This document shows, in pieces, positions 1 through 64,000 of a stretch of DNA of 64,000 nucleotides (positions are counted from its first letter, which is position 1; each line of letters starts with the position of its first letter). Below the pieces are notes generated by a model, which did not search any database, had not been told where the DNA came from, and worked only from the letters and a program-made list of their open reading frames with translations. The DNA comes from Gemmobacter sp. 24YEA27. GTDB taxonomy: Bacteria > Pseudomonadota > Alphaproteobacteria > Rhodobacterales > Rhodobacteraceae. A program made the position numbers and the translations under genes. The DNA lies in NCBI RefSeq assembly GCF_030052995.1, contig NZ_JASJPW010000001.1, positions 2,160,001 to 2,224,000 on the forward strand. The letters run 5' to 3'.

Positions 1-339
1 GGGGATGTGTTCGAGGCGCTTGGGACCGGCCGCGACAGGCTTGACCAGATCCGTAAACCTGCAGAACCTCTGGCCCGGATACCTGCAGCCAGGCCAGCCG
101 TGTGCGCCCCGCAGACCGGGGCACCCACGCCCGAAAAACCGGCACGCGCCCCTGCTCTGAGCGAGACCGTGCGGCTGCATGGCATGATCCTCGACCGGCT
201 CGGACCCAGCCCACTGGCCGAGGATCAGCTGATGCGCGATCTTTCGCTGTCCAGCGCGGCGCTGGTGCCGGAATTGCTGACACTCGAGCTTGAGGGGCGG
301 ATCCAGCGGCAGCCCGGCGGGCTTTTGTCGCGGCGCTGA
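1..339 (+). CDS. dprA: DNA processing protein DprA, C-terminal end (5' partial)
   Basis: The reading frame is open from the first base, so the gene begins before the window. The last ~60 residues form the DprA winged-helix tail: a short helix (SETVRLHGMIL), a spaced helix-turn-helix (LAEDQLMRDLSLSSAALVPEL) and the wing ending in QRQPGGLLSRR. DprA loads RecA onto incoming single-stranded DNA during transformation. The Rossmann core lies outside the window. topA follows on the same strand about 120 bp later, a common alphaproteobacterial order. The family call rests on the tail and this synteny only. Confidence 0.75.
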   Translation, partial: GDVFEALGTGRDRLDQIRKPAEPLARIPAARPAVCAPQTGAPTPEKPARAPALSETVRLHGMILDRLGPSPLAEDQLMRDLSLSSAALVPELLTLELEGRIQRQPGGLLSRR

Positions 340-386
340 ACCGATGCAACAGTCCGGTACCCGTCAGACGATTGTCAGCGTCACAG

Positions 387-415
387 TTGACAATTGCCCC
401 TGTTACACCACATCT
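387..415 (+). promoter_or_regulatory. possible sigma70 promoter of topA
   Basis: A perfect TTGACA stands at 387-392. A weak -10-like ACATCT lies 17 bases downstream, about 48 bp before the topA start. The -35 is convincing but the -10 is poor, so this is tentative. Confidence 0.25.
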
Positions 416-462
416 GGGACCGCCCATATTGCCTGTGTAGAATACGTTCCGGAAAGGGATTC

Positions 463-3207
463 ATGCCTGTCGTCGTAGTAGAATCTCCTGCCAAGGCCAA
501 GACAATCAACAAATATCTTGGGCCGGACTATATCGTTCTCGCCTCTTATGGTCATGTTCGCGACCTGCCGCCCAAAGATGGTTCGGTCGATACCGAACAC
601 GATTTCGCGATGAAATGGGAGGTGGCGCCCGAGAGCAAGAAGCATGTCCGGGCCATTGCCGAGGCGCTGAAAACCGATGATGCACTGATTCTCGCCACCG
701 ACCCTGATCGTGAGGGTGAGGCGATTTCCTGGCATCTGAAAGAGGCGCTCGCCTCTTCGCTGAAAAAGGGCAAGACCGTCAGCCGCGTGACCTTTAACGC
801 CATCACCAAGGATGCGGTGACCAAGGCGATGAAGGAGCCGCGCGAGGTCGATGAGCCGCTGGTCCATGCCTATCTGGCGCGGCGCGCGCTGGATTATCTG
901 GTTGGCTTCACCCTCTCGCCGGTACTGTGGCGCAAGCTTCCGGGCGCGAAATCGGCGGGCCGTGTGCAATCGGTCTGTCTGCGCCTCATCGTCGAGCGCG
1001 AGATGGAGATCGAGGCCTTCAAGGCGCGGGAATACTGGTCGGTCAAGGCGATCCTGACCACGCCGCGTGGCCAGGAATTCGAGGCAAATCTTGTCACGCT
1101 CGGCGGGGCAAAGCTGCAAAAATTCGACATCCCGACGCTGGCTGCGGCCGAAATGGCGGTGCATGCCGTCACCTCGCGCCAGTTCACCGTCGCGGGTGTC
1201 GAGAGCAAACCCGCGAGCCGCAATCCCTGGCCGCCCTTCATGACCTCGACCCTGCAGCAAGAGGCCAGCCGCAAATTCGGCATGGGCGCGAAGCAGTGCA
1301 TGAACGCGGCGCAGCGCCTCTATGAGGCGGGCTATATTACCTATATGCGGACCGACGGCATCGATATGGCGCCCGAGGCGGTGATGGCCACGCGCGCCGA
1401 GATCGGAAGGCGGTTTGGTGACGCTTATGTCCCGAAAAGCCCGCGCATGTATAAGAACAAGGCGAAAAACGCCCAGGAGGCGCATGAATGTATCCGCCCG
1501 ACCGATATGTCGGCGGATCCATCAAAGCTGCGTGTCGAGGAAGACCAGCGCCGCCTTTATGACCTGATCTGGAAGCGCACCATCGCGAGCCAGATGGAAG
1601 CCGCTCGGATGGAGCGGACCGTGGTCGAGATCACCTCGCCCGATGGCCAGGTGGGGCTGCGCGCCAATGGTCAGGTCGTGTTGTTCGACGGCTTTCTCAA
1701 GGTCTATGATCAGGGTCGTGACGAGGAAGAGGATGATGAGGGCCGCCTGCCGCAGATCATGCAGGGCGAGGCGGTCAAACCGGCGCCCGGCGCGCTGAAA
1801 GAGGCGTTTTCCAAAGCTGCCGCGCGGTCGGCGGGCGACCAGGAAGAGCGCATCGCCTCGGCGGTTCTGGGCGAGGGCGGCGCGGTTCTGGCCTCGCAAA
1901 GCTTCACCCAGCCGCCCGCCCGCTATACCGAGGCGACGCTGGTCAAGCGGATGGAGGAGCTCGGGATCGGGCGCCCCTCGACCTATGCCTCGATCCTGAC
2001 GACGATTGTGGACCGCGAATATGTCCGCAAGGACAAGAACCGGTTGATCCCCGAGGATAAGGGGCGGCTGGTCACGGCCTTCCTGTCGAATTTCTTCCAC
2101 CGCTATGTCGAATATGATTTCACCGCAGCGCTGGAAGGTGAGCTGGATGACGTCTCGGCGGGCGAGCGCGACTATAAGGATGTGCTGGCGCGATTCTGGC
2201 GCGATTTCTCGGCGGCGGTGGCGGAAACGGCTGATCTTCGGATCGGCGAGGTTCTGGATAAGCTTGATGAATTCCTTGCACCGCATCTCTACCCGCCGCG
2301 CGCAGACGGATCTGATCCGCGTATCTGCCCGACCTGCGGCACTGGCCGACTGCATCTGAAAACCGCGCGTTCGGGCGGGGCGTTTATTGGCTGCGGCAAT
2401 TATCCGGAATGCCGTTACACGCGACCCATCGCGGGTGATGCGGAATCGGCGGCCTCGGATGGGCGGATCCTCGGCCAGGACGATCAGGGCAATGAGATTT
2501 CCCTGCGGGCAGGGCGCTTTGGCCCCTATGTCCAGCGCGGTGAGGCGACCGAGGCGCAGCCGAAACCCGACCGCTCCAGCCTGCCCAAGGGCTGGACGCC
2601 GGACAGCCTGACGCTGGAACGCGCGTTGCAGCTTCTGTCGCTGCCACGCCAGATCGGGGCGCATCCCGAAGATGGCGAGGCGGTGGAAACCAATCTCGGC
2701 CGGTTCGGGCCCTATGTGAAACACGGCAAGACCTATGCAAATCTCGCCGATGCGGAAGAGGTGTTCAGCCTTGGCATGAACCGCGCGGTGGAACTGCTGG
2801 CGCAGAAGAAACTGCGCGGGCCGGGCGCGCGGGGGGCTGCGGCGCAGCCGCTGAAATCGCTGGGCGAGCATCCCGATGGCGGCGAGATCCAGGTGATGCC
2901 GGGGCGCTACGGGCCTTATATCAAATGGGAAAAGGTCAATGCGACCCTGCCGAAAGACATCGCGCCTGAGGCGGTGACGCTGGAAGAGGCGCTGGCTCTG
3001 GTCGCGGAAAAGGCCGGGAAATCTCCGGCGAAGAAGGCGAAAAAGGCCCCGGCAAAACCGGCGGCGGCCAAACCTGCGGCAAAGAAAGCGCCCGCGAAAA
3101 AGGCTCCGGCAAAGAAAGCTGCGGCTGAGGGAGTGGCGGCACCTGCGGTTAAGAAAGCCGCGGCGAAAAAGCCAGCGGTGAAGAAGGCGGCTGCATCAGA
3201 GGCCTGA
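463..3207 (+). CDS. topA: DNA topoisomerase I
   Basis: Type IA topoisomerase of 914 residues that relaxes negative supercoils. The N-terminal TOPRIM domain opens with VVVESPAKAKTINKYLG. The catalytic tyrosine is Y294 in the motif YITYMRTDG. A C4 zinc ribbon (CPTCG...CGNYPEC) lies around residues 625-650 and is followed by several topoisomerase C-terminal repeats (GRFGPYV, GRYGPYI). The protein ends in a Lys/Ala/Pro-rich basic tail, as is usual in this group. I chose the ATG at 463 because it follows GGAAAGGG by a normal spacing and starts exactly at the conserved MPVVVVESPAK; an upstream in-frame ATG at 394 would add 23 unconserved residues. Confidence 0.97.
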   Translation: MPVVVVESPAKAKTINKYLGPDYIVLASYGHVRDLPPKDGSVDTEHDFAMKWEVAPESKKHVRAIAEALKTDDALILATDPDREGEAISWHLKEALASSLKKGKTVSRVTFNAITKDAVTKAMKEPREVDEPLVHAYLARRALDYLVGFTLSPVLWRKLPGAKSAGRVQSVCLRLIVEREMEIEAFKAREYWSVKAILTTPRGQEFEANLVTLGGAKLQKFDIPTLAAAEMAVHAVTSRQFTVAGVESKPASRNPWPPFMTSTLQQEASRKFGMGAKQCMNAAQRLYEAGYITYMRTDGIDMAPEAVMATRAEIGRRFGDAYVPKSPRMYKNKAKNAQEAHECIRPTDMSADPSKLRVEEDQRRLYDLIWKRTIASQMEAARMERTVVEITSPDGQVGLRANGQVVLFDGFLKVYDQGRDEEEDDEGRLPQIMQGEAVKPAPGALKEAFSKAAARSAGDQEERIASAVLGEGGAVLASQSFTQPPARYTEATLVKRMEELGIGRPSTYASILTTIVDREYVRKDKNRLIPEDKGRLVTAFLSNFFHRYVEYDFTAALEGELDDVSAGERDYKDVLARFWRDFSAAVAETADLRIGEVLDKLDEFLAPHLYPPRADGSDPRICPTCGTGRLHLKTARSGGAFIGCGNYPECRYTRPIAGDAESAASDGRILGQDDQGNEISLRAGRFGPYVQRGEATEAQPKPDRSSLPKGWTPDSLTLERALQLLSLPRQIGAHPEDGEAVETNLGRFGPYVKHGKTYANLADAEEVFSLGMNRAVELLAQKKLRGPGARGAAAQPLKSLGEHPDGGEIQVMPGRYGPYIKWEKVNATLPKDIAPEAVTLEEALALVAEKAGKSPAKKAKKAPAKPAAAKPAAKKAPAKKAPAKKAAAEGVAAPAVKKAAAKKPAVKKAAASEA

Positions 3208-3331
3208 CCGGCTCTCTATGCGGTTCCCGGCCCGACTGGCCGATCAAAATGGGCGGGGGATTTCCTCCGCCTTTTTCTTTGCGTGATCGGGTGGCGGGAG
3301 GCGGGGAGGAAACCGGAGGAACAAAGAAAAA

Positions 3332-3358
3332 GGGGCGGCCCGTAAGGCCGCCCCTTTT
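3332..3358. terminator. bidirectional intrinsic terminator between topA and tkt
   Basis: A perfect 9-bp stem (GGGGCGGCC / GGCCGCCCC) with a 5-base loop has TTTT on its right and an A-run on its left. It can therefore end both topA (+) and tkt (-) transcripts. The genes converge on it. Confidence 0.85.
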
Positions 3359-3395
3359 GTCATTCTGATTTGCTTTGCCAGTCGGTTCTGGCCGC

Positions 3396-5411
3396 TCAGA
3401 GCAGCGCTTTGACCTTTGCCACAGTTGCTTCGGCGGTGATGCCGAATTCTTTGTAAAGACGGTCATAGGGGGCCGAGGCGCCGAAGGAGGACATGCCGAC
3501 GAAATCGGCCTTGGTTTCCTTGCCGCGCTCGCCGAGCAGCCAGCGATCCCAGCCCTGGCGCACGCCCGCCTCGATGGCCACGCGCACCGGGCCTGCCGGC
3601 AGCACCTTTTTGCGCCAGGCTTCGTCCTGCTGCGCGAAAAGCTCCATCGAGGGCATAGAGACCACGCGGGTGCCGATGCCTTCGGCCTGCAACAGGTCGC
3701 GGGCCTTCATCGCAATCTCGACCTCGGAGCCGGTGGCGATCAGGATGGCCTGACGCTTGCCCTCGGCTTCGGCCAGAATATAGCCGCCCTTGGCGGTCAT
3801 ATTCTGGTTGGTATGGGTCTTGCGCACGGCGATCAGGTTCTGCCGCGACAGCGCCATGACCGAAGGTGTGGTTTTCTGGGTGAAAGCGATTTCCCAGGCC
3901 TCGGCCACTTCGGTCAGATCAGCAGGGCGGAACACCAGGGTGTTCGGGGTCGAACGCGAGATCGCCAGATGCTCGACCGGCTGGTGGGTCGGGCCGTCTT
4001 CGCCAAGACCGATCGAATCGTGGGTCATGACATAAACGACCGGCAGGCCCATCAGCGCCGACAGGCGCATCGCGGGGCGGGCATAGTCGGTAAAGGCCAT
4101 GAAGGTGCCCGAATAGGGCCGGACGCCGCCATGCAGCGCCATGCCGTTCATCGCCGAGGACATGCCGTGCTCGCGGATGCCCCAATACATGTAACGGCCC
4201 TTGCGGCTGTCGATGTCAAAGACGCCCAGATCGGCGGTTTTGGTATTGTTCGAACCGGTCAGGTCAGCCGAACCGCCGAAGGTCTCGGTCAGGATCGGGT
4301 TGATGACGTTCAGAACCTGCTCCGACGCCGAACGGGTCGCGAGCTTCGGCTGGGTCTCTGCGGCCTGTTTCTTAAGCGCACGGATGGCGCCTGCGAGTTT
4401 CGCCGGAGCATCCAGCGCGAAGCTGCGCTCGAATTCGGCTTTTTTGCCGGTGGGAAGGGCCGCAAGACGGGTTTCCCATTCTGCGCGGGCGCTCGCACCC
4501 GGCTTGCCCAGCGATTCCCACCAGGATTTGATCTCGGCCGGGATGGTGAAGGGGGCAGCGGTCCAGCCGTAACCGGCTTTTGCGGCTTCCAGCTGCGCCT
4601 TATCGGTCAGCGCACCATGGCCTTTCGAGGTGTCCTGCGCAGCATGTCCAAGCGCGATATGCGTTTTGCAGTCGATCAGCGCCGGGCCTGGGCTGGCTTT
4701 GGCTGCGGTAATCGCGCGGTCGATATCTTCCGGGTCATGGCCGTCGCAATGGAACACATCCCAGCCGCTTGCGGCAAAGCGCGCGCGCTGGTCGGTCACA
4801 TCCGAGAGCGACACTTTGCCGTCGATGGTGATGTCGTTATTGTCCCAGAGCACGATCAGGCGCGACAGTTTCTGGCGGCCGGCAATGCCGATGGCCTCCT
4901 GGCTGACACCCTCCATCAGGCAGCCGTCGCCGGCGATGACATAGGTGAAATGGTCCTGGATTTTCGCGCCGTATTTGGCCCGCAGGTGCTCCTCGGCCAT
5001 GGCGAAGCCGACCGAGTTCGCGATGCCCTGACCCAGCGGGCCGGTGGTGGTTTCGACGCCCGAGACATGGCCATATTCCGGGTGACCGGCGGTGATGGCG
5101 CCCCATTGGCGGAAGTTTTTGATCTGATCCAGCGTCACATCGGCATAGCCGGTGAGGTAAAGCAGCGAATAGATCAGCATCGAGCCGTGACCGGCCGACA
5201 GGATAAAGCGGTCGCGGTCGGCCCAGCGGGGCGCGGTCGGATCGAATTTCAGATGCTTTGAGAAGAGCACGGTTGCGACATCGGCCATGCCGATCGGCAT
5301 GCCGGAATGGCCTGAATTGGCGGCTGCCACCGCGTCGAGCGTCAGCGTGCGGATGGCGGCGGCGCGCATCCAGTGATCGGGGTGACGGGCGCGAAGGGCT
5401 GCGATGTCCAC
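3396..5411 (-). CDS. tkt: transketolase
   Basis: Full-length transketolase (671 residues), a thiamine-diphosphate enzyme moving two-carbon units in the pentose phosphate pathway. The TPP-binding motif GDGCLMEG...NND is near residues 155-187. The pyrimidine-domain region contains GIREHGM and the transketolase signature [15 protein letters not shown]. The start ATG at 5411 follows GAGG. The gene is single and convergent with topA. It is transcribed divergently from the coiled-coil/zapA pair, the usual tkt neighbours in Rhodobacteraceae. Confidence 0.97.
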
Positions 5412-5562
5412 TTGGGTGATCCTCTGCGATGATAGCGGAAACAGGAAGCGGCATAGTCCCGCCCAGGCCCAAGATCAAGCGGCGAGGCAGCTCTGATGGC
5501 AAGCCGCTGGCCGGAAAGGGGAAATAAGCGCGGCGATGCAACGCCCAAAACGCGCTAAACTG

Positions 5563-5581
5563 AGGCGAAGGGGTTTCGCCT
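5563..5581. repeat. small hairpin between tkt and the coiled-coil gene
   Basis: AGGCGAA and TTCGCCT form a perfect 7-bp stem around GGGGT in the divergent tkt/coiled-coil intergenic region. There is no U-tract. It could be an operator or 5'-UTR structure; function unknown. Confidence 0.3.
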
Positions 5582-5634
5582 GCGATTCGTGCAGGCTATC
5601 CTTAGGGCAAGACCAAAAGCCGATGAGGGCGGGT

Positions 5635-6276
5635 ATGCAGGAAATTGTCGAGTTCGAGCGTCGTATTTCGTCGGCCTTGCGGCGGATAGAGGCCGGGTTT
5701 TCCGCCATCGACGCCGTGCGGGCAAACGGGGCGGAACAGCTGGCGCTGGCCGAAGAACGGATCAGAGAGGGCGAAGCAGCGCGGCTCCGGGCCGAAGCGG
5801 CACGCGACGCCCAGACGGCGCGGGCCGCCGGGGCGGTCGAGGCTGCGGAACGCGCCCGGCATCAGGCCGCGGATGAGATTCGCGCCGCCAGAGCCGAGGC
5901 ACGGGCTGAATTCGAGGCCCAGGGCGGGCGCGAGGAGCCCACCCTTGTCAGGATGCGCGAGCGCCTCGCCGAGGCGCGTGAACGCGAGGCCGCGCTCAGG
6001 GCCGCTTATGAAGAGCAGCTGGCCGCGCTTACCGAACAGCTTGATGCCCAGGGCTTGGAGCTGGCGCGAATGACGCGCAGCGCGGCGACGCTGCGCGAGG
6101 AGCTGCGCCGGATCACCGAAGCCTCGGCAGCGGGGCTGGTGGATGCGGCGGCGGTGAACCGGGCGATGCTGACGGAGCTTGATGCGCTGCGGGCGAGCCG
6201 GCTGGCCGAGATGGCCGAACTTGACGGGATCGCCACCGCATTGAGCTTGCAGATCGGGGAGGCGGAACATGCCTGA
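5635..6276 (+). CDS. Ala/Glu/Arg-rich coiled-coil protein upstream of zapA
   Basis: Predicted 213-residue protein with no recognised catalytic domain. Nearly the whole length is heptad-like and rich in Ala, Glu and Arg (repeated EARERE/AEARAE-type blocks), so a long coiled coil is expected. It has no signal peptide or membrane segment. The start at 5635 (MQEIVEFERRISSALRRIEAG) follows a GAGGGCGG ribosome-binding site; an in-frame ATG at 5623 is possible. Its stop overlaps the zapA start by 8 bp, indicating translational coupling. By position and composition I infer a partner of ZapA/FtsZ, but this is not shown by sequence. Confidence 0.8.
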   Translation: MQEIVEFERRISSALRRIEAGFSAIDAVRANGAEQLALAEERIREGEAARLRAEAARDAQTARAAGAVEAAERARHQAADEIRAARAEARAEFEAQGGREEPTLVRMRERLAEAREREAALRAAYEEQLAALTEQLDAQGLELARMTRSAATLREELRRITEASAAGLVDAAAVNRAMLTELDALRASRLAEMAELDGIATALSLQIGEAEHA

Positions 6277-6924
6277 TATCGAGGTGATGATCGGCGGGCG
6301 CGGTTTTATGGTGTCCTGCCAGCCGGGAGAGGAACATTTCCTGCGCTCGGCTGCGGCGCAGCTGGATGTGGAGGCACAGCCGCTGGTGGCGTCTATGGGG
6401 CGGTTGCCGGAGACCAAGATGTTGCTGATGGCGGGGCTGATGCTCGCTGACCGGACGGCGGCGCAGGAAGAGGAAATGCGCGAGCTGCGGGCGAAGCTTT
6501 CGATGCTGGAGGACCGGCCGGAGCCGGAGGCCAGACGAATCGAGGTGCCGGTGATCCCCCCACAGGTACCGCTGACTTTCGCCGAGCTTGCGGCCCGGGC
6601 CGAAGCCCTGGCCGAGCGGATCGGTGAGAAAGCCACAGAGCTGCAGCGCAGCGCCGGCACCGGGGCAGGGCAGAGCGTGCAGAAAAAGGTGCCGGCCAAA
6701 GCGGGCGCAGTGCTGCTCGCAGATGATGCCCGCGCGAAGGCGATCCGGTCAGTGCCGGGGGCGAGGGTACCGACATGGCGTCTGTGCCGGACTATGACCC
6801 GGAAGGCCACCTTCCGGAAGACATTGCCCAGCCGGAAGCCGATCCGCATGAGTTTGCGCCCGGCGACCTGTCAGGGCCGTCAGATGACACCCCCTATGGC
6901 ACGCCCCGGAGGACGGAAGAATGA
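6269..6924 (+). CDS. zapA: cell division protein ZapA (one-base frameshift near its 3' end)
   Basis: ZapA bundles FtsZ filaments at the division site. The N-terminal ~90 residues match the family: a beta-rich start (IEVMIGGRGFMVSCQPGEE), LRSAAAQLD, then a helix with MLLMAGLMLADR. Read literally, the frame runs on to 7033 through sequence that is out of frame with the next gene. Adding one G to the five-G run at 6757-6761 restores an acidic tail (PGGEGTDMASVPDYDPEGH...) that stops at 6924 and overlaps the next start by ATGA. The repaired protein is 218 residues. I infer an under-called homopolymer rather than a real mutation. Confidence 0.8.
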
Positions 6925-7271
6925 AAAACGGATCTGTCGCAGCTGCGGCTGTTTTTGCCACGATCCTCACTGTCGGTATGGCTCGGGCCGAGGCGCAGGA
7001 CAGCAGTTTCCAGACCACCCGCTACCTCTGTGAGCGCGGCGTGGAAGTGCCGGTCACCTATGTGAATGCGCCGGATCTGTCGCTGGCTGTGCTGAATGTC
7101 GAAGGGACGCAGATTACGCTGGAGATCGAAACCTCTGCCTCCGGCGCCCGCTATGGCTGGCCCTCGGACGGGGCGCATTACATCTGGTGGACAAAGGGCG
7201 AGACCGCTTTCCTGATGTGGTCGGAAGGCGGTGAGGAAAAGACCATCCTCGACGGATGTCAGCAGCAATAA
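6921..7271 (+). CDS. MliC-family periplasmic lysozyme-inhibitor-like protein
   Basis: A 116-residue secreted protein. Residues 1-25 form a signal peptide with a hydrophobic core and an Ala-x-Ala cleavage region (ARAEAQ). The mature part has a cysteine in YLCERG near the start, the SGARYGWPSDGAHYIWWTKG core and a second cysteine in DGCQQQ at the end, the layout of the MliC/PliC C-type lysozyme inhibitor fold. It overlaps the corrected zapA stop by ATGA, so it probably belongs to the same operon. The role, protecting peptidoglycan from lysozyme, is family knowledge. Confidence 0.75.
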   Translation: MKNGSVAAAAVFATILTVGMARAEAQDSSFQTTRYLCERGVEVPVTYVNAPDLSLAVLNVEGTQITLEIETSASGARYGWPSDGAHYIWWTKGETAFLMWSEGGEEKTILDGCQQQ

Positions 7272-7278
7272 AGCAAAT

Positions 7279-7357
7279 CGCCCGGGCTGCTGCTCCGGGC
7301 GGTTGCCAAAAGCCGAAATCTTCAAAGATTTCGGCACGGTTCCTTTGAAAGGAACCG
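7279..7357. repeat. three consecutive hairpins between convergent genes
   Basis: Three near-perfect palindromes stand side by side. 7279-7301 has a 7-bp stem CGCCCGG/CCGGGCG. 7312-7335 has an 11-bp perfect stem GCCGAAATCTT/AAGATTTCGGC with a 2-base loop. 7337-7357 has a 10-bp perfect stem CGGTTCCTTT/AAAGGAACCG around one base. None has a U-tract. They fill the gap between the MliC-like gene (+) and grxD (-). Confidence 0.8.
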
Positions 7358-7380
7358 GCGCCGGTGGAAAACGCGCGCCT

Positions 7381-7740
7381 TCAGCCGTTGGCTTCGCGGA
7401 TCTTGTCTGCGGCTTCCTTGTTAAAGCTGACGCCGTTCTTCTCGAAGAGCGCATCCAACTCGCCCGAAAGCGTCATCTCGGTCACGATATCGCAGCCGCC
7501 GACGAATTCGCCTTTGACGTAAAGCTGCGGGATGGTCGGCCAGTCGGAAAAATCCTTGATCCCCTGACGGATTTCCGCATCGGCCAGCACATTCACATCG
7601 GCAAAGTCGACGCCCATGTAATTCAGCACCCCCGCGACGCGGCTCGAAAACCCGCATTGCGGCATGGTCTTGGTGCCCTTCATGAACAGCACCACAGCGT
7701 TTTTCTCGACGGTTTCGCGGATCTGATCCTGCGCGCTCAT
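7381..7740 (-). CDS. grxD: monothiol glutaredoxin, Grx4/GrxD family
   Basis: A 119-residue monothiol glutaredoxin that binds and transfers [2Fe-2S] clusters with glutathione. It shows FMKGTK, the active site CGFS with Cys29, the glutathione-contacting WPTIPQLY, and the GGCDI motif. A BolA-family gene lies upstream on the same strand; Grx4 and BolA proteins form Fe-S heterodimers, so the pair is probably a functional unit for iron sensing or cluster delivery. Confidence 0.95.
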
Positions 7741-7897
7741 TTCAGTTTCCTCTCGGCTCGCCAGTGCTCGGCCCGGCGTTTATGCGGCGTAGCTGCCGCC
7801 ATGTTTCAGAAAGCCCTGCAATCGCCGCAGCATCCGGCAAGGGGACGCAGCGCGGAAAGCGCCGCCGGACCCTGCAGAGACGCTCCGGCATATATGC

Positions 7898-8140
7898 TCA
7901 TTCCGGTGCCTTGGTGGTCAGTGCCAGGGCATGCAATTCTCCATGCGCCCCGTCCATCTTGCCCTTCAGGCTGGCATAGACGGCGCGCTGCTGCTGCACG
8001 CGGTTCATATCGCGGAAGCTCTCGTCGATCACTTCTGCCGCCCAGTGATTTCCGTCTCCCGCGAGATCGGTGATAGTGATCTTTGCCTCGGGGAAGGTCT
8101 CCCGGATCAGGGCCTCAATATCCTTGCCTTCCATTGGCAT
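7898..8140 (-). CDS. BolA-family protein
   Basis: An 80-residue BolA/IbaG-like protein with the class II KH-like fold: GDGNHWAAEVIDESF, then RVQQQRAVYASL with the conserved late helix, and GELHALAL, which contains the invariant histidine used in cluster binding with Grx4. It lies between grxD and the purL-end acetyltransferases, all on the minus strand. The start ATG at 8140 gives the usual length. Confidence 0.9.
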   Translation of the reverse strand: MPMEGKDIEALIRETFPEAKITITDLAGDGNHWAAEVIDESFRDMNRVQQQRAVYASLKGKMDGAHGELHALALTTKAPE

Positions 8141-8238
8141 CGGGCTGCTCCTTGCTCATTCCCTGAAAGATGTAAGCTCTGGTTGCAGGGGCTGCAAGGG
8201 AGATGGTTCCGGGGGAAAGGGTTCCCGGAGGAGATGGC

Positions 8239-8739
8239 TCAGCCCGCCTCTTGCCAGTCACTGCGCAGCAGGCCGAAAAGATGCAGATCGACATTGCGCC
8301 CGACATCCGGGCGATACCAGTGTTCGCGCTGCACGCCCTCGCGCCGGAAGCCGAGCTTTTCATAAAGCGCCATCGCGCGCGGGTTCTCGCCCGAGGCATC
8401 AAGCCAGAGGCGGCGCGCCTGCAGCCTGTCGAACCCATAGCGGATCAGCTGTCCGACAAAGGCGCGCCCGCGCGCGCCGCCGGTCACGGCCAGCGCGAGG
8501 CGGCGCAGTTCTGTCCTTCCTGAAGGATCGCCGATCTCGCAAAAGAGAGCATAGCCGATCGCGGTGCCATTCTCTTCGGCGATCAGCAGACGGGAATCGG
8601 GTGCGGAGACATAGGCGGCCAAAGCGGCCTCGTCCTCGTCGGTGATGAAAGCGCGGTTTTCGGGACGCTGCGCGAGGGCGCGGATAAAGGCGAAATCGCT
8701 GACGGTGGCCAGTCTCAGATCGATTGGATGCAGATCCAT
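8239..8739 (-). CDS. GNAT-family N-acetyltransferase
   Basis: A 166-residue single-domain GNAT enzyme using acetyl-CoA. Motif A is present as LRRLALAVTGGARGRAF, with a degraded Q/RxxGxG/A loop, and motif B as NPRAMALYEKLGFRREG. The substrate cannot be read from sequence; the RimJ/RimL-like end (LGFRREG...) is compatible with N-terminal or small-molecule acetylation. It sits one base downstream of a second GNAT gene and downstream of purL, probably in one transcript. Confidence 0.85.
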   Translation of the reverse strand: MDLHPIDLRLATVSDFAFIRALAQRPENRAFITDEDEAALAAYVSAPDSRLLIAEENGTAIGYALFCEIGDPSGRTELRRLALAVTGGARGRAFVGQLIRYGFDRLQARRLWLDASGENPRAMALYEKLGFRREGVQREHWYRPDVGRNVDLHLFGLLRSDWQEAG

Positions 8740-8740
8740 C

Positions 8741-9199
8741 TCAGCCCCTTATCCTCTGCCATTCCGGCGCCAGCATCGAGAACGCATGACAATCGACCCA
8801 GATGCCGCCCCGCTTCCAGCATTGCCGCATATTGCCCTCGAAGGTGAAGCCCGCACGCCGCATCGCTGTCATGCCGGCAGCATTGTCGAACACCACGTCA
8901 CACATCAGACGATGCGCGCCCAGCTCGTCAAACACCACTGCCAGCATGTCCCGGATCAGTTTTTGCCCCTGGCCCGGACCATCGACCGCGAAATTGTCGA
9001 GATACCAGACCTGGTCATAAAGCATATGCAATGTCGCAAAGCCCGCGAAACCCTGGTCCTCGCGGATCAGGATCTCGCAATCTTCGGCCTCCAGCATCTC
9101 GTGCAGCTGGTCGATGCCCTTATCCATCAGGGCAGAAGGGTGGGCCTTGATCAGGAGGTCCACCCGGGCAAGATCATCCGCTGTTGCGCGCCGGATCAC
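8741..9199 (-). CDS. GNAT-family N-acetyltransferase
   Basis: A 152-residue GNAT protein. The core strand WYLDNFAV is followed by the acetyl-CoA loop [13 protein letters not shown] and the C-terminal [21 protein letters not shown]. Its ATG overlaps the purL stop by 4 bp, so translation is probably coupled to purL. The substrate is unknown. It is not a close duplicate of the neighbouring GNAT protein; the two share only family motifs. Confidence 0.85.
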
Positions 9200-11370
9200 A
9201 GACCCACAGCAGTGGCAAAGGCACTGCGATACAGTGCCGAAAGCCCGGCGAGGGAGGCGCTGTCCTCGCCGAACGTCACCTTGTCGCCGCCGAAAGCGCC
9301 GATCCGGGTGACGGCGACGCCCGCGGTGATGGCTGCGGCCTCGATCTCAGCCGCAGCGCTTTCGCGGACTGCGAGCAGATAGCGCGCCTGATCCTCGCCA
9401 AAGAGCGCCGAAGTGTCGCCCGGGATCAGGGTGATGCCGGTGCCGGCCGCTTCTGCCATTTCAAAAGCCGCCAGCGCCAGGCCGCCATCGCTGAGATCAG
9501 AGGCCGCGGTGATCGATTTGCGATGCGCGCGGACGAAATCGCCGTTTTTCTTTTCCAGGGCCAGATCGACCGGCGGCGCATCGCCGCGCTCATCGCCAAA
9601 GGCTTCCGCGATCAGGGCGGACTGGCCGAGATGGCCAAAGCTCTCGCCGATGAGCAGCGCCACGTCGCCGGCCTGGGGCCTGCCGTTGATCAGATCATCA
9701 AGCGAGGCGAGGATCCCCACCGCGCCAATCGTCGGTGTCGGCAGGATGCCGGAGCCATCGGTCTCGTTATACAAAGACACGTTGCCGGACACGATCGGCA
9801 TGTCGAGCGCCGAGACCGCTTCGCCGATGCCTTTGATCGCGCCGACGAACTGGCCCATGATTTCAGGCTTTTCGGGGTTGCCGAAGTTCATATTGTCGGT
9901 CGTCGCCAGCGGCAGTGCGCCCATGGCAGTCAGGTTGCGATAGGCTTCCGCCACTGCCTGTTTGCCGCCCTCGAACGGGTTGGCTTTGACGTAGCGCGGC
10001 GTCACATCCGAGGTGAAGGCCAGTGCCTTGGTGGTGCCATGCACGCGCACGACGCCTGCGGGCAGGCCCGGGGTGACGACGGTATCGGCGCCGACCTGGC
10101 TGTCATATTGTTCGAACACCCAGCCCTTATGGGCGTAGTTCGGGCTCGACAGCAGCACTTTCAGGCCCTGGATCGCCCCGATCTGCGGCACTGCGCCCAG
10201 CGGTTCGGCTTTCGGCGTTTCGACCCAGGGGCGGTTATATTCCGGCGCGCTCGACGACAGCTTTGAGAGCTGGATATCGGCCTTGATCTCATTGCCGTGC
10301 AGGATCAGGAAGCGATCTTCCGGGATGGTCTCGCCCACGATGGCGAAATCGAGATCCCATTTCACGAAGATCGCGCGGGCGACATCTTCCAGCTCGGGAT
10401 TGAGCACCATGAGCATCCGCTCCTGGCTTTCCGAGAGCATCATCTCATAGGCGGTCATATTGGTTTCGCGCTGCGGCACCTGATCAAGCTGCAGTTTGAT
10501 CCCCAGACCGCCCTTGTCGCCCATCTCGACCGCCGAACAGGTCAGACCCGCGGCCCCCATATCCTGGATCGAGATCACCGCACCGGTCTGCATCAGTTCA
10601 AGGCAGGCTTCCAGCAGGCGCTTTTCGGTAAAGGGGTCGCCGACCTGAACGGTGGGGCGCTTTTCCTCGATGGTGTCGTCGAATTCTGCCGAGGCCATGG
10701 TCGCGCCACCAACGCCGTCGCGGCCGGTTTTCGCGCCCAGATAGACCACCGGCATGCCGACGCCGCTGGCCGCCGAGTAGAAGATCTTGTCGGTGTCAGC
10801 CAGGCCCGCCGCGAAAGCATTCACCAGGCAATTGCCGTTATAGGATTTGTGGAAGCGCACTTCGCCGCCCACGGTCGGCACGCCGAAGGCATTGCCGTAG
10901 GAGCCGACACCTTCGACCACACCTTTGACCAGATGCGCGGTTTTGTGATGCGAGGGCAGACCGAAGGAGAGCGCATTCATCGCAGCAATCGGGCGCGCGC
11001 CCATGGTGAAAACGTCGCGCAAAATGCCGCCGACGCCGGTCGCTGCGCCCTGATGCGGCTCGATATAGGAAGGGTGGTTGTGGCTTTCCATCTTGAAGAT
11101 GACCGCCTGACCATCGCCGATATCGACCACGCCGGCGTTTTCGCCCGGGCCGCAGATCACCTGCGGGCCGGTCGTCGGCAGCGTGCGCAGCCAGACTTTC
11201 GACGATTTATAGGAACAATGCTCGTTCCACATCGCCGAGAAGATGCCGAGCTCGGTGAAAGAGGGCGCACGGCCGAGGATCTCCAGCAGGCGCTCATATT
11301 CGTCGGGTTTGATCCCATGCGAGGCGATGAGCTCCGGGGTGATTGCGGGGTCGCGTGCGGCGTCTGACAT
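9196..11370 (-). CDS. purL: phosphoribosylformylglycinamidine synthase subunit PurL
   Basis: Small-type PurL (724 residues), converting FGAR to FGAM with PurQ and PurS. Clear features are [11 protein letters not shown] near residue 45, the nucleotide-binding region [26 protein letters not shown] (in pieces), [16 protein letters not shown], and a second AIRS-like half ending in [15 protein letters not shown]. The frame is open 83 codons further upstream, but ATG 11370 ([15 protein letters not shown]) is the conserved start and follows GGAGGC. purQ and purS are not in the window. Confidence 0.96.
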
Positions 11371-11617
11371 GATCGGGCCTCCGGGTCTGCAGCTCTGGTC
11401 TGGTCGGGCCTGCTGCGGCACTTCTGCGGCAATGCAGGAAATCTGCGCGCGTCTTATTGCATGACGCGCGCCTGGGGAAGGGCTCTGCCCGGTTTGCGGC
11501 AGGAATAGGCGTCGGGATAATGCGCAGATGCGACAGAGGCGCCTCCGCTGCGCGCAGCCTTGCTGCTGCTGTGATTCCCGGCGATTCTGCGCGTGCAGCA
11601 GCGCGCTGGCACAAAGC

Positions 11618-11645
11618 AAAAAAAAAGGCCGAGCAAAGCTCGGCC
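11618..11645 (-). terminator. strong intrinsic terminator, minus strand
   Basis: Perfect 8-bp stem GGCCGAGC/GCTCGGCC with a 3-base loop (11627-11645). On the minus strand it is followed by nine U residues (A-run at 11618-11626). It points leftwards into the purL upstream region. It would end the LysR transcript from 12892 or a short transcript starting between 11650 and 11999. Confidence 0.85.
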
Positions 11646-11673
11646 CAAGTCCAACAGGGAGGTATGAGGCCGA

Positions 11674-11835
11674 TCAGGTTGCCCCGATCCGCGCCTCGTA
11701 GCCTGATTTATGGGCTGTTTGCGAATTATGCAAGTGCAGCAATGTCGCAGTCCGGGCAATGCTGCCATGCGCTCTCCGCATGGCTTCTTCTTGGCCGTGT
11801 TTGCGATAACGCCGCAACGCAATTTTCGCGCTCAT
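11674..11835 (-). CDS. possible 53-residue small protein ahead of the terminator
   Basis: A short ORF starting MSAKIALRRYRKHGQ ends about 30 bases before the strong terminator at 11618-11645. It has a basic N-terminus and no recognised family. No good ribosome-binding site is visible and other frames are also open, so the region may be a small RNA or the LysR 3'-UTR. The rest of the gap 11371-11998 holds nothing I recognise. Confidence 0.2.
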   Translation of the reverse strand: MSAKIALRRYRKHGQEEAMRRAHGSIARTATLLHLHNSQTAHKSGYEARIGAT

Positions 11836-11998
11836 CCGGAGGCCAGGAGGGACGGGCAGTGACCGACCCGCCCCGTCTGAATGGCCGTCGCAGGCCAGCC
11901 GGCAGCCCCTCAGGAATGAGGGCTGTGCTGCAAATGATATGGCAGAGGGAACGGTTACCGCCGCGGGGCAAAAGCGGTCAGGGCCTCAGACGGGCGTC

Positions 11999-12892
11999 TC
12001 AGCTGCCGTGACTGCGGCGGAAGGTGGAGATCTCTTCCGTCACGAAATCGCGGAAGGCGGCCACGCGTTTCGAGTGCCGCAGTTCTTCGGGATAGGCGAG
12101 GAAGACCGGCACTTCGCCCGATTCGATGTCTTCCAGCACCCGTACCAGATGCGGGTTTTCTTCGGTCGTGTAATCGGGCAGCACGCCGATCCCGAGATGG
12201 TTGATCACGCCCTGCTGCACGCCGAAATAGTTGTTCACATGCAGCGTCGAGGGGATGTCATACGCCATGATTTCCTGCACCAGCCGCGCTCCTGCCGCCA
12301 CCTGGGGGGTGCCGGGATGCTGGCAGATCAGGCGGTGCTGGCTGAGATCGGCCATGGTTTTCGGCGTGCCGTTGCGGGCGAGATAGTCTGGCGTCGCATA
12401 AAGGCGCATGCGGATATTCATCAGCCGGCGACGGATCAGATCAGCCTGGCTCGGTTCTTTCATGCGGATCGCGACATCAGCCTCGCGCATCGGCAGGTCA
12501 AGCACACGCTCTTCGAGCATGAGGTCGATCTTCAGCGCCGGGAATTTGTCGTAAAGCCGCGCGAGGCGTGGCGCGAGCCAGAGCGTGCCGAAGCCCATCG
12601 TTGTGGTGACGCGCAACTCGCCAAAGACCTCATCCTCGCTGTCGCGGATGCGGGCTGCGGCGGCATCGAGCCGTTTTGCCATGGCCTGGGTGGCCTCGAA
12701 CAGCAGTTCGCCCTGTTCGGTCAGGATGAGACCGCGCGCATGACGGTGGAACAGCGTCACATCGAGGCTTTCCTCAAGCGCGCGGATCTGCCGGCTGACG
12801 GCGGATTGCGACAGATGCAGCACCTCGCCCGCATGGGTGAGGCTGCCCTTGTCGGCCACCGCGTGAAAAATCCTCAGCTTATCCCAGTCCAT
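11999..12892 (-). CDS. LysR-family transcriptional regulator
   Basis: A 297-residue LTTR. The N-terminal helix-turn-helix reads LRIFHAVADKGSLTHAGEVLHLSQSAVSRQIRALEE (shown only to mark the domain, residues ~5-40), with LTEQGELLFE following. The effector domain starts near residue 90 (GELRVTTTMGFG) and contains the conserved LIGVLPDY-type ending as LGIGVLPDYTTEE. The start at 12892 (MDWDKLRIF) is chosen over an in-frame ATG 36 bases upstream because it matches family length. The target is unknown; no adjacent divergent operon is evident. Confidence 0.9.
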   Translation of the reverse strand: MDWDKLRIFHAVADKGSLTHAGEVLHLSQSAVSRQIRALEESLDVTLFHRHARGLILTEQGELLFEATQAMAKRLDAAAARIRDSEDEVFGELRVTTTMGFGTLWLAPRLARLYDKFPALKIDLMLEERVLDLPMREADVAIRMKEPSQADLIRRRLMNIRMRLYATPDYLARNGTPKTMADLSQHRLICQHPGTPQVAAGARLVQEIMAYDIPSTLHVNNYFGVQQGVINHLGIGVLPDYTTEENPHLVRVLEDIESGEVPVFLAYPEELRHSKRVAAFRDFVTEEISTFRRSHGS

Positions 12893-13104
12893 CTGTCTGC
12901 CCTGTTCCTTCGGGTGGGACAGTAGCACAAGCTATGCGCCGGGGGAAAACCCGATCACGCATTTTTGCTGTGACGACAGGGATTTGGCAGGAAAGTCACG
13001 GATGCCCTGACGGCAGGCCCTTTCACGGTGTATCTGTTGCGCCTATGATTGCAGCATAAGGCGGTGAACCCGTCAGGTTTTCCACCCGGTGAGAGGGCAG
13101 GCAG

Positions 13105-13917
13105 ATGGCAGTTGGCGTTTTTGATTCGGGTCTGGGCGGGCTGACGGTGCTGGATGCGGTCTCGCGCCGCCTGCCGGAAGTGCCCTTTGTCTATTTCGGC
13201 GACAATGCCCATGCGCCTTATGGCGTGCGCACCGCCGATGATATCTACAACCTGACCTGTGCGGCGGTGGAACGGCTCTGGGCCGAGGGCTGCGATCTTG
13301 TGATCCTCGCCTGTAACACGGCGTCAGCTGCGGCTTTGCGGCGGATGCAGGAAAGCTGGCTGCCGGCTGACAAGCGGGTGCTCGGTGTGTTTGTGCCGCT
13401 GATCGAGGCGCTGACCGAACGGCAATGGGGCGACAATTCGCCGCCGCGCGAGGTGGCGGTGAAACATGTGGCGCTGTTTGCGACGCCTGCAACGGTGTCC
13501 TCGCGCGCCTTCCAGCGGGAACTCGCGTTTCGCGCCATCGGGGTTGATGTCGAGGCGCAGCCCTGTGGTGGTGTGGTCGATGCGATCGAGCAGGGCGATG
13601 AGATCCTTGCCGAGGCGCTGGTACGCAGCCATGTCGAGGCGCTGAAGCGCCGGATGCCGCAGCCCGAGGCCGCGATCCTTGGCTGCACGCATTACCCTTT
13701 GATGGAAAAGACCTTTCAGGAGGCTCTGGGCGAGGGGGTCAGGGTTTACAGCCAGGCGAAGCTGGTGGCCGAAAGCCTGAGCGACTATCTGGAGCGGCGG
13801 CCGGAGATGCTCGGCTCCGGCACGGTGTCCAAATTCCTCACCACCGGCGATCCGGTCTCGGTTTCGGCCCATGCGACGCAATTCCTGCGTCGCGGGATCA
13901 AATTCGAAAAAGCCTGA
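13105..13917 (+). CDS. murI: glutamate racemase
   Basis: A 270-residue racemase making D-glutamate for peptidoglycan, without a cofactor. The N-terminus [13 protein letters not shown] carries the acid/base Asp-Ser pair. The two catalytic cysteines are Cys70 (ACNTAS) and Cys194 (GCTHYP), both in the expected context. [11 protein letters not shown] is also diagnostic. The last codons form the first unit of a short tandem repeat (see 13906-13953). Confidence 0.97.
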
Positions 13918-13953
13918 AACTGAAAAGGCCTGAAACCGAAAAAGCCTGAGTTC
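13906..13953 (+). repeat. three 16-bp tandem repeats at the murI 3' end
   Basis: The unit GAAAAAGCCTGAAACY occurs at 13906-13921, 13922-13937 and 13938-13953 with few changes. The first unit encodes the murI terminus (EKA-stop). Expansion moved nothing but the 3'-UTR. Confidence 0.8.
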
Positions 13954-14008
13954 TGAAGGATCAGATCGGCTCTGCCTTGCGGGCGTTCAGCCGGTGAGGT
14001 CGGGCCTT

Positions 14009-14628
14009 TCAGCCCAGCGGCGCGATCAGCGTTTTCAGCGCGGCGAGCGGGTCTTCTGCGCGCCAGATCTCTTCGCCAATCGCGAAATGATCGGTGACCG
14101 GAGCGAAGCGGGTGATCAGTGCGGGCGTCAGAGCGCCTTCGGCGATCACCGGCACTTCGATCACTTCCGACCACCATTCGAACAGCTCCCAGTCGACCTG
14201 GCTGCCATCGCCGAGACCGGTTTCACCGACCGGGCCAAAGGCCACGTAATCGGCGCCGGCTTCGGCGGCATTCATCCCCTCATGGCGGGTGATGCCGCAA
14301 TGGGCGCCGATGATCGCGTCCTGGCCGAGATCCTTGCGCGCCTTTCTGACCGAACGCGCGCCATCGGTGAGATGCACGCCGTCCAGCCCATGACGCTCGA
14401 CCAGCAGCAGGTGGTTGTCGATCACCACCGCCACGTCGCGCTGATGCGCGATATCGCGGCAGATATCGGCGGCCAGACCCTGGTCATCGATGTTTTTCGT
14501 GGCCAGCGAGATGCGCAGACAGGCGATTTCCACCGCATCCAGCACCCGTGCCAGCTGATCCGGAAACAGATCGGTCTGGAAGCTCGGGGGGTGATCAGAT
14601 TGATCTGCGGGCGATCTTCTGCGGCCAT
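14009..14628 (-). CDS. thiE: thiamine phosphate synthase (one-base frameshift near the 5' end)
   Basis: ThiE condenses the HMP and thiazole moieties into thiamine phosphate. The long C-terminal frame shows the TIM-barrel signatures: VVIDNHLLLVERHGLDGVHL, GAHCGITRHEG, ADYVAFGPVGET and the phosphate-binding PVIAEGAL. The natural start is ATG 14628 (MAAEDRPQINLITPP). The two parts join only if one base is added to the six-G run at 14586-14591 (C-run in the coding strand), giving 206 residues, the family's normal length. No TPP riboswitch is visible upstream. Confidence 0.85.
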
Positions 14629-14694
14629 AATCAAAGGCTCCGTAACTGTGTCGGGGGATTTAGCAGCGTTTGCGGGCTTTGGCTATGGGCGGAA

Positions 14695-14760
14695 GGGGGC
14701 GCCGCCCCCGTCTGCGCTTTGCGCAGCCTCCCCCGGGATATTTTTGGACAGATGAAAGGG
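14695..14760 (+). repeat. intergenic hairpin plus GATATTT...ACAGATGAA motif, copy A
   Basis: A GC-rich hairpin (GGGGGC/GCCCCC, then CTGCGC/GCGCAG) is followed by CCCCCGGGATATTT, six bases, and ACAGATGAAAGG. The same architecture recurs at 32309-32394, 34871-34920 and, inverted, at 42861-42912. It lies upstream of the TrmJ-like gene. Confidence 0.75.
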
Positions 14761-14824
14761 CTTTGCTTGTTTGCGCCCGGCTGAGAGGCTATCTGGCGGG
14801 CGGTTTTCACATGGGGGCGCGCAG

Positions 14825-15594
14825 ATGGCACAGGCTGATATGGTGGATCCGGTGATCGTGCTGGTGCGGCCGCAAATGGGCGAGAATATCGGCGCGGCGG
14901 CGCGGGCGATGCTGAATTTCGGGCTCGACCGGATGCGGATTGTCGCTCCGCGCGATGGCTGGCCGAACCCGAAGGCCAATGCGATGGCGAGCGGGGCGGG
15001 GCGGGTGCTGGATCAGGCCGGGGTGTTCCCGGATGTGGCGCGCGCGGTTGCGGATTGCGATTTCGTCTTTGCCACCACCGCGCGGTCGCGCGAGCTGGTG
15101 AAAGAGGTCGTCACGCCTGAGCGCGCCATGGCGATGGCGCGCGAGATGGGGGCGGCCGGCAAGAAGATCGGGATCCTGTTCGGGCCGGAGCGGGCAGGGC
15201 TGGAGAATGGCGATATCATCCATGCCAATGCGATTGTGACCGTGCCGGTCAATCCGAGTTCTTCTCGCTGAACCTTGGCCAGTCGGTTCTGCTTCTGGCC
15301 TATGAATGGGGACGCCAGGGCAGTGAGGTTCCGGCCTCGGCCATGGGCTTTGCGCGCACCGAACTCGCGAGCCGCGAAGAGGTGGAGCGGCTGGGTGATC
15401 ATTACGAGACGCGGCTCGAAGAGGCCGGGTTCTTCTTTCCGCCGACCAAGGCGGCCGGCATGCGGCTGAATCTGAGGAATATGTGGGGGCGGCTCGCTCT
15501 GACCCGCGCTGAGGTGCAGACTTTGCACGGGATGCTGCGTCAGATCCTGTTTCGCAAGGGCCAGGAGACTGGCCAGGATGAGCCGCGCGGGTAA
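14825..15594 (+). CDS. TrmJ-like RNA 2'-O-methyltransferase (one-base frameshift)
   Basis: SPOUT-fold methyltransferase of the TrmJ/TrmH family, which uses S-adenosylmethionine to 2'-O-methylate RNA, probably tRNA position 32. Motif 1 is VLVRPQMGENIGAAARAM, motif 2 GILFGPERAGLENGDI, and motif 3 should be VTVPVNP-EFFSLNLGQSVLLLAYEW. In the given sequence motif 3 breaks after VNP with a stop at 15271. Adding one base to the CC/G at 15254-15256 restores it and continues to 15594, giving 256 residues. Start ATG 14825 follows GGGGGCG. Confidence 0.82.
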
Positions 15595-15705
15595 TTTCCG
15601 GCGAACCCCTGCCGGTGGCCGTGAGAGGGCCCCGGCCCGGTCTTTGCCTGGCGGGACGGATCGGGTAAACTTGCGCCAAATCTAAAACAAAGGCAGGCAG
15701 GCGTT

Positions 15706-16944
15706 ATGATTACCCGCAGATTTTTCACCGCGACCGCCGGTTTTGCGTTGCTTTCAGGCTGTGTCGGCGGCGCCTCCCGCATGGGCAGCGCGGCTCCTGG
15801 CAGCCGCGAGACGCCGGCGCCGCGCGCGGTGCCGGACAGAGGCTGGGACAGCTGGGTCGCGAATTACCGCAACCGCGCCGCGGGGCGGGGGATCTCGGCC
15901 AATACGCTCGATGCCGGGTTCCGCCATGCGGGGTTCCTGCCCGAGGTGATCGAAAGAGACCGCAACCAGACCGAATTCAAACGCTCGCTTGAGGATTACC
16001 TGTCGATCGCGGCTTCGGATGAGCGGGTCTCGCTCGGGCGTGAGATGTATGCGCGCTATGGATCGACGCTGGCCGCCATCGAACAGCGCTACGGGGTCGA
16101 GGGCAATGTTGTCGCGGCCTTCTGGGGGCTTGAGAGCTTTTTCGGCACAAGGCGCGGCAATGTGCCGGTGGTCTCGGCGCTGTCGACGCTGGCCTATGAG
16201 GGGCGGCGCGCGGCGTTTTTCGAGAGCCAGCTTGATGGCGCGCTGAGAATTCTTCAGGCCGGGGATGTTCCGGCTGACCGGATGGTCGGCAGCTGGGCCG
16301 GGGCGATGGGTCACACCCAGTTCATCCCGACTTCCTATCTGCAATATGCCGTTGATTTCACCGGCGACGGGCGGCGCGATATCTGGTCGGATGATCCGAC
16401 CGACGCGCTGGCCTCGACCGCGAATTACGTGGCGCGCACCGGCTGGCAGCGCGGATTGCCCTGGGGGATGGAGGTCTCGCTGCCCCCGGGCTTCAACGCG
16501 GGCCTTCTGGGGCGCGGCAAGGGGAAATCGGCTGCGGAATGGGAGGCGCTTGGCGTCTCGCGCGCGGGCGGCGGCGGGCTTTCCGGGGGCTCGATCATCC
16601 AGCCGGGCGGGGCAGGGACGCCGGCCTTCCTGCTGACGCAGAATTTCAACGTGATCCTGCGCTATAACAATGCCGAGAATTACGCGATCGGCGTCGGGCA
16701 TCTGGCCGACCGGATCAAAGGCGGCGGCCCGGTCAGGGCGGATTTCGGGCCGGACCGCACAGGTCTGACAAAAGCCGACCGTCAGGATCTGCAACGGCGC
16801 CTGACCGCACGCGGCTTTGACACCGGCGGCAGCGATGGCGTGATCGGTCCGAAATCGCGCGAGGCAATCTCGGCCTGGCAGTCCCGCAATGGTATGGCGG
16901 TGACGGGTGAGCCTTCAGCCGCACTGCTCGCGTCTTTGCGCTGA
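15706..16944 (+). CDS. MltB-type lytic murein transglycosylase, lipoprotein
   Basis: A 412-residue periplasmic enzyme cleaving peptidoglycan glycan strands to 1,6-anhydro products. The N-terminus has a lipoprotein signal with lipobox ALLSGC. The SLT_2/MltB domain spans roughly residues 45-335; catalytic Glu143 is in FWGLESFFG, with GAMGHTQFIPTSY and the FTGDGRRDIW loop following. A C-terminal PG_binding_1 domain (about residues 350-412) contains LQRRLTARGFDTGGSDGVIGPKS-type repeats. Confidence 0.93.
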   Translation: MITRRFFTATAGFALLSGCVGGASRMGSAAPGSRETPAPRAVPDRGWDSWVANYRNRAAGRGISANTLDAGFRHAGFLPEVIERDRNQTEFKRSLEDYLSIAASDERVSLGREMYARYGSTLAAIEQRYGVEGNVVAAFWGLESFFGTRRGNVPVVSALSTLAYEGRRAAFFESQLDGALRILQAGDVPADRMVGSWAGAMGHTQFIPTSYLQYAVDFTGDGRRDIWSDDPTDALASTANYVARTGWQRGLPWGMEVSLPPGFNAGLLGRGKGKSAAEWEALGVSRAGGGGLSGGSIIQPGGAGTPAFLLTQNFNVILRYNNAENYAIGVGHLADRIKGGGPVRADFGPDRTGLTKADRQDLQRRLTARGFDTGGSDGVIGPKSREAISAWQSRNGMAVTGEPSAALLASLR

Positions 16945-16961
16945 AGCGCGGAGTTTGGTGA

Positions 16962-17744
16962 TCAGTCTTTGGTGATGCGGGGGCGGGCGGTTGCGGTGGC
17001 GAACTGCTTCAGCACCGGCCCTGCGCCGTGCTCCTCGGCCAAGCGCAACAGCCCGAAGCGGATCGCGGCCATCTCGCGGTAATAGCGCAGGAAAGCGGCA
17101 TTGATCGCAGCGCCCGAAACCGCCCCCATGACTGGCACCGCCTGGGCCATGAGCTTCTGTCCAAGGGTCGCGGCAAGCTTCGGCGCGACGGAGGCGATCA
17201 GCTGGTTCAGCGCCGGCCCGGTCAGGGCCGCGCGGGCCGAGAAGAACGCCGTATTGATCCCGTCATCCGCCGCAATCGGGCTGCCCGAGCCGAAAGTGCG
17301 CAGCGCCTCGGACATGATCCAGGGATCGTCGGGGTCGTAACCCAGCTTTTCGGCCTCACGCCGGATCGCATGCAGCAGCACGGTGATTGTGAACGGAAGT
17401 TCGGCAAGCGCGCCCATGATCCCACCGGCGCCTCCGGCAATCCCTGCACCAATCGCCGCGGCAAGCGTGCCACGATCCCCGGTGCCGGGAAGCCTGCCGC
17501 CCTGGCGCGCCACCATCCAGGCCCGCTCCAGCGCGGCCGCAGTCACCCCTTCGGCCCGCTCGCGAAAGCCTGCGGGAAGGATCGACATCTGGTCTTCCAG
17601 CCTGCCGCCAAACCGGGTCAGAAGCGCCATCACCGGCCCATTGGCCTTCTTCCAGCGCAGCGCGAGGGCATCGACGCCGGCCCGGCATTCGGCGGGCAGC
17701 GGCAGATGGGGCAGAGTTATGTCTTCATGGCTCATATCCCGCAT
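16962..17744 (-). CDS. EcsC-family protein
   Basis: A 260-residue EcsC-like protein. The middle of the protein is rich in Gly/Ala with amphipathic or membrane-associated helices (AAAIGAGIAGGAGGIMGALAELPFT), followed by the family's GYDPDDPWIMSEAL and the late GAVSGAAINAAFLRYYREMA. The family's biochemical function is unsettled. An alternative start is ATG 17735. It converges with the MltB-like gene. Confidence 0.8.
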   Translation of the reverse strand: MRDMSHEDITLPHLPLPAECRAGVDALALRWKKANGPVMALLTRFGGRLEDQMSILPAGFRERAEGVTAAALERAWMVARQGGRLPGTGDRGTLAAAIGAGIAGGAGGIMGALAELPFTITVLLHAIRREAEKLGYDPDDPWIMSEALRTFGSGSPIAADDGINTAFFSARAALTGPALNQLIASVAPKLAATLGQKLMAQAVPVMGAVSGAAINAAFLRYYREMAAIRFGLLRLAEEHGAGPVLKQFATATARPRITKD

Positions 17745-17811
17745 ATGGGGAGGGCGCGGCGTCGCACAAGACTACGCCCCGCAGGAAGCGAGACCGCGTG
17801 GCCGGCCGGCA

Positions 17812-18299
17812 TCAGGTGGCGCGCGAAACCACGCCGGCAACCCCTGTCCAGGCGCCCGCTTTCAGCTCCAGCCCCAGCACCCGGTCGGGGTTGGTCGGGG
17901 CGGCATCACGACATCTGCAAGTTTTTCAAAGCCAAAGCGGCTGTAATAGGGCGCATCGCCCACCAGAAGCACCCGCTCCCAGCCCAGCTTGCGCGCCTCG
18001 GCGAGGCTTTCAGAGATCAGCAGCCCGCCCAGACCCTCGCCCTGACGCGTCGGGTGGACCGCGACCGGGCCGAGAAGCAGCAGATCAGCCGAGCCGATCT
18101 TTGCCGGCCAGTAGCGGATCGCCCCGGCGAGAATTCCGTCGCCATCCCGCAGACAAAGGCACAAAGGCGCTATGGTCGGGACGCCGTCCCGCAGCCTATA
18201 GGACGACAACGCTGTCCGCCCCGGCGCAAAACAGAGGTCGTAAAGCGCCTCGACCTCCCACCAGTCTGCCTCGCTCTCTTCTTCAAGCCTGTAGACCAC
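17812..18299 (-). CDS. GNAT-family acetyltransferase, YhbS-like (one-base frameshift near the 3' end)
   Basis: The single GNAT domain has LLLGPVAVHPTRQGEGLGGLLISESL as motif A and VLLVGDAPYYSRFGFEKL as motif B, typical of the YhbS-like group. As given, the frame ends at 17862 soon after PPRPTP. One base added to the four-G run at 17897-17900 restores PPPTNPDRVLGLELKAGAW and a stop at 17812, giving 162 residues. The substrate is unknown. Confidence 0.78.
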
Positions 18300-18406
18300 A
18301 GCGCCCGTCCTCTTCCCTGTGCCGCGTCCGGGCGTGGCAGCGCCTTGCCTGCCATGCCAATAGGAGTGTGATTATGACAATGCCGCGCGCGCCGAAGGGC
18401 CGCATC

Positions 18407-18432
18407 TTCCTCTTGAGAAAAATACTCCTGCT
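18407..18432 (-). repeat. divergent relative of the intergenic TATTT motif
   Basis: On the minus strand the sequence reads CCAGCAGGAGTATTTTTCT followed by CAAGAGGAAG, resembling the GGATATTT-N6-CAGATGAA motif seen elsewhere in the window. It lies between purD and the GNAT gene. No hairpin is attached. Confidence 0.35.
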
Positions 18433-18469
18433 GGAGGCAATCCCTCTGGCCAGAGCTGCGCTCAGCGGG

Positions 18470-19746
18470 TCAGAGCGCGCGCCAGCCGATATCGCGTCGG
18501 CAAAAACCTTCGGCCCAGTCGATGCCATCAACCATTCGATAGGCGGCATCGCGCGCGGCTTTCAGCGTATCCGCGCGGCCCGTCACATTCAGCACCCGCC
18601 CGCCACTGGCCAGCACATCGCCATCACGCGCCACGGTGCCGGCATGGAACACCATATGGCCGCTGTCTTCGGGCAGCGCGTCCAGGCCCTGGATCCGGCT
18701 CCCCTTCACATAGGCGCCCGGATAGCCCGCAGCCGCCATCACCACGGTCAGCGCATGGTCATCGGCCCAGTTCACTTTGGCCTGCGAAAGCCGCTGATCT
18801 GCGGTTGCAATCAGATGATCCAGCACCTGGGCGCCCAGCCGCATCATCAGGACTTGGGCTTCCGGGTCGCCAAAGCGGCAGTTATATTCCACCAGCCGCG
18901 CGCGGCGTTCGCCGTCAGGGCCGTCATCGATCATCAGCCCGGCATAAAGCACCCCCTGATAGGGCGTGCCGCGCCGCGCCATCTCACGGATGGTTGGCAG
19001 CACGATCTGTTCCATCGCCTGGGTCTGGAGCGCCTCGGTCAGCACCGGCGCCGGGGAATAGGCGCCCATGCCGCCGGTATTCGGGCCGGTATCACCATCG
19101 CCGACCCGCTTATGGTCCTGGGCCGTGCCATAGGGGGTCGCGGTCACGCCATCGGTCAGGATGAAGAAGCTTGCCTCTTCGCCCTGCATGAATTCCTCGA
19201 TCACCACCTCGGCGCCGGCCTCGCCGAATTCGCCGCCGAACATATCGTCGATCCCGGCCAGCGCCTCGGCCTCGGTCATTGCGACAATCACACCTTTGCC
19301 GGCCGCCAGCCCATCGGCCTTGACCACAATCGGCGCGCCCTGGGCACGGATATAGTCTTTTGCCGGCGCCGCTTCGGTAAAGCGCGCCCAGGCCGCGGTC
19401 GGCGCGGCACAGGCGTCGCAAACCTCTTTGGTAAAGCGCTTTGACGCTTCAAGCTGTGCCGCCTCGCGGCTCGGGCCGAAGGTCAGGATCCCGGCGGCAC
19501 GGGTCGCATCCGCCACGCCTGCGGCAAGGGGGCTTCGGGGCCGACGATCACGAAATCAATGGCGTTCTCTTCGCAAAACGTCACCACGCGCGCCTGGTCC
19601 AGAATATCGAGGCTCGCGCATTCTGCGATCTGTGCGATGCCGGCATTGCCAGGCGCCACGATCAGCCGGTCGCATTTCGGGTTCTGCTTTACCGCCCAGG
19701 CCAGCGCATGTTCACGCCCGCCGCCGCCAAGGATCAGGATATTCAT
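18470..19746 (-). CDS. purD: phosphoribosylamine-glycine ligase (one-base frameshift)
   Basis: PurD, the second step of purine synthesis, an ATP-grasp enzyme. The N-terminal part (ATG 19746, MNILILGGGGREHALAWA) and the remainder are in different frames. They join at VGPEAPLAAGVADATRAAG when one base is added to the five-G run at 19528-19532, giving 425 residues, the standard length. ATP-grasp residues follow: PIVVKADGLAAGKGVIVA, EEFMQGEEASFF, GGMGAYSPAP and the metal-binding EYNCRFGDPE. As an essential purine gene it is unlikely to be truly broken. Confidence 0.88.
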
Positions 19747-19915
19747 CTGGTGCGCGCCCCGTTCCGGTCTGATGGTTCTGGCGCCTGATAGTCGCCACAG
19801 CCGCTGGTGGCAAGCGCCCGAAACGCCCTGCGAAGCAGCTCCGGCCGGATGCTTTGCCACCTTGAAGCCAGGGGACGCCCGGCCTAGTCTCGCGCCCGTC
19901 ACGAAGGAAGGCACC

Positions 19916-21100
19916 ATGGCCGGAAAACGCAGCATTTTCGAAGAGGTCGGCGAGACCTCGAATACCCCGAAACATCCGGGCAAGTCCGGCGTTGCAGGCG
20001 GGATGATCGATCAGGGCCACAGGGGCGCGCGCGGCGCGATCCGGGTCTGGCTGATTGTGCTTTTCCTGCTGGTCGTCGCGATGATCGTGGTCGGAGGGCT
20101 GACGCGCCTTACCGGCTCGGGCCTCTCGATCACCGAATGGCGCCCGGTCACCGGGGCGATCCCGCCGATGGATCTTGCAGCCTGGACGGCGGAATTTGAT
20201 AAATACCGCCAGACGCCGCAATACGAGCTGGCAAATACCGGCATGACGCTGGATCAGTTCAAGACGATCTATTGGTGGGAATGGGCACATCGCCAGCTTG
20301 GCCGCCTGGTCGGCCTGATCTGGGCCATTGGTTTCCTTGGCTTTTTGATCACGAAATCCATCCCTCCCCGCTGGTCAAAGCGGCTTTTGCTGATCGGGGC
20401 GCTTGGCGGGCTGCAGGGCGCGATCGGCTGGTGGATGGTGTCTTCGGGCCTCTCGGGCAGCATGATCCGCGTCGCCTCTTACCGGCTGGCGGTGCATCTG
20501 GGGCTGGCCTTCATCATCCTTGGTTTCATCGGCTGGTATGTCTTCCTGCTGTCGCGCAGCGAATCCGCCCTGATGACGGCCAGACGGGGCAGGGAGGCGA
20601 AGCTCTTCTCGATGTCCACCGGTCTGATGCATTTCGCCTTTCTGCAGATCCTTCTGGGGGCGCTGGTTGCAGGAATTGACGCCGGGCGTGCCTTTCCGAC
20701 CTGGCCCCTGATGGGCGACAGCTTCTTCCCGGCGGATGCGTTTTACGCGACCGATATGCAGGGCAATGTCCTGCCGGTTTGGCATGCCTTCTTTGAAAAT
20801 CCGGGCCTGGTGCAATTCATGCACCGGATGGCGGGGTATCTTCTGTTCATCTTCGGGGTGGTCGTCTGGCTGCGCGGCCGCAAATCCGCGCATCGTGATA
20901 CCAGGTTTGCGTTCAACATGGTTATGCTGATGCTGGTGGCTCAGGCCGGGCTTGGCATCATGGCGGTTCTCACCTCGGCGCATCTGCATGTGGCGATCAC
21001 CCATCAGATCGGCGCGGTGATCCTCTGGGTGCTGATCCTGCGCGCGCGCTACCTGTCGCAATACCCGGTTGCGGGCTCGATCCGGAAAGGAACCGCCTGA
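19916..21100 (+). CDS. ctaA: heme A synthase
   Basis: Integral membrane enzyme (394 residues) oxidising heme O to heme A for cytochrome aa3-type oxidases. About eight membrane helices are apparent. Alphaproteobacterial type-2 signatures include VVGGLTRLTGSGLSITEWRPVTG, YWWEWAHRQLGRLVGL with a heme-ligand histidine, VASYRLAVHLGLAF, FMHRMAGYLL and HVAITHQIGAV. The N-terminal ~35 residues are cytoplasmic and polar. It overlaps the following carboxypeptidase start by one base (TGATG). Confidence 0.95.
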   Translation: MAGKRSIFEEVGETSNTPKHPGKSGVAGGMIDQGHRGARGAIRVWLIVLFLLVVAMIVVGGLTRLTGSGLSITEWRPVTGAIPPMDLAAWTAEFDKYRQTPQYELANTGMTLDQFKTIYWWEWAHRQLGRLVGLIWAIGFLGFLITKSIPPRWSKRLLLIGALGGLQGAIGWWMVSSGLSGSMIRVASYRLAVHLGLAFIILGFIGWYVFLLSRSESALMTARRGREAKLFSMSTGLMHFAFLQILLGALVAGIDAGRAFPTWPLMGDSFFPADAFYATDMQGNVLPVWHAFFENPGLVQFMHRMAGYLLFIFGVVVWLRGRKSAHRDTRFAFNMVMLMLVAQAGLGIMAVLTSAHLHVAITHQIGAVILWVLILRARYLSQYPVAGSIRKGTA

Positions 21101-22575
21101 TGGCTGATGTTTATGACGCGCTGATGGCCCATGCCCGCGAGACCGCGGCGCTGGAACAGGTGGCGGGGCGGTTGTCCTGGGATCAGGAGACGATGATGCC
21201 GCGCGACGCCGCCGAACAGCGCGGCGAGGAAATGGCGGCGATGGAGGGTGTCTTGCATGCCCGCCGCTCTGACCCGCGTGTCGGAGACTGGCTGTCAAAG
21301 GTCGAGCCGGTTGAGCTGGTCGCCAAAGCCCAGGTTGCAAAAATCCGCCGCTCTTACGAGCGCGCGCTGAAAGTGCCGGCGCGGCTTTCGCAGGAGATCG
21401 CGCGGGTGACCTCGCTTTCCCAGGGCATCTGGGCCGAGGCGCGGGCGAATGAGGCGGTCCCGTCTTTCCTGCCGACGCTGGAGAAGGTCGTCGCGCTGAA
21501 ACGCGAGGAGGGCCAGGCGCTGGCCTCCGGTGGCGACAGCTATGACGCGATGCTGGATGATTACGAGCCGGGGATGACCGGCGCCGAATGCGCCGCGATG
21601 TTCGACGCGCTGCGCCCGCGCCTCGTGGCATTGCGCGAAAAAATCCTTGCCTCACCGCGCAAACCTGCTGCGCTGACCGGCAGTTTCGGGGCAGATGCCC
21701 AGATCCGGCTGTCGCGCCGCCTTGCGACGGTCTTTGGCTATGACATGCAACGGGGCCGCATCGACACCGCCGTGCATCCCTTCTGCTCGGGCTCGGGCGA
21801 TGATGTGCGCATCACCACCCGCGTGGCCGAAGGCGACCCCTTCAACTGCCTCTATTCCACCATCCACGAGACCGGCCATGCGGCCTATGAGCAGGGCGTC
21901 GATTCGGATTTCCTGCTGACCCCGATTGGTGGCGGCGTCTCGATGGGCGTCCATGAAAGCCAGAGCCGGATCTGCGAGAACCAGCTTGGCCGCTCGCGCC
22001 CCTTTACCGAATGGTTGTTCGGTGAGATGCGCGACCGTTTCGGCGAATTCGGTATCACCGACCCCGAAGAGTTCTTCGCCACCGTGAACCGCGTTGCGCC
22101 GGGCTATATCCGCACGGAATCGGACGAGGTGCATTACAACCTCCATGTCATGCTGCGCTTTGATCTCGAACGCGCGCTGATGGGCGGTGATCTGGCGGTT
22201 GCGGATCTGGAATCTGCCTGGAATGACCGCTTCCTGAAAGATTTCGGCGTGGCGGTCGACAAGCCCTCGAATGGGATGCTCCAGGACGTGCATTGGTCGG
22301 TTGGTCTGTTCGGCTATTTCCCGACCTATACGCTTGGCAATCTCTATGCCGGCTGCCTTTTCGAGGCGTTGCGCGCCGATCTGCCGGGGCTCCACCAGGA
22401 TCTGGCCGCAGGCGAGATCGGTGCAGCAAATGACTGGCTCAGGGAAAACCTCCGCCGTCACGGAGCCCTTTACAGCCCGCGCGAGACCATTGCCCGCGCC
22501 TGTGGCGAAGAGCCATCCGCAGGCCCGCTTCTGGATTATCTCGAAGCGAAATTCGGCGCGATTTACGGGTTCTGA
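21100..22575 (+). CDS. carboxypeptidase Taq (M32) metallopeptidase
   Basis: A 491-residue M32 peptidase removing C-terminal residues with a divalent metal. The zinc motif HETGHAAYEQ (HExxH) is central, preceded by HPFCSG and DVRITTRV and followed by MGVHESQSRICENQLGRS, which supplies the third ligand. Length and motif order match Thermus carboxypeptidase Taq. Its stop lies 12 bases inside the convergent MFS gene. Confidence 0.94.
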   Translation: MADVYDALMAHARETAALEQVAGRLSWDQETMMPRDAAEQRGEEMAAMEGVLHARRSDPRVGDWLSKVEPVELVAKAQVAKIRRSYERALKVPARLSQEIARVTSLSQGIWAEARANEAVPSFLPTLEKVVALKREEGQALASGGDSYDAMLDDYEPGMTGAECAAMFDALRPRLVALREKILASPRKPAALTGSFGADAQIRLSRRLATVFGYDMQRGRIDTAVHPFCSGSGDDVRITTRVAEGDPFNCLYSTIHETGHAAYEQGVDSDFLLTPIGGGVSMGVHESQSRICENQLGRSRPFTEWLFGEMRDRFGEFGITDPEEFFATVNRVAPGYIRTESDEVHYNLHVMLRFDLERALMGGDLAVADLESAWNDRFLKDFGVAVDKPSNGMLQDVHWSVGLFGYFPTYTLGNLYAGCLFEALRADLPGLHQDLAAGEIGAANDWLRENLRRHGALYSPRETIARACGEEPSAGPLLDYLEAKFGAIYGF

Positions 22576-23759
22576 GGCGCAGTCCGGGGCCGCAGCGCCA
22601 CGAGACCCATCGCCAGAACCGAGATGCCCGCGCCGATCAGAAACGGCGCGGAGGATCCCCAGCTGACCCAGGCCCAGCCGGCGGCGGTATTGCCGACCAG
22701 CATCACCACACCGCTTGCAAGGTTAAAGGCGCCGAACGCGCTGCCCCGGATCGCGGGCGGCGCAGTCGCCGCAATCATCGCACCCAAAAGCCCCTGGCTG
22801 AACCCCATATGCAGCCCCCAAAGCGCCACACCGGCCAGAAAGACCGGTGCGCTTTGCGCAGAACCCAGCACCAGATGCGCGCCCGCCAGAAGCCCGAGCC
22901 CGATCAGCAGCGGCACCTTCACCGGATCGCGCCCGGAGGCTGCCAGCCGGTCAGAGAAGATCCCCACCGGCCAGGCCGCCAGGGCATAAACCGCATGCAG
23001 CGCCACGATGATCAGCGGCACCCAGACCGGTGAGAACCCGGCCTCAAGTGCTTTCAACAGAAGGAATGCCTCGGAAAACCGCGCCAGCATGATCAGCCCC
23101 GCCAGCGCAATGACGCCCCTGACCGGAGCGGTCAGCCGCAGCGCATCGCGAAACCGGAAGCCGGAGCCCTTGCCAGCCTGTGCCGGCACCGGCTCTTTGA
23201 CCCGAAAGATCAGCAGAAAAATCGCGAAAGCCGCCGGCAGCGCCGCAAGCCAGAACACGATCCGGAAATCCCCGGCAAAGACCAGCATGGCGGCAATCGC
23301 GAGGAGCGGCCCGAGAAAGCCGCCCAGACTGTCGAGCGATTTCCTGAGGCCAAAGGCCGCGCCCCGTATCGCGGCCGGCGTGGCGGCGGCAATCATTGCA
23401 TCGCGTGGCGCAGACCGGATCCCCTTGCCAACCCGGTCCATCGCCTTGGCCAGCACGACCTGATCAAGGCTTATCGCGAGCGGAAAGATCAGCCGCGACA
23501 GCGCGCCAAGCCCGTAACCCAGCACGGCCAGTGGTTTTGCCCGCCCGGACCAGTCTGCCAGAACCCCGGAAAGCGCTTTGGTCACCGTGGCCACCGCCAC
23601 CGCCAGCCCCTCGATAAAGCCGATAACCAGCGCTGATGCTCCGAGCCCACTTGCCAGAAACACCGGCAAAAGCGTGTTCACCATCTCGGACGACACATCC
23701 ATCAGCAGGCTGACAAATCCCAGCATCCAGACCATGCGCGGAATCGGCAGAACTGTCAT
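22563..23759 (-). CDS. MFS transporter
   Basis: A 398-residue permease with about 12 hydrophobic helices. The conserved loop 2-3 motif appears as GVLADWSGRAKPLAVLGYG, and DRVGKGIRSAPRDAMIA is typical of a small group of drug/proton antiporter-like permeases that resemble arabinose-efflux proteins. The second half repeats IRGSAFGAFNLASG. The substrate is not readable. The gene converges with the M32 peptidase and overlaps it by 13 bp. Confidence 0.88.
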   Translation of the reverse strand: MTVLPIPRMVWMLGFVSLLMDVSSEMVNTLLPVFLASGLGASALVIGFIEGLAVAVATVTKALSGVLADWSGRAKPLAVLGYGLGALSRLIFPLAISLDQVVLAKAMDRVGKGIRSAPRDAMIAAATPAAIRGAAFGLRKSLDSLGGFLGPLLAIAAMLVFAGDFRIVFWLAALPAAFAIFLLIFRVKEPVPAQAGKGSGFRFRDALRLTAPVRGVIALAGLIMLARFSEAFLLLKALEAGFSPVWVPLIIVALHAVYALAAWPVGIFSDRLAASGRDPVKVPLLIGLGLLAGAHLVLGSAQSAPVFLAGVALWGLHMGFSQGLLGAMIAATAPPAIRGSAFGAFNLASGVVMLVGNTAAGWAWVSWGSSAPFLIGAGISVLAMGLVALRPRTAPQNP

Positions 23760-23837
23760 TCAGAGTTTCTCACGACACAGATAGTCCTCGGCCTGATGCA
23801 CAGCCCCGGCGGCGGCTGACAGGCCCAGCCGCCATCC

Positions 23838-24392
23838 TCACAAGCGGCGAAAGCGGTAGACCCGTGCCGGCGGCAGATTGGCCCAGACTTTGTGGCCCCT
23901 GTCCACCGCCAGCCCCAGATCGCTGATGATCTCGGGCGGCACCGGCGGGCGCGGGCCATAGGTGAATTGCACATATTCTCCATCGGGTTTCAGCACATCG
24001 AAGGCCGCACCGACAATCGCGCGGCGCACCGGGTCGAGCATCGACAGAAGCGGCAGGCCCGAGATGACCGTCGACACGCCGCTGCCGACAATTGCCCCCA
24101 CCTCCTGCGCGCCGGTCTTATGCACGGCGACGCGCGGAAATTTCCGCCGCAGGAAATCGACAAATTCATCATCCAGCTCGAAAAGCGTCAGGTTCTCGGG
24201 CGGCAGGCCGCGCGCAAGAATTGCTTCGGTAAACCTTCCGGTGCCGGGGCCGAATTCCACCACTTTGCCGCTGTTGGGGCCGATCGTCGCGGTCATCGCA
24301 CGGGCCAGCACCCGCGACGAAGGCGCGATGGCCGAGATCTGCCGGGGATTGCGCATAAGGCGCCTCCGGAACAATGCGAGATCACTTTCCAT
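23838..24392 (-). CDS. class I SAM-dependent methyltransferase, PmtA-like
   Basis: A 184-residue Rossmann methyltransferase. SAM motif I is VVEFGPGTGRFTEAIL, the acidic end of beta 2 is LFELDDEF, and later motifs are ISGLPLLSM and GEYVQFTYG. The N-terminus (RNPRQISAIAPSSRVLARAM) is characteristic of the alphaproteobacterial phosphatidylethanolamine N-methyltransferase/rRNA-dimethylase-like subgroup. PE methylation is therefore a reasonable but unproven role. Confidence 0.8.
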   Translation of the reverse strand: MESDLALFRRRLMRNPRQISAIAPSSRVLARAMTATIGPNSGKVVEFGPGTGRFTEAILARGLPPENLTLFELDDEFVDFLRRKFPRVAVHKTGAQEVGAIVGSGVSTVISGLPLLSMLDPVRRAIVGAAFDVLKPDGEYVQFTYGPRPPVPPEIISDLGLAVDRGHKVWANLPPARVYRFRRL

Positions 24393-24682
24393 CGCTTATC
24401 CTGTCTTCATGCGGGATTGCTCCCGGGTCATGTCCCAGGCCCATCCGCCGGATGAGCCGGTGTTTCGCAGCATCTCTTGCGGCACCATCGTTTCCGACAC
24501 GATCATGCCGCGCTCAGCGCGCCGCCGACCGGAAGGATGGCCACAGATGCCGCCTCTGACGCCCGTCCCGGGCCGTAAAAGCCCAGGCCGTACCCGTCGC
24601 AGCCTGGCGGGTCATGCCTACAGACGGATGACACGCTCGGGGGGAGATATCCGGCTCGGGTCTCCGGATCAGGGCCTTGGGC

Positions 24683-25152
24683 TCAGGTCTTGCGGAACTG
24701 ATCAAGGCTGACCACTTCAGCCTCCTGGCGCGGCGGGGGGCGGCATCCTCTGCCTCTTCCTCGCGCTCATCCGCCTCGTCTTCCTCATCGTCATCATCAT
24801 GCTGGCTTTCAAAGCGAAGCCCGAATTCGACCGAGGGATCGACAAAGGTCAGCACGGAATCAAAGGGGATCACCAGCGGCTCGGGCGAATTGCCGAAGTT
24901 AAGCGTTACGGTGAATCCCTCATCCGTGACCTCAAGCCCCGAGAACCAGTGCTGCAGCACCACCGTCATCTCGGTCGGGTAGCGCTCTTTCAGCCAATCG
25001 GCGATGGCAACATCGGGATGAGTGGTGTCAAAGGTGATAAAGAAGTGATGCGCTCCGGGCAGGCCATGTGCCGCCACGTCGTCCAGCACCGAGCGGATCA
25101 GGCCGCGCATAGCCTGATGCATCAGGTTTCCATAGTCGATACTGCGCGTCAT
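24683..25152 (-). CDS. sspB: SspB-family ClpXP adaptor (one-base frameshift near the 3' end)
   Basis: Alphaproteobacterial SspB delivers ssrA-tagged and other substrates to ClpXP. The beta-barrel domain covers residues ~1-115 (YGNLMHQAMRGLIRSVL, HHFFITFDTTHPDV, MTVVLQHWF, FGNSPEPLVIPFDSV). It is followed by an Asp/Glu-rich linker and should end in the ClpX-binding tail EVVSLDQFRKT. The tail is in frame only after one base is added to the six-G run at 24735-24740. The repaired protein is 156 residues; without repair the frame runs to 24514 through nonsense. Confidence 0.87.
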
Positions 25153-25282
25153 CCGGTTCCCCTGCCATTTCGCGCCACCATAAAACATCTGGCCGTCAAG
25201 GAAAGGGGCGAGCGCGCGCCTCTGGCCTAAAACTCGCGGCCTGCGGACAGGGCACCAGTGAAACTGACCCGATTTGAGGCAG

Positions 25283-26652
25283 TCACAAATGCGAGAGCAG
25301 CAGGGCGGCGCCGGCCGCCAGCGCCAGAACAAGCGGCATCGGAAGGCGCAGGCGCCAGAGCGCGACGCCGCTCGCCAAAGCAATGGCAAGCGAGAAGGGC
25401 TTCAGCGTCGCGAGGTCAGGCAGCAGCATCTGCACCGGTCCCGAGCCGATCTCGCGATGGCCGGTGAAGAGCACATGCAGGGCGAACCAGAGCGAGAGAT
25501 TGGCAATCACCCCGACGACAGCAGGCGTGATCCGCGCCATGGCTCCGGCAAGCACCGGCACCGCCAGCAGCCTGTCGATAAAAGGGCTCGCGGTGAAGAT
25601 GAACAGAAATGACGGCAGGAAGGTCATCCAGAGCGCGACGCCCGCGCCACCGAGCGCCATAAGGGGGCCGCCGTCCTGAAACCCCGCGATCCAGCCGGTG
25701 AATGAGGTCACAAGGATCAGCGGCCCCGGCGTCGATTCCGCCAGTGCCAGCCCGTCGATCATCTGCCCGGTCGTCAGCCAGCCGCGCAGATCGACCATTT
25801 CCTGCGCCATCCAGGCCATCAGCGCGTAAGCGCCGCCAAAGGCCAGCGCCGCCAGTTTCGCGAAAAAGACCCCGATCTCTGCCAGCCGTTCCGGCCCGAA
25901 GACCACCAGCACGGCCAGCGGCACAAGCCAGAGGCCCAGCCAGAGCGCCCCTTGCCAGACGGCCTCCCGCCAGATGTCACCGGCAGCCCGGGCGGGCGGG
26001 GGCAGTTCCGTGGCCGAGGGGCTGGCCGCGCGCAACGCTGGCCTGGATGCTGATCGGAGCGCCTGCATCCCGCCCCAAAGCGCAGCCGCCAGCAGGATCA
26101 GCGGGAAGGGCAGGGCAAAGACAAACAGGCCGAGAAAGGACAAAAGCGCGATGATCCGCGCCTCCCGCGTTTGCAGCGCCCTTTGCCCAAGCCGGATCAG
26201 GGCCGCCGCGACAATCGCCAGCACCGCCGCCTGGATGCCGGTAAACAGCACCGGAATCAGGGGGATGGTGCCAAACCCGGTATAGAGCGCCGCGAGAACT
26301 GTGATCAGCACCGCGCCCGGAGCCACAAAAAGCCCGCCCGCGATCAGCCCGCCTTTAACGCCGCGCAGCCGCCAGCCGATCCAGGTTGCAAGCTGCATCG
26401 CTTCGGGGCCGGGAAGCAGCATGCAAAAGGACAGCGCGCGCGCATAATCCTCCTCGCTGATCCAGGATTTTTCCTCCAGCGCCACCCGGTGCAGCAAAGC
26501 AATCTGCGCCGCCGGGCCGCCAAAGGACCAAAGGCCGATCCGCCAGAACGCGGCCGACACTTCAGCCAGCGACGGGCCGGGGCGCGCGCGGGAAAGGGCG
26601 CCTCGCGGCTGTCTGAGGGGGGGCTGGCTTTTGTCGGGCTGGCTGAGGTCAT
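25283..26652 (-). CDS. chrA: chromate transporter ChrA (one-base frameshift near the 5' end)
   Basis: Two-domain CHR permease (about 456 residues after repair) exporting chromate. Each half has about six helices: the first includes GLWSFGGPAAQIALLH and MLLPGPEAMQLATWIGWRL, the second LAALAFGGAYALMAWM and the repeat LALAESTPGPLILVTSF. The nearest literal start (GTG 26560) would cut the conserved N-terminal SLAEVSAAFWRI region. An ATG at 26652 joins it if one base is added to the seven-G run at 26617-26623. No chrB-like regulator is adjacent. Confidence 0.85.
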
Positions 26653-27826
26653 GACTGCCTGGACGCTAGCGGGGTTTTGTGACGGGGGGAAGACGTGCCC
26701 TGAATGCGCCCTGGACCGATTACGCCTCTCAGGCCGCAGTCTGGCGGCTCCCGTTGCCCGGCAGAGGGCACGGCTCCCGCCTCCCTTGCGCAGACATCAC
26801 GATCTGACCCCATCCCGCCGCCCCGCATTGCGCCGTGACCAGCTGGCGGGTGACAAATGGCTCAGCCCCGCCATCACGGGGTACACACGAGGCCACTCGG
26901 CCCGGACGCAGGTGCAGGTAAAGCGGCCCGCCAGATCCGTCCCGCGATGGGATTGACCGCTATTCCGGCTATCGGGCATGGCGGGGCCTGGAGCCTGATC
27001 ACGCGTTCCGCCCGCCAGCGGCATCAGGCGATGGCTTTGCACAGATCGCGGGGGATATGTTCGGATCCGGAGGGATTTCATGAACGCCAAAGCCCGGTGA
27101 GCCATACTGATCGTCTGAGGGAGCAGGTTCGGGAAAATGGTGTTGCCGGTGAGTTCCGGCCCAGACAGCGGATACTGCGCGATGTCTTTTCTGACGGCAC
27201 TGACGCATTCGCCGGGGCGAGTGCTGACCAGGCTGAAAGGGCGGGCGATGCAGGGATTTCGCGACAGCTGATGAGATCAAAGCGACGATCCGCAGTCGTG
27301 CACTGCCCCGCAGAAGGTAGGCTGGCGTGATGAGATTTCGCAGTCGATGATGATCAGCATTGGGTCCTAAGGCCAGAAGCTGCGACCGGTCGGACCGGAT
27401 TAGCCGGAGCAAAGGGCGCAGCTGGGTTCACGCGACAGGAAAGGCCGCCCGCTGCTATCGCGGTGCCGGGCGTGGGCGTTGCCGTATCGCGCGGAACAGG
27501 TTGCATATCGCGCCGGGGATCACGCCGATCCTGCCAGGTCTGGCCCTGCGGGGCCGGTCGGAACACGGCTGGACAGCGTGGCCTCGGTGAGCGGGGTTTG
27601 CGCATCGGGATGAGCGCTGCCTGTTGCTGCCGCTGAAACCACATGCCGGCCATGCGCCGCATCAAGGTGGGCACTTGCCGTCGCCTCTGTAGCGCGGCAG
27701 AGTTGGCCGCGCCGACCCTGTCGCATCAGCGTTACCGGAGCCGGCGATATGGTCCCTGGCCCCGCCACCCTTGCCGCCCTCGCCGGCGGCCAGGGTTGTT
27801 CAACATGCAATTCAACCGGAGCAGAC
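26653..27826. other. 1.2-kb stretch without a recognisable gene
   Basis: Several short frames are open on both strands, as expected at this GC content, but none has family features, consistent codon use or a good ribosome-binding site. I see no RNA gene or strong terminator. It separates chrA from the PHP gene and may be decayed sequence. Confidence 0.5.
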
Positions 27827-28765
27827 ATGGTCCGCCAATCCGCCTTCACCGCCCCTGGCCGCTTCTGGCGCGGAAATCTCCACAGCCATTCGGACCGCTC
27901 CGACGGCGCGCTGCCGCCTCAGGAAGTTTGCCGCCGTTATCAGGCGGAAGGCTATGATTTTCTTGCCCTGACCGATCACTATGTCGGGCATTACGACTAT
28001 CCGCTGGTTGATACCCGTCCGTTCCGGGCCGAAGGATTCACGACCATTCTGGGGGCAGAGCTGCATTCCGGCGCGATGGAAAACGGCGAGCTCTGGCATA
28101 TCCTTGCCGTTGGCCTGCCGCTGGACTTTCCGAAAGTGGGCAGCGCTGATTTCCATGCCCATCCGGGCCAGGAAACCGGCCCCGCGATCGCGGCTCGTGC
28201 CGCCGCCGCCGGTGCTTTCGTGACCATCGCGCATCCGCACTGGTCGGGGATGACCCTTGACGATGCGCGTTCGATCACCGCCGCCCATGCGGTCGAGATC
28301 TATAATCACGGCTCGGCTGTCGGCGCGGATCGCGGCGATGGCGGCACGATTGCCGATCTGCTGATCTCGGAAGGGCGCGACATTACCCTGATCGCGACCG
28401 ACGATTCCCATCTGGCGGTTCCCGACGCCTTTGGCGGCTGGACCATGGTGAAGGCTGAGGAAAACACCCCCGAAGCCCTGCTGGCAGCCCTGAAGCGCGG
28501 CGATTTCTATTCCAGCCAGGGCCCTGAAATCCATGACTTCCGTATCGAAGGCGACCGGGTCATCGTCGAATCGAGCGCCGTGGAATGGGTGATCGCCATC
28601 GGCCATGGGTCAAGCTCGAACGTCACACACGGATCCTCCATGACCCGCGCCGAAGTGCCGCTGAACTGGCAGGGCAACACGCCCTGGATCCGGGTTGTGG
28701 TGATAGATGCCGCCGGCCGGCGGGCCTGGACCAACCCGATCCGGCGTGACCAGGTTTCCGCCTGA
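27827..28765 (+). CDS. PHP-domain metal-dependent phosphoesterase, CehA/McbA-like
   Basis: A 312-residue hydrolase of the polymerase-and-histidinol-phosphatase superfamily. The metal ligands are visible in order: NLHSHSDRSDG, ALTDHYVGH, GAELHSG, IAHPHW and TDDSHL. This is the CehA/McbA-type layout, whose members hydrolyse carbamates or phosphoesters. The C-terminal ~90 residues form a beta-rich extension. ATG 27827 follows GGAGC; the frame is open further upstream but without homology. The substrate is unknown. Confidence 0.85.
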   Translation: MVRQSAFTAPGRFWRGNLHSHSDRSDGALPPQEVCRRYQAEGYDFLALTDHYVGHYDYPLVDTRPFRAEGFTTILGAELHSGAMENGELWHILAVGLPLDFPKVGSADFHAHPGQETGPAIAARAAAAGAFVTIAHPHWSGMTLDDARSITAAHAVEIYNHGSAVGADRGDGGTIADLLISEGRDITLIATDDSHLAVPDAFGGWTMVKAEENTPEALLAALKRGDFYSSQGPEIHDFRIEGDRVIVESSAVEWVIAIGHGSSSNVTHGSSMTRAEVPLNWQGNTPWIRVVVIDAAGRRAWTNPIRRDQVSA

Positions 28766-28799
28766 TCTAAATTCTCCCGCCGGAGGCAGTCGACAGCCG

Positions 28800-29678
28800 T
28801 CATGCCTCCGGCTGCGTCTGAAACGCACCATGCCCGCCAAGCTTGCGGCTGACGATCCGGCTGAGCTTTCGGTGCAGTGGCGTGATCCGGTGCCTGATAT
28901 GCATTGCCGCATAGACCGGCTGGCGCAGAACCGGCGCATCGGTCACCGCCATGACCTTGCCAGCGGCGATCATCTCCCGGGCGGTCGCCTCCAGCACATA
29001 GCCGGTGCCGCCCATTCCCATCAGAAGCGATGTGACCGAACCGCTTTGCCCGACAGAGATCGGTGAATTCACCAGGTCAGGCGTGACCTGGCGGTGCATT
29101 TCCTGAAAGGCGGGCGAGAAATGCGAAAAGATGAAGCGCTCCGGTCGCACCCCGGAAAGCGCAGTCACTTCGGTCGAGACCATTTGATAGCCAGCATCGC
29201 CAAGGCTTTCGAAATGCAGATCGGGGTGGGGTTTTGGTGAAAACATCACCGCGAAATCAAGGATCCCTGTGAGCAGATCCGCGCACATCTGATTGGAATA
29301 ATCGGGCTCGATATGAAGCGCGATATCGGGGAATTGCCGCCGGATCCCGACAACCCATTCACCCAGATAAATCGCCGAGAGGTCATTCTGGATCCCGAGC
29401 CGCAGAAGATGCCCGGCGCCGGTCGGCACCTGGATATGGCGGCGCGCCTCGTTCCATTCATGGCGCAGCATCCGGGCATGGGGCTCAAACCGTTTGCCTT
29501 CGGTTGTCAGCATGGTGCCGGCGCGGGAACGGTCAAAGAGCCGCGCGCCGAGCGCAGTTTCCAGCACCTGGAGGCGGGCCGAAATGGTGGATTGCGTGAC
29601 ACCGAGACGCTCGGCCGTGCGGTGGAAGCTGCGGCTTTCGGCAAGATCGAGGAAGGTCTCGATAAGTTCGATTTGCAT
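28800..29678 (-). CDS. LysR-family regulator divergent from the DMGDH-like genes
   Basis: A 292-residue LTTR with an N-terminal HTH (FLDLAESRSFHRTAERLGVTQSTISARLQVLE, residues ~8-40) and an effector-binding domain containing GQSGSVTSLLMGMGGTGYVLE. It is transcribed away from the oxidoreductase gene starting at 29853. By the usual LTTR arrangement it probably controls that catabolic cluster from the 174-bp shared intergenic region. The effector is unknown. Confidence 0.9.
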   Translation of the reverse strand: MQIELIETFLDLAESRSFHRTAERLGVTQSTISARLQVLETALGARLFDRSRAGTMLTTEGKRFEPHARMLRHEWNEARRHIQVPTGAGHLLRLGIQNDLSAIYLGEWVVGIRRQFPDIALHIEPDYSNQMCADLLTGILDFAVMFSPKPHPDLHFESLGDAGYQMVSTEVTALSGVRPERFIFSHFSPAFQEMHRQVTPDLVNSPISVGQSGSVTSLLMGMGGTGYVLEATAREMIAAGKVMAVTDAPVLRQPVYAAMHIRHRITPLHRKLSRIVSRKLGGHGAFQTQPEA

Positions 29679-29852
29679 GGCTGCGTTCTTTCTGAAGCCG
29701 CCGGGGGCAGGCCCCGGACCCCCGGACTATTGCCGCTATGAGGATGGCCAGGTGAGCGGTTCTGATCGGATAGGCCGATCAATAGCCACCTCTGCGCCGA
29801 ATTGAAAGGGGCGGGAAGCTGGCGGATATTGGCGGCAATCAGGGAGAATAAA

Positions 29853-32293
29853 ATGACGGAACTGGCCAGCGCGCGGGTCGCGATCATCGGGGGGGCGTGG
29901 TGGGCGTCTCGGCCCTTTACCACCTTGCGAAAGCAGGCTGGAAAGATGTGATCCTGCTGGAGAAAAACGAGCTGACCGCCGGCTCGACATGGCATGCGGC
30001 GGGGAATGTGCCGACATTTTCCGCCTCCTGGTCGATCATGAATATGCAGCGCTATTCGGCGGGGCTTTATCGCGGGCTTGGCGATGAGGTCGGCTATCCG
30101 ATGAATTACCATGTCACCGGATCTGTCCGGCTGGGGCACAGCGAGGAGCGGCTGCTGGAATTTAAGCGTGTCGCCGGCATGGGGCGCTACCAGGGTATGG
30201 ATCTGGAAGTGCTGGGGCCGGATGAGATCCGGGGGCGCTATCCTTTCCTTGAGACCCATGATCTGACCGGGGCGCTTTATGATCCCTATGACGGCGATAT
30301 TGATCCGGCGCAGCTGACCCAGGCGCTGGCCACAGGGGCGCGCCAGATGGGGGCGCGCATCGAGCGGTTCTGCCCGGTGACAGCGGCGAAATGGACCGGC
30401 TCTGAATGGGTGCTTTCGACGCCGAAGGGCGAGGTGCGGGCGGAATATGTCGTCAATGCCGCAGGCTACTATGCGGCCGAGGTCGGCAGGCTCTTCAACC
30501 GCCGGGTGCCGATGATGGTGATGAGCCATCAGTATCTTTTGTTCGACACCATCCCGGAGCTGGAGGCCTGGTCGAAAGAAAGCGGCGCCAAGCTGCCCCT
30601 GCTGCGCGATGTCGATTCGAGCTATTACCTGCGTCAGGAGAAGATGGGCTTCAACCTCGGCCCTTATGAGAATCCCTGCCGTGCGCATTGGGCGACACCC
30701 GATGACCCGATGCCAGAGGATTTCAGCTTTCAGCTCTTCCCCGATGATCTGGAGCGGCTGGAATGGCATATTGCTGACGCGATGGCCCGGGTGCCGCTGC
30801 TGGAGAAGGCGGCGCTGCAAAAGGTCATCAACGGGCCGATCCCCTACACGCCGGATGGCAATCCGCTGATCGGGCCGATGCCTGGTGTGCCGAATGCCTT
30901 TGAAGCCTGTGTCTTCACCTTTGGCATCTGCCAGGGTGGCGGGGCCGGCAAGGTGCTGGCCGAATGGATCACCGAGGGCGCGACCGAATGGGATATGTGG
31001 TCCTGCGATCCGCGCCGGTTTACCGGGTTTGAGGATCACGATTACTGCGTCGCCAAGGGCAAGGAAGTCTATGGCAACGAATATGCGATGCATTTCCCGC
31101 ATCACGCCTGGGGCGAGGGGCGCGGCAAGAAGCTGTCACCGGTGCATGACCAGGTGGCGGCACTCGGCGCGCAATTCGGGCCCTTTAATGGCTGGGAGCG
31201 CGCGCTCTGGTATGCGCGGCCCGGCGATGACGTGACTGAGGCGGCGCAGCGCACCTGGAAGCGCGAAGGGCCGTGGTTCGGGGCGGTGAAGGCCGAATGT
31301 GATGCGGTGCGCGATGCCTGCGGTATCCTCGATCTGCCGGGCTTCTCGCGGTACTGGCTGTCGGGTGAAGGGGCGGCGGCCTGGTTGCTGGCGCAAACCA
31401 CCGGCAAGTTGCCATCGGTCGGGCGGCTGGGCCTGGCCTATTTCGCCGATGACAAGGGCCGGATCGTCACAGAAATGTCGGTCGCCCGCTTTGCGGAAGA
31501 TGAGATCCTGCTGATCACGGCGGCAACGGCGCAGTCGCATGACCGGGCCTGGCTGGAACGGCATCTTGCGCAAGGGCTGACGCTGACCGAGGTCACCAAT
31601 GACTGGTCCTGCCAGATCCTGACCGGGCCGCAGGCGCGGGCGGTGCTGGAGGCGGCGGGGACGGAGGCTGATCTTGCGAAGGGCTGGCTCTCGCATCAGA
31701 CCGGGCGGATTGCCGGGCGCGAGGTCTGGCTGGCGCGGGTGAGTTTTGCCGGGGAGCTTGGCTGGGAGATCCATTCCCGCCTGGCCGATACGCCCGTGGT
31801 CTGGGATGCGATCCTGGCGGCAGGCGCGCCTTTGGGGCTGAAACCCTTCGGGATGTTTGCGCTGAATTCGCTGCGGATCGAGAAAGGTTATCGCGGATGG
31901 AAGGGCGATCTTTCGACCGATTACACTGTCTTGCAGGGCGGTCTTGAGAGATTTGTCGATTGGGGCAAAACCGACTTCCGCGGTCGCGCAGCCCTGAAGG
32001 CCGAGAAGCAGGCCGGTGTTGCGAAGCGCTTTGCGACCCTGGTGATCGAGGCAGGTGCCTTTGATCCGCCCTATATGTCAACGATCTGGAAAGGCGATCA
32101 GGTCGTGGGCGAACTGACCTCGGGCTATTTCGGGCATCGGGTTGGAAAATGCATTGGTCTCGGGATGTTGCGGGCTGATCTGAATGTGCCGGGTGAGGCG
32201 CTGGAGGTTGAGATCTTCGGCGAGCGCTTTGCTGCGGTGGTGCAGGCGGATGAGCCGCTCTGGGATGCGAAGAACGCGCGGATCCGCGCCTGA
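29853..32293 (+). CDS. FAD-dependent DMGDH/sarcosine dehydrogenase-like protein with GcvT domain (one-base frameshift at the 5' end)
   Basis: About 813 residues after repair. The N-terminal DAO/FAD domain should begin ARVAIIGGGVVGVSALYHLAKAG. In the given sequence the run of G at 29889-29895 has seven bases where eight are needed, which breaks the dinucleotide-binding loop. ATG 29853 follows AGGGAG. The FAD domain continues with STWHAAGNVPTF. The C-terminal folate-binding GcvT and GcvT_C parts cover ~430-813 (GFSRYWLSGEGAAAWLL, SFAGELGWEIHS, RIEKGYRGWKGDL). Members demethylate N-methyl amino compounds and pass the C1 unit to tetrahydrofolate; the exact substrate is not predictable. Confidence 0.85.
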
Positions 32294-32308
32294 CCTGAAT
32301 GCGGGACC

Positions 32309-32394
32309 GGGGCGCTGCCCCATGCCACCGGATCGCCTGATCCGGTGGCGCTGATCCGGGGCATACCCGGGATATTTACAGACAGATGAAAGGG
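32309..32394 (+). repeat. intergenic hairpin plus GATATTT...ACAGATGAA motif, copy B
   Basis: GGGGCGCTGCCCC is followed by a perfect 11-bp hairpin (GCCACCGGATC at 32324-32334 with GATCCGGTGGC at 32339-32349), then CCCGGGATATTT-N6-ACAGATGAAAGGG. The terminal GAAAGGG doubles as the ribosome-binding site of the next gene (GTG 32402). Confidence 0.75.
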
Positions 32395-32401
32395 TAACAT
32401 C

Positions 32402-34861
32402 GTGGTCGATGTTCCGAAAACGGCGCGGGCAGTGGTGATCGGGGGCGGCATTTCTGGCTGTTCGGTGGCCTATCACCTCGCGAAAGCGGGCTGGACGGAT
32501 GTGGTGTTGCTGGAGCGTCGCAAGCTGACCTCGGGCACCACCTGGCACGCGGCGGGCCTGATCGGGCAGCTGCGCGCCAATCAGAATATGACGCGGCTCG
32601 CGAAATATTCGGCGGATCTTTACGGCAGGCTCGAAGAAGAGACCGGCGTTGCGACGGGCCTGAAACGGGTCGGCTCGATGACCGTTGCCCTGACCGAAGA
32701 CCGGCTGCAGGAGATCTTGCGCCAGGCGACGGTGGCGCGGATCTTCGGTGTGGATGTGACCGAGATTTCTCCGTCTGAAATCAAGGCGATGTATCCGCAT
32801 CTTAACACCGGTGGCGTGATCGGCGGCGTGCATCTGCCGGGCGATGGTCAATGTGATCCGGCCAATATCGCGATGGCACTGGCCAAAGGCGCGCGGATGC
32901 GCGGCGCGAAGATTGTCGAGGGCGTCAAGGTCACTGGTGTGACAGAGGGGCAGGCTGCGGGCGGCAAGCGCCAGGTCACGGGCGTCGACTATGAGGGGCC
33001 GGAGGGCCCGGGCCATATCGCCGCCGATGTCGTGATCAATTGCGGCGGCATGTGGGGGCGTGACCTTGCGGCGCAGTCTGGGGTCACGCTGCCGCTGCAT
33101 GCCTGCGAGCATTTCTACCTGCTGACCGAGCCGGTGGCGGGCCTCACCGATATGCCGGTTCTGCGGGTGCCGGATGAATGCGCCTATTACAAGACCGATG
33201 CCGGCAAGATGATGGTCGGCGCCTTCGAGCCGGTGGCGAAACCCTGGGGAATGGCGGGGATCCGCGAGGATTTCGAATTTGATACCCTCCCCGAAGACTG
33301 GGATCATTTCGCGCCCATTCTGGAGGATGCGGCGAACCGGATGCCGATGTTCCAGACCGCCGGCATCCACACTTTCTTTAATGGTCCTGAAAGCTTTACC
33401 CCCGATGATCGCTATTACCTTGGCCCCGCGCCGGAGTTGGGCGGCTATTGGGTGGCGGCAGGCTATAATTCGGTCGGGATCGTGTCTTCGGGCGGCGCAG
33501 GCATGGCGCTGGCGGAGTGGATCACGACCGGAGAGGCTCCGTTCGATCTCTGGGATGTGGATATTCGCCGGGCACAGCCGTTCCAGAAGAACCGCCGCTA
33601 TCTGAAGGATCGGGTGACCGAGACCCTGGGGCTGCTTTATGCCGATCACTATCCCTACCGCCAGGTGGTCACCGCGCGGGGCGTGCGGCGGACGCCTTTG
33701 CATGAGCATCTGAAGGCGCGCGGTGCGGTCTTTGGCGAGGTTGCGGGCTGGGAGCGGGCGAACTGGTTCGCGCGGGACGGCCAGGAACGGGAATATCGCT
33801 ACGCCTGGGGGCGGCAGAACTGGTTTGAGAACCAGAAGGCCGAGCATATGGCGGTGCGCGAGAATGTCGGGCTCTTCGACATGTCGAGCTTTGGCAAGAT
33901 CCGGGTCGAGGGGCGCGATGCGGTCACCTTCCTGAACCGGATCTGTGCGGGTCAGATGGATGTGGCGCCAGGTCGCATCGTCTATACCCAGATGCTGAAC
34001 CAGAAGGGCGGCATCGAGAGCGATCTGACCGTGACGCGGCTGTCGGAGCGGGCCTTCATGCTGGTGGTGCCGGGTGCCACTTTGCAGCGTGATCTGGCCT
34101 GGCTGCGCCGCCATCTCGGCGATGAATTCGTGGTGATCACCGATGTGACGGCGGCGGAATCGGTGCTTTGTGTCATGGGGCCGAAATCGCGCGAGCTGCT
34201 GCAAAAGATCAGCCCGAATGATTTCTCGAATACGGCGCATCCTTTCGCGACCATGCGCGAGATCGAGGTCGGATACGGGCTCGCCCGGGCGCATCGGGTG
34301 ACCTATGTCGGCGAGCTTGGCTGGGAGCTTTATGTGTCAAGCGACCAGACTGCGCATGTGTTTGAGGCGCTGGAGGCGGCAGGGGCGGATCTGGGGCTGA
34401 AGCTTTGCGGGCTGCATGCGCTGGACAGCTGTCGGATCGAAAAGGGCTACCGCCACTGGGGCCATGACATCACCGATGAGGATCACGTGCTGGAGGCCGG
34501 ACTTGGCTTTGCCGTGCGCACCAAAAAGCCGGAGTTCATCGGGCGTGACGCTGTGCTGCGGGTCGAAGCCGAAGGCGTGGCGCGGCGGATGGTGCAGTTC
34601 AGGCTGGAGGATCCCTCCGTTTCGCTCTTCCACAATGAGGCGATCGTGCGCGACGGCGAGATCGTCGGCCCGGTGACATCTGCAAATTACGGTCATGCTT
34701 TGGGCGGCGCCATCGGCATGGGCTATGTGCCCTGCAAGGGGCAGAGCGAGGCGGAGGTGCTGGGATCTGCCTATGAGATTGAAGTGGCAGGCGTGCGGCA
34801 CAGGGCTGTCGCGAGCCTTGCGCCGATGTATGATCCGAAATCGGAGCGTATTCGTATGTGA
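32402..34861 (+). CDS. FAD-dependent DMGDH/sarcosine dehydrogenase-like protein with GcvT domain
   Basis: An 819-residue paralogue of the preceding gene, intact. The FAD site VVIGGGISGCSVAYHLAKAG stands at the N-terminus, then GTTWHAAGLIGQLRA, and near residue 340 PDDRYYLGPAPELGG. The C-terminal folate half contains LFDMSSFGKIRVEG, YVGELGWELYV and SCRIEKGYRHWGHDIT. Start is GTG at 32402. Two such paralogues in tandem suggest stepwise or parallel oxidation of related methylated amines, the likely core of the catabolic cluster controlled by the divergent LysR gene. Confidence 0.92.
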   Translation: MVDVPKTARAVVIGGGISGCSVAYHLAKAGWTDVVLLERRKLTSGTTWHAAGLIGQLRANQNMTRLAKYSADLYGRLEEETGVATGLKRVGSMTVALTEDRLQEILRQATVARIFGVDVTEISPSEIKAMYPHLNTGGVIGGVHLPGDGQCDPANIAMALAKGARMRGAKIVEGVKVTGVTEGQAAGGKRQVTGVDYEGPEGPGHIAADVVINCGGMWGRDLAAQSGVTLPLHACEHFYLLTEPVAGLTDMPVLRVPDECAYYKTDAGKMMVGAFEPVAKPWGMAGIREDFEFDTLPEDWDHFAPILEDAANRMPMFQTAGIHTFFNGPESFTPDDRYYLGPAPELGGYWVAAGYNSVGIVSSGGAGMALAEWITTGEAPFDLWDVDIRRAQPFQKNRRYLKDRVTETLGLLYADHYPYRQVVTARGVRRTPLHEHLKARGAVFGEVAGWERANWFARDGQEREYRYAWGRQNWFENQKAEHMAVRENVGLFDMSSFGKIRVEGRDAVTFLNRICAGQMDVAPGRIVYTQMLNQKGGIESDLTVTRLSERAFMLVVPGATLQRDLAWLRRHLGDEFVVITDVTAAESVLCVMGPKSRELLQKISPNDFSNTAHPFATMREIEVGYGLARAHRVTYVGELGWELYVSSDQTAHVFEALEAAGADLGLKLCGLHALDSCRIEKGYRHWGHDITDEDHVLEAGLGFAVRTKKPEFIGRDAVLRVEAEGVARRMVQFRLEDPSVSLFHNEAIVRDGEIVGPVTSANYGHALGGAIGMGYVPCKGQSEAEVLGSAYEIEVAGVRHRAVASLAPMYDPKSERIRM

Positions 34862-34870
34862 CAGGCCGTG

Positions 34871-34920
34871 CCGGGGGGCTTTCTGCCCCCGCACCCCCGA
34901 GGATATTTGAGGACTGATGA
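34871..34920 (+). repeat. intergenic hairpin plus GATATTT motif, copy C
   Basis: GGGGGGC...GCCCCC hairpin followed by CCCCCGAGGATATTT and GGACTGATGA, running directly into the ATG at 34921. Same architecture as copies A and B. Confidence 0.65.
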
Positions 34921-35754
34921 ATGAAGCTGGCGGCGCGGCATCAGGTTTTTGCGGATCTTCACCATTCGGGCTGTTTTGTGATTCCCAATCCCTGGGACCG
35001 GGGATCGGCACGGATGATGGCGGCTTTGGGCGCAAAGGCGCTGGCGACGTCGTCGGCGGCGCATGCCTTCACGCTCGGGCGGCCGGATATGGGGGGCGTC
35101 AGCCGGGATGAGGCGCTGGCCCATGCGGCGGATCTGATCTCTGCCACCGATCTGCCGGTTTCGGGCGATTTCGAAAACGGTTTCGGCGATGCGCCGGAGG
35201 AGGTGGCCAGGACCGTGCGGCTGGCCGCAGAGGTCGGGCTTTCGGGGATTTCGGTTGAGGATACCCGGATGGTTGCGGGCAGCCCGGCTTATGAGTTCGG
35301 GCTTGCAGTGGAGCGGGTGAGGGCAGGGGTTGCCGCATCCCGCGCCCTTGGCCGGCCTTTCGTGTTCTGCGCGCGCGCCGACGGGGTGATGAACGGGGCC
35401 TACGATCTGGCCGAGGGGATCCGCCGTTTGCAGGCCTTTGAACTGGCGGGCGCGGATCTTTTATATCTGCCGGTGCCACCGGGGCGGGCAGAACTTGCGC
35501 AGGTTCTTGCGTCGGTCAGGGCGCCGGTCAATGCGCTGGCGGCGGGACCGTTGAAGGCGATGACGGTGGCAGAGCTTGCCGCCATGGGGGTGCGGCGGAT
35601 CTCGACCGGCAGCCAGATCGCGCGACTGACCCATGCTGCGATCCGGGACGCGACGGCTGCGATGCTGGGTGAGGGCAGCTTCGCGCCGCTCAGTGCCTCG
35701 GCCCCGGGGGATGAGATTGACAGACTGCTTTTGCGCGGTGCAGCGCAGGCATGA
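34921..35754 (+). CDS. isocitrate lyase/PEP mutase superfamily protein
   Basis: A 277-residue TIM-barrel protein of the ICL/PEPM superfamily, which cleave or rearrange C-C or P-C bonds of 2-oxo or 2-hydroxy acids. Diagnostic pieces are NPWDRGSARMMAALG, the metal-site region PVSGDFENGFGDAPEEV, GISVEDTRM and FCARADG. The classic ICL catalytic KKCGH is absent, which favours the oxaloacetate-decarboxylase/PEP-mutase-like branch. It lies 60 bp after the second oxidoreductase and is probably co-transcribed. Confidence 0.82.
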   Translation: MKLAARHQVFADLHHSGCFVIPNPWDRGSARMMAALGAKALATSSAAHAFTLGRPDMGGVSRDEALAHAADLISATDLPVSGDFENGFGDAPEEVARTVRLAAEVGLSGISVEDTRMVAGSPAYEFGLAVERVRAGVAASRALGRPFVFCARADGVMNGAYDLAEGIRRLQAFELAGADLLYLPVPPGRAELAQVLASVRAPVNALAAGPLKAMTVAELAAMGVRRISTGSQIARLTHAAIRDATAAMLGEGSFAPLSASAPGDEIDRLLLRGAAQA

Positions 35755-36457
35755 CATCCGGCCCGCGCGGAGCGCCGGCCGGGGGCAGGAACAGACCGCA
35801 GCGCGCATCACGATTAACGTAAGGGGGCTACACGGGATCATGCGTGCGCTCAGGGTAACGGGCGTGGACGCCGGTTGCGGTTCAGTGCGCTCTGGCGGAA
35901 GCGCTGCGGGTGAGGGCGGCGCCTTTGCCGGAAGGTTATGCGCCCGATCCCGTCCGGGCGGTGTGTGACACGGCGCGGCGGGGCGCTGGTCCCGACAGTC
36001 TTGATTTCTGGCCGCGCGGCATGGAGTGCTGTTACGGAGGTGTGCATCCGGCGCGACACGCGGGTGCTTTTGCTGGCAGCGGGACAGGCTTTGCCGGGAC
36101 GCTCCCCGTACTGACTGCCCCGGACTGACCGCCAGCCGCATCGCTGTTCCCGGGCCGCAGGCTCTCCGATATGCAGACGGATTGGGAGACGGCGATCCCC
36201 GGTTCTCTGGCCGGGCTTTCCAGGGCGAAATTCCCTGTCCGAATACCGGCGACCAGCTGCTGCCCGACCGGGCAATAGCGAAGATGGACGGGTGTTTTGC
36301 CAAAGCCGGTTGCCGGATAGATCCGCAGAGCGACACCCCCTGGGGGCGCGGGTCAAATTGGTGTGCCGCTGAGCTTGCGCGTTGGGGTAATCCACCGCAA
36401 TCTGCGCCAAAAGGCGGCGCTGCCAGGGCACCGCCGTTGCAATGACAGGAGGATGAT
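35755..36457. other. 700-bp stretch without a recognisable gene
   Basis: Open frames on both strands show no family features. The last bases (GACAGGAGGATGAT) supply a strong ribosome-binding site for the aldehyde dehydrogenase at 36458, so a promoter for that gene probably lies here; I could not identify one with confidence. Confidence 0.5.
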
Positions 36458-37894
36458 ATGGCGAACTCAAAGCATCTGGGGCAATTCTACATCAGTGGCG
36501 GCTGGGTCGATCCGCTGCCCGGGGGCACGAAAGCCGGGGTCGAAAACCCGGCGACCGAGGAAATCGTCGGGGATATCGCGCTTGGCACCGAGGCGGATGC
36601 GGATCGGGCGATTCTGGCGGCGCGGGCGGCTTTTGACGACTGGACTGTGGTGCCGGTGGAAGAGCGCATCGCGCTCGTGAAGAAAATCCTCGAGGTCTAT
36701 AATTCCCGCTATGAGGACTTTGCCCAGGCGATGTCGACCGAGATGGGCGCGCCGATCGAATGGGCGCGCGGCGCGCAGGCCTGGGCGGGGCAGGTTCATA
36801 TCGAATCGACCATCAAAGCCGCCGAAGAGATGGTCTGGGAATATATGCGCGGCGATACCCGCATCGTGATGGAGGGGATCGGCGTCTGCGCCCTGATCAC
36901 GCCCTGGAACTGGCCGATGAACCAGATTGCCTGCAAGGTGGCACCGGCGCTGATCGCAGGCTGCACCATGGTGCTGAAACCCTCGGAAATCGCGCCGCTT
37001 TCGGGGCTTTTGTTCGCGGAGGTCTGCCATGAGGCCGGGGTACCGGCGGGGGTCTTCAACCTGGTGAATGGCGTGGGGCCGGTCGTGGGCGCGCGGATGT
37101 CGTCGCATCCCGAGGTGGATATGGTGAGCTTCACCGGATCGACCCGGGCGGGCACCGCGATTGCCGCCGCTGCCGCGCCGACGGTCAAACGTGTCGCACA
37201 GGAACTGGGCGGCAAAAGTCCGAATATCATCCTGCCTTCGGCCGATATTCATGAGGCGGTGAAGGCGGGTGTGGCGGGCTGTTTCGCCAATACCGGGCAA
37301 AGCTGCGATGCACCGACGCGGATGTTCGTGCCGCGCGCCGCGACAGCAGCTGCCTATGCCGCCGCGAAAGAGGCCGCTGATGAAGTGGTGATCGGGGCGA
37401 CGACCGATGCCGCGACCACGATGGGGCCGCTGATCTCGAAACTGCAATTTGACAAGGTTCAGGGCATGATCCAGGCCGGCATTGACGAGGGCGCGACGCT
37501 GATCAGCGGAGGCACCGGCCGGCCCCAGGGCGTCAATCGCGGCTGGTATGTACAGCCGACCATCTTCGGCGATGTCACCAATGAGATGACCATCTCGCGC
37601 GAGGAAATCTTCGGGCCGGTGCTGGCGATCCTGCCCTATGACAGCATCGACGATGCGGTCCGGATGGCGAATGACACGCCCTATGGCCTTGCCGCCTATA
37701 TCGCCGGCCCCGTTGAAGAGGCCAAACCGATTGCCCGGCGGTTGCGGGCCGGGACGGTGAACCTCAACTACCCGGACTGGGACACCTTCGCGCCCTTTGG
37801 GGGCTATAAGCAATCCGGCAACGGGCGCGAATATGCCGATTGGGGCATCCATGATTTCTGTGAAATCAAGGGCGTGGTCGGCTGGGGCGCCTGA
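36458..37894 (+). CDS. aldehyde dehydrogenase family protein
   Basis: A 478-residue NAD(P)-dependent aldehyde dehydrogenase. It has the cofactor region ITPWNWPMNQIACKVAPAL, general base Glu249 (QELGGKSP), nucleophile Cys283 (TGQSCDAP) and the late motif EEIFGPVLAI. The close of the protein, FAPFGGYKQSGNGREYADWGI, is typical of broad-specificity members. It follows the amine-oxidising genes and may remove aldehydes formed from their products, but the substrate is not defined. Confidence 0.92.
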   Translation: MANSKHLGQFYISGGWVDPLPGGTKAGVENPATEEIVGDIALGTEADADRAILAARAAFDDWTVVPVEERIALVKKILEVYNSRYEDFAQAMSTEMGAPIEWARGAQAWAGQVHIESTIKAAEEMVWEYMRGDTRIVMEGIGVCALITPWNWPMNQIACKVAPALIAGCTMVLKPSEIAPLSGLLFAEVCHEAGVPAGVFNLVNGVGPVVGARMSSHPEVDMVSFTGSTRAGTAIAAAAAPTVKRVAQELGGKSPNIILPSADIHEAVKAGVAGCFANTGQSCDAPTRMFVPRAATAAAYAAAKEAADEVVIGATTDAATTMGPLISKLQFDKVQGMIQAGIDEGATLISGGTGRPQGVNRGWYVQPTIFGDVTNEMTISREEIFGPVLAILPYDSIDDAVRMANDTPYGLAAYIAGPVEEAKPIARRLRAGTVNLNYPDWDTFAPFGGYKQSGNGREYADWGIHDFCEIKGVVGWGA

Positions 37895-38000
37895 ACGAGG
37901 CGTCGCGCCTGCCCCCGGACGCAACTCTTCCGGGGGCGCATAGCAGATGTGCAGCGGAGAGCCCTTGAATGTCCCGGGGCAGAGGCGTTGACTGTGGACT

Positions 38001-38026
38001 GGCGGGGGGCGTTTCCCCCGCCTTTT
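38001..38026 (+). terminator. intrinsic terminator after the aldehyde dehydrogenase
   Basis: Stem GGCGGGGG/CCCCCGCC followed by TTTT. An additional 9-bp hairpin without U-tract (GCCCCCGGA/TCCGGGGGC, 37911-37937) precedes it. The next gene starts 20 bases later with its own GGAGGAG ribosome-binding site. Confidence 0.75.
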
Positions 38027-38046
38027 CAACATCCGGAGGAGCGGCC

Positions 38047-38946
38047 ATGCGCTATGGCTATGTTGGTCTGGGCAATCTCGGCGGTCACCTGGCGGCAAGC
38101 CTGCTCAGGGCTGGGTTCGATGTCACGGTCTGGGACCGCGATCCGGCAGCCGTTGACCGGCTTTGCGGCAAAGGCGGCGACCGTGTCGGCTCGCTGGAGG
38201 ACCTCGCACAACAGGTTGACCATGTTTTCACCTGTCTGCCCTCGCCCCAGGCTTCGGAAACCGTGCTGGCGCAGATGCTGCCTTTCATGAAACCCGGATC
38301 GAGCTGGATCGAGAATTCGACGCTCGGGCGCGATGATGTGCTGCGGCTTGCGGGGCTTGCGCGCAGTGCGGGCGTTCGGATGATGGAGGCGCCGGTGACC
38401 GGTGGTGTCCATCTGGCGGCGAAAGGCGAGATCACCGTCCTCGCCGGGGGGGACCGTGATCTTTACGATCTGCATTTCCCGGCGCTTGAGGTGATCGGCG
38501 GCAAGATTTTCCATATGGGGCCGCTTGGCACTGCGGCGGTGATCAAGGTGATCACCAATATGCTGGCCTTCATCCATCTCGTCGCCGATGGCGAGGCATT
38601 GATGCTCGCGAAACGCGGCGGGCTTGACCTGAAAACCGCCTGGGAGGCGATTGCGGCCTCATCGGGCAGCTCTTTCGTGCATGAGACCGAGGGCCAGCTG
38701 ATCCTGAATGGCAGTTACGATGTCGGTTTCTCGATGGATCTGGCGCTGAAGGATCTGGGTTTCGCCATCGGATTTGGCCGCGAATTCGGGGTGCCGCTGG
38801 ACCTGGCCTCGCAGGTCAACCAGACCTTCCTGCGCGGGCGCGCGGCCTTTGGCGGGCAGGCGCAATCGACCCAGATCGTGAAACTGCTCGAGGAACTGCT
38901 TGCCACGGATTTGCGCGCCGAAGGTTTTCCGGACCGGCTGGAATGA
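38047..38946 (+). CDS. 3-hydroxyisobutyrate dehydrogenase-family NAD(P) oxidoreductase
   Basis: A 299-residue beta-hydroxyacid dehydrogenase. The N-terminal dinucleotide motif is GYVGLGNLGGHLA, the substrate-binding motif EAPVTGGVHLAAKGEITVLAGG, and the catalytic lysine region GTAAVIKVITNMLAF. The C-terminal all-alpha domain follows. The start ATG 38047 is set by GGAGGAG; the frame is open 26 codons upstream through the terminator. A role in reducing or oxidising a semialdehyde from the neighbouring pathway is inferred from position only. Confidence 0.9.
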   Translation: MRYGYVGLGNLGGHLAASLLRAGFDVTVWDRDPAAVDRLCGKGGDRVGSLEDLAQQVDHVFTCLPSPQASETVLAQMLPFMKPGSSWIENSTLGRDDVLRLAGLARSAGVRMMEAPVTGGVHLAAKGEITVLAGGDRDLYDLHFPALEVIGGKIFHMGPLGTAAVIKVITNMLAFIHLVADGEALMLAKRGGLDLKTAWEAIAASSGSSFVHETEGQLILNGSYDVGFSMDLALKDLGFAIGFGREFGVPLDLASQVNQTFLRGRAAFGGQAQSTQIVKLLEELLATDLRAEGFPDRLE

Positions 38947-39030
38947 GCGGGCGGCAAAGCCGGCATTTGCCAGAGCCCAATCCGGTGCTAGACATGGCAT
39001 TGTCGGGCCGATAGAAGGCTGGCATCGTAA

Positions 39031-39044
39031 CGTTAGCGCTAACG
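39031..39044. promoter_or_regulatory. LacI-type palindromic operator upstream of zwf
   Basis: CGTTAGCGCTAACG is a perfect 14-bp palindrome 60 bp before the zwf start. It matches the GTTAGCGCTAAC form recognised by many LacI/GalR-family repressors. No LacI-family gene is in the window. Confidence 0.7.
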
Positions 39045-39103
39045 GTCCTGCGAAGCCGTGATGGCAACCGCACCGGACCGTGATCAATAAAGACAGGGAT
39101 TCC

Positions 39104-40558
39104 ATGGCTTCGCGCGTCATTCCGGTCGAGATTTTCGATCTTGTGATCTTCGGTGGTACGGGTGACCTTGCCCGCAGGAAGATCCTTCCTGGCCTTTACC
39201 TGCGCTGGCTGGCGGGGCAGATCCTGCCCGAGGCCCGCGTGATCGGTGCCGCGCGCGCCGATCTGACCGAGGCAGAGTTTCGAGATTTCGTAGCAGGTGC
39301 CATTGCCGAATTCGTCCCAGAGGCGAAACGCGACGAGGCGGCGATCAGGGGGTTTCTGGACCGGCTTGGCTATGTCGCGATCGATGCGACGGGCGAACGC
39401 GGCTGGAAGGATCTCAAGGCGCTGATCCGCCCCGATGTGGTTCAGGCCTTCTATTTCTCGGTGGCGCCCTCGCTCTTTGGCGCGATTGCCGAACGTCTGA
39501 CCAGCAACGATATTGCCGGCCCCGATGCGCGGATCGTGGTCGAAAAACCCTTTGGCCGCGATCTCGCCTCGGCCAAAGCGCTGAACGCCGTTTTGGCGCA
39601 GCATTTCGAGGAACGCCAGATCTACCGGATCGATCATTACCTCGGCAAAGAAACCGTGCAGAATCTGATGGCGGTGCGCTTTGCCAATATCCTGTTCGAA
39701 CCCCTGTGGAAGTCGGAATATGTCGACCATGTGCAGATCACGGTGGCGGAAACCGTCAGCGTGGACGGGCGCGGCGCCTATTACGACACATCCGGCGCGA
39801 TGCGCGATATGGTGCAAAACCATATCATGCAGCTTCTGTGCCTGATCGCGATGGAGCCGCCTTATCATTTCGACCCCGATGCTGTCCGCGATGAAAAGCT
39901 CAAGGTGATCCGGGCGCTTGATCCCGTGCTGCCCGAAGATATCGTGCGCGGCCAGTATCTCGCCGGTGGCGGCGAGGCGGGCTATCTGGAACATGCGGAA
40001 AACCCGGCAAGCCGCACCGAAAGCTATATCGCGCTTAAGGTGAATATCTCGAACTGGCGCTGGAAGGGCACGCCCTTTTACCTGCGCACCGGCAAGCGCC
40101 TGCGGGCGCGCGAAAGTGAGATTGCCATCACCTTCAAAGAGCCGCCGCATTCGATCTTCGACGATCACGCCGGCTGGCGCGACAATGTGCTGGTGATCCG
40201 GCTGCAGCCCGATGAGGGAATGAACCTCAAGGTGATGATCAAAGAGCCGGGGCCGGGTGGTATGCGCCTGACCCAGGTGCCGTTAGACATGTCTTTCGCC
40301 GAGGCGCTGAAAGACAGCCTGGAAGACGTGCCTGACGCCTATGAACGGCTGATCATGGATGTGATCCGCGGCAATCAGACCCTCTTCATGCGCGGCGATG
40401 AGGTCGAGGCAGCCTGGGCCTGGACCGACCCGATCATCCAGGACTGGGAGGCGCGCGGTGACCGGCCCCAGACCTATGATCCCGGCACCTCTGGTCCGGA
40501 GGATGCGCTGATGCTGATGCATCGGGACGGGCGGCGCTGGCGGGGGATGGGGGCATGA
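39104..40558 (+). CDS. zwf: glucose-6-phosphate 1-dehydrogenase
   Basis: A 484-residue enzyme oxidising glucose-6-phosphate to 6-phosphogluconolactone with NAD(P). It has VIFGGTGDLARRKILPGLY at the N-terminus, VEKPFGRDL, and the active-site RIDHYLGKETVQN with the catalytic histidine. The start 39104 is chosen for its ACAGGGA site and the family N-terminus. Its stop overlaps the pgl start by ATGA. With pgl and pgi it forms the upper part of the Entner-Doudoroff/pentose phosphate route. Confidence 0.97.
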   Translation: MASRVIPVEIFDLVIFGGTGDLARRKILPGLYLRWLAGQILPEARVIGAARADLTEAEFRDFVAGAIAEFVPEAKRDEAAIRGFLDRLGYVAIDATGERGWKDLKALIRPDVVQAFYFSVAPSLFGAIAERLTSNDIAGPDARIVVEKPFGRDLASAKALNAVLAQHFEERQIYRIDHYLGKETVQNLMAVRFANILFEPLWKSEYVDHVQITVAETVSVDGRGAYYDTSGAMRDMVQNHIMQLLCLIAMEPPYHFDPDAVRDEKLKVIRALDPVLPEDIVRGQYLAGGGEAGYLEHAENPASRTESYIALKVNISNWRWKGTPFYLRTGKRLRARESEIAITFKEPPHSIFDDHAGWRDNVLVIRLQPDEGMNLKVMIKEPGPGGMRLTQVPLDMSFAEALKDSLEDVPDAYERLIMDVIRGNQTLFMRGDEVEAAWAWTDPIIQDWEARGDRPQTYDPGTSGPEDALMLMHRDGRRWRGMGA

Positions 40559-41226
40559 ATTTCAACACCTATCCCGACCGCGATTTCCTGCATCTGCAAC
40601 TCGCGGACCGTATCGCCTCGCAGCTGGGGGAATTCATCCGGCGCGACGGCCGCGCGACATTTTCGGTGCCGGGCGGCACCACGCCGGGGCCGGTCTTTGA
40701 CATCCTCTCGGGCGTCGATCTTGACTGGGGGCTGATCTCGGTCGTGCTGAATGACGAACGCTGGGTGCCGGAGCATTCCGACCGCTCGAATACAAGGCTC
40801 CTGCGCGAGCGCCTGCTGCAGGGCCGCGCCGCCAGGGCGAAACTGATCCCGCTTTACACCGCGACCGACACGCCGGAAGAGGGTATCCCCGCGCTGGAGG
40901 CCGGCCTCGCGCCGGCATTGCCGATCTCGGTGCTGCTTCTGGGCATGGGGGGCGATATGCATACCGCATCACTCTTCCCCGGTGCCGACCGTCTGACAGA
41001 GGCACTGGCCCCGGATGCGCCCTTGCTGATGCCGATGCGCTCGGATGCGGCGGTAGAACCCCGCGTTACCCTGACCGCGCCGGTCCTGCGCGCAGCCATG
41101 CATATCCATGTGCTGATCACCGGCGAGGCAAAACGGGAAGCGATTGAAAAGGCGGCAGGACTGCCCGCAACCGAGGCGCCGATCCGCGCCGTCCTGGATC
41201 ACGCCGAAGTGCATTGGGCCGAATGA
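40555..41226 (+). CDS. pgl: 6-phosphogluconolactonase
   Basis: A 223-residue SugarP_isomerase-fold lactonase hydrolysing 6-phosphogluconolactone. The signature FSVPGGTTPGPVFDILS, the DERWVPEHSDRSN motif and GMGGDMHTASLFPG are all present. It is translationally coupled to zwf by a 4-bp overlap and followed by pgi after 24 bp. Confidence 0.95.
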   Translation: MNFNTYPDRDFLHLQLADRIASQLGEFIRRDGRATFSVPGGTTPGPVFDILSGVDLDWGLISVVLNDERWVPEHSDRSNTRLLRERLLQGRAARAKLIPLYTATDTPEEGIPALEAGLAPALPISVLLLGMGGDMHTASLFPGADRLTEALAPDAPLLMPMRSDAAVEPRVTLTAPVLRAAMHIHVLITGEAKREAIEKAAGLPATEAPIRAVLDHAEVHWAE

Positions 41227-41250
41227 CGCAAAAGACCGGAAGGGCAGAAA

Positions 41251-42855
41251 ATGGATAAGTGGCAGGCGCTGAAAGCGCATCACGCGAAAGTGGCAGAGCG
41301 CCGGATCCTCTCGTTGTTCAATGCGGATCCGGCACGGGCGGCGGGCTTTTCTGCAGAGGCCGACGGGCTTTTGTTCGACTGGTCAAAGACCAATATCGAC
41401 ATTGAGGGCCGCGATCTTCTGCTGGGGCTGGCCACGGCGTCGGGCGTTGCGGACAAGCGCGCCGCGATGTTTTCCGGCAAGAAGATCAATGAGACCGAAG
41501 GCAGGGCGGTGCTGCATATCGCTTTGCGCGCGGGCGAAGAGCACCGCATTCTGGTCGATGGCCAGGACGTGATCCCTGACATTACCGCGACCCGCAGGAG
41601 GATGGCGGCGTTTGCCGATCAGGTGCGTTCGGGCGCGTTTCAGGGCCAGGGCGGCAAGATCACCGATGTGGTCAATATCGGCATTGGCGGCTCGGATCTT
41701 GGGCCGGCCATGGCCGCGCTGGCGCTGGCGCCTTATGCTGACGGGCCGCGCGCGCATTTCGTCTCGAATGTGGACGGCGCCCATATCCATGACATCCTGT
41801 CCGGGCTGAACCCGGAAACCACGCTGGTGATCGTCGCCTCCAAGACCTTCACCACCATTGAGACCATGACCAATGCGGATACCGCAAGGGCCTGGATGGC
41901 GAAATCGGTCAAAGACCCGGCCGCGCAATTTGCTGCCGTCTCGACCGCTGGTGACAAAACCGCCGCTTATGGCATCGCACCTGAACGCGTGTTCGGTTTC
42001 GAGGACTGGGTCGGCGGGCGCTATTCGATGTGGGGGCCGATTGGCCTCGCATTGTTGCTGGCAATCGGGCCCGAGGATTTCGACCAGTTCCTCGCCGGCG
42101 GCCGCGCGATGGACAATCACTTCCTCGAAACCCCCTTCGCCGACAACATTCCGGTGCTGCTGGCGCTGGTGGGCATCTGGCACAACCAGCTCTGCGACTA
42201 TGCCACCCGCGCCGTGCTGCCCTATGAACAACGCCTCTCGCGGCTGCCCGCCTATCTCCAGCAACTCGAGATGGAATCAAATGGAAAATCGGTGGCGCTG
42301 GATGGTTCTTCGCTGAGCATCAACTCCGGCCCGGTGGTCTGGGGCGAGCCCGGCACCAATGGCCAGCACGCCTTTTACCAGCTGATCCATCAGGGCACCC
42401 GCGTCATACCCTGCGAATTCCTCGTCGGCCGCCACGGCCATGAGCCGGACCTCGCGCATCAGCACCTGCTGCTCGTCGCCAATTGCCTCGCGCAATCCGA
42501 GGCGCTGCTGCGCGGCCGCTCCCTCGATGAGGCCCGCACCATCATGGCGAAAAAAGGCCTCACCGGAGAGGAGCTGGAACGCCAGGCCCGCCACCGTGTC
42601 TTCCCCGGCAACCGCCCGACGACAACGCTCGCCTATGACAGGCTCACCCCTTTCGTCCTCGGCCAGATCATCGCGCTCTATGAACATCGCGTCTTTGTCG
42701 AAGGCGTGATCCTCGGGATCAATTCCTATGATCAATGGGGGGTCGAGCTTGGCAAGGAACTCGCCCTCGCGCTGCAACCGGTGCTCGAAGGCAAAGAAGG
42801 CACAGACGGTAAGGACGGCTCCACCGCCAGCCTCGTGGCCTTCCTGAAAACCTGA
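41251..42855 (+). CDS. pgi: glucose-6-phosphate isomerase
   Basis: A 534-residue isomerase interconverting glucose-6-phosphate and fructose-6-phosphate. It has [16 protein letters not shown], the [10 protein letters not shown] phosphate loop, [18 protein letters not shown], and the C-terminal signature GVELGKELA. It is the third gene of the zwf-pgl-pgi operon and ends at a hairpin terminator (42894-42922). Confidence 0.97.
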
Positions 42856-42860
42856 GCCAA

Positions 42861-42922
42861 TTCATCTGTCCCCAAATATCCTCGGGGGGTGAAGGGGGGC
42901 AGACAGCCCCCCTTCTTCTTTT
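42861..42922. terminator. pgi terminator combined with intergenic GATATTT motif, copy D (inverted)
   Basis: On the plus strand a GGGGGGC/GCCCCCC stem (42894-42912) followed by TTCTTCTTTT ends pgi. On the minus strand the same bases form the hairpin of the repeated motif: hairpin, CCCCCGAGGATATTT, GGGGACAGATGAA (42861-42889). Confidence 0.75.
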
Positions 42923-42924
42923 GC

Positions 42925-43278
42925 TTACTTCAGCGCAGCGGTCACGATGACCTCGACGCGGTAATCCGGCGTCGCGAGCTTCGCCTCGCCGGTGGCACGC
43001 GCCGGGGTATTGCCCTGCGGCACCCAGGCATCCCAGACCGCATTCATCTCGGCGAAATCCGCCATATCGGCGAGCCAGATCTGGGTCGACAGGATGCGGG
43101 TCTTGTCGGTGCCGGCTGCCGCGAGGATCCGGTCCACTTCGGCAAGGCAGGTGCGGGTCTGATCCGCAACCGAGTCGCCGGGGTTCCCGACCTGACCCGC
43201 GAGCCAGATGATGCCATTGTAAGACACGCCCTCGGACATACGCGCGCCCACGCCATAGCGTTTGATTTCCGAACTCAT
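42925..43278 (-). CDS. RidA/YjgF-family protein
   Basis: A 117-residue protein of the YjgF/YER057c/UK114 family, whose RidA members deaminate reactive enamine/imine intermediates. Visible family elements are NGIIWLAGQVG, DQTRTCLAEVDRILAAAG and the late PARATGEAKLATPDYRVEV. The Arg of this last motif, which binds the carboxylate in RidA, is present as PARA. ATG 43278 is preferred to an upstream ATG at 43311. Confidence 0.9.
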   Translation of the reverse strand: MSSEIKRYGVGARMSEGVSYNGIIWLAGQVGNPGDSVADQTRTCLAEVDRILAAAGTDKTRILSTQIWLADMADFAEMNAVWDAWVPQGNTPARATGEAKLATPDYRVEVIVTAALK

Positions 43279-43397
43279 CTTGCACTCCCTGCTTTGGTCG
43301 GTTCCCTGCAAGGAATAGCGGTGCCGCGCGGGGAAGAAAAGCGCTCCTCAGGCGAATGCGGCGCGGCGCCTTTGTGCCGCCCGATCCGGGAGGCGCG

Positions 43398-43850
43398 CTA
43401 ACGTGTTCGGCGGCACAGAAAGCTGTCGCCGCTGACCGGGGAAAACCAGGTCATGGTCCCATCGGGGTTCATCGCCAGCGAGAGCTGGTAATTATCCTCG
43501 AAGGTCAGGGTGAATGTATCGCCCTCGGGGGCGATATCGACGATGGGCATCGGCGCTTCACCGCTGTCATAGTCGCTGCCGGTAAAGGTGAAGGTCCCGA
43601 CCTCGCAATCCCAGACTCCTTCGAAAGGCCAGGGCGCGGCGGCAACCGATGGTCCGGCCGCGATCACTGCGAGTACCCAGAGAAGTGCCGCCCCGACTGA
43701 GCGGCCCAGGACGCCAGAGCGGTGGGCGGAAGGATTTCCGCAGTGAGATGCACCATCAAAGCCCGGATCAGGAATACCAAAGCTGAGGTCCTGGAGGCGG
43801 CTCGCCGCCCGGCCCCCGGATCTGACCCTGGATTGCCCCACTTGCCTCAT
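43398..43850 (-). CDS. small secreted protein of unknown function
   Basis: The C-terminal ~80 residues look like a compact beta-rich domain (WDCEVGTFTFTGSDYDSGE, FTLTFEDNYQLSLAMNPDGTM) with two cysteines that could pair. They follow a clear signal-peptide core (GAALLWVLAVIAAGPSVAAA). The first in-frame ATG places that core more than 50 residues from the N-terminus, which is odd. Either the start is a non-ATG codon further in, or one base is missing upstream. I do not recognise the family. Confidence 0.55.
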   Translation of the reverse strand: MRQVGQSRVRSGGRAASRLQDLSFGIPDPGFDGASHCGNPSAHRSGVLGRSVGAALLWVLAVIAAGPSVAAAPWPFEGVWDCEVGTFTFTGSDYDSGEAPMPIVDIAPEGDTFTLTFEDNYQLSLAMNPDGTMTWFSPVSGDSFLCRRTR

Positions 43851-44068
43851 CGCGCTCCACTTTCCCTCTGTCAGGGGTTGCAAATGTATGTCAGGCGCTC
43901 CCCCGGAGTAAAGGGGGGCGCTGTCTCAGATCTGGCGCTGCAGGTGTCGCCCCGGTCAAGCCTGCGGCTGGCTCGCAACATGGCACCGGCACCCGATTGC
44001 CGATCGCTCGCTTTGACCGGGCAAGAGATTGCCGGGCCTGGCCGGGCGGGTCCGCTCAGAGGCTGAGC

Positions 44069-44944
44069 TCAGGGGCTGATCAGTGTGACGCCGGGCATGT
44101 TGCGGATCACTTCGATATCTTCGAGATAGGTCCGGGTCAGCCGGTCGACCGTTTCCTGCGTCCAGCCGGGCAGGGCGAAGTCCATAGTGATCCGTTCCGC
44201 CACCGCGAATTTGTCGAGAAAAGCCGAAACCACCCGGCGGCGCTGGCTGACTGAAGCCGGCGGGTGGCTTGCAAGGTAATTGCGCAGCCGCGTCAGACCG
44301 TCCCCTGCCATGATCAGCGACAAAAGCTCGTCAGTCTCCTCCAGCCGGGTGTCATCGCTGTAGCCGCCCACCGCCTGCAACACCTCCGGCCAGATCAGCG
44401 GCGTGTCTTCGTCGCACCAGATCGTCAGAGGCGCCCCGGGGTTTTCGGCAATAATCTGGCTGACCACATCCGACCAGCGCAGCTGGCTGATATCGGTACC
44501 CTCGATGAATTCCTCATAGCTGCGGCTGTTCCTTTGCTTCTCGTAAAGCGCCGGCAGCCAGGTGGCGGGATTGCGGATCGCGAGAAAGAACTCGGCCTCG
44601 ATATGAGGGAAGATCTGGGTAAAGGCCCTAATGCGTTCCCCGGCAAAACCGTAAAGCCGGCCCCGCAGCGCCCATTGCGGAAAGGCAAGGAAACTGTCCC
44701 AGCTGAGGATCAGCCGCCCGGCCGTGTCATCATCCATGATCTGTTCGATCACCAGCGCCTGGGTATCGACACTGGCCGGCGCGCCGCGCAGCTGGACCGC
44801 CGTATCGCGCAGGAGCCGCCGGTAGCGGGTCGGAGCCGGCACATGGATCCCCTGTTCTGCCAGAACCGAACGATTCTTCAGCAGGCAACGGATAAGCCGC
44901 TCCTCATCGGTGCAATGGGCACCCAGGTGGTAGACAATGCGCAT
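44069..44944 (-). CDS. hypothetical sulfotransferase-like protein
   Basis: A 291-residue cytoplasmic protein beginning MRIVYHLGAHCTDEERL. The start HLGAHCT..R resembles the nucleotide-binding beginning of sulfotransferase-like proteins, and the AIRNPATWLPALYEKQR segment fits the core of that fold. No enzymatic role is established for this group. The frame is open much further upstream, but ATG 44944 matches the conserved start. Confidence 0.7.
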   Translation of the reverse strand: MRIVYHLGAHCTDEERLIRCLLKNRSVLAEQGIHVPAPTRYRRLLRDTAVQLRGAPASVDTQALVIEQIMDDDTAGRLILSWDSFLAFPQWALRGRLYGFAGERIRAFTQIFPHIEAEFFLAIRNPATWLPALYEKQRNSRSYEEFIEGTDISQLRWSDVVSQIIAENPGAPLTIWCDEDTPLIWPEVLQAVGGYSDDTRLEETDELLSLIMAGDGLTRLRNYLASHPPASVSQRRRVVSAFLDKFAVAERITMDFALPGWTQETVDRLTRTYLEDIEVIRNMPGVTLISP

Positions 44945-45446
44945 GATTCGGATCGGGGCTCCCGCTGCCATCCTCGCCGCCCGCGCCAGTCGGACAGCCT
45001 GCTTTCCTCCCATATAGAGCACGATGGCTTGTGGCAAATGCGTTTGTCTTAAGGCGTTTGTGAGAAGTTGCACGAATGAGGTCCGGGGCGGGCCTGCCGA
45101 TCCATCACCACATGCACCGCCATCCAAAGCCCGCAACCCGGCCCGGGCGGCCGGAACCCGGGGCAGTATTACAGGGGGCCGCAACAGGGGCGGCCGGGAC
45201 AGGGGAGCTGAACAGCTTCCAGCCGGTATTTGCGCTGCCAGGACGTCGCCGCAAAGTTGCCTGCCCGGAGTGATTCTGACCCATGCCGCATCCCCGCCTT
45301 GCTCACGCCGGTCATTGCAACCAATCGGGGTTGCGGCACCTGCGGAAAACCACAAAACGCCAGCCAGATCCGGCTTAAAGCACCGGTTCGCAGACAGCGC
45401 TCCGGCTTGCACCTGCGGGCGGGAGTTGCTACATCATCTCTCCGTG
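44945..45446. other. 500-bp gap upstream of tRNA-Thr
   Basis: Apart from expected promoter sequence for the tRNA, I see no gene, RNA or repeat. Short open frames lack family features. Confidence 0.5.
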
Positions 45447-45521
45447 GCCCCTATAGCACAGCGGTAGTGCAGCGGTTTTGTAAACCGAAGGTCGGGAGTT
45501 CAAATCTCTCTGGGGGCACCA
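45447..45521 (+). tRNA. tRNA-Thr (anticodon UGU)
   Basis: A 7-bp acceptor stem GCCCCTA/TGGGGGC, anticodon TGT in the loop TTTGTAA, T-loop TTCAAAT and an encoded CCA (45519-45521) are all present. The decayed prophage genes begin immediately downstream, so its 3' end is a likely phage attachment site. Confidence 0.95.
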
Positions 45522-45680
45522 TTACTACATTGAAAATTGTTTTATATCATAGCCTTAGATGGTGATGACTCGTTGTAGTCCACCCTTCGGCTTGCGCTTA
45601 ATTGATACACCCTGAAGCCGAAATAACCCGATTGTGATCGACTAGCCCCGACCGAAGCCGGGGCTAGGGCAGGGGGCGAG

Positions 45681-45827
45681 TCACCCCAGAACGCGGTAGA
45701 CGTGGCTGGTACTGCGGTTGAGATACCGTCCGATCTCCTGGAAGCTCGCGCCGCAGTCCCGCAGTTCGGCCATCTGCAAGCGCTCCTTCGCGGTGAGCAG
45801 GCGCCCGCGCCGGACAGCCCAACTCAT
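45681..45827 (-). CDS. 48-residue helix-turn-helix protein
   Basis: A small protein with RRGRLLTAKERLQMAELRD followed by a plain HTH (ASFQEIGRYLNRSTSHVYRVLG). This is the recognition-helix pattern of transposase/resolvase-type or phage small regulators. Its ATG overlaps the stop of the upstream 39-codon gene (ATGA), so they are co-translated. It is part of the prophage remnant. Confidence 0.6.
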   Translation of the reverse strand: MSWAVRRGRLLTAKERLQMAELRDCGASFQEIGRYLNRSTSHVYRVLG

Positions 45828-45943
45828 GCCCAGGGATCGATGTCTGCTGCGATCACCCCGGGCGGGATGATCTGGACGGGGCAGCGCACCGGGACGCCAT
45901 CGCGGGCGGCGACCTCGGCCCGGACCTTGTCTGAATAGGTCAT
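45824..45943 (-). CDS. 39-residue small phage-type protein
   Basis: Begins MTYSDKVRAEVAARDG and ends ADIDPWA. A strong ribosome-binding site (GGAGGGG) precedes the ATG at 45943, and its stop overlaps the HTH gene start by 4 bp. No family is recognised. The tight overlaps on both sides make it likely to be real. Confidence 0.5.
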   Translation of the reverse strand: MTYSDKVRAEVAARDGVPVRCPVQIIPPGVIAADIDPWA

Positions 45944-46090
45944 GCTTCACCCCTCCTGCGCCGTTCATTGAGAACTGCGCTTCGGATGGTCTATGGTCAC
46001 GGCCAAGAGCCATGCCGATCCTAGGATAGCTCATGCCGTGGCGACGGGCGATGTAGCAGACCAAGGCGCGCAGCCTGAAATTCCTGATAA
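45940..46090 (-). pseudogene. DnaA C-terminal-domain-like fragment cut by the IS element
   Basis: RLRALVCYIARRHGMSYPRIGMALGRDH resembles the DnaA domain IV HTH found in short phage regulators (split here: RLRALVCYIARRHG, then MSYPRIGMALGRDH). One base is missing after GRDH; restoring it gives STIRSAVLNERRRRGEA and a stop that overlaps the next start by ATGA. The 5' end is lost at the IS junction near 46090. It is a fragment and not the chromosomal dnaA. Confidence 0.55.
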
Positions 46091-46138
46091 TCCTCCCCGT
46101 TTTAACGGGGTGCAGAAGTAGACTTCAGGCAGCCATCT

Positions 46139-47020
46139 TCAGTTGTCTCGGGCGGGTGTAATGCCGCCGATGCCCATGTTGGGGCGCTCATTTTTGTAAG
46201 TCCATAGCCAGTCGGTTGCGATCTGTTGCGCCTCCTCGATGGTTTCAAAGATGTGAAGGTCCAGCCATTCATGCCGGACCGTTCTGTTGTATCGTTCTAC
46301 AAAGGCGTTCTGTTGGGTATGAGGAGGGTCAGAAAACAGTCCAGTGGACTGTTTTCCCGACGAATGTCCGGGCTGGATGTGGTTGAGGGCAATGCCCTGC
46401 TTTTCGGCCCAGATCATCAGCGTGGAACTGATGTATTCCGGACCATTGTCGACCCTTATTGCCAGAGGTTTGCCGCGCCACTCGATGATCTGGTTCAGGG
46501 ACCGGACCACCCGCTCAGCCGGGAGCGAGAAGTCGACCTCGATGCCCAGGCCCTCGCGGTTGAAGTCGTCCAGCACATTTAGCAGTCGGAATTGACGGCC
46601 ATCAGCCAATCGATCAGCCATGAACCGAAGGTCCTCGCAGCGAATTCCATTGACCAGACCGTGTTCGGCGCCTCAGGGACGCTGAGTTCTTCAGGCTTGT
46701 CGCGTTTGATCCGCGTGCGCAGCTTGATCCGCAGGTTCAGTTCCAGCTCGCAGTAGATCCTATGGACGCGCTTATGGCTCCACGGGTGCCCCTGGACATT
46801 GCGCATGTGCAGAAAGCATAGCCCAAAGCCCCAGGTCCGGTGCGCCTTGGTCAGCCCTTCCAACAGGTCTGCGATGAACTCGTTCTCGGCATCGCGCTTT
46901 GGGCTGTAGCGAAAACAGGTCTCGGCTCGACCCAAATGCCCGACAGGCCAGCGCGATGCTGCCCGCCTTTGTCGCCACAGCCTTCTCGGCCAGCTCCTGG
47001 CGTTGAGCTGGCCGTGTCAT
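46139..47020 (-). pseudogene. IS3-family transposase OrfB (broken)
   Basis: Three frames together give a DDE integrase-type transposase: TRPAQRQELAEKAVATKAGS (46772-47020), CFRYSPKRDAENEF...RTWGFGLCFLHMRN (46579-46935) and [20 protein letters not shown]...VDNGPEYIS...[17 protein letters not shown] (46139-46621). Between SMEF and MADRL there are about 20 extra bases. An in-frame insertion containing a palindrome (46332-46356) splits HIQPG from QQNAF. It is not functional as given. Confidence 0.8.
46332..46356. repeat. 25-bp near-perfect palindrome inside the transposase gene
   Basis: GAAAACAGTCCA and TGGACTGTTTTC are perfect 12-bp arms around a single G. The palindrome lies within about 50 bases that interrupt the conserved HIQPG/QQNAF junction of OrfB, so it looks like a small insertion. 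Confidence 0.75.
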
Positions 47021-47282
47021 TTTTTTCCAAAGGCTTCCCTGAGCAGTTCAGCCTGCATGCCGAAGGCTCGGCGAACATGCGCTTCAGCCGCCGGTTCTCG
47101 TCCTCAAGGGACTTCATCTGGCTCATCATCGACGCATCCATGCCGCCATACTTCGAGCGCCACTTGTAGAAGCTCGCCGTACTGATCCCATGCTCACGGC
47201 AAAGCTCGGGCACGGCCATACCGCTCTCGGCCTGACGAAGCACGGCCATGATCTGCGGTTCCGTGAAACGGCTCTTTCTCAT
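47017..47282 (-). pseudogene. IS3-family OrfA (broken)
   Basis: The N-terminal HTH is intact: MRKSRFTEPQIMAVLRQAE, ELCREHGISTASFYKWRSKYG, then the leucine-zipper-like LEDENRRLKRMF. After AEPS the frame is lost; one added base would give MQAELLREAFGKK and a stop at 47017, the normal OrfA end. Confidence 0.8.
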
Positions 47283-47432
47283 TCGAATTTCCTCAGCTCA
47301 CGGCTCACGAGAAATTTCTACTTATTCAGCCCCTTGACCATCGAGAGGATTACCAGAGGATTGCGGCGATCAGGGTCGCCCAAATAGCGGCCCCGCCGAG
47401 GATCGACGGGACCAGCCACCAGCAGGGGTCAC

Positions 47433-48991
47433 TTAGACGAACACTGTCGGCACACCGCCGTTTGCATCCCGAGCCATATTGTACCGGTCCAGCACCCGTT
47501 GAAGGTCACGGTTGGCCAGCTGCAAGACGCTGTGTTCTCCCGGCGCTTTTAGATCCGCCATCCAGCCGCGATACAGGCGCTCTTTTGCTGCCTGGCGCTG
47601 CGCCGTTGACATGGGGGCGCCGTTCCAGGCCTGCGGGATCCCCCACTGGGCCTGAGCGCCCAAAAAATTGACTGCGATCCCAGCCCCGACCGCCCCAGTT
47701 GCCACAACGGCAAAGCTCAGATCTATTGCCGGCCTGACGCTGGCACCAGCGGAGCCATTCGAAAGCCGGTTCCGTCCGCATTTTGCCAGTAGAGCATCTG
47801 GCTGACCTTGCCATAGTGTTGAGCATCCGGGGTTACCACGAGGGAAACGGCAGCGCCCAAAGACGTCTGCCGCGCACCCCACAGATTTCCGCTGATCTGC
47901 GCGATGGTCAGCGGATCGGGCGCAGACACATATCCGTTGTCGGCAGATGAGGACGCGAACATACCGTGGCACGCGGAACCGGCGTTCCAATTCGCAGCTT
48001 CCGGCATTCGCCAGTAGCCACAGACCGCGAAAAAGTCGTTTGCAGCACCATAGATTGTCGCCCACGGCGCGGCCGACGCCCTGACCCCCGCATCGTTGAA
48101 GTTATGGGCGAGAAGTCGAAGCCCCCGCCTGCATTAAGCTGGCCCGGCGCCCGCGCCGGGAACCCGGGTCTGCAAATGGTCCGACCGGAGCAGGTTGCGC
48201 ACTTCCTGCGCATTAACCGGCGCGCCGCCCGGATAAGACCAGTCAAAGTCGAGATCGAAAACGGTCAGTATCCGTCCGCCGCCGTCCTCAATGAGTTTAT
48301 CCAGGCTGGGCAGGGCTTTTGCCGGGCCGCTGCTGACAGTGGGCAATTGAATGGCGGTGGTGGAGTAATTCGTCCTGTGAGCCTCACAGACCAGGGGAAA
48401 GCAGGTGGGTGACAGCATCCGCAAGGGCGAAGCCGCCGAACAACGGCGCGGGGTGAATGCCGTCAGAACGCATACAGGGGCGAGCAGAATTGCCGCTTGC
48501 ATAATAGGAAGGCGCCGCCCCCCAGAAATACTGGTGATCGAGGTGAGCGGCGCCGATTGCCACGGCAACCTCAAGAGCGGCGCGCGTGTACTGAGCCATG
48601 GGGTAGGCATTTGCCGGCTTCTGATCTTCCGGCGGCGAGGTAATCAGGAGGTCAACGAGAGGCACGGCGGCCCTCGCTCGCGTAAGGATCGTGGTGAGAT
48701 TTCCGGCAAATGTGGAGGGGGTGAAAGCTGCGCCCTGATCGTTTACTGATCGCCGGCGATCAGCAGGCCAGGAGCGAAAGTCGCGAGAGACGTCTGCCAG
48801 CGCGCCGCGTTGACGCTGGACCAGGTGTTTGTCGTCGAGCCACTGGAGCCCAGCTTGTGAAAGCAGACACCCCGTGCGGCCGACTGGAAGTCGACCCCGG
48901 CTAGGATTACGATTACTATTGCATAGCGGGGCCGCGATGAAGGCGAAGGGGATCTGCGCTGGCCGTCGGGGTTTTCAGCGGCGTTTACCAC
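47433..48991 (-). pseudogene. prophage tail-fibre-like gene with SGNH-hydrolase part, multiply frameshifted and 5'-truncated
   Basis: Reading across frames from right to left gives FATFAPGLLIAGDQ-type sequence, then SVNDQGAAFTP (SGNH block with Asn-Asp), ARAAVPLVDLLITSPP, and SDGIHPAPLFGGFALADAV (block with catalytic Asp-x-x-His). It continues as LPSLDKLIEDGGGRILTVF, NDAGVRASAAPWATIYGAAN, SGNLWGARQTSLGAAVSLV, and a C-terminus ending GGVPTVFV at 47433. At least four frame changes are needed. The 5' end is lost at the rsgA junction. Downstream (47350-47432) a short frame encodes a hydrophobic stretch VPSILGGAAIWATLIAAILW, perhaps a holin-like fragment. Confidence 0.55.
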
Positions 48992-50066
48992 CTTGACGCG
49001 CGGTTTTGTTGCCGCGCGGGCCGGTCAGAACCGGGGTGTTCGAGAGGTTCTCTTCATGCAGCTTGTGCCAGCGATCGAGGCGGGCAGGGTCGAGCGTTCC
49101 GCCCTTGACGGCGGCCAGCACCGCACAGCCCGGCTCATGGCCGTGGGTGCAGTCGCGAAAGCGGCATTCGGGGGTGAGTTCTGCGATTTCGGCAAACAGC
49201 TGATCCAGCCCGATGGACAGATCGCTGACATAGAGCGACCGGATGCCGGGAGTATCGATCACCATCGCCCCGCCGGCAATCGCATGCAGCGAGCGCGAGG
49301 TCGTGGTGTGCCGCCCCTTTGCGTCATCCTCGCGGATGCTGCCGGTCAGCTGCGCATCCTCGCCGGTCTTTTCCGCAAGCGTGTTCAGCAAAGACGACTT
49401 TCCCACCCCTGACGATCCGACCAGGGCCACCGTCTGACCGGCACCCAGCCATGGCGCCAGCACCCGGGCCGCATCAGGCGATGTGGCATCCAGCCAGACC
49501 GCCTGCAATCCGCGCTGCAATGCGACAGCCTGATCGCGAAAGGCGCCCGGATCCGCGATCTGATCGGCCTTGGACAGCACGATAACCGGCGTGGTTCCGG
49601 CCTCATTCGCGACGGCAAGATAGCGTTCCAGACGCGCCGGGCTGAAATCATCATTGCAGGAGGTGACGATGAACAGCGTATCGACATTCGCGGCGATCAG
49701 CTGTGGCGCCCCGCCGCCATCGCTGCGCCGTTGCAGCAGGGTCTGCCGGTCAAGCCTGCGCACCAGCATCGTGGTTGCGGCCTCTGTCAGGATCCAGTCG
49801 CCCACCGCATAATCTGCGGTATTGGCGCGGGGCGGCAGAGTAAGCCGAACCGGGCCTGCGACAGATTGCGCCGTCATCCTGGCGCGGTGGACGCTCGCCA
49901 CCCGCATTGGCACCAGCCCTGCGTCTTCCTCGCCGAGCTGATCAGCAAAGAAGGCAGACCAGCCAAGAGCGGCCAGTGCCGGATCGCTCAGGGCAGGGCC
50001 GCTCAGGGCTGGGCCGATTTGGGCGGGCGGGATCTGATCGGAGACATGTTTCACACCTGCCTGCAT
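48975..50066 (-). CDS. rsgA: small ribosomal subunit biogenesis GTPase RsgA
   Basis: A circularly permuted GTPase (363 residues) acting in late 30S maturation. An OB-fold N-terminus precedes the G4 motif (LSKADQI), then G1 (LVGSSGVGKSSLLN), G3 (IDTPGIRSL) and the C-terminal zinc motif with Cys/His spacing ECRFRDCTHGHEPGC. The start is uncertain: ATG 50066 or a nearby GTG; upstream in-frame codons lack conservation. The 3' end overlaps the truncated prophage gene by 17 bases. Confidence 0.93.
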   Translation of the reverse strand: MQAGVKHVSDQIPPAQIGPALSGPALSDPALAALGWSAFFADQLGEEDAGLVPMRVASVHRARMTAQSVAGPVRLTLPPRANTADYAVGDWILTEAATTMLVRRLDRQTLLQRRSDGGGAPQLIAANVDTLFIVTSCNDDFSPARLERYLAVANEAGTTPVIVLSKADQIADPGAFRDQAVALQRGLQAVWLDATSPDAARVLAPWLGAGQTVALVGSSGVGKSSLLNTLAEKTGEDAQLTGSIREDDAKGRHTTTSRSLHAIAGGAMVIDTPGIRSLYVSDLSIGLDQLFAEIAELTPECRFRDCTHGHEPGCAVLAAVKGGTLDPARLDRWHKLHEENLSNTPVLTGPRGNKTARQGGKRR

Positions 50067-50262
50067 GTCTGTCACCCGGGACCAATGCAAGCCTGGCGTT
50101 GCAGAGCCGGCAGGTTTTTTCCACCCGACCCGGCTCTGCCATGTGTTTGCAGCACATCGCCTGATCAAACGCGCCCGCATGCCGTCAAACCGCGGTCCGG
50201 GTGGACGCGGACCGCCTGAACGCGCTACACAGGCGTCTCGCGATGACATGGGGGTACAGATC

Positions 50263-50898
50263 ATGCTTTGGGATATCCGGGCACTTATGAAACCTGCCCT
50301 TTCGGTGATCGACCTGATCCCGAATATCCATCGCACACCGGCGCTGGCGATGCTGCGCCGGGCGGTGCTAGACGGGCGGCCCCTGTCAACGCGTCTCTCT
50401 GCGGATGACAAAGAGCTGGCCTTTCTTGATGCCCATGTTGCGATGACTTCGCCTGTCGGGGCAAAAGTCCTGAAGGCGCTTTATACCGGTGGCCATCTCA
50501 GGCTGAAGAAACCTGCGCAGAAATCGCTTCCGGCGCTGGATGCCTATATCGCCACCGAGGCCGCCTTTCGCAGCGAAGTTGCACGGATCATCGCCAGCGA
50601 GGATGCGAAACGCGATCGGCTGGCCGAGATCATCGCCAATCCGGATTGCGCGGATGAAAGCGAGCTGACCCCCTGGCTGATCGACCGCGTTATCTCGGCG
50701 CATCTTGGGCATGGTGCGACCGGTGCCATGCTGATCGCCGGGCTGACCTGTGAGCGGGCGGAACGTATGTCCGCCGGGCCCGGTGACGGCCCAGACCGCG
50801 CGCCGTCCGAGATGATGTGCTGGTGGTTCGATCATGCGGGACAGCGCCAGGGCGATGCCGGGCCTGGTCTCGCTGATAAAACCGCATCCACTGGTTGA
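50263..50898 (+). CDS. hypothetical protein
   Basis: A 211-residue soluble protein starting MLWDIRALMKPALSVIDLI. It is mostly alpha-helical by composition, with several charged helices (DDKELAFLDAHVAM, EAAFRSEVARIIASEDAKRDRLAEI). I do not recognise the family. It is divergent from rsgA; the frame extends upstream into the rsgA 5' region, and ATG 50263 (or 50248) gives a protein that avoids this overlap. Confidence 0.5.
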   Translation: MLWDIRALMKPALSVIDLIPNIHRTPALAMLRRAVLDGRPLSTRLSADDKELAFLDAHVAMTSPVGAKVLKALYTGGHLRLKKPAQKSLPALDAYIATEAAFRSEVARIIASEDAKRDRLAEIIANPDCADESELTPWLIDRVISAHLGHGATGAMLIAGLTCERAERMSAGPGDGPDRAPSEMMCWWFDHAGQRQGDAGPGLADKTASTG

Positions 50899-51338
50899 TC
50901 CGGGGCGTCACAATCAAACGACATCCGGAAATGCCTCAGGCGCAATCATCGTTTTCGCAGGGCCGGCTTCCTGCCTGAGATCACAGCACCGTCGTCAGGG
51001 AGCCGCGCCGTGGCCTCGTGCCGGCTCTTAACCAGCTTTATATGTTGCCGTGTTTGCTGAGATGCCGGCACTTTCAGAAATTCAGAAATTCAGAAATTCA
51101 GAAATTCAGTGATTCAGAAAGGTCGAAATGGATCTTCTGCGAGAACATCGTCATTTCAGACCTCTGAGACAGGCTTGTGCCCTGTCTCCTGCCAGGATGG
51201 GGCGACGACCTCTCCCATTTCCCTTGCGGCGCGCTCTGCCTCGTCAGAGCTGTCCTGAGCTTTCTGTGCCTGATACCTTCGGCGGGGCCTGTCGCCCTGA
51301 TCTCGCGCAAGATTGACGCTCGGACTGGAGCTGCAGGT
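50899..51338. other. 440-bp gap containing a tandem octamer array
   Basis: No gene is recognised. The stretch holds the TTCAGAAA array (51073-51120) and leads into the left direct repeat of the guaA island. Confidence 0.5.
51073..51120. repeat. tandem octamer array TTCAGAAA
   Basis: Four perfect head-to-tail copies of TTCAGAAA occupy 51073-51104. One changed copy (TTCAGTGA) and one more perfect copy reach 51120. There is no spacer, so it is a simple tandem array. Confidence 0.9.
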
Positions 51339-51560
51339 ACCCGTCACAAGCTCTCTGAGCCATGACGGTATGTGCAATCCTGCGATGTCAGAAGGCGCCC
51401 CATACTGCCAGCTCCGCCGTCAATCGCGAGGTTTGCCCAGCGATTGACGGCGAAAGATGCCTGAACGAAAACTTTTTATTTTCAGCGCTTTAATATGGGG
51501 TATCGGCGGTCATCGGCGGTGTTTGGACAGGCCCGAATCATTCCCACTCAATTGTCCGCC
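51339..51560. repeat. left direct repeat of the guaA island with displaced guaA 3' end
   Basis: About 220 bp align with 58969-59185 in the same orientation at roughly four in five identical positions, by eye. Shared blocks include CCGTCACAAGCTCTCT, ATGACGGTAT, AGCTCCGCCGTC, TTTATTTTCAG and ATTCGG. On the minus strand 51538-51555 reads codons for T-I-E-W-E-stop, the GuaA C-terminus of many bacteria, so this is an attachment-site scar. The native guaA in the window ends T-I-E-L-E. Confidence 0.85.
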
Positions 51561-51933
51561 CTATGGGCTAACCAGTTGAAAAACAAAGCGAAAAAATATT
51601 TTTGGGAGGTCGTATGCCGCCGCATCCACCGTCATAAAGCTATCCCTCTTGAAATCATTGGGTTTTTTCGACTGATTGGCTCGAAAAAAAATTCGCCATC
51701 TATCGCCGGTGACGCTCGCCGCTTCAGTTCGCAGAACAGACAGCGAATGTCCTCGCAAGAGCTACATCGTACCGGCTTGCGGTTCTATTTTCCATCTCAC
51801 TCGGAAGATTCCATCGTGAGTCCAGCCAGACTTCGCCTTCATCGGGGTGAGCGCAGAGCCAGTACACGCTTACGACCATCACTGGGCCTCGCCGACCCAG
51901 TAGCCGCTCCATCAATAACATTCGGATTGCACA

Positions 51934-51952
51934 CTAACACTATCAATGTTAG
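51934..51952. promoter_or_regulatory. inverted repeat upstream of the winged-helix gene
   Basis: CTAACA-N7-TGTTAG, with the right arm ending 12 bases before the ATG at 51964. Its position suits autoregulation of the downstream operon, as in antitoxin-type regulators. The surrounding 51570-51720 is unusually AT-rich for the window and probably carries the promoter. Confidence 0.5.
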
Positions 51953-51963
51953 CGTTCGCCACC

Positions 51964-52971
51964 ATGTTATCAAAAGACCTCTCACGCTCGGACGGTCCCT
52001 TTCCTGATGCGCTAGAACGCTACCTGGGAGAGCTTCTTCATGAACGCATTGATGTCCGCCCATTCGAAGCCACGCGCAGCTTGCCGGCATTTATCGGACG
52101 CATCTACGCGCTCTACGAGGCTCGCATTCTTGGACGCCAATGCGTCATCGTTGCCAAGCTCGACGGCACAGGCACTCCCGCCGACATCGCTAAGCATATC
52201 GACATAGTCCGCAATGCCGCCCATGCGACGGTGGCGTTTGCCACCATGACCATCAGTGCGCACAACCGGTCGCGCCTCATCGGTCAAGGTGTTCCTTTTA
52301 TAGTTCCCGGCAACCAGCTCTATATACCGGATCTGGCGATCGATCTGCGCGAGCATTTCCGTGCACCGCGCAACCGACAGGCGGACGGCCTGTCTCCTGC
52401 CGCCCAAACCGTCCTTTTCCATCACATCCTGCACCTCGACCGGAGCATGACAACGCCATCCCTCCTGGCTGACCGCCTGCATTACTCGGCGATGTCGATC
52501 GGCCGAGCGTTCGACGATCTGGTTGCCACCGGCCTCGCCGAAACCGTCCGGCACGGAAAAGAGAGGCGGATTCATTTCAAGGCAGAAGGGCGGCAGCTCC
52601 TGGAGGATGCAACGCCACATCTCCGCAGTCCGGTTCGATCCCAGAAATTCGTGCGCGGAAGCGCCTTCGGCGCGCACCTGAAGCTGGCCGGGGAAACGGC
52701 ACTTTCCCGCCTAACGGAACTGGCTGGCCCCCGTATCGACACGTTCGCCGTCGCCGCCAGCGACTGGAAAGCGATTTCGCAAACTGCGGACCTCGCCGAA
52801 ACCGACCGTGACGACGCCAACTACATCATCGAGACATGGTCCTACGATCCGGCCGCCTTGTCCGACACCGACACCGTGGACGTCCTGTCCCTGTACGCAC
52901 AATTCCGGGATCATCGCGACGAGCGCGTCGCCATGGCCGCGGAACGGCTTTTGGAGAACCTGCCTTGGTAG
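51964..52971 (+). CDS. winged-helix protein, first gene of a three-gene module
   Basis: A 335-residue protein. Residues ~140-210 form a MarR-like winged helix (LFHHILHLDRSMTTPSLLADRL, YSAMSIGRAFDDLVATGLAE, HGKERRIHFK). The N-terminal ~130 residues are a mixed alpha/beta domain I do not recognise. An in-frame ATG at 51946 lies inside the inverted repeat, so 51964 is preferred. Its stop overlaps the start of the nucleotidyltransferase gene by 7 bp. Pairing of a DNA-binding protein with an AbiEii-like gene suggests the antitoxin half of a type IV-like toxin-antitoxin system; this is inference. Confidence 0.75.
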   Translation: MLSKDLSRSDGPFPDALERYLGELLHERIDVRPFEATRSLPAFIGRIYALYEARILGRQCVIVAKLDGTGTPADIAKHIDIVRNAAHATVAFATMTISAHNRSRLIGQGVPFIVPGNQLYIPDLAIDLREHFRAPRNRQADGLSPAAQTVLFHHILHLDRSMTTPSLLADRLHYSAMSIGRAFDDLVATGLAETVRHGKERRIHFKAEGRQLLEDATPHLRSPVRSQKFVRGSAFGAHLKLAGETALSRLTELAGPRIDTFAVAASDWKAISQTADLAETDRDDANYIIETWSYDPAALSDTDTVDVLSLYAQFRDHRDERVAMAAERLLENLPW

Positions 52972-53729
52972 CTGGCATCGATAAATTTCAGAAATACTTC
53001 GCTGGCCATGAGGACCACTACGCCATCATCGGCGGCGCGGCATGCGACCTCCTGTTCGATGAAGCCGGTCTCGATTTCAGGGCCACCAAGGACATTGATA
53101 TGGTGCTCTGCGTTGAGGTGGTCGATGCCGCCTTCGGCACCGCTTTCAAAGCGTTTCTGGATGCCGGCGGCTATCAGGCACGCGAACGCAGCACCGGCGA
53201 AAAGGAATTCTACCGCTTCCACAAGCCGTCGGACCAGAGCGTCCCCTTCATGATCGAGCTGTTTTCCCGCAAGCCGGGCACCCTCGACCTTCCGGAAAAT
53301 GCGGAACTCACACCCATCCCGGTTGAGGAAGACATCGTCAGCCTCTCAGCCATTCTGCTCGACGACGGATATTATGAAGCGTTGCAGTCCGCGAAGCGGA
53401 AGATCGAGGGCGTAACCGTCATCGATGAAACACTTCTCATCCCTTTCAAAGCGCGGGCATTCCTGGATCTGTCCGCACGGGCCGAAGCCGGGGAAAAGAT
53501 CGACAGCAAAAACATCAAGAAGCACCGCAATGATGTGCTTCGCCTGACCCAGCTTCTGCCCGGCGATGCCTCGATCACCTTGCCCGATCAAATTCTCGAC
53601 GACATGCGACGCTTCCTTGATCTGGCAGCGGCTGACGACACTCTCGATCCAAAAGCGCTCAACGTGCCGTTTACCCGCGATGAGGCGATTGCCCTTCTCA
53701 GGTCAGCTTACAAGCTGGCCGATGCATGA
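52965..53729 (+). CDS. AbiEii-like nucleotidyltransferase
   Basis: A 254-residue protein with the minimal nucleotidyltransferase signature: Gly23-Gly24 in YAIIGGAACDLL, then Asp43-x-Asp45 in ATKDIDMVL, and a later acidic position in PFMIELF. AbiEii/AbiGii toxins of this fold transfer nucleotides to RNA. The start is TTG 52965, supported by GGAG ten bases upstream and by the overlap with the preceding stop; the first internal ATG would remove the GG motif. The end overlaps the next gene by ATGA. Confidence 0.75.
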   Translation: MVAGIDKFQKYFAGHEDHYAIIGGAACDLLFDEAGLDFRATKDIDMVLCVEVVDAAFGTAFKAFLDAGGYQARERSTGEKEFYRFHKPSDQSVPFMIELFSRKPGTLDLPENAELTPIPVEEDIVSLSAILLDDGYYEALQSAKRKIEGVTVIDETLLIPFKARAFLDLSARAEAGEKIDSKNIKKHRNDVLRLTQLLPGDASITLPDQILDDMRRFLDLAAADDTLDPKALNVPFTRDEAIALLRSAYKLADA

Positions 53730-54292
53730 GCCGAACCTTCATCTACAGCTTTACTCCGTCATCGCTGGACCCAGCCCCCGGCGCGACCATTGCGTTGGAC
53801 GTCTCGGAGATCGAGGACGCCGGCATTCGCGAGGTGCTTCAAACGCCGGGCGCCGCTTACGGCGCCTGGTCGATCCTCGATGCGCTGCTGTCGCCGACCG
53901 GCATAGGCACGCCTTTCATCTTCAAACAGCCGCTTGGGCAAGCTCGTGAAGTAAAGGTCGCGTTGTCGGGTCTGTTCGGCAGGTTCGTCGCTCGGGCCTA
54001 TCTCGAACGCTACTTCGACCTGTCCATCTTCGCGCATCTCGGTAATCGAGTGGTCGATCTCGAACGTCGTAAACGCGCCAAGATCGTGCGCCTCGCACGA
54101 GGCGACCTCCCCGACTGGATCGCATGCAAATCCGATCTGACTTCGCTTACGATCGCAGAGGCCAAGGGTTGCCACGACCCAGGCGGAACAGCGAAGACGC
54201 GCGGCTTCAAACCCTCATTACCGATCTCGCTGGCGATCCCGCCCGGACCGTCCGTCAACTCCAGACTCAGGAAACCCGCATCAATGCAGTGA
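53726..54292 (+). pseudogene. truncated PD-(D/E)XK-like protein, third gene of the module
   Basis: About 155 genuine residues precede a junction near 54186, after which the frame continues as unrelated sequence to 54292. The end of the genuine part reads LPDWIAC...LTIAEAKG, with Pro129-Asp130 and Glu145-x-Lys147 spaced as in PD-(D/E)XK nucleases. The ATGA overlap with the nucleotidyltransferase shows it was part of the operon. The 3' half, and with it the rest of the fold, has been removed by deletion. The nuclease assignment is tentative. Confidence 0.5.
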
Positions 54293-54440
54293 TCGAACAG
54301 ATCGGCAAGTTGACCGCCGCCGCCTCTGAGCAGAACCGGACCGCGCTCCGTGAGGCTCATGGGCGTCTTGCAACTGCGCGAGCGGCGGCATTGGCTGCAT
54401 CCGACGATCTTTTCGCCGCGGAACCTCTGCCGGACATCGG
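54186..54440 (+). pseudogene. internal fragment of an unidentified coiled-coil gene
   Basis: In the frame beginning SEDARLQTLITDLAGDPA the sequence continues helically (RINAVIEQIGKLTAAASEQN, REAHGRLATARAAALAASDDL) and stops making sense near 54440, where ParB sequence begins in another frame. Both ends are junctions. I do not recognise the family. Confidence 0.45.
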
Positions 54441-54458
54441 CTCGGATATCCGCATCCG

Positions 54459-55634
54459 GTGGAGCTTTCCGAGGAAGACGCCACGGCCTACGACGCCGCG
54501 CAGGACGAGCTTGAGCGCCTGAACGCGGAGTGGGAGGACGCCGACACCGACCTTCCGGACGAGGTGGATGCGCGCCTTGCGGAGCTTGAAGGCGAGATTG
54601 AGCGGATCGACGCCAAGCGCCACGCCTTCGATCCCGATGACATCGCGCGCGGCGGCGTGTTCGTCGTCGTCGCCCATAATGGCGATGTTCGGATCGAGCG
54701 CGGTTTCATCCGCGCCGAGGACGAGGCCCCGGAGCCGGAACCGGAGGAAACCAAGGGCGGCGAAACCGTCATCGACGGCGTGCGCGTCAACGGTGACGGC
54801 GAAATCCTCGACAGCGAGGACGGCGAAGGCGACGACCTTCCCGAAACCGAGCAGGAGCCGGAAGAGGACGCCGGGGATGCGGGCAAGCCGCTGCCCGACT
54901 CGCTCATTCGCGACCTGACCGCGCATCGCACCCTTGGCCTGCGTCTCGCCCTTGGCGAGCAACCAGACATGGCGTTGATCGCCGTGGTCCATGCGCTCGC
55001 CGCGCAGACCTACTATCGGGGCGGCAGCACGGCCCATTGCCTCGAAATCAGCCCGACCAGCAATTACCTCGCCGCCCACGCCGACGGCATCGAGGACACG
55101 GCGGCGGCGAAGATGCTGGCAGATCGCCATGCCGGATGGGCGGCGGACATGCCGCGCGACATGGCGGACCTCTGGGACTTCGTTGCCGGTCTGGACCATG
55201 CGAGCCTCATGGCCTTGCTCGCGCATTGCGCCTCGCTGACCGTCAATGCGGTGAAGCTGCCTTGGGAGAGCAGCAAGCGCCGCGCCCATGAGACGGCGGA
55301 TAAGCTGGCGACGGCGGTGGCGCTCGACATGGCGGCGCACTGGACCGCGACCGCGCGCAGCTATCTCGGGCGTGTCACCATAGCCCACATCCTCGCCGCC
55401 GTGCGCGATGCCCTTGGCGACGAGGCAGCGGAGCGGATCGCGGACAAGAAGAAGGTGGAGATGGCTACCGCTGCCGCGCAGCTTCTGGCCGGAACCGGCT
55501 GGCTCCCGCCCGTGCTGCGCACCGCGCGCCCCGCATGGCTCGACCAGCAGGCCGAGAGCTTCGCCCTCGATACCGTCGAGCCCGCCCCCTCGCAGGAAGC
55601 CCATGATGACCATTTCGCTATCGCAGCGGAATGA
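54459..55634 (+). pseudogene. ParB/RepB-type partition protein, C-terminal part only
   Basis: Residues begin at VELSEEDATAYDAAQDEL and run for about 390 codons: an acidic linker (EPEPEETKGGE, EDGEGDDLPETEQEPEEDAG) and the large C-terminal domain (LPDSLIRDLTAHRTLGLRLAL, NAVKLPWESSKRRAHETADK, LPPVLRTARPAWLDQQAE). This matches the tail of the long ParB proteins of alphaproteobacterial ICEs. The N-terminal ParB nuclease-like and HTH domains are missing, cut at about 54440. No proper start is present. Confidence 0.75.
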
Positions 55635-55765
55635 GGAAGGCAGGCCGGGGGCGCGCAAGCGGCCCCGGCTTTCCTCGCGTCCGAAAAAATCGCGGGCCGC
55701 GCAGTCGCGCGGCCCGATCACCTCGACCGTCGCCATGGTCGCCATCACCGTGAAGGAGGAGAACC

Positions 55766-56848
55766 ATGGTTGCCGTGATGCTGATGAGCGTCGTGCTGAT
55801 CGCCGGGCTTTGCGTCCTGGCCTATACGCTCGCCGTCTATGCCTTGCCGTTCATGCTCGGCGTCACCGCCGCGCAGTTCGCCTATCATACCGGCGCGGGC
55901 TTCATCGGGGCGGGCCTTGTCGGCTTCGTCGCCGCCGTCGCCGCCTTCGGCGTTCTCGCGCTGTTGTTCGACACGCTGCGCTCACCGATCCTGTCCGCGC
56001 AGAATGCCGGCCAGCCGGTCGTCTCGCCCGTGGTGCCGACACCCGGCGTCGACGAGGCCGAGCAGCGCCGCCGCGCAGAGGAGGAAGCCGCACGCCTCAG
56101 CACCGTGTTCTTCCAATCGAGGCAGGGATCGACTGCGGCTACACCGGGCGCCATGCCCGGCCTTACAGGCTTCGATCCCGCCAGCGCCGCCACAGGGCAA
56201 CCGACCGCGCAGGACCGGCAGCTTGCCTTCCTCAACGTCGCGGCCGACCGGCGCACGGTCACGCCGGATCGCGTGACGCCGCCAGCTTCGCCTTTCGTGC
56301 TTCAGGCAGGCGCAGTCATCTCGGCGGCGCTCATCACGGGCATTCGCTCCGATCTTCCCGGCCAGATCACCGCGCAGGTCACGGAGAACATCTATGATAG
56401 CCCGACGGGCAGCATTCTGCTCGTGCCGCAGGGGACGCGGATCATCGGCCAGTATGACAACAACGTGCAGTTCGGCCAGCGCCGCGTGCTGCTCGGCTGG
56501 AGCCGGCTCATCATGCCGAACGGACGCTCGATCGTTCTCGAGCGCCAGCCGGGCGCCGATACGCAGGGCTATGCCGGTCTGGAGGATGGCGTTGATTACC
56601 ACTGGTGGGATCTCGCCAAGGCCGCCGCGCTGTCGACCTTGCTCGGCGTCGGCGCGGAACTCGCCACCGACGACAATGATCGCCTGATCCGCGCCATCCG
56701 CGACGGTGCTCAGGACCCGGTCAATCAGGCCGGTCAACAGATCGTCCAGCGCCAGTTACAGGTTGCCCCGACACTGACCATCCGGCCGGGTTTCCCGGTG
56801 CGCGTCATCGTCACCAAGGATTTGGTGCTCGAACCCTACAGGAGCTGA
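55766..56848 (+). CDS. chimeric ORF: small membrane protein fused to TrbI/VirB10
   Basis: A 360-residue ORF with GGAGGAG before the ATG. Residues 1-74 are three hydrophobic helices (LMSVVLIAGLCVLAYTLAVY, PFMLGVTAAQFAYHTGAG, GLVGFVAAVAAFGVLALLF) ending LRSPIL, like the small membrane protein that follows parB in ICEs. From about residue 75 the sequence is TrbI: AEQRRRAEEEAARLS, QAGAVISAALITGIRSDLPGQ, YDSPTGSILLVPQGTRIIGQYD, RLIMPNGRSIVLERQPG, and FPVRVIVTKDLVL. TrbI normally carries one N-terminal helix. The simplest reading is an in-frame deletion fusion that removed the rest of the trb operon. Confidence 0.75.
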   Translation: MVAVMLMSVVLIAGLCVLAYTLAVYALPFMLGVTAAQFAYHTGAGFIGAGLVGFVAAVAAFGVLALLFDTLRSPILSAQNAGQPVVSPVVPTPGVDEAEQRRRAEEEAARLSTVFFQSRQGSTAATPGAMPGLTGFDPASAATGQPTAQDRQLAFLNVAADRRTVTPDRVTPPASPFVLQAGAVISAALITGIRSDLPGQITAQVTENIYDSPTGSILLVPQGTRIIGQYDNNVQFGQRRVLLGWSRLIMPNGRSIVLERQPGADTQGYAGLEDGVDYHWWDLAKAAALSTLLGVGAELATDDNDRLIRAIRDGAQDPVNQAGQQIVQRQLQVAPTLTIRPGFPVRVIVTKDLVLEPYRS

Positions 56849-56850
56849 CC

Positions 56851-57066
56851 ATGACCAAGCTGAAACTCGGCCCCATCGCGGACGACAAGCCCGTCAAGAT
56901 CACGGTGGAACTGCCGGCGCAGCTCCATCGCGACCTCATAGACTACGGCCGCCTGCTCGCGGCGGGCGCTACGCCGATCGAGCCTGCCAAGCTGATCGTG
57001 CCGATGCTCGAACGCTTCATCAGCACCGACCGCGGCTTCGCCAAGGCCCGGCGCACGACGGCCTGA
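56851..57066 (+). CDS. DUF2274 protein of the trb operon
   Basis: A 71-residue protein (KLKLGPIADDKPVKITVELPA, then LHRDLIDYGRLLA and KLIVPMLERFI) matching the DUF2274 family that follows trbI in ICE conjugation operons. It starts 3 bases after the trbI stop. Its presence identifies the operon end and the ICE origin of the region. The function is unknown. Confidence 0.85.
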   Translation: MTKLKLGPIADDKPVKITVELPAQLHRDLIDYGRLLAAGATPIEPAKLIVPMLERFISTDRGFAKARRTTA

Positions 57067-57330
57067 CCGCGCCGATCGGCAGAAGGTATCGACGATGCCT
57101 TCCAAGCCAATCCGCAGTCGGTCTAATCACCGCATCTCAAGCGTGGAGTCAGCTTTGCCGGGGTGCCGCGCGCGAGCTAGCGCGAATGCGGCACGCTACC
57201 GGCCCCCGATCTTTCGCCATGGTTCGCCAGATGCCGGTAATACAGCCAAGTCGCTGATCTGGCCGCGTTAAGAAACGAGGTTTGGCATGAACACATTGAA
57301 TGTCGAGATCGCAGGCGGCGGGGGTCAATC

Positions 57331-57603
57331 ATGAGCCAATCGCCGTCCCCTCTCAGCAAGCGCACCATCCGCAGGCATCAGCTTCGCGAGATTGTCCCCC
57401 TGGCCGACACCACCATCTACGACATGGAGCAGCGCGGCGAGTTTCCTCAGCGCTTCTACCTGACCTCTCGGACCGTGGTGTGGGATCTCGGCGAAGTGGA
57501 GGCTTGGCTCGAAGAACGGCGCCGAGCCTCCAAGGCGAAAACCGCCAAGCGTGCGCCGTCACCCGACGTCACGCTCAGGAAAGCCCGTCCGGTCAAAGGC
57601 TAG
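57331..57603 (+). CDS. AlpA-family DNA-binding regulator
   Basis: A 90-residue MerR-like HTH protein: LREIVPLADTTIYDMEQRGEFPQRF and WDLGEVEAWLEERR are the AlpA signature. AlpA proteins activate integrase genes or act as excisionases. It converges on the integrase gene, overlapping by 11 bp, the usual position of the recombination directionality gene in such elements. A 15-codon ORF (MNTLNVEIAGGGGQS) overlaps its start by ATGA; it may be a leader or the tail of a deleted gene. The 264-bp gap before it holds nothing else recognised. Confidence 0.85.
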   Translation: MSQSPSPLSKRTIRRHQLREIVPLADTTIYDMEQRGEFPQRFYLTSRTVVWDLGEVEAWLEERRRASKAKTAKRAPSPDVTLRKARPVKG

Positions 57604-58849
57604 GTTCTGGGGCCAGAAGATCCATGGAGGCCGGATAGAGCGTCGGGGTATATTTCTGACCGCCGACCCATGCGTCGATCAGATTCCCCCATTCCTGCAT
57701 CATGTGGCGGCGTTGGTGCTCATACTCGGCCTTGTTATAGACGCCGCGCGAAGAACGCCCGTCCTCGTGCGCCAGACACTTCTCAATCCAGTCGCTGTTG
57801 AAGCCCAGCTCGTTGAGCAGCGTCGAGCCCGTGCGGCGAAGATCATGCACAGTGAACGGCTCCAGCGGCAATCCCGCCTTCTTGGCCTGCACGACGACCG
57901 CCGTGGTGACGCGGTTGAAGGTCGCACGCGACATAGGCGCATCCGCGTCGTAGCGCGATGGCAGCAGGTAGCGCGAATTGCCGGCGCAGGTCTTGAGCGC
58001 GACGAGGATGTCGAGCGACTGTTCGCACAGATAGACGTTGTGCGGCTTGGAGCGCTTCATGCGCTCCTTCGGGATCGACCACACGGCATTCTCGAAGTCG
58101 ACCTCATCCCACACCGCGTCCTGCAGCTCGCTCTTGCGGACCATGGTGAGCAGGATCAGCTTCAGGCCGAGCCGGATCGTCGGCAGCGTCGCCACATGCT
58201 CAAGCTGGCCGAGCATGACCCGGATTTCGGCGGGCGAGAGCGAACGGTCCTTCGGAACGAACGTCGCGATCGAGGCAGGCCCGACCTCTTCGGCGGGGTT
58301 CGACACCTTCTCGCCGTGCAACTTGGCGAATGCGAACACCAGCTTCACGATGTCACGGACATGGACGGCCGTGGCCGGCGCTCCCCGCTTTTTCACCTTA
58401 TCGCACATCGCCCGGAGATCCTCGGGCGTGATTTCCGTCAGCAGCCGGTTGCGGAACGTCGGCAGGATGTCGCGCTCGTAGATCGAGCGCCGCATTGCGC
58501 GGGTGCTCTCCGCCATACGGTGCTCTTGGAGCCAGCGTTCGCCGAACTCGCCGAAGCTCTTCGCTTCCTTAATGCGGCGCTTCTCGCGCTGCTTCTCCTG
58601 GGCGGGCGACCGCCCTTCCTGAATCGAGCGCTGCGCGTCGATCAACTTCTCCCGCGCACGGGCCAGAGAAAGGCCCGCCGGCCCGTATCGGCCGAGGGTC
58701 TAGGTCTCGCGTCGACCGTGCATACGGTAGTCATAGCGGAATACCACGGCACCCGACGGGTTCACCACGACATACATACCGTCACGGTCAGAGACCTTGT
58801 ATAATTTGTCCTTTGGTTTCAGCGACTTGATCGCGGCATCAGTAAGCAT
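57593..58849 (-). pseudogene. P4-type tyrosine integrase with an in-frame amber stop
   Basis: From ATG 58849 (MLTDAAIKSLKPKDKLYKV, preceded by GGAGGG) the N-terminal DUF4102 arm-binding domain reads normally to GRRET. Codon 50 is then TAG (58700-58702) where related integrases have Leu in ETLTLGRYG. The frame continues correctly for 368 codons: core-binding FGEFGERWLQEHR, catalytic Arg in MVRKSEL, HDLRRTGSTLL (His-x-x-Arg) and the tyrosine region GVYNKAEY. A TTG at 58645 could restart translation but would lack the arm-binding domain. The integrase is probably inactive. Confidence 0.88.
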
Positions 58850-58895
58850 CGGACCCTCCGATTTCGTTCAAGAAACGTCAGAGAGCCCCTAAAAA

Positions 58896-59000
58896 TACCG
58901 TCAGGCCAAAATGGACCAATCCTGACGGCGAATTTTCCTTTATTCTCAATGGAATAAGGTCAAAAAAATACCGTCACAAGCTCTCTAGGCCATGACGGTA
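58896..59000. promoter_or_regulatory. two inverted TACCGTCA pairs between int and guaA
   Basis: TACCGTCAGG (58896-58905) faces CCTGACGGC (58921-58929), and TACCGTCA (58969-58976) faces TGACGGTA (58993-59000). Only the second pair is repeated in the left direct repeat (51341-51370). Repeated inverted sites next to an integrase are candidates for arm-type integrase or AlpA binding. Confidence 0.55.
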
Positions 59001-59185
59001 TATGCAATTCCGCGATGTCACAAGATGCCCCATATCGTCAGCTCCGCCGTCGATCGCGAGGCTTTCTCGGCGATTGATGGCGAAAGGTGCCGGGAGGAAA
59101 ATTATTTATTTTCAGTGTGTTATGGAGAGGTGTCGGCGGCAATCGGCGGCGTTTGGGTAGGTCCGAATTATTCCAGCTCGATGGT
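58969..59185. repeat. right direct repeat of the guaA island
   Basis: Partner of 51339-51560. It includes the last codons of guaA (stop at 59168-59170) and the 200 bp downstream of it. The conserved core around the stop reads GGAATAATTCGGACC on the minus strand, against GGAATGATTCGGGCC in the left copy. The integrase gene lies just inside, as expected for an attachment site. Confidence 0.85.
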
Positions 59186-60724
59186 GCCCGGCGGTTTAGA
59201 GGTCAGGTCGTAGAACACCCGGTTCACGCCTTTCACCTCATTGATGATCCGCGTCATGGTTTCGCCGAGGAATTCATGGGTGAAGGGGTATGTGTCGGCT
59301 GTCATGCCATCGACAGAGGTCACCGCGCGGATCGAGACCGCGAAATCATAGGTGCGCCCGTCGCCCATCACGCCGACGGTTTTCATCGGCAGGATCGCCG
59401 CGAAAGCCTGCCAGATCTCGTCATAGAGGCCGTGTTTGCGGATCTGGTCGATATAGACCGCATCTGCCTCGCGCAGGATGGCGAGTTTCTCACGGGTGAT
59501 CTCGCCGGGGCAGCGGATCGCGAGGCCCGGCCCGGGGAAGGGGTGACGCCCGATGAAAGACGCTGGCAGGCCAAGCTCGCGGCCAAGGGCACGGACCTCG
59601 TCCTTGAAGAGCTCGCGCAGCGGCTCCACCAGTTTCAGGCCCATCTTTTCCGGCAGGCCACCGACATTATGGTGCGATTTGATCGTGACCGAAGGCCCGC
59701 CGCTGAAGGAGACAGATTCAATCACATCGGGGTAAAGCGTGCCCTGGGCGAGGAATTCGGCACCCTCGATCTGGTTCGCGTATTTCTGGAACACGTCGAT
59801 GAAGAGCTTGCCGATGGTCTTGCGTTTGACTTCCGGGTCCGAGACGCCTTCGAGGGCACCGAGGAAGAGATCCGATTCATCGGCCGCGATCAGTTTGATC
59901 TTGTAATTGTCGCGGAACATTTTGACGACTTCCGCCGCCTCGTTCTTCCTGAGAAGCCCGTGATCAACAAAGACGCAGGTCAGCTGGTCACCGATCGCCT
60001 CATGGATCAGGATGGCGGCGACAGAGCTGTCAACGCCGCCCGACAACCCGCAGATGACCTGTTTGTCGCCGACCTGTTCGCGGATCTTCGCGATGGCTTC
60101 CTCGCGGTAGCCGGCCATGGTCCAGTCGCCGGTGAAGCCCGCAAGCCGCACGAAATTCTCGTAAAGCTTTGCACCCTTGGGGGTGTGATGCACCTCGGGA
60201 TGGAACTGCACGGCATAGAATTGGCGCGACGGATCGGCGGTGATCGCAAAAGGCGCATTGGGCGAGGTGCCATAGACCTCAAAGCCCGGAGCGATCTTTG
60301 ACACATGGTCGCCATGGCTCATCCAGACCTGTTCGTCACCGGCCTGGAACCAGCCGTCGAGGATCTCGAGATCGGCGCCTTTGCGGGTCACAAAGGCACG
60401 GCCGAATTCGGCGGTGCCATGACCCGATTCAACCAGCCCGCCCAGCTGCTGCATCATGGTCTGCTGGCCGTAGCAGATGCCAAGAACCGGCACGCCGGCG
60501 GTCCACAGGCTTTCCGGCGCGCGGGGGCTGCCCTCACGGGTGACCGAATCCGGCCCGCCCGACAGGATCACGGCCTGGGGCGCGAATTCTGCCAGAAAAG
60601 CGTCTGAGACGCGCTGATAGGGGTGGATTTCGCAATAGACATTCAGCTCGCGCAGGCGCCGCGCGATCAGCTGGGTGACTTGCGAACCGAAATCAATGAT
60701 GAGGAGGCGTTGGGGCTGGGTCAT
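59168..60724 (-). CDS. guaA: GMP synthase (glutamine-hydrolysing)
   Basis: A 518-residue enzyme converting XMP to GMP. The N-terminal class I glutaminase has nucleophile Cys84 (GICYGQQ) and the His/Glu pair in QFHPEVHHT. The ATP pyrophosphatase domain has the PP-loop [10 protein letters not shown], and the C-terminal dimerisation domain ends KPPGTIELE. The last codons overlap the right repeat of the island, so the present 3' end may be supplied by the integrated element. Confidence 0.97.
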
Positions 60725-60786
60725 GGTTTTGCCATAGGTCCGGGGCTGGAGAATCGCAAGCGGGGAATGGGGGCAGGGTGGTCTTG

Positions 60787-61863
60787 CTACCGGAACTGTT
60801 TCGCCAGTTTCAGGCCCTGGCCCTGGTAGTTCGATTTCAGATCGGCGCCGTAGATCCGGCCGGGCGGCGACGACATCCGCTCATAGACCAGACGCCCCAC
60901 CACCTGGCCATGTTCCAGAACAAAGGGGGCCTCGTGGCAGCGCACCTCCAGCACGCCACGCGAGCCCTGGCCCCCGGCGGCGTCATGGCCGAAACCGGGG
61001 TCGAAAAAGCCCGCATAATGCACGCGGAACTCGCCCACCATCGCCAGGTAGGGCGCCATTTCGGCGGCATGATCGGGCGGGATCGTCACGGCCTCGCGCG
61101 AGACGAGGATATAAAACGCGCCGGGGTCGAGGATAATACTGCCGTCTTCGCTATGGACCTCTTCCCAGAAATCGCGTGCCGGGTAATGGGCGATGCGGTC
61201 AAGGTCGATCACCCCGGTATGGGGTTTGGCACGGTAGCCGGCCAGGGTGCCTTCGGTCGGGCGCAGATCGACGGAAAAGCCGAGGCCTTCGGAAATCACC
61301 GGGGTGCCATCGACCAGCGGCACCTCCTGGTGCAGCTTCGCAAGATCGGCATCCGAGAGGCGGGCTTCGCCGGCACGAAAGCGGATCTGGTTCAGGCGCT
61401 GGCCCTCGCGCACCAGGACCGAGAAAGAGCGCGGGCAGACCTCGGCATAAAGCGGGCCGCGGTAAGCTTCGGGGATCCGGTCAAATTCGGTGCCGCCATC
61501 GGTGATGGTGCGGGTCAGCAGATCCAGCCGCCCGGTCGAGCTTTTGGCATTGGCGACCGCGGTGATGCCTTTGGGCAAAGCGAGGCTCTCGGCCAGTTCG
61601 ATCAGATAGACGCAGCCCTTCTCCAGCACCGCGCCTTCGCTGAGGTCGATGCGATGCATTGCAAATTCTTCAAGCCGCGCACTGACGCGGCGGTCGCGGC
61701 CGGCGAGGAACGAGGCCCGCACCCGCCAGGCATACCGCCCGAGGCGCAGGTCAAGGCTCGCGGGTTGCACCTGGGCATCAAGGATCGGGCTGGTTGCCAG
61801 GATGGCGCGCGATTCTATCAGGCTGCGAATTGCGTGATCGGGCAGGACGCCGCTCTTTGCCAT
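60787..61863 (-). CDS. dcd: 2'-deoxycytidine 5'-triphosphate deaminase, long form
   Basis: A 358-residue duplicated Dcd/dUTPase-fold protein typical of alphaproteobacteria, roughly twice the length of E. coli Dcd. Both halves show family elements: [16 protein letters not shown] and [15 protein letters not shown] in the first, [17 protein letters not shown] and [31 protein letters not shown] in the second. It deaminates dCTP to dUTP for thymidylate supply. It lies 62 bp upstream of guaA on the same strand. Confidence 0.92.
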
Positions 61864-61937
61864 GCTGTGCTTCCTTTCGTCCGATCCGTTGCCGTCCGGT
61901 TTTTATCCGAAACTCTCGCTCCGGGATGCCGCAAATG

Positions 61938-61975
61938 AAAACCGCCCGCGCTGCGAAAGCAGGCGGGCGGTTTTT
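61938..61975. terminator. bidirectional terminator next to tRNA-Pro
   Basis: AAAACCGCCCGC pairs with GCGGGCGGTTTT around a 13-base loop. Runs of T follow on either strand (TTTTT on plus, TTTTCATTT on minus). It ends the tRNA-Pro transcript on the minus strand. Confidence 0.8.
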
Positions 61976-61978
61976 CGA

Positions 61979-62057
61979 TGGTCGGGCCGGTGAGATTCGA
62001 ACTCACGACCTCCCGCCCCCCAGACGGACGCGCTAAACCAGGCTGCGCTACGGCCCG
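61979..62057 (-). tRNA. tRNA-Pro (anticodon GGG)
   Basis: Acceptor CGGGCCG pairs with CGGCCCG, followed by discriminator A and an encoded CCA. The anticodon loop CTGGGGG gives GGG, with stem TCCGT/GCGGG including two G-U pairs. The T-loop is TTCGAAT. It lies between the MerR gene and dcd. Confidence 0.93.
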
Positions 62058-62170
62058 ACACTGGCGCCTGAATAACGATTTCCCACGCAGGTTCAAGCAC
62101 AAAGCAGCGCCGTCCTCGTCGATTTTCATCCCGGCTCTTTCGCGGGTTTAGATCCCGTGCAGGGCAGGGT

Positions 62171-63289
62171 TCAGCCGCTGTGCTTTTGCGCTTCGGAAAG
62201 CCTCTGGCGGAGTGCAGCGATCCGCCGTGAAAGGGCGCGAAGGGAATCATTGCGCGGAGAAAAGCTGCCCGGCGGCAGCGCCCGAAGCCTTGCGGCGAGT
62301 GTCTGCGGACGGAAGGCGGGGGCTTCGCTGGCTGCCGCAGGCTCTGGCCCGGCTGCGCCGGGGGCATCCGTGTCATACGCTGCATCCGCGCTCTGTTCTG
62401 CCACAGGATCCGTCTCGGCAACGGTCACGCGGTCCGTCTCGGGAAGCGGGAAGGCAGTGATGCTTGCCGTTTCTGCGGCGAGGTCATCTTCAGGGCCGAT
62501 ATCAAAGGCGAAAGGCGCCTCTTCATGATCGGCCAGATCCGCATCCGCACCGGCCACGGCAGGAAAATGATCTCCGGGCTGCGCAGACAGACGATCGGAA
62601 TTGTGATCCTGCGCCTCTTCCTCTTCCTCTTCTGCCTCTTCCGCAGCGGTCATCACCAGGGTTTCGCCCGGATCATGGGCCGGTTCAAAGCCCGGGAACA
62701 TCGACTGACGCGGATCGAAGGCAGACAAGGGAGGCTCTTTCTCGGGCGGTTCTGTGGCTTGCGGCATGGTTTCCGGGGCAGATTCCCGGGACGGCTCGCC
62801 GGGGAAGGCAATGACGGTTCCGGTGATCTCGCCTGCGGAAAGATCACCTGCGTCAGAATCAGGCCTGTCATTGCGCGCCTGTGCGTCATGCACTTCGCTC
62901 TCAAGCGCTTCGATACTGGCCTCATTGGCCTCGCGCGGGGTCAGCCTGGTCACCTCGGCGCCGCGCCGCGTGGTTTTGACCGACATCGCAGAGATCAGCG
63001 CCTCTTCCTCGGCGCTGGTGTCATCGGTCAGACCGGCGACATGGCGCACACCCTGTTCGCGCAGGATCTTCTGCACGCCCCGGATCGTCATGCCTTCTTC
63101 ATGCAAAAGCCGCCGGATCCCGGCCAGAAGCGCCAGATCCGAAGGGCGGTAATAGCGCCGCCCGCCCGCCCGTTTCACCGGGCGAATCTGCGGGAACCGC
63201 GTTTCCCAGAAGCGCAGCACATGGGCCGGGGTCTCCAGCACCTCGGCGACTTCCGAGATGGTCCGGAAGGCGTCGGGAGATTTGTCCAT
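62171..63289 (-). CDS. MerR-family transcriptional regulator with long acidic C-terminus
   Basis: A 372-residue protein. The N-terminal MerR winged helix ([55 protein letters not shown]) covers residues ~9-85. The remaining ~285 residues are low-complexity, rich in Asp, Glu, Ala and Pro, including a six-Glu run, ending in a basic segment ([15 protein letters not shown]). This architecture is standard next to ihfA in Rhodobacteraceae. The target is unknown. Start ATG 63289 is chosen; the frame is open 19 codons upstream. Confidence 0.88.
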
Positions 63290-63426
63290 CGGACGCTCCT
63301 GCCTCATCATGGCCGCAGCGTCTGAACCGCTCCGGCCGCTTTGCATATTCTCTGCCTTTGTCGACCGGGACTGCGGCGGGCGTCAGCCGGGCTGCGGGTC
63401 ACAGTGCAGCACCGGCCAGCGGGGCT

Positions 63427-63729
63427 TCAGCTGCCGGATCCAGCCGCCACGCGGTCTTTCATCAGATGCGAGGGACGGAAGGTCAGCACCCGGCGGGGCG
63501 AGATCGGAACCTCGTCGCCGGTCTTCGGGTTACGCCCGACCCGCGCCGTTTTCGCCCGCACCGAGAAGGTGCCGAAAGACGAAATCTTGACGGTCTCGCC
63601 GGCAACCAGCGCGTCGGAGACATGCTGCAGCACGGTTTCAACCAGGTCGGCAGATTCATTGCGGCTCAGCCCGACTTCGCGGAACACCGCTTCGGTCAGA
63701 TCCATCCGCGTAAGCGTTTTCTCACTCAT
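63427..63729 (-). CDS. ihfA: integration host factor subunit alpha
   Basis: A 100-residue HU/IHF-family protein that bends DNA as a heterodimer with IhfB. It has [35 protein letters not shown] and the DNA-intercalating arm [20 protein letters not shown], with Pro in the arm tip as required. fabH lies immediately upstream and the MerR gene downstream. Confidence 0.95.
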
Positions 63730-63848
63730 GTCTCAAGGTCCCCCCCGGGATTGACCTCGCAAGGATGGCGAGTCCGGAATTGCTTTGTCAATATCAAAGA
63801 CTTGTGCCGCAGGCTTCAGGCCGCGTTTCCGGCGAAAACCGGCTGGAA

Positions 63849-64000
63849 TTACCAGCGCAGAACGACCGAACCCCAGGCGAGACCGCCACCGATTGCCTCG
63901 GCGACCAGCAGGTCACCCTGTTTGATCTGGCCACGTGCATGGCCGACCGACATGGCGAGGGGAATCGATGCGGCCGAAGTATTGCCGTGATCCTGCACGG
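63849..64000 (-). CDS. fabH: 3-oxoacyl-ACP synthase III, C-terminal end (partial)
   Basis: Only the last 49 codons are inside the window: QDHGNTSAASIPLAM contains the active-site Asn of the KAS III His-Asn pair, followed by QIKQGDLLVAEAIGGGLAWGSVVLRW, the usual FabH end. FabH starts fatty-acid synthesis from acetyl-CoA and malonyl-ACP. The gene continues to the right of the window. Confidence 0.92.
   Translation of the reverse strand, partial: VQDHGNTSAASIPLAMSVGHARGQIKQGDLLVAEAIGGGLAWGSVVLRW

Follow-up and report, generated by a model that had tools for sequence, protein, structure and literature searches.

Probable successive insertions of two related elements at guaA in a Gemmobacter genome, the younger a trb-type ICE reduced to a CIME-like remnant

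Integration by a tyrosine recombinase duplicates a short core alone. A CIME is an att-flanked remnant without mobility of its own, and ICE accretion is the successive insertion of elements at one site. The guaA-directed ICEs described in Mesorhizobium include the IntG/RdfG module of tripartite ICEs (PMC8627217, PMC5882170), in which, in the text available from PMC5882170, the rdfG and intG genes are convergent. A second described system is GIsul2, an island in the 3' end of guaA with int and alpA genes and the core GAGTGGGA, whose integrase is reported, in the text available, to have been shown experimentally to excise and integrate (PMC9376610).

The locus analyzed here lies in a window of 64,000 nucleotides from Gemmobacter sp. 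24YEA27 (contig NZ_JASJPW010000001.1); coordinates refer to this window, and the genome is denoted G000. It very probably records two successive insertions of related elements at guaA, the younger a trb-type ICE that deletions and a nonsense codon in its integrase have turned into a CIME-like remnant. The locus shares with the Mesorhizobium ICEs, as far as these are described in the available text, the guaA site, a tyrosine integrase paired convergently with the gene of a small winged-helix protein, and a conjugative origin, whereas the window island lacks transfer genes and carries a nonsense codon in int. RdfG is described as a member of the MerR superfamily, whereas the window gene is AlpA by Pfam, and the likeness to IntG/RdfG is one of description. 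The likeness to GIsul2 extends to the core, although the cargo differs, the core on the host side here is GAGCTGGA, and the integrases are likened by description. In a plasmid search, the matches listed included Escherichia, Morganella, and Acinetobacter records at 57% and one Acinetobacter baumannii record at 89%. Compared with CIMEs and accretion structures, the outer element here is cut to ~200 bp; for the inner element, mobility is judged from sequence. The genes of the island are as follows.

51964..52971, plus strand: cargo gene 1, MarR-like winged helix protein of 335 aa (PF12802, E 1.3e-5, below the curated cut-off)
52965..53729, plus strand: cargo gene 2, nucleotidyltransferase-like protein
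53726..54446, plus strand: broken cargo, the 5' part of a third ORF followed by a fragment in another frame
54447..55634, plus strand: parB-like gene, 3' part only; DNA identity of 88-90% to Devosia and Camelimonas starts at 54447
55766..56848, plus strand: chimeric ORF, with residues 1 to ~74 derived from a small membrane protein and the remainder being the C-terminal part of TrbI
56851..57066, plus strand: DUF2274 gene (PF10038, E 2.6e-32)
57331..57603, plus strand: AlpA-family gene, convergent with int (PF05930, E 3.4e-11)
57593..58849, minus strand: tyrosine integrase gene with an in-frame TAG at codon 50 of 418

The earlier note, made from the letters of this DNA, had named TrbI, DUF2274, AlpA, and integrase sequences in the segment, and Pfam agrees for all four (TrbI, E 3.7e-64; the phage integrase profile, E 2.4e-20). 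It had also named ParB. The window ORF gave no match in a Pfam scan, so its identity comes through relationship: it is 84-87% identical to portions of longer Devosia and Camelimonas ORFs, the Devosia ORF having HTH_ParB. The N-terminal part of parB is deleted, with a junction at ~54430-54450, and the match to the Bosea protein starts at Bosea residue 296. A second deletion junction, at ~55977-55986, fuses the membrane-protein gene in frame to trbI. The AlpA-family gene is, by analogy, a probable recombination directionality factor; alpA was detected in four of the eight short guaA-int loci of the host order (E <= 1e-4).

Elements with the int, alpA, DUF2274, trbI, and parB genes of the window island sit at guaA in Devosia enhydra (~41.9 kb) and Bosea sp. 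Root483D1. The Bosea element retains a DUF3363 protein (relaxase profile just below cut-off), a coupling protein, and TrbB-, TrbE-, TrbL-, and TrbI-type proteins. Coupling protein, relaxase, and TrbB/TrbE were not found among the 25 of 29 Devosia element ORFs scanned; a transposase gene adjoins the trb genes there. Both elements carry very large cargo ORFs, those of Devosia encoding helicases and a methylase, which we take to resemble DISARM. When the transfer region of the Bosea element was compared with positions 51300-59200 (E <= 1e-3), 11 of its 13 ORFs had no match, among them the relaxase-type and coupling-protein-type ORFs and most type IV pore-type ORFs; the matches were to ParB and TrbI only, in the C-terminal part of each. 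A Pfam scan of eight island ORFs agrees, giving no relaxase, coupling protein, and type IV pore set. The integrase gene adjoins guaA and the island has two aligned cores, as in a trb-type ICE, and it has att sites at both ends with no integration or conjugation genes that appear to work, as in a CIME. By gene content, then, the island reads as a trb-type ICE reduced by deletions, and the proposal that a degenerate ICE at the guaA 3' end had lost nearly all of its transfer genes is upheld.

Cargo genes 1 and 2 are paired on two Shinella plasmids. Cargo gene 2 probably starts at a TTG that overlaps gene 1 by 7 nt, and the annotated Shinella pair has a like overlap; the two-gene operon looks intact. 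With 7999 candidates scored, relatives of cargo gene 2 number at least 5554 (E <= 0.001), and one of them, among the 120 matches listed, bears the source name AbiEii toxin. A Pfam scan of this gene gave no match, its best profile matches (E 0.16 and 0.78) were both to unrelated proteins, and the structural route to AbiEii yielded a poor model (mean pLDDT 61) with no PDB match at E <= 0.001. The other-frame fragment in the broken cargo is weakly like PADLOC PDC-S06 (E 6.8e-7).

The island had also been called immobilized, and the nonsense codon together with the missing transfer genes points the same way. The TAG at codon 50 precedes the core-binding and catalytic domains; five other records hold a full-length, open integrase. 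Between the window and Devosia genes, 85 of 418 codons differ, 81 synonymously and 4 otherwise, leaving the proteins 99% identical. Because nearly all of these differences are synonymous, the inactivation looks recent. Since the integrase is otherwise so well conserved, the segment could instead still move, through a truncated protein initiated past the stop or through TAG readthrough, with a helper supplying the transfer genes; the presence of both cores and of alpA with a good Pfam match fits this too. Three points make continued mobility unlikely. First, both key domains lie downstream of the stop. Second, the two window cores mismatch at two central positions (GAGCTGGA versus GAGTGGGA). 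Third, no second integrase of the family was found in the genome at E <= 1e-40. We therefore keep to the reading of an inactive remnant, which lies between the following features.

51005..51340: stretch between the chromosome shared with the relative G008 (match ends at ~51005) and the older element end
51341..51538, minus strand: putative remnant of an earlier guaA element, comprising the integrase-proximal end and lying outside the present island; ~80% identical to the right copy
51539..51556, minus strand: distal att core of the island, ACAATTGAGTGGGAATGA, coding TIEWE-stop; it aligns with the distal cores found in Devosia and in the relative G001
58971..59167, minus strand: integrase-proximal end of the island (right copy), 91% identical to the end in a Rhizobiaceae MAG and 85% to that in Devosia
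59168..59185, minus strand: proximal att core, the guaA 3' end, ACCATCGAGCTGGAATAA, coding TIELE-stop
59168..60724, minus strand: guaA, intact (NCBIfam NF000848, E 9.3e-229)

Direct repeats of ~220 bp had been proposed as the two attachment scars of one island. Alignment bears out the repeats, as an ungapped pair of 215 nt (51341-51555 and 58971-59185) spaced 7630 nt apart, ~80% identical (78-80%), and matching at E 2.4e-50, with no third copy in the genome at E <= 0.001; their role as the two scars does not hold. The right copy contains the guaA stop, as had been said (GuaA, 60724..59168, minus strand). The left copy, on the minus strand, encodes T-I-E-W-E-stop, as was also said, and was taken for an orphan GuaA C-terminus. 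GuaA ends in TIELE in all 13 host-genus genomes and in TIEWE in 14 of 17 genomes of other genera, and TIEWE is coded by the left core and by the distal cores of Devosia and G001. Given the invariant TIELE of the genus, the left core is best read as the element's own rather than displaced host codons, and for the same reason the core on the host side is GAGCTGGA in 9 of 13 genomes and otherwise a close variant, rather than the GAGTGGGA of the elements, which the distal core includes and which is the guaA core given for GIsul2 in the available text (PMC9376610).

In each repeat copy the att core takes up just ~18 bp at one edge, and the remainder is, by alignment, the integrase-proximal end of an element, the two elements being different members of one family. 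In the left copy, the outer ~200 bp fall beyond the left core, toward the chromosome, and are 78-83% identical to the element ends of Devosia, Stappia, the Rhizobiaceae MAG, and Camelimonas. A single insertion gives no element end beyond the core, so the repeat points to two arrivals and not to both ends of a single island. The orientation, with the left copy on the outer side of its core, supports serial insertion, and the arrangement of accretion, in which the distal core of one element is followed by the end of another, is seen at 51341-51538 and again in G001. Contig C36 of G001 runs from a distal core through a second proximal end, a fragment of the integrase gene, and ~430 nt into rsgA chromosome; its tandem state is inferred because the two sides lie on separate contigs (C46 and C36). 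The G001 integrase has a stop at codon 17, and the match stops near the contig end. In G008, a further supporting case, guaA is followed by a decayed proximal end with integrase codons 1-136 and then by chromosome matching the window.

The same copies could be the attL and attR of one ICE whose long att duplication later diverged, since they stand in direct orientation, bound mobile genes, and each carry a guaA-like end. This is very improbable. A tyrosine recombinase duplicates the core only, and the copies of a fresh duplication should be more alike than 80% when the integrase protein is so close to that of Devosia. The Devosia genome has one proximal end (E 1.3e-78; next match E 1.1), and its distal core is short and followed by sequence unlike that end, with no repeat past it; the repeat is therefore not part of a distal end. 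G001, with its second proximal end, contradicts a long attL/attR as Devosia does. There is next to no chance that a segmental duplication within the genome copied the proximal end to the far side, alike and co-oriented though the copies are, because the right copy resembles the element ends in the Rhizobiaceae MAG (91%), Stappia (89%), Devosia (85%), and Camelimonas (85%) more than it does the left copy (78% in this table), and G001 has a comparable second end. Both duplications were rejected on Devosia, G001, and these end identities.

Several observations count against two insertions. The 336 bp at 51005-51340, with TTCAGAAA-type 8-bp repeats at ~51065-51128, are left unaccounted for. The distal core of the older element was not found in the window, where the core pattern with up to two mismatches, expected by chance at 1.17 sites, returned only the two known sites. 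The left ends of G000 and G001 are only 61% alike and so may be separate old insertions. A DNA search of 295 family genomes for the proximal end found only that of the own genome, but such searches do not prove absence because the end diverges too fast (that of G008 was missed), and absence from other relatives is only weakly suggested.

Under the two-insertion reading, two related integrative elements would have entered the guaA 3' end in succession. The older would have shrunk to its integrase-proximal end (51341-51538). The younger trb-type ICE, its convergent int-alpA pair presumably working like IntG/RdfG, would then have recombined into the rebuilt guaA site, with strand exchange inside GGAAT, which separates the core mismatch from the stop codon. 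By this route guaA would retain the TIELE codons of the host, and the TIEWE core brought by the element would come to lie at the far end, next to the older remnant. Subsequent deletions would have stripped nearly all transfer genes, one of them joining the membrane-protein gene to trbI, and the nonsense codon would have stopped the integrase. The cores, the two proximal ends, the fusion, the nonsense codon, the gene losses, and the parallel cases are read directly from sequence, whereas the succession of events, the inactivity, and what alpA and the cargo do are inferred. The presumed present state is a CIME-like remnant with att sites, a two-gene cargo operon, and no working mobility genes.

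In the host order, the integrase adjoins guaA in all eight genomes that have it at E <= 1e-60 (390 searched). The idea that it is broken in every one was refuted by G382 and G352, where it is full length and open (two of eight). A TAG lies inside the full-length match in G000 and G504, a TGA was noted in G471, and G544, G102, and G035 give a partial match only, for some of which contig ends may be responsible. Outside these eight, in Paracoccus ferrooxidans, codons 1-330 are kept and an annotated IS21 transposase follows. Intact integrases in other orders were found through a TrbI search and are not a fair comparison with the host order. A doubtful extension is that unlike cores excise poorly, making guaA of this genus a one-way trap where elements pile up and decay. 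Entry by strand exchange beyond the mismatch would still be possible, each insertion leaving two unlike cores. The trap would explain why the 13 genomes of the genus gave no full-length open integrase of the family at E <= 1e-40; counting does not support it, as the other host-order genomes with the integrase are also mostly disrupted (five of seven).

The element is ordinary in kind and unusually well dated. Serial insertion and att duplication are told apart here by the side of the core that carries the homology, and the locus offers a well-ordered example of ICE decay, from older scrap and younger element through deletions to a recent nonsense codon. In the host order the integrase is found only at guaA, and the mismatch between the cores of the elements and of the host genus raises the question of whether a small change in a host gene could turn an integration site into a trap.

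The two copies of the direct repeat align without gaps over 215 nt (51341-51555 and 58971-59185), with 80% identity and an offset of 7630 nt, in agreement with the ~220-bp direct repeats around a 7.6-kb segment described in the earlier note. A whole-genome search returned the second copy at E 2.4e-50 and no third at E <= 0.001. Read in the guaA direction, the left copy does encode the T-I-E-W-E-stop claimed for it. In the segment between the copies, Pfam recognises TrbI, DUF2274, AlpA and a phage integrase and, with a score below cut-off, a MarR-like protein; the ParB of the claimed gene set has no Pfam match in the window, and its ORF was identified only through the ORFs of relatives. A run of 8-bp repeats, TTCAGAAA, lies at 51065-51128, adjoining the older remnant on the chromosome side of the left copy. 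The two genes at the right copy are:

60724..59168, minus strand, guaA, intact
58849..57593, minus strand, integrase frame, with TAG at codon 50 of 418

The repeats had been taken as both attachment scars of one island, and their layout contradicts this. In the guaA orientation, each copy is a short core ending in the stop codon, followed by ~200 bp. The ~200 bp of the right copy lie inside the island, adjoining the integrase gene; those of the left copy lie outside the island, on the side of the core that faces the chromosome, where a single insertion leaves host sequence, and the repeats are therefore not scars of one island. The layout after a single insertion can be seen in Devosia enhydra: guaA is followed by one proximal end (the integrase-side ~200 bp), then int, alpA, DUF2274, trbI, parB, cargo and a distal core, ACAATCGAGTGGGAATGA (contig position 688028), beyond which the sequence is unlike the proximal end. 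The latter is single-copy in the whole Devosia genome (E 1.3e-78; next match, E 1.1). With the ACAATCGAGTGGGAATGA core as boundary, the element measures ~41.9 kb and its outer flank is putative chromosome. In pairwise comparisons among 13 proximal ends, the right copy is 91% identical to that of a Rhizobiaceae MAG, 89% to Stappia, 85% to Devosia and 85% to Camelimonas, and 78% to the left copy, whose best match among the 13 is Camelimonas (83%). Since the right copy is nearer to the ends of four other elements than to the left copy, the two most likely derive from different elements. On the Camelimonas contig, the proximal end (L049 14700) is not followed by guaA-like sequence, owing to a different target or to an assembly edge.

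The right junction (core 59168-59185) runs ...ACCATCGAGCTGGAAT and then AATTCGG, the left (core 51539-51556) ...ACAATTGAGTGGGAAT and then GATTCGGG, and the switch from host-like to element letters falls inside GGAAT, which places the exchange there. In a survey of 30 loci, GuaA ends in TIELE in 13/13 genomes of the host genus; the 17 loci of other genera end mostly in TIEWE (14), with TIEME, TIEWD and TIELE once each. TIEWE in the left core is thus best taken as belonging to the element. Two related guaA elements most likely inserted serially in the window, the outer now nearly gone and the inner recently disabled. Site-specific accretion is known, and such serial insertion is an event of a known kind. 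One source gives guaA as an ICE integration site in Mesorhizobium (PMC8627217), and another describes for GIsul2 the guaA core GAGTGGGA, which is also present here (PMC9376610). Judged by titles and the starts of abstracts, no description of this locus was found.

Among relatives of the host, the same serial-insertion process is seen in other states. In G008, guaA is followed by a proximal end, integrase codons 1-136 and then directly by chromosome, which matches the window up to 51005. In G001, guaA lies on contig C46 together with a proximal end and an integrase that is disrupted; on contig C36, a distal core is followed by a second proximal end, part of a second integrase gene, ~430 nt and then the rsgA chromosome. 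We infer a tandem state, as the two contigs are unjoined in the assembly. G004 has a proximal end without a recognised integrase. No proximal end was seen after guaA in G006, G009, G007 and G010, nor any match to one in G012, G003 and G002, weak absences because the same DNA comparison missed the diverged end of G008. G005 (contig end) and G011 (a 28-nt match) may or may not have one.

A related, fuller element with the int-alpA-trbI-parB set lies at guaA in Bosea sp. Root483D1 (identities: int 80%, alpA 67%, DUF2274 74%, trbI 66%, parB 64%). As a control for the missing transfer genes, 13 ORFs from its transfer region were searched against 51300-59200. The match to trbI begins at Bosea residue 126 and that to parB at Bosea residue 296; for the remaining 11 ORFs, nothing reached E <= 1e-3, which bears out the loss of nearly all transfer genes. 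Ten Bosea ORFs scanned include a T4SS coupling protein, T2SSE/TrbB-, VirB3-, TrbE-, TrbL- and TrbI-type proteins and a DUF3363 protein with a relaxase profile match just below cut-off. No distal core of this element was found within the 80 kb read. In Devosia, a scan of 25 of the 29 ORFs returned TrbI, CagX/TrbG, VirB8/TrbF, TrbL and TrbK and did not recover a coupling protein, a relaxase or TrbB/TrbE; parB is separated from the trb genes by a transposase gene.

The left repeat aside, DNA similarity to Devosia is limited to 54447-55435 and 55985-60206; Camelimonas fluminis aligns over 54447-55841 in one alignment, and the DNA 3' of its parB continues into the start of a membrane-protein gene. 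At ~55977-55986 of the window, the membrane-protein gene forms an in-frame fusion with trbI. Its relatives P0122 and P0127 share RSPIL and then continue differently, and trbI relatives have GGPIL at the fusion position. The presence of CCGATCCT at the junction and in 2/4 trbI relatives suggests a short-repeat deletion, compared on the trbI side alone. Residues 1-75 of the fusion ORF match 7 of 2358 candidates at E <= 0.001, in a search that admitted proteins of similar length only; the TrbI domain occurs in the window's own alone. A second junction (~54430-54450) joins broken cargo to parB. Camelimonas has lost another part of the same interval, through a deletion that stops at the ORF preceding trbI. 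In P0127, a protein from a public record, the N-terminal portion of a similar parB runs into the C-terminal portion of the same small membrane protein, seemingly through one more, independent deletion in this interval of the ICE.

The integrase frame is full length and open in five other records. The codon comparison with Devosia gives 333 identities, 81 synonymous changes and 4 other differences, one of which is the stop, so that the gene looks to have been under long purifying selection and its stop recent. The genome holds no second integrase of the family at E <= 1e-40. Among 390 genomes of the order, 8 carry this integrase at E <= 1e-60, with guaA adjoining in 8/8 and the frame full length and open in 2; in the family, sampled as 295 genomes with one for each genus, 3 carry it at E <= 1e-70. 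On the 1.46-Mb replicon pFER4 of Paracoccus ferrooxidans, guaA is followed by an integrase that matches as far as codon 330 and then by an IS21 transposase and the genes trbK-trbJ-trbE: another disrupted guaA ICE. An integrase 89% identical to that of the window, with an adjoining AlpA gene, is found in plasmid record NZ_CP076808.1 of Acinetobacter baumannii, a host far from the alphaproteobacterial ones.

Separately, G008 has ~0.3 kb and G001 has 1.0 kb in place of the 3.4 kb at 45523-48949, directly 3' of tRNA-Thr (45447-45521). This stretch resembles a further insertion at the 3' end of a tRNA gene, and ORF 46851-47282 within it is presumably IS3-like.

The two cargo genes, 1 and 2, share a 7-nt overlap, and two plasmids of Shinella carry the pair with an identical overlap. 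Gene 2 is a member of a large family and has no Pfam match; structure and profile searches on it gave nothing informative, and our guess is a toxin-antitoxin pair, as in AbiE. The Devosia guaA element carries very large helicase, SNF2-type and Eco57I-type methylase genes (1715, 928 and 1522 aa), an OLD-like and UvrD pair and an AbiEi/AbiEii pair. Bosea ORFs of 1715, 928 and 1610 aa, known by length alone, resemble those of Devosia in size and order. Defence genes may commonly be carried by guaA elements.
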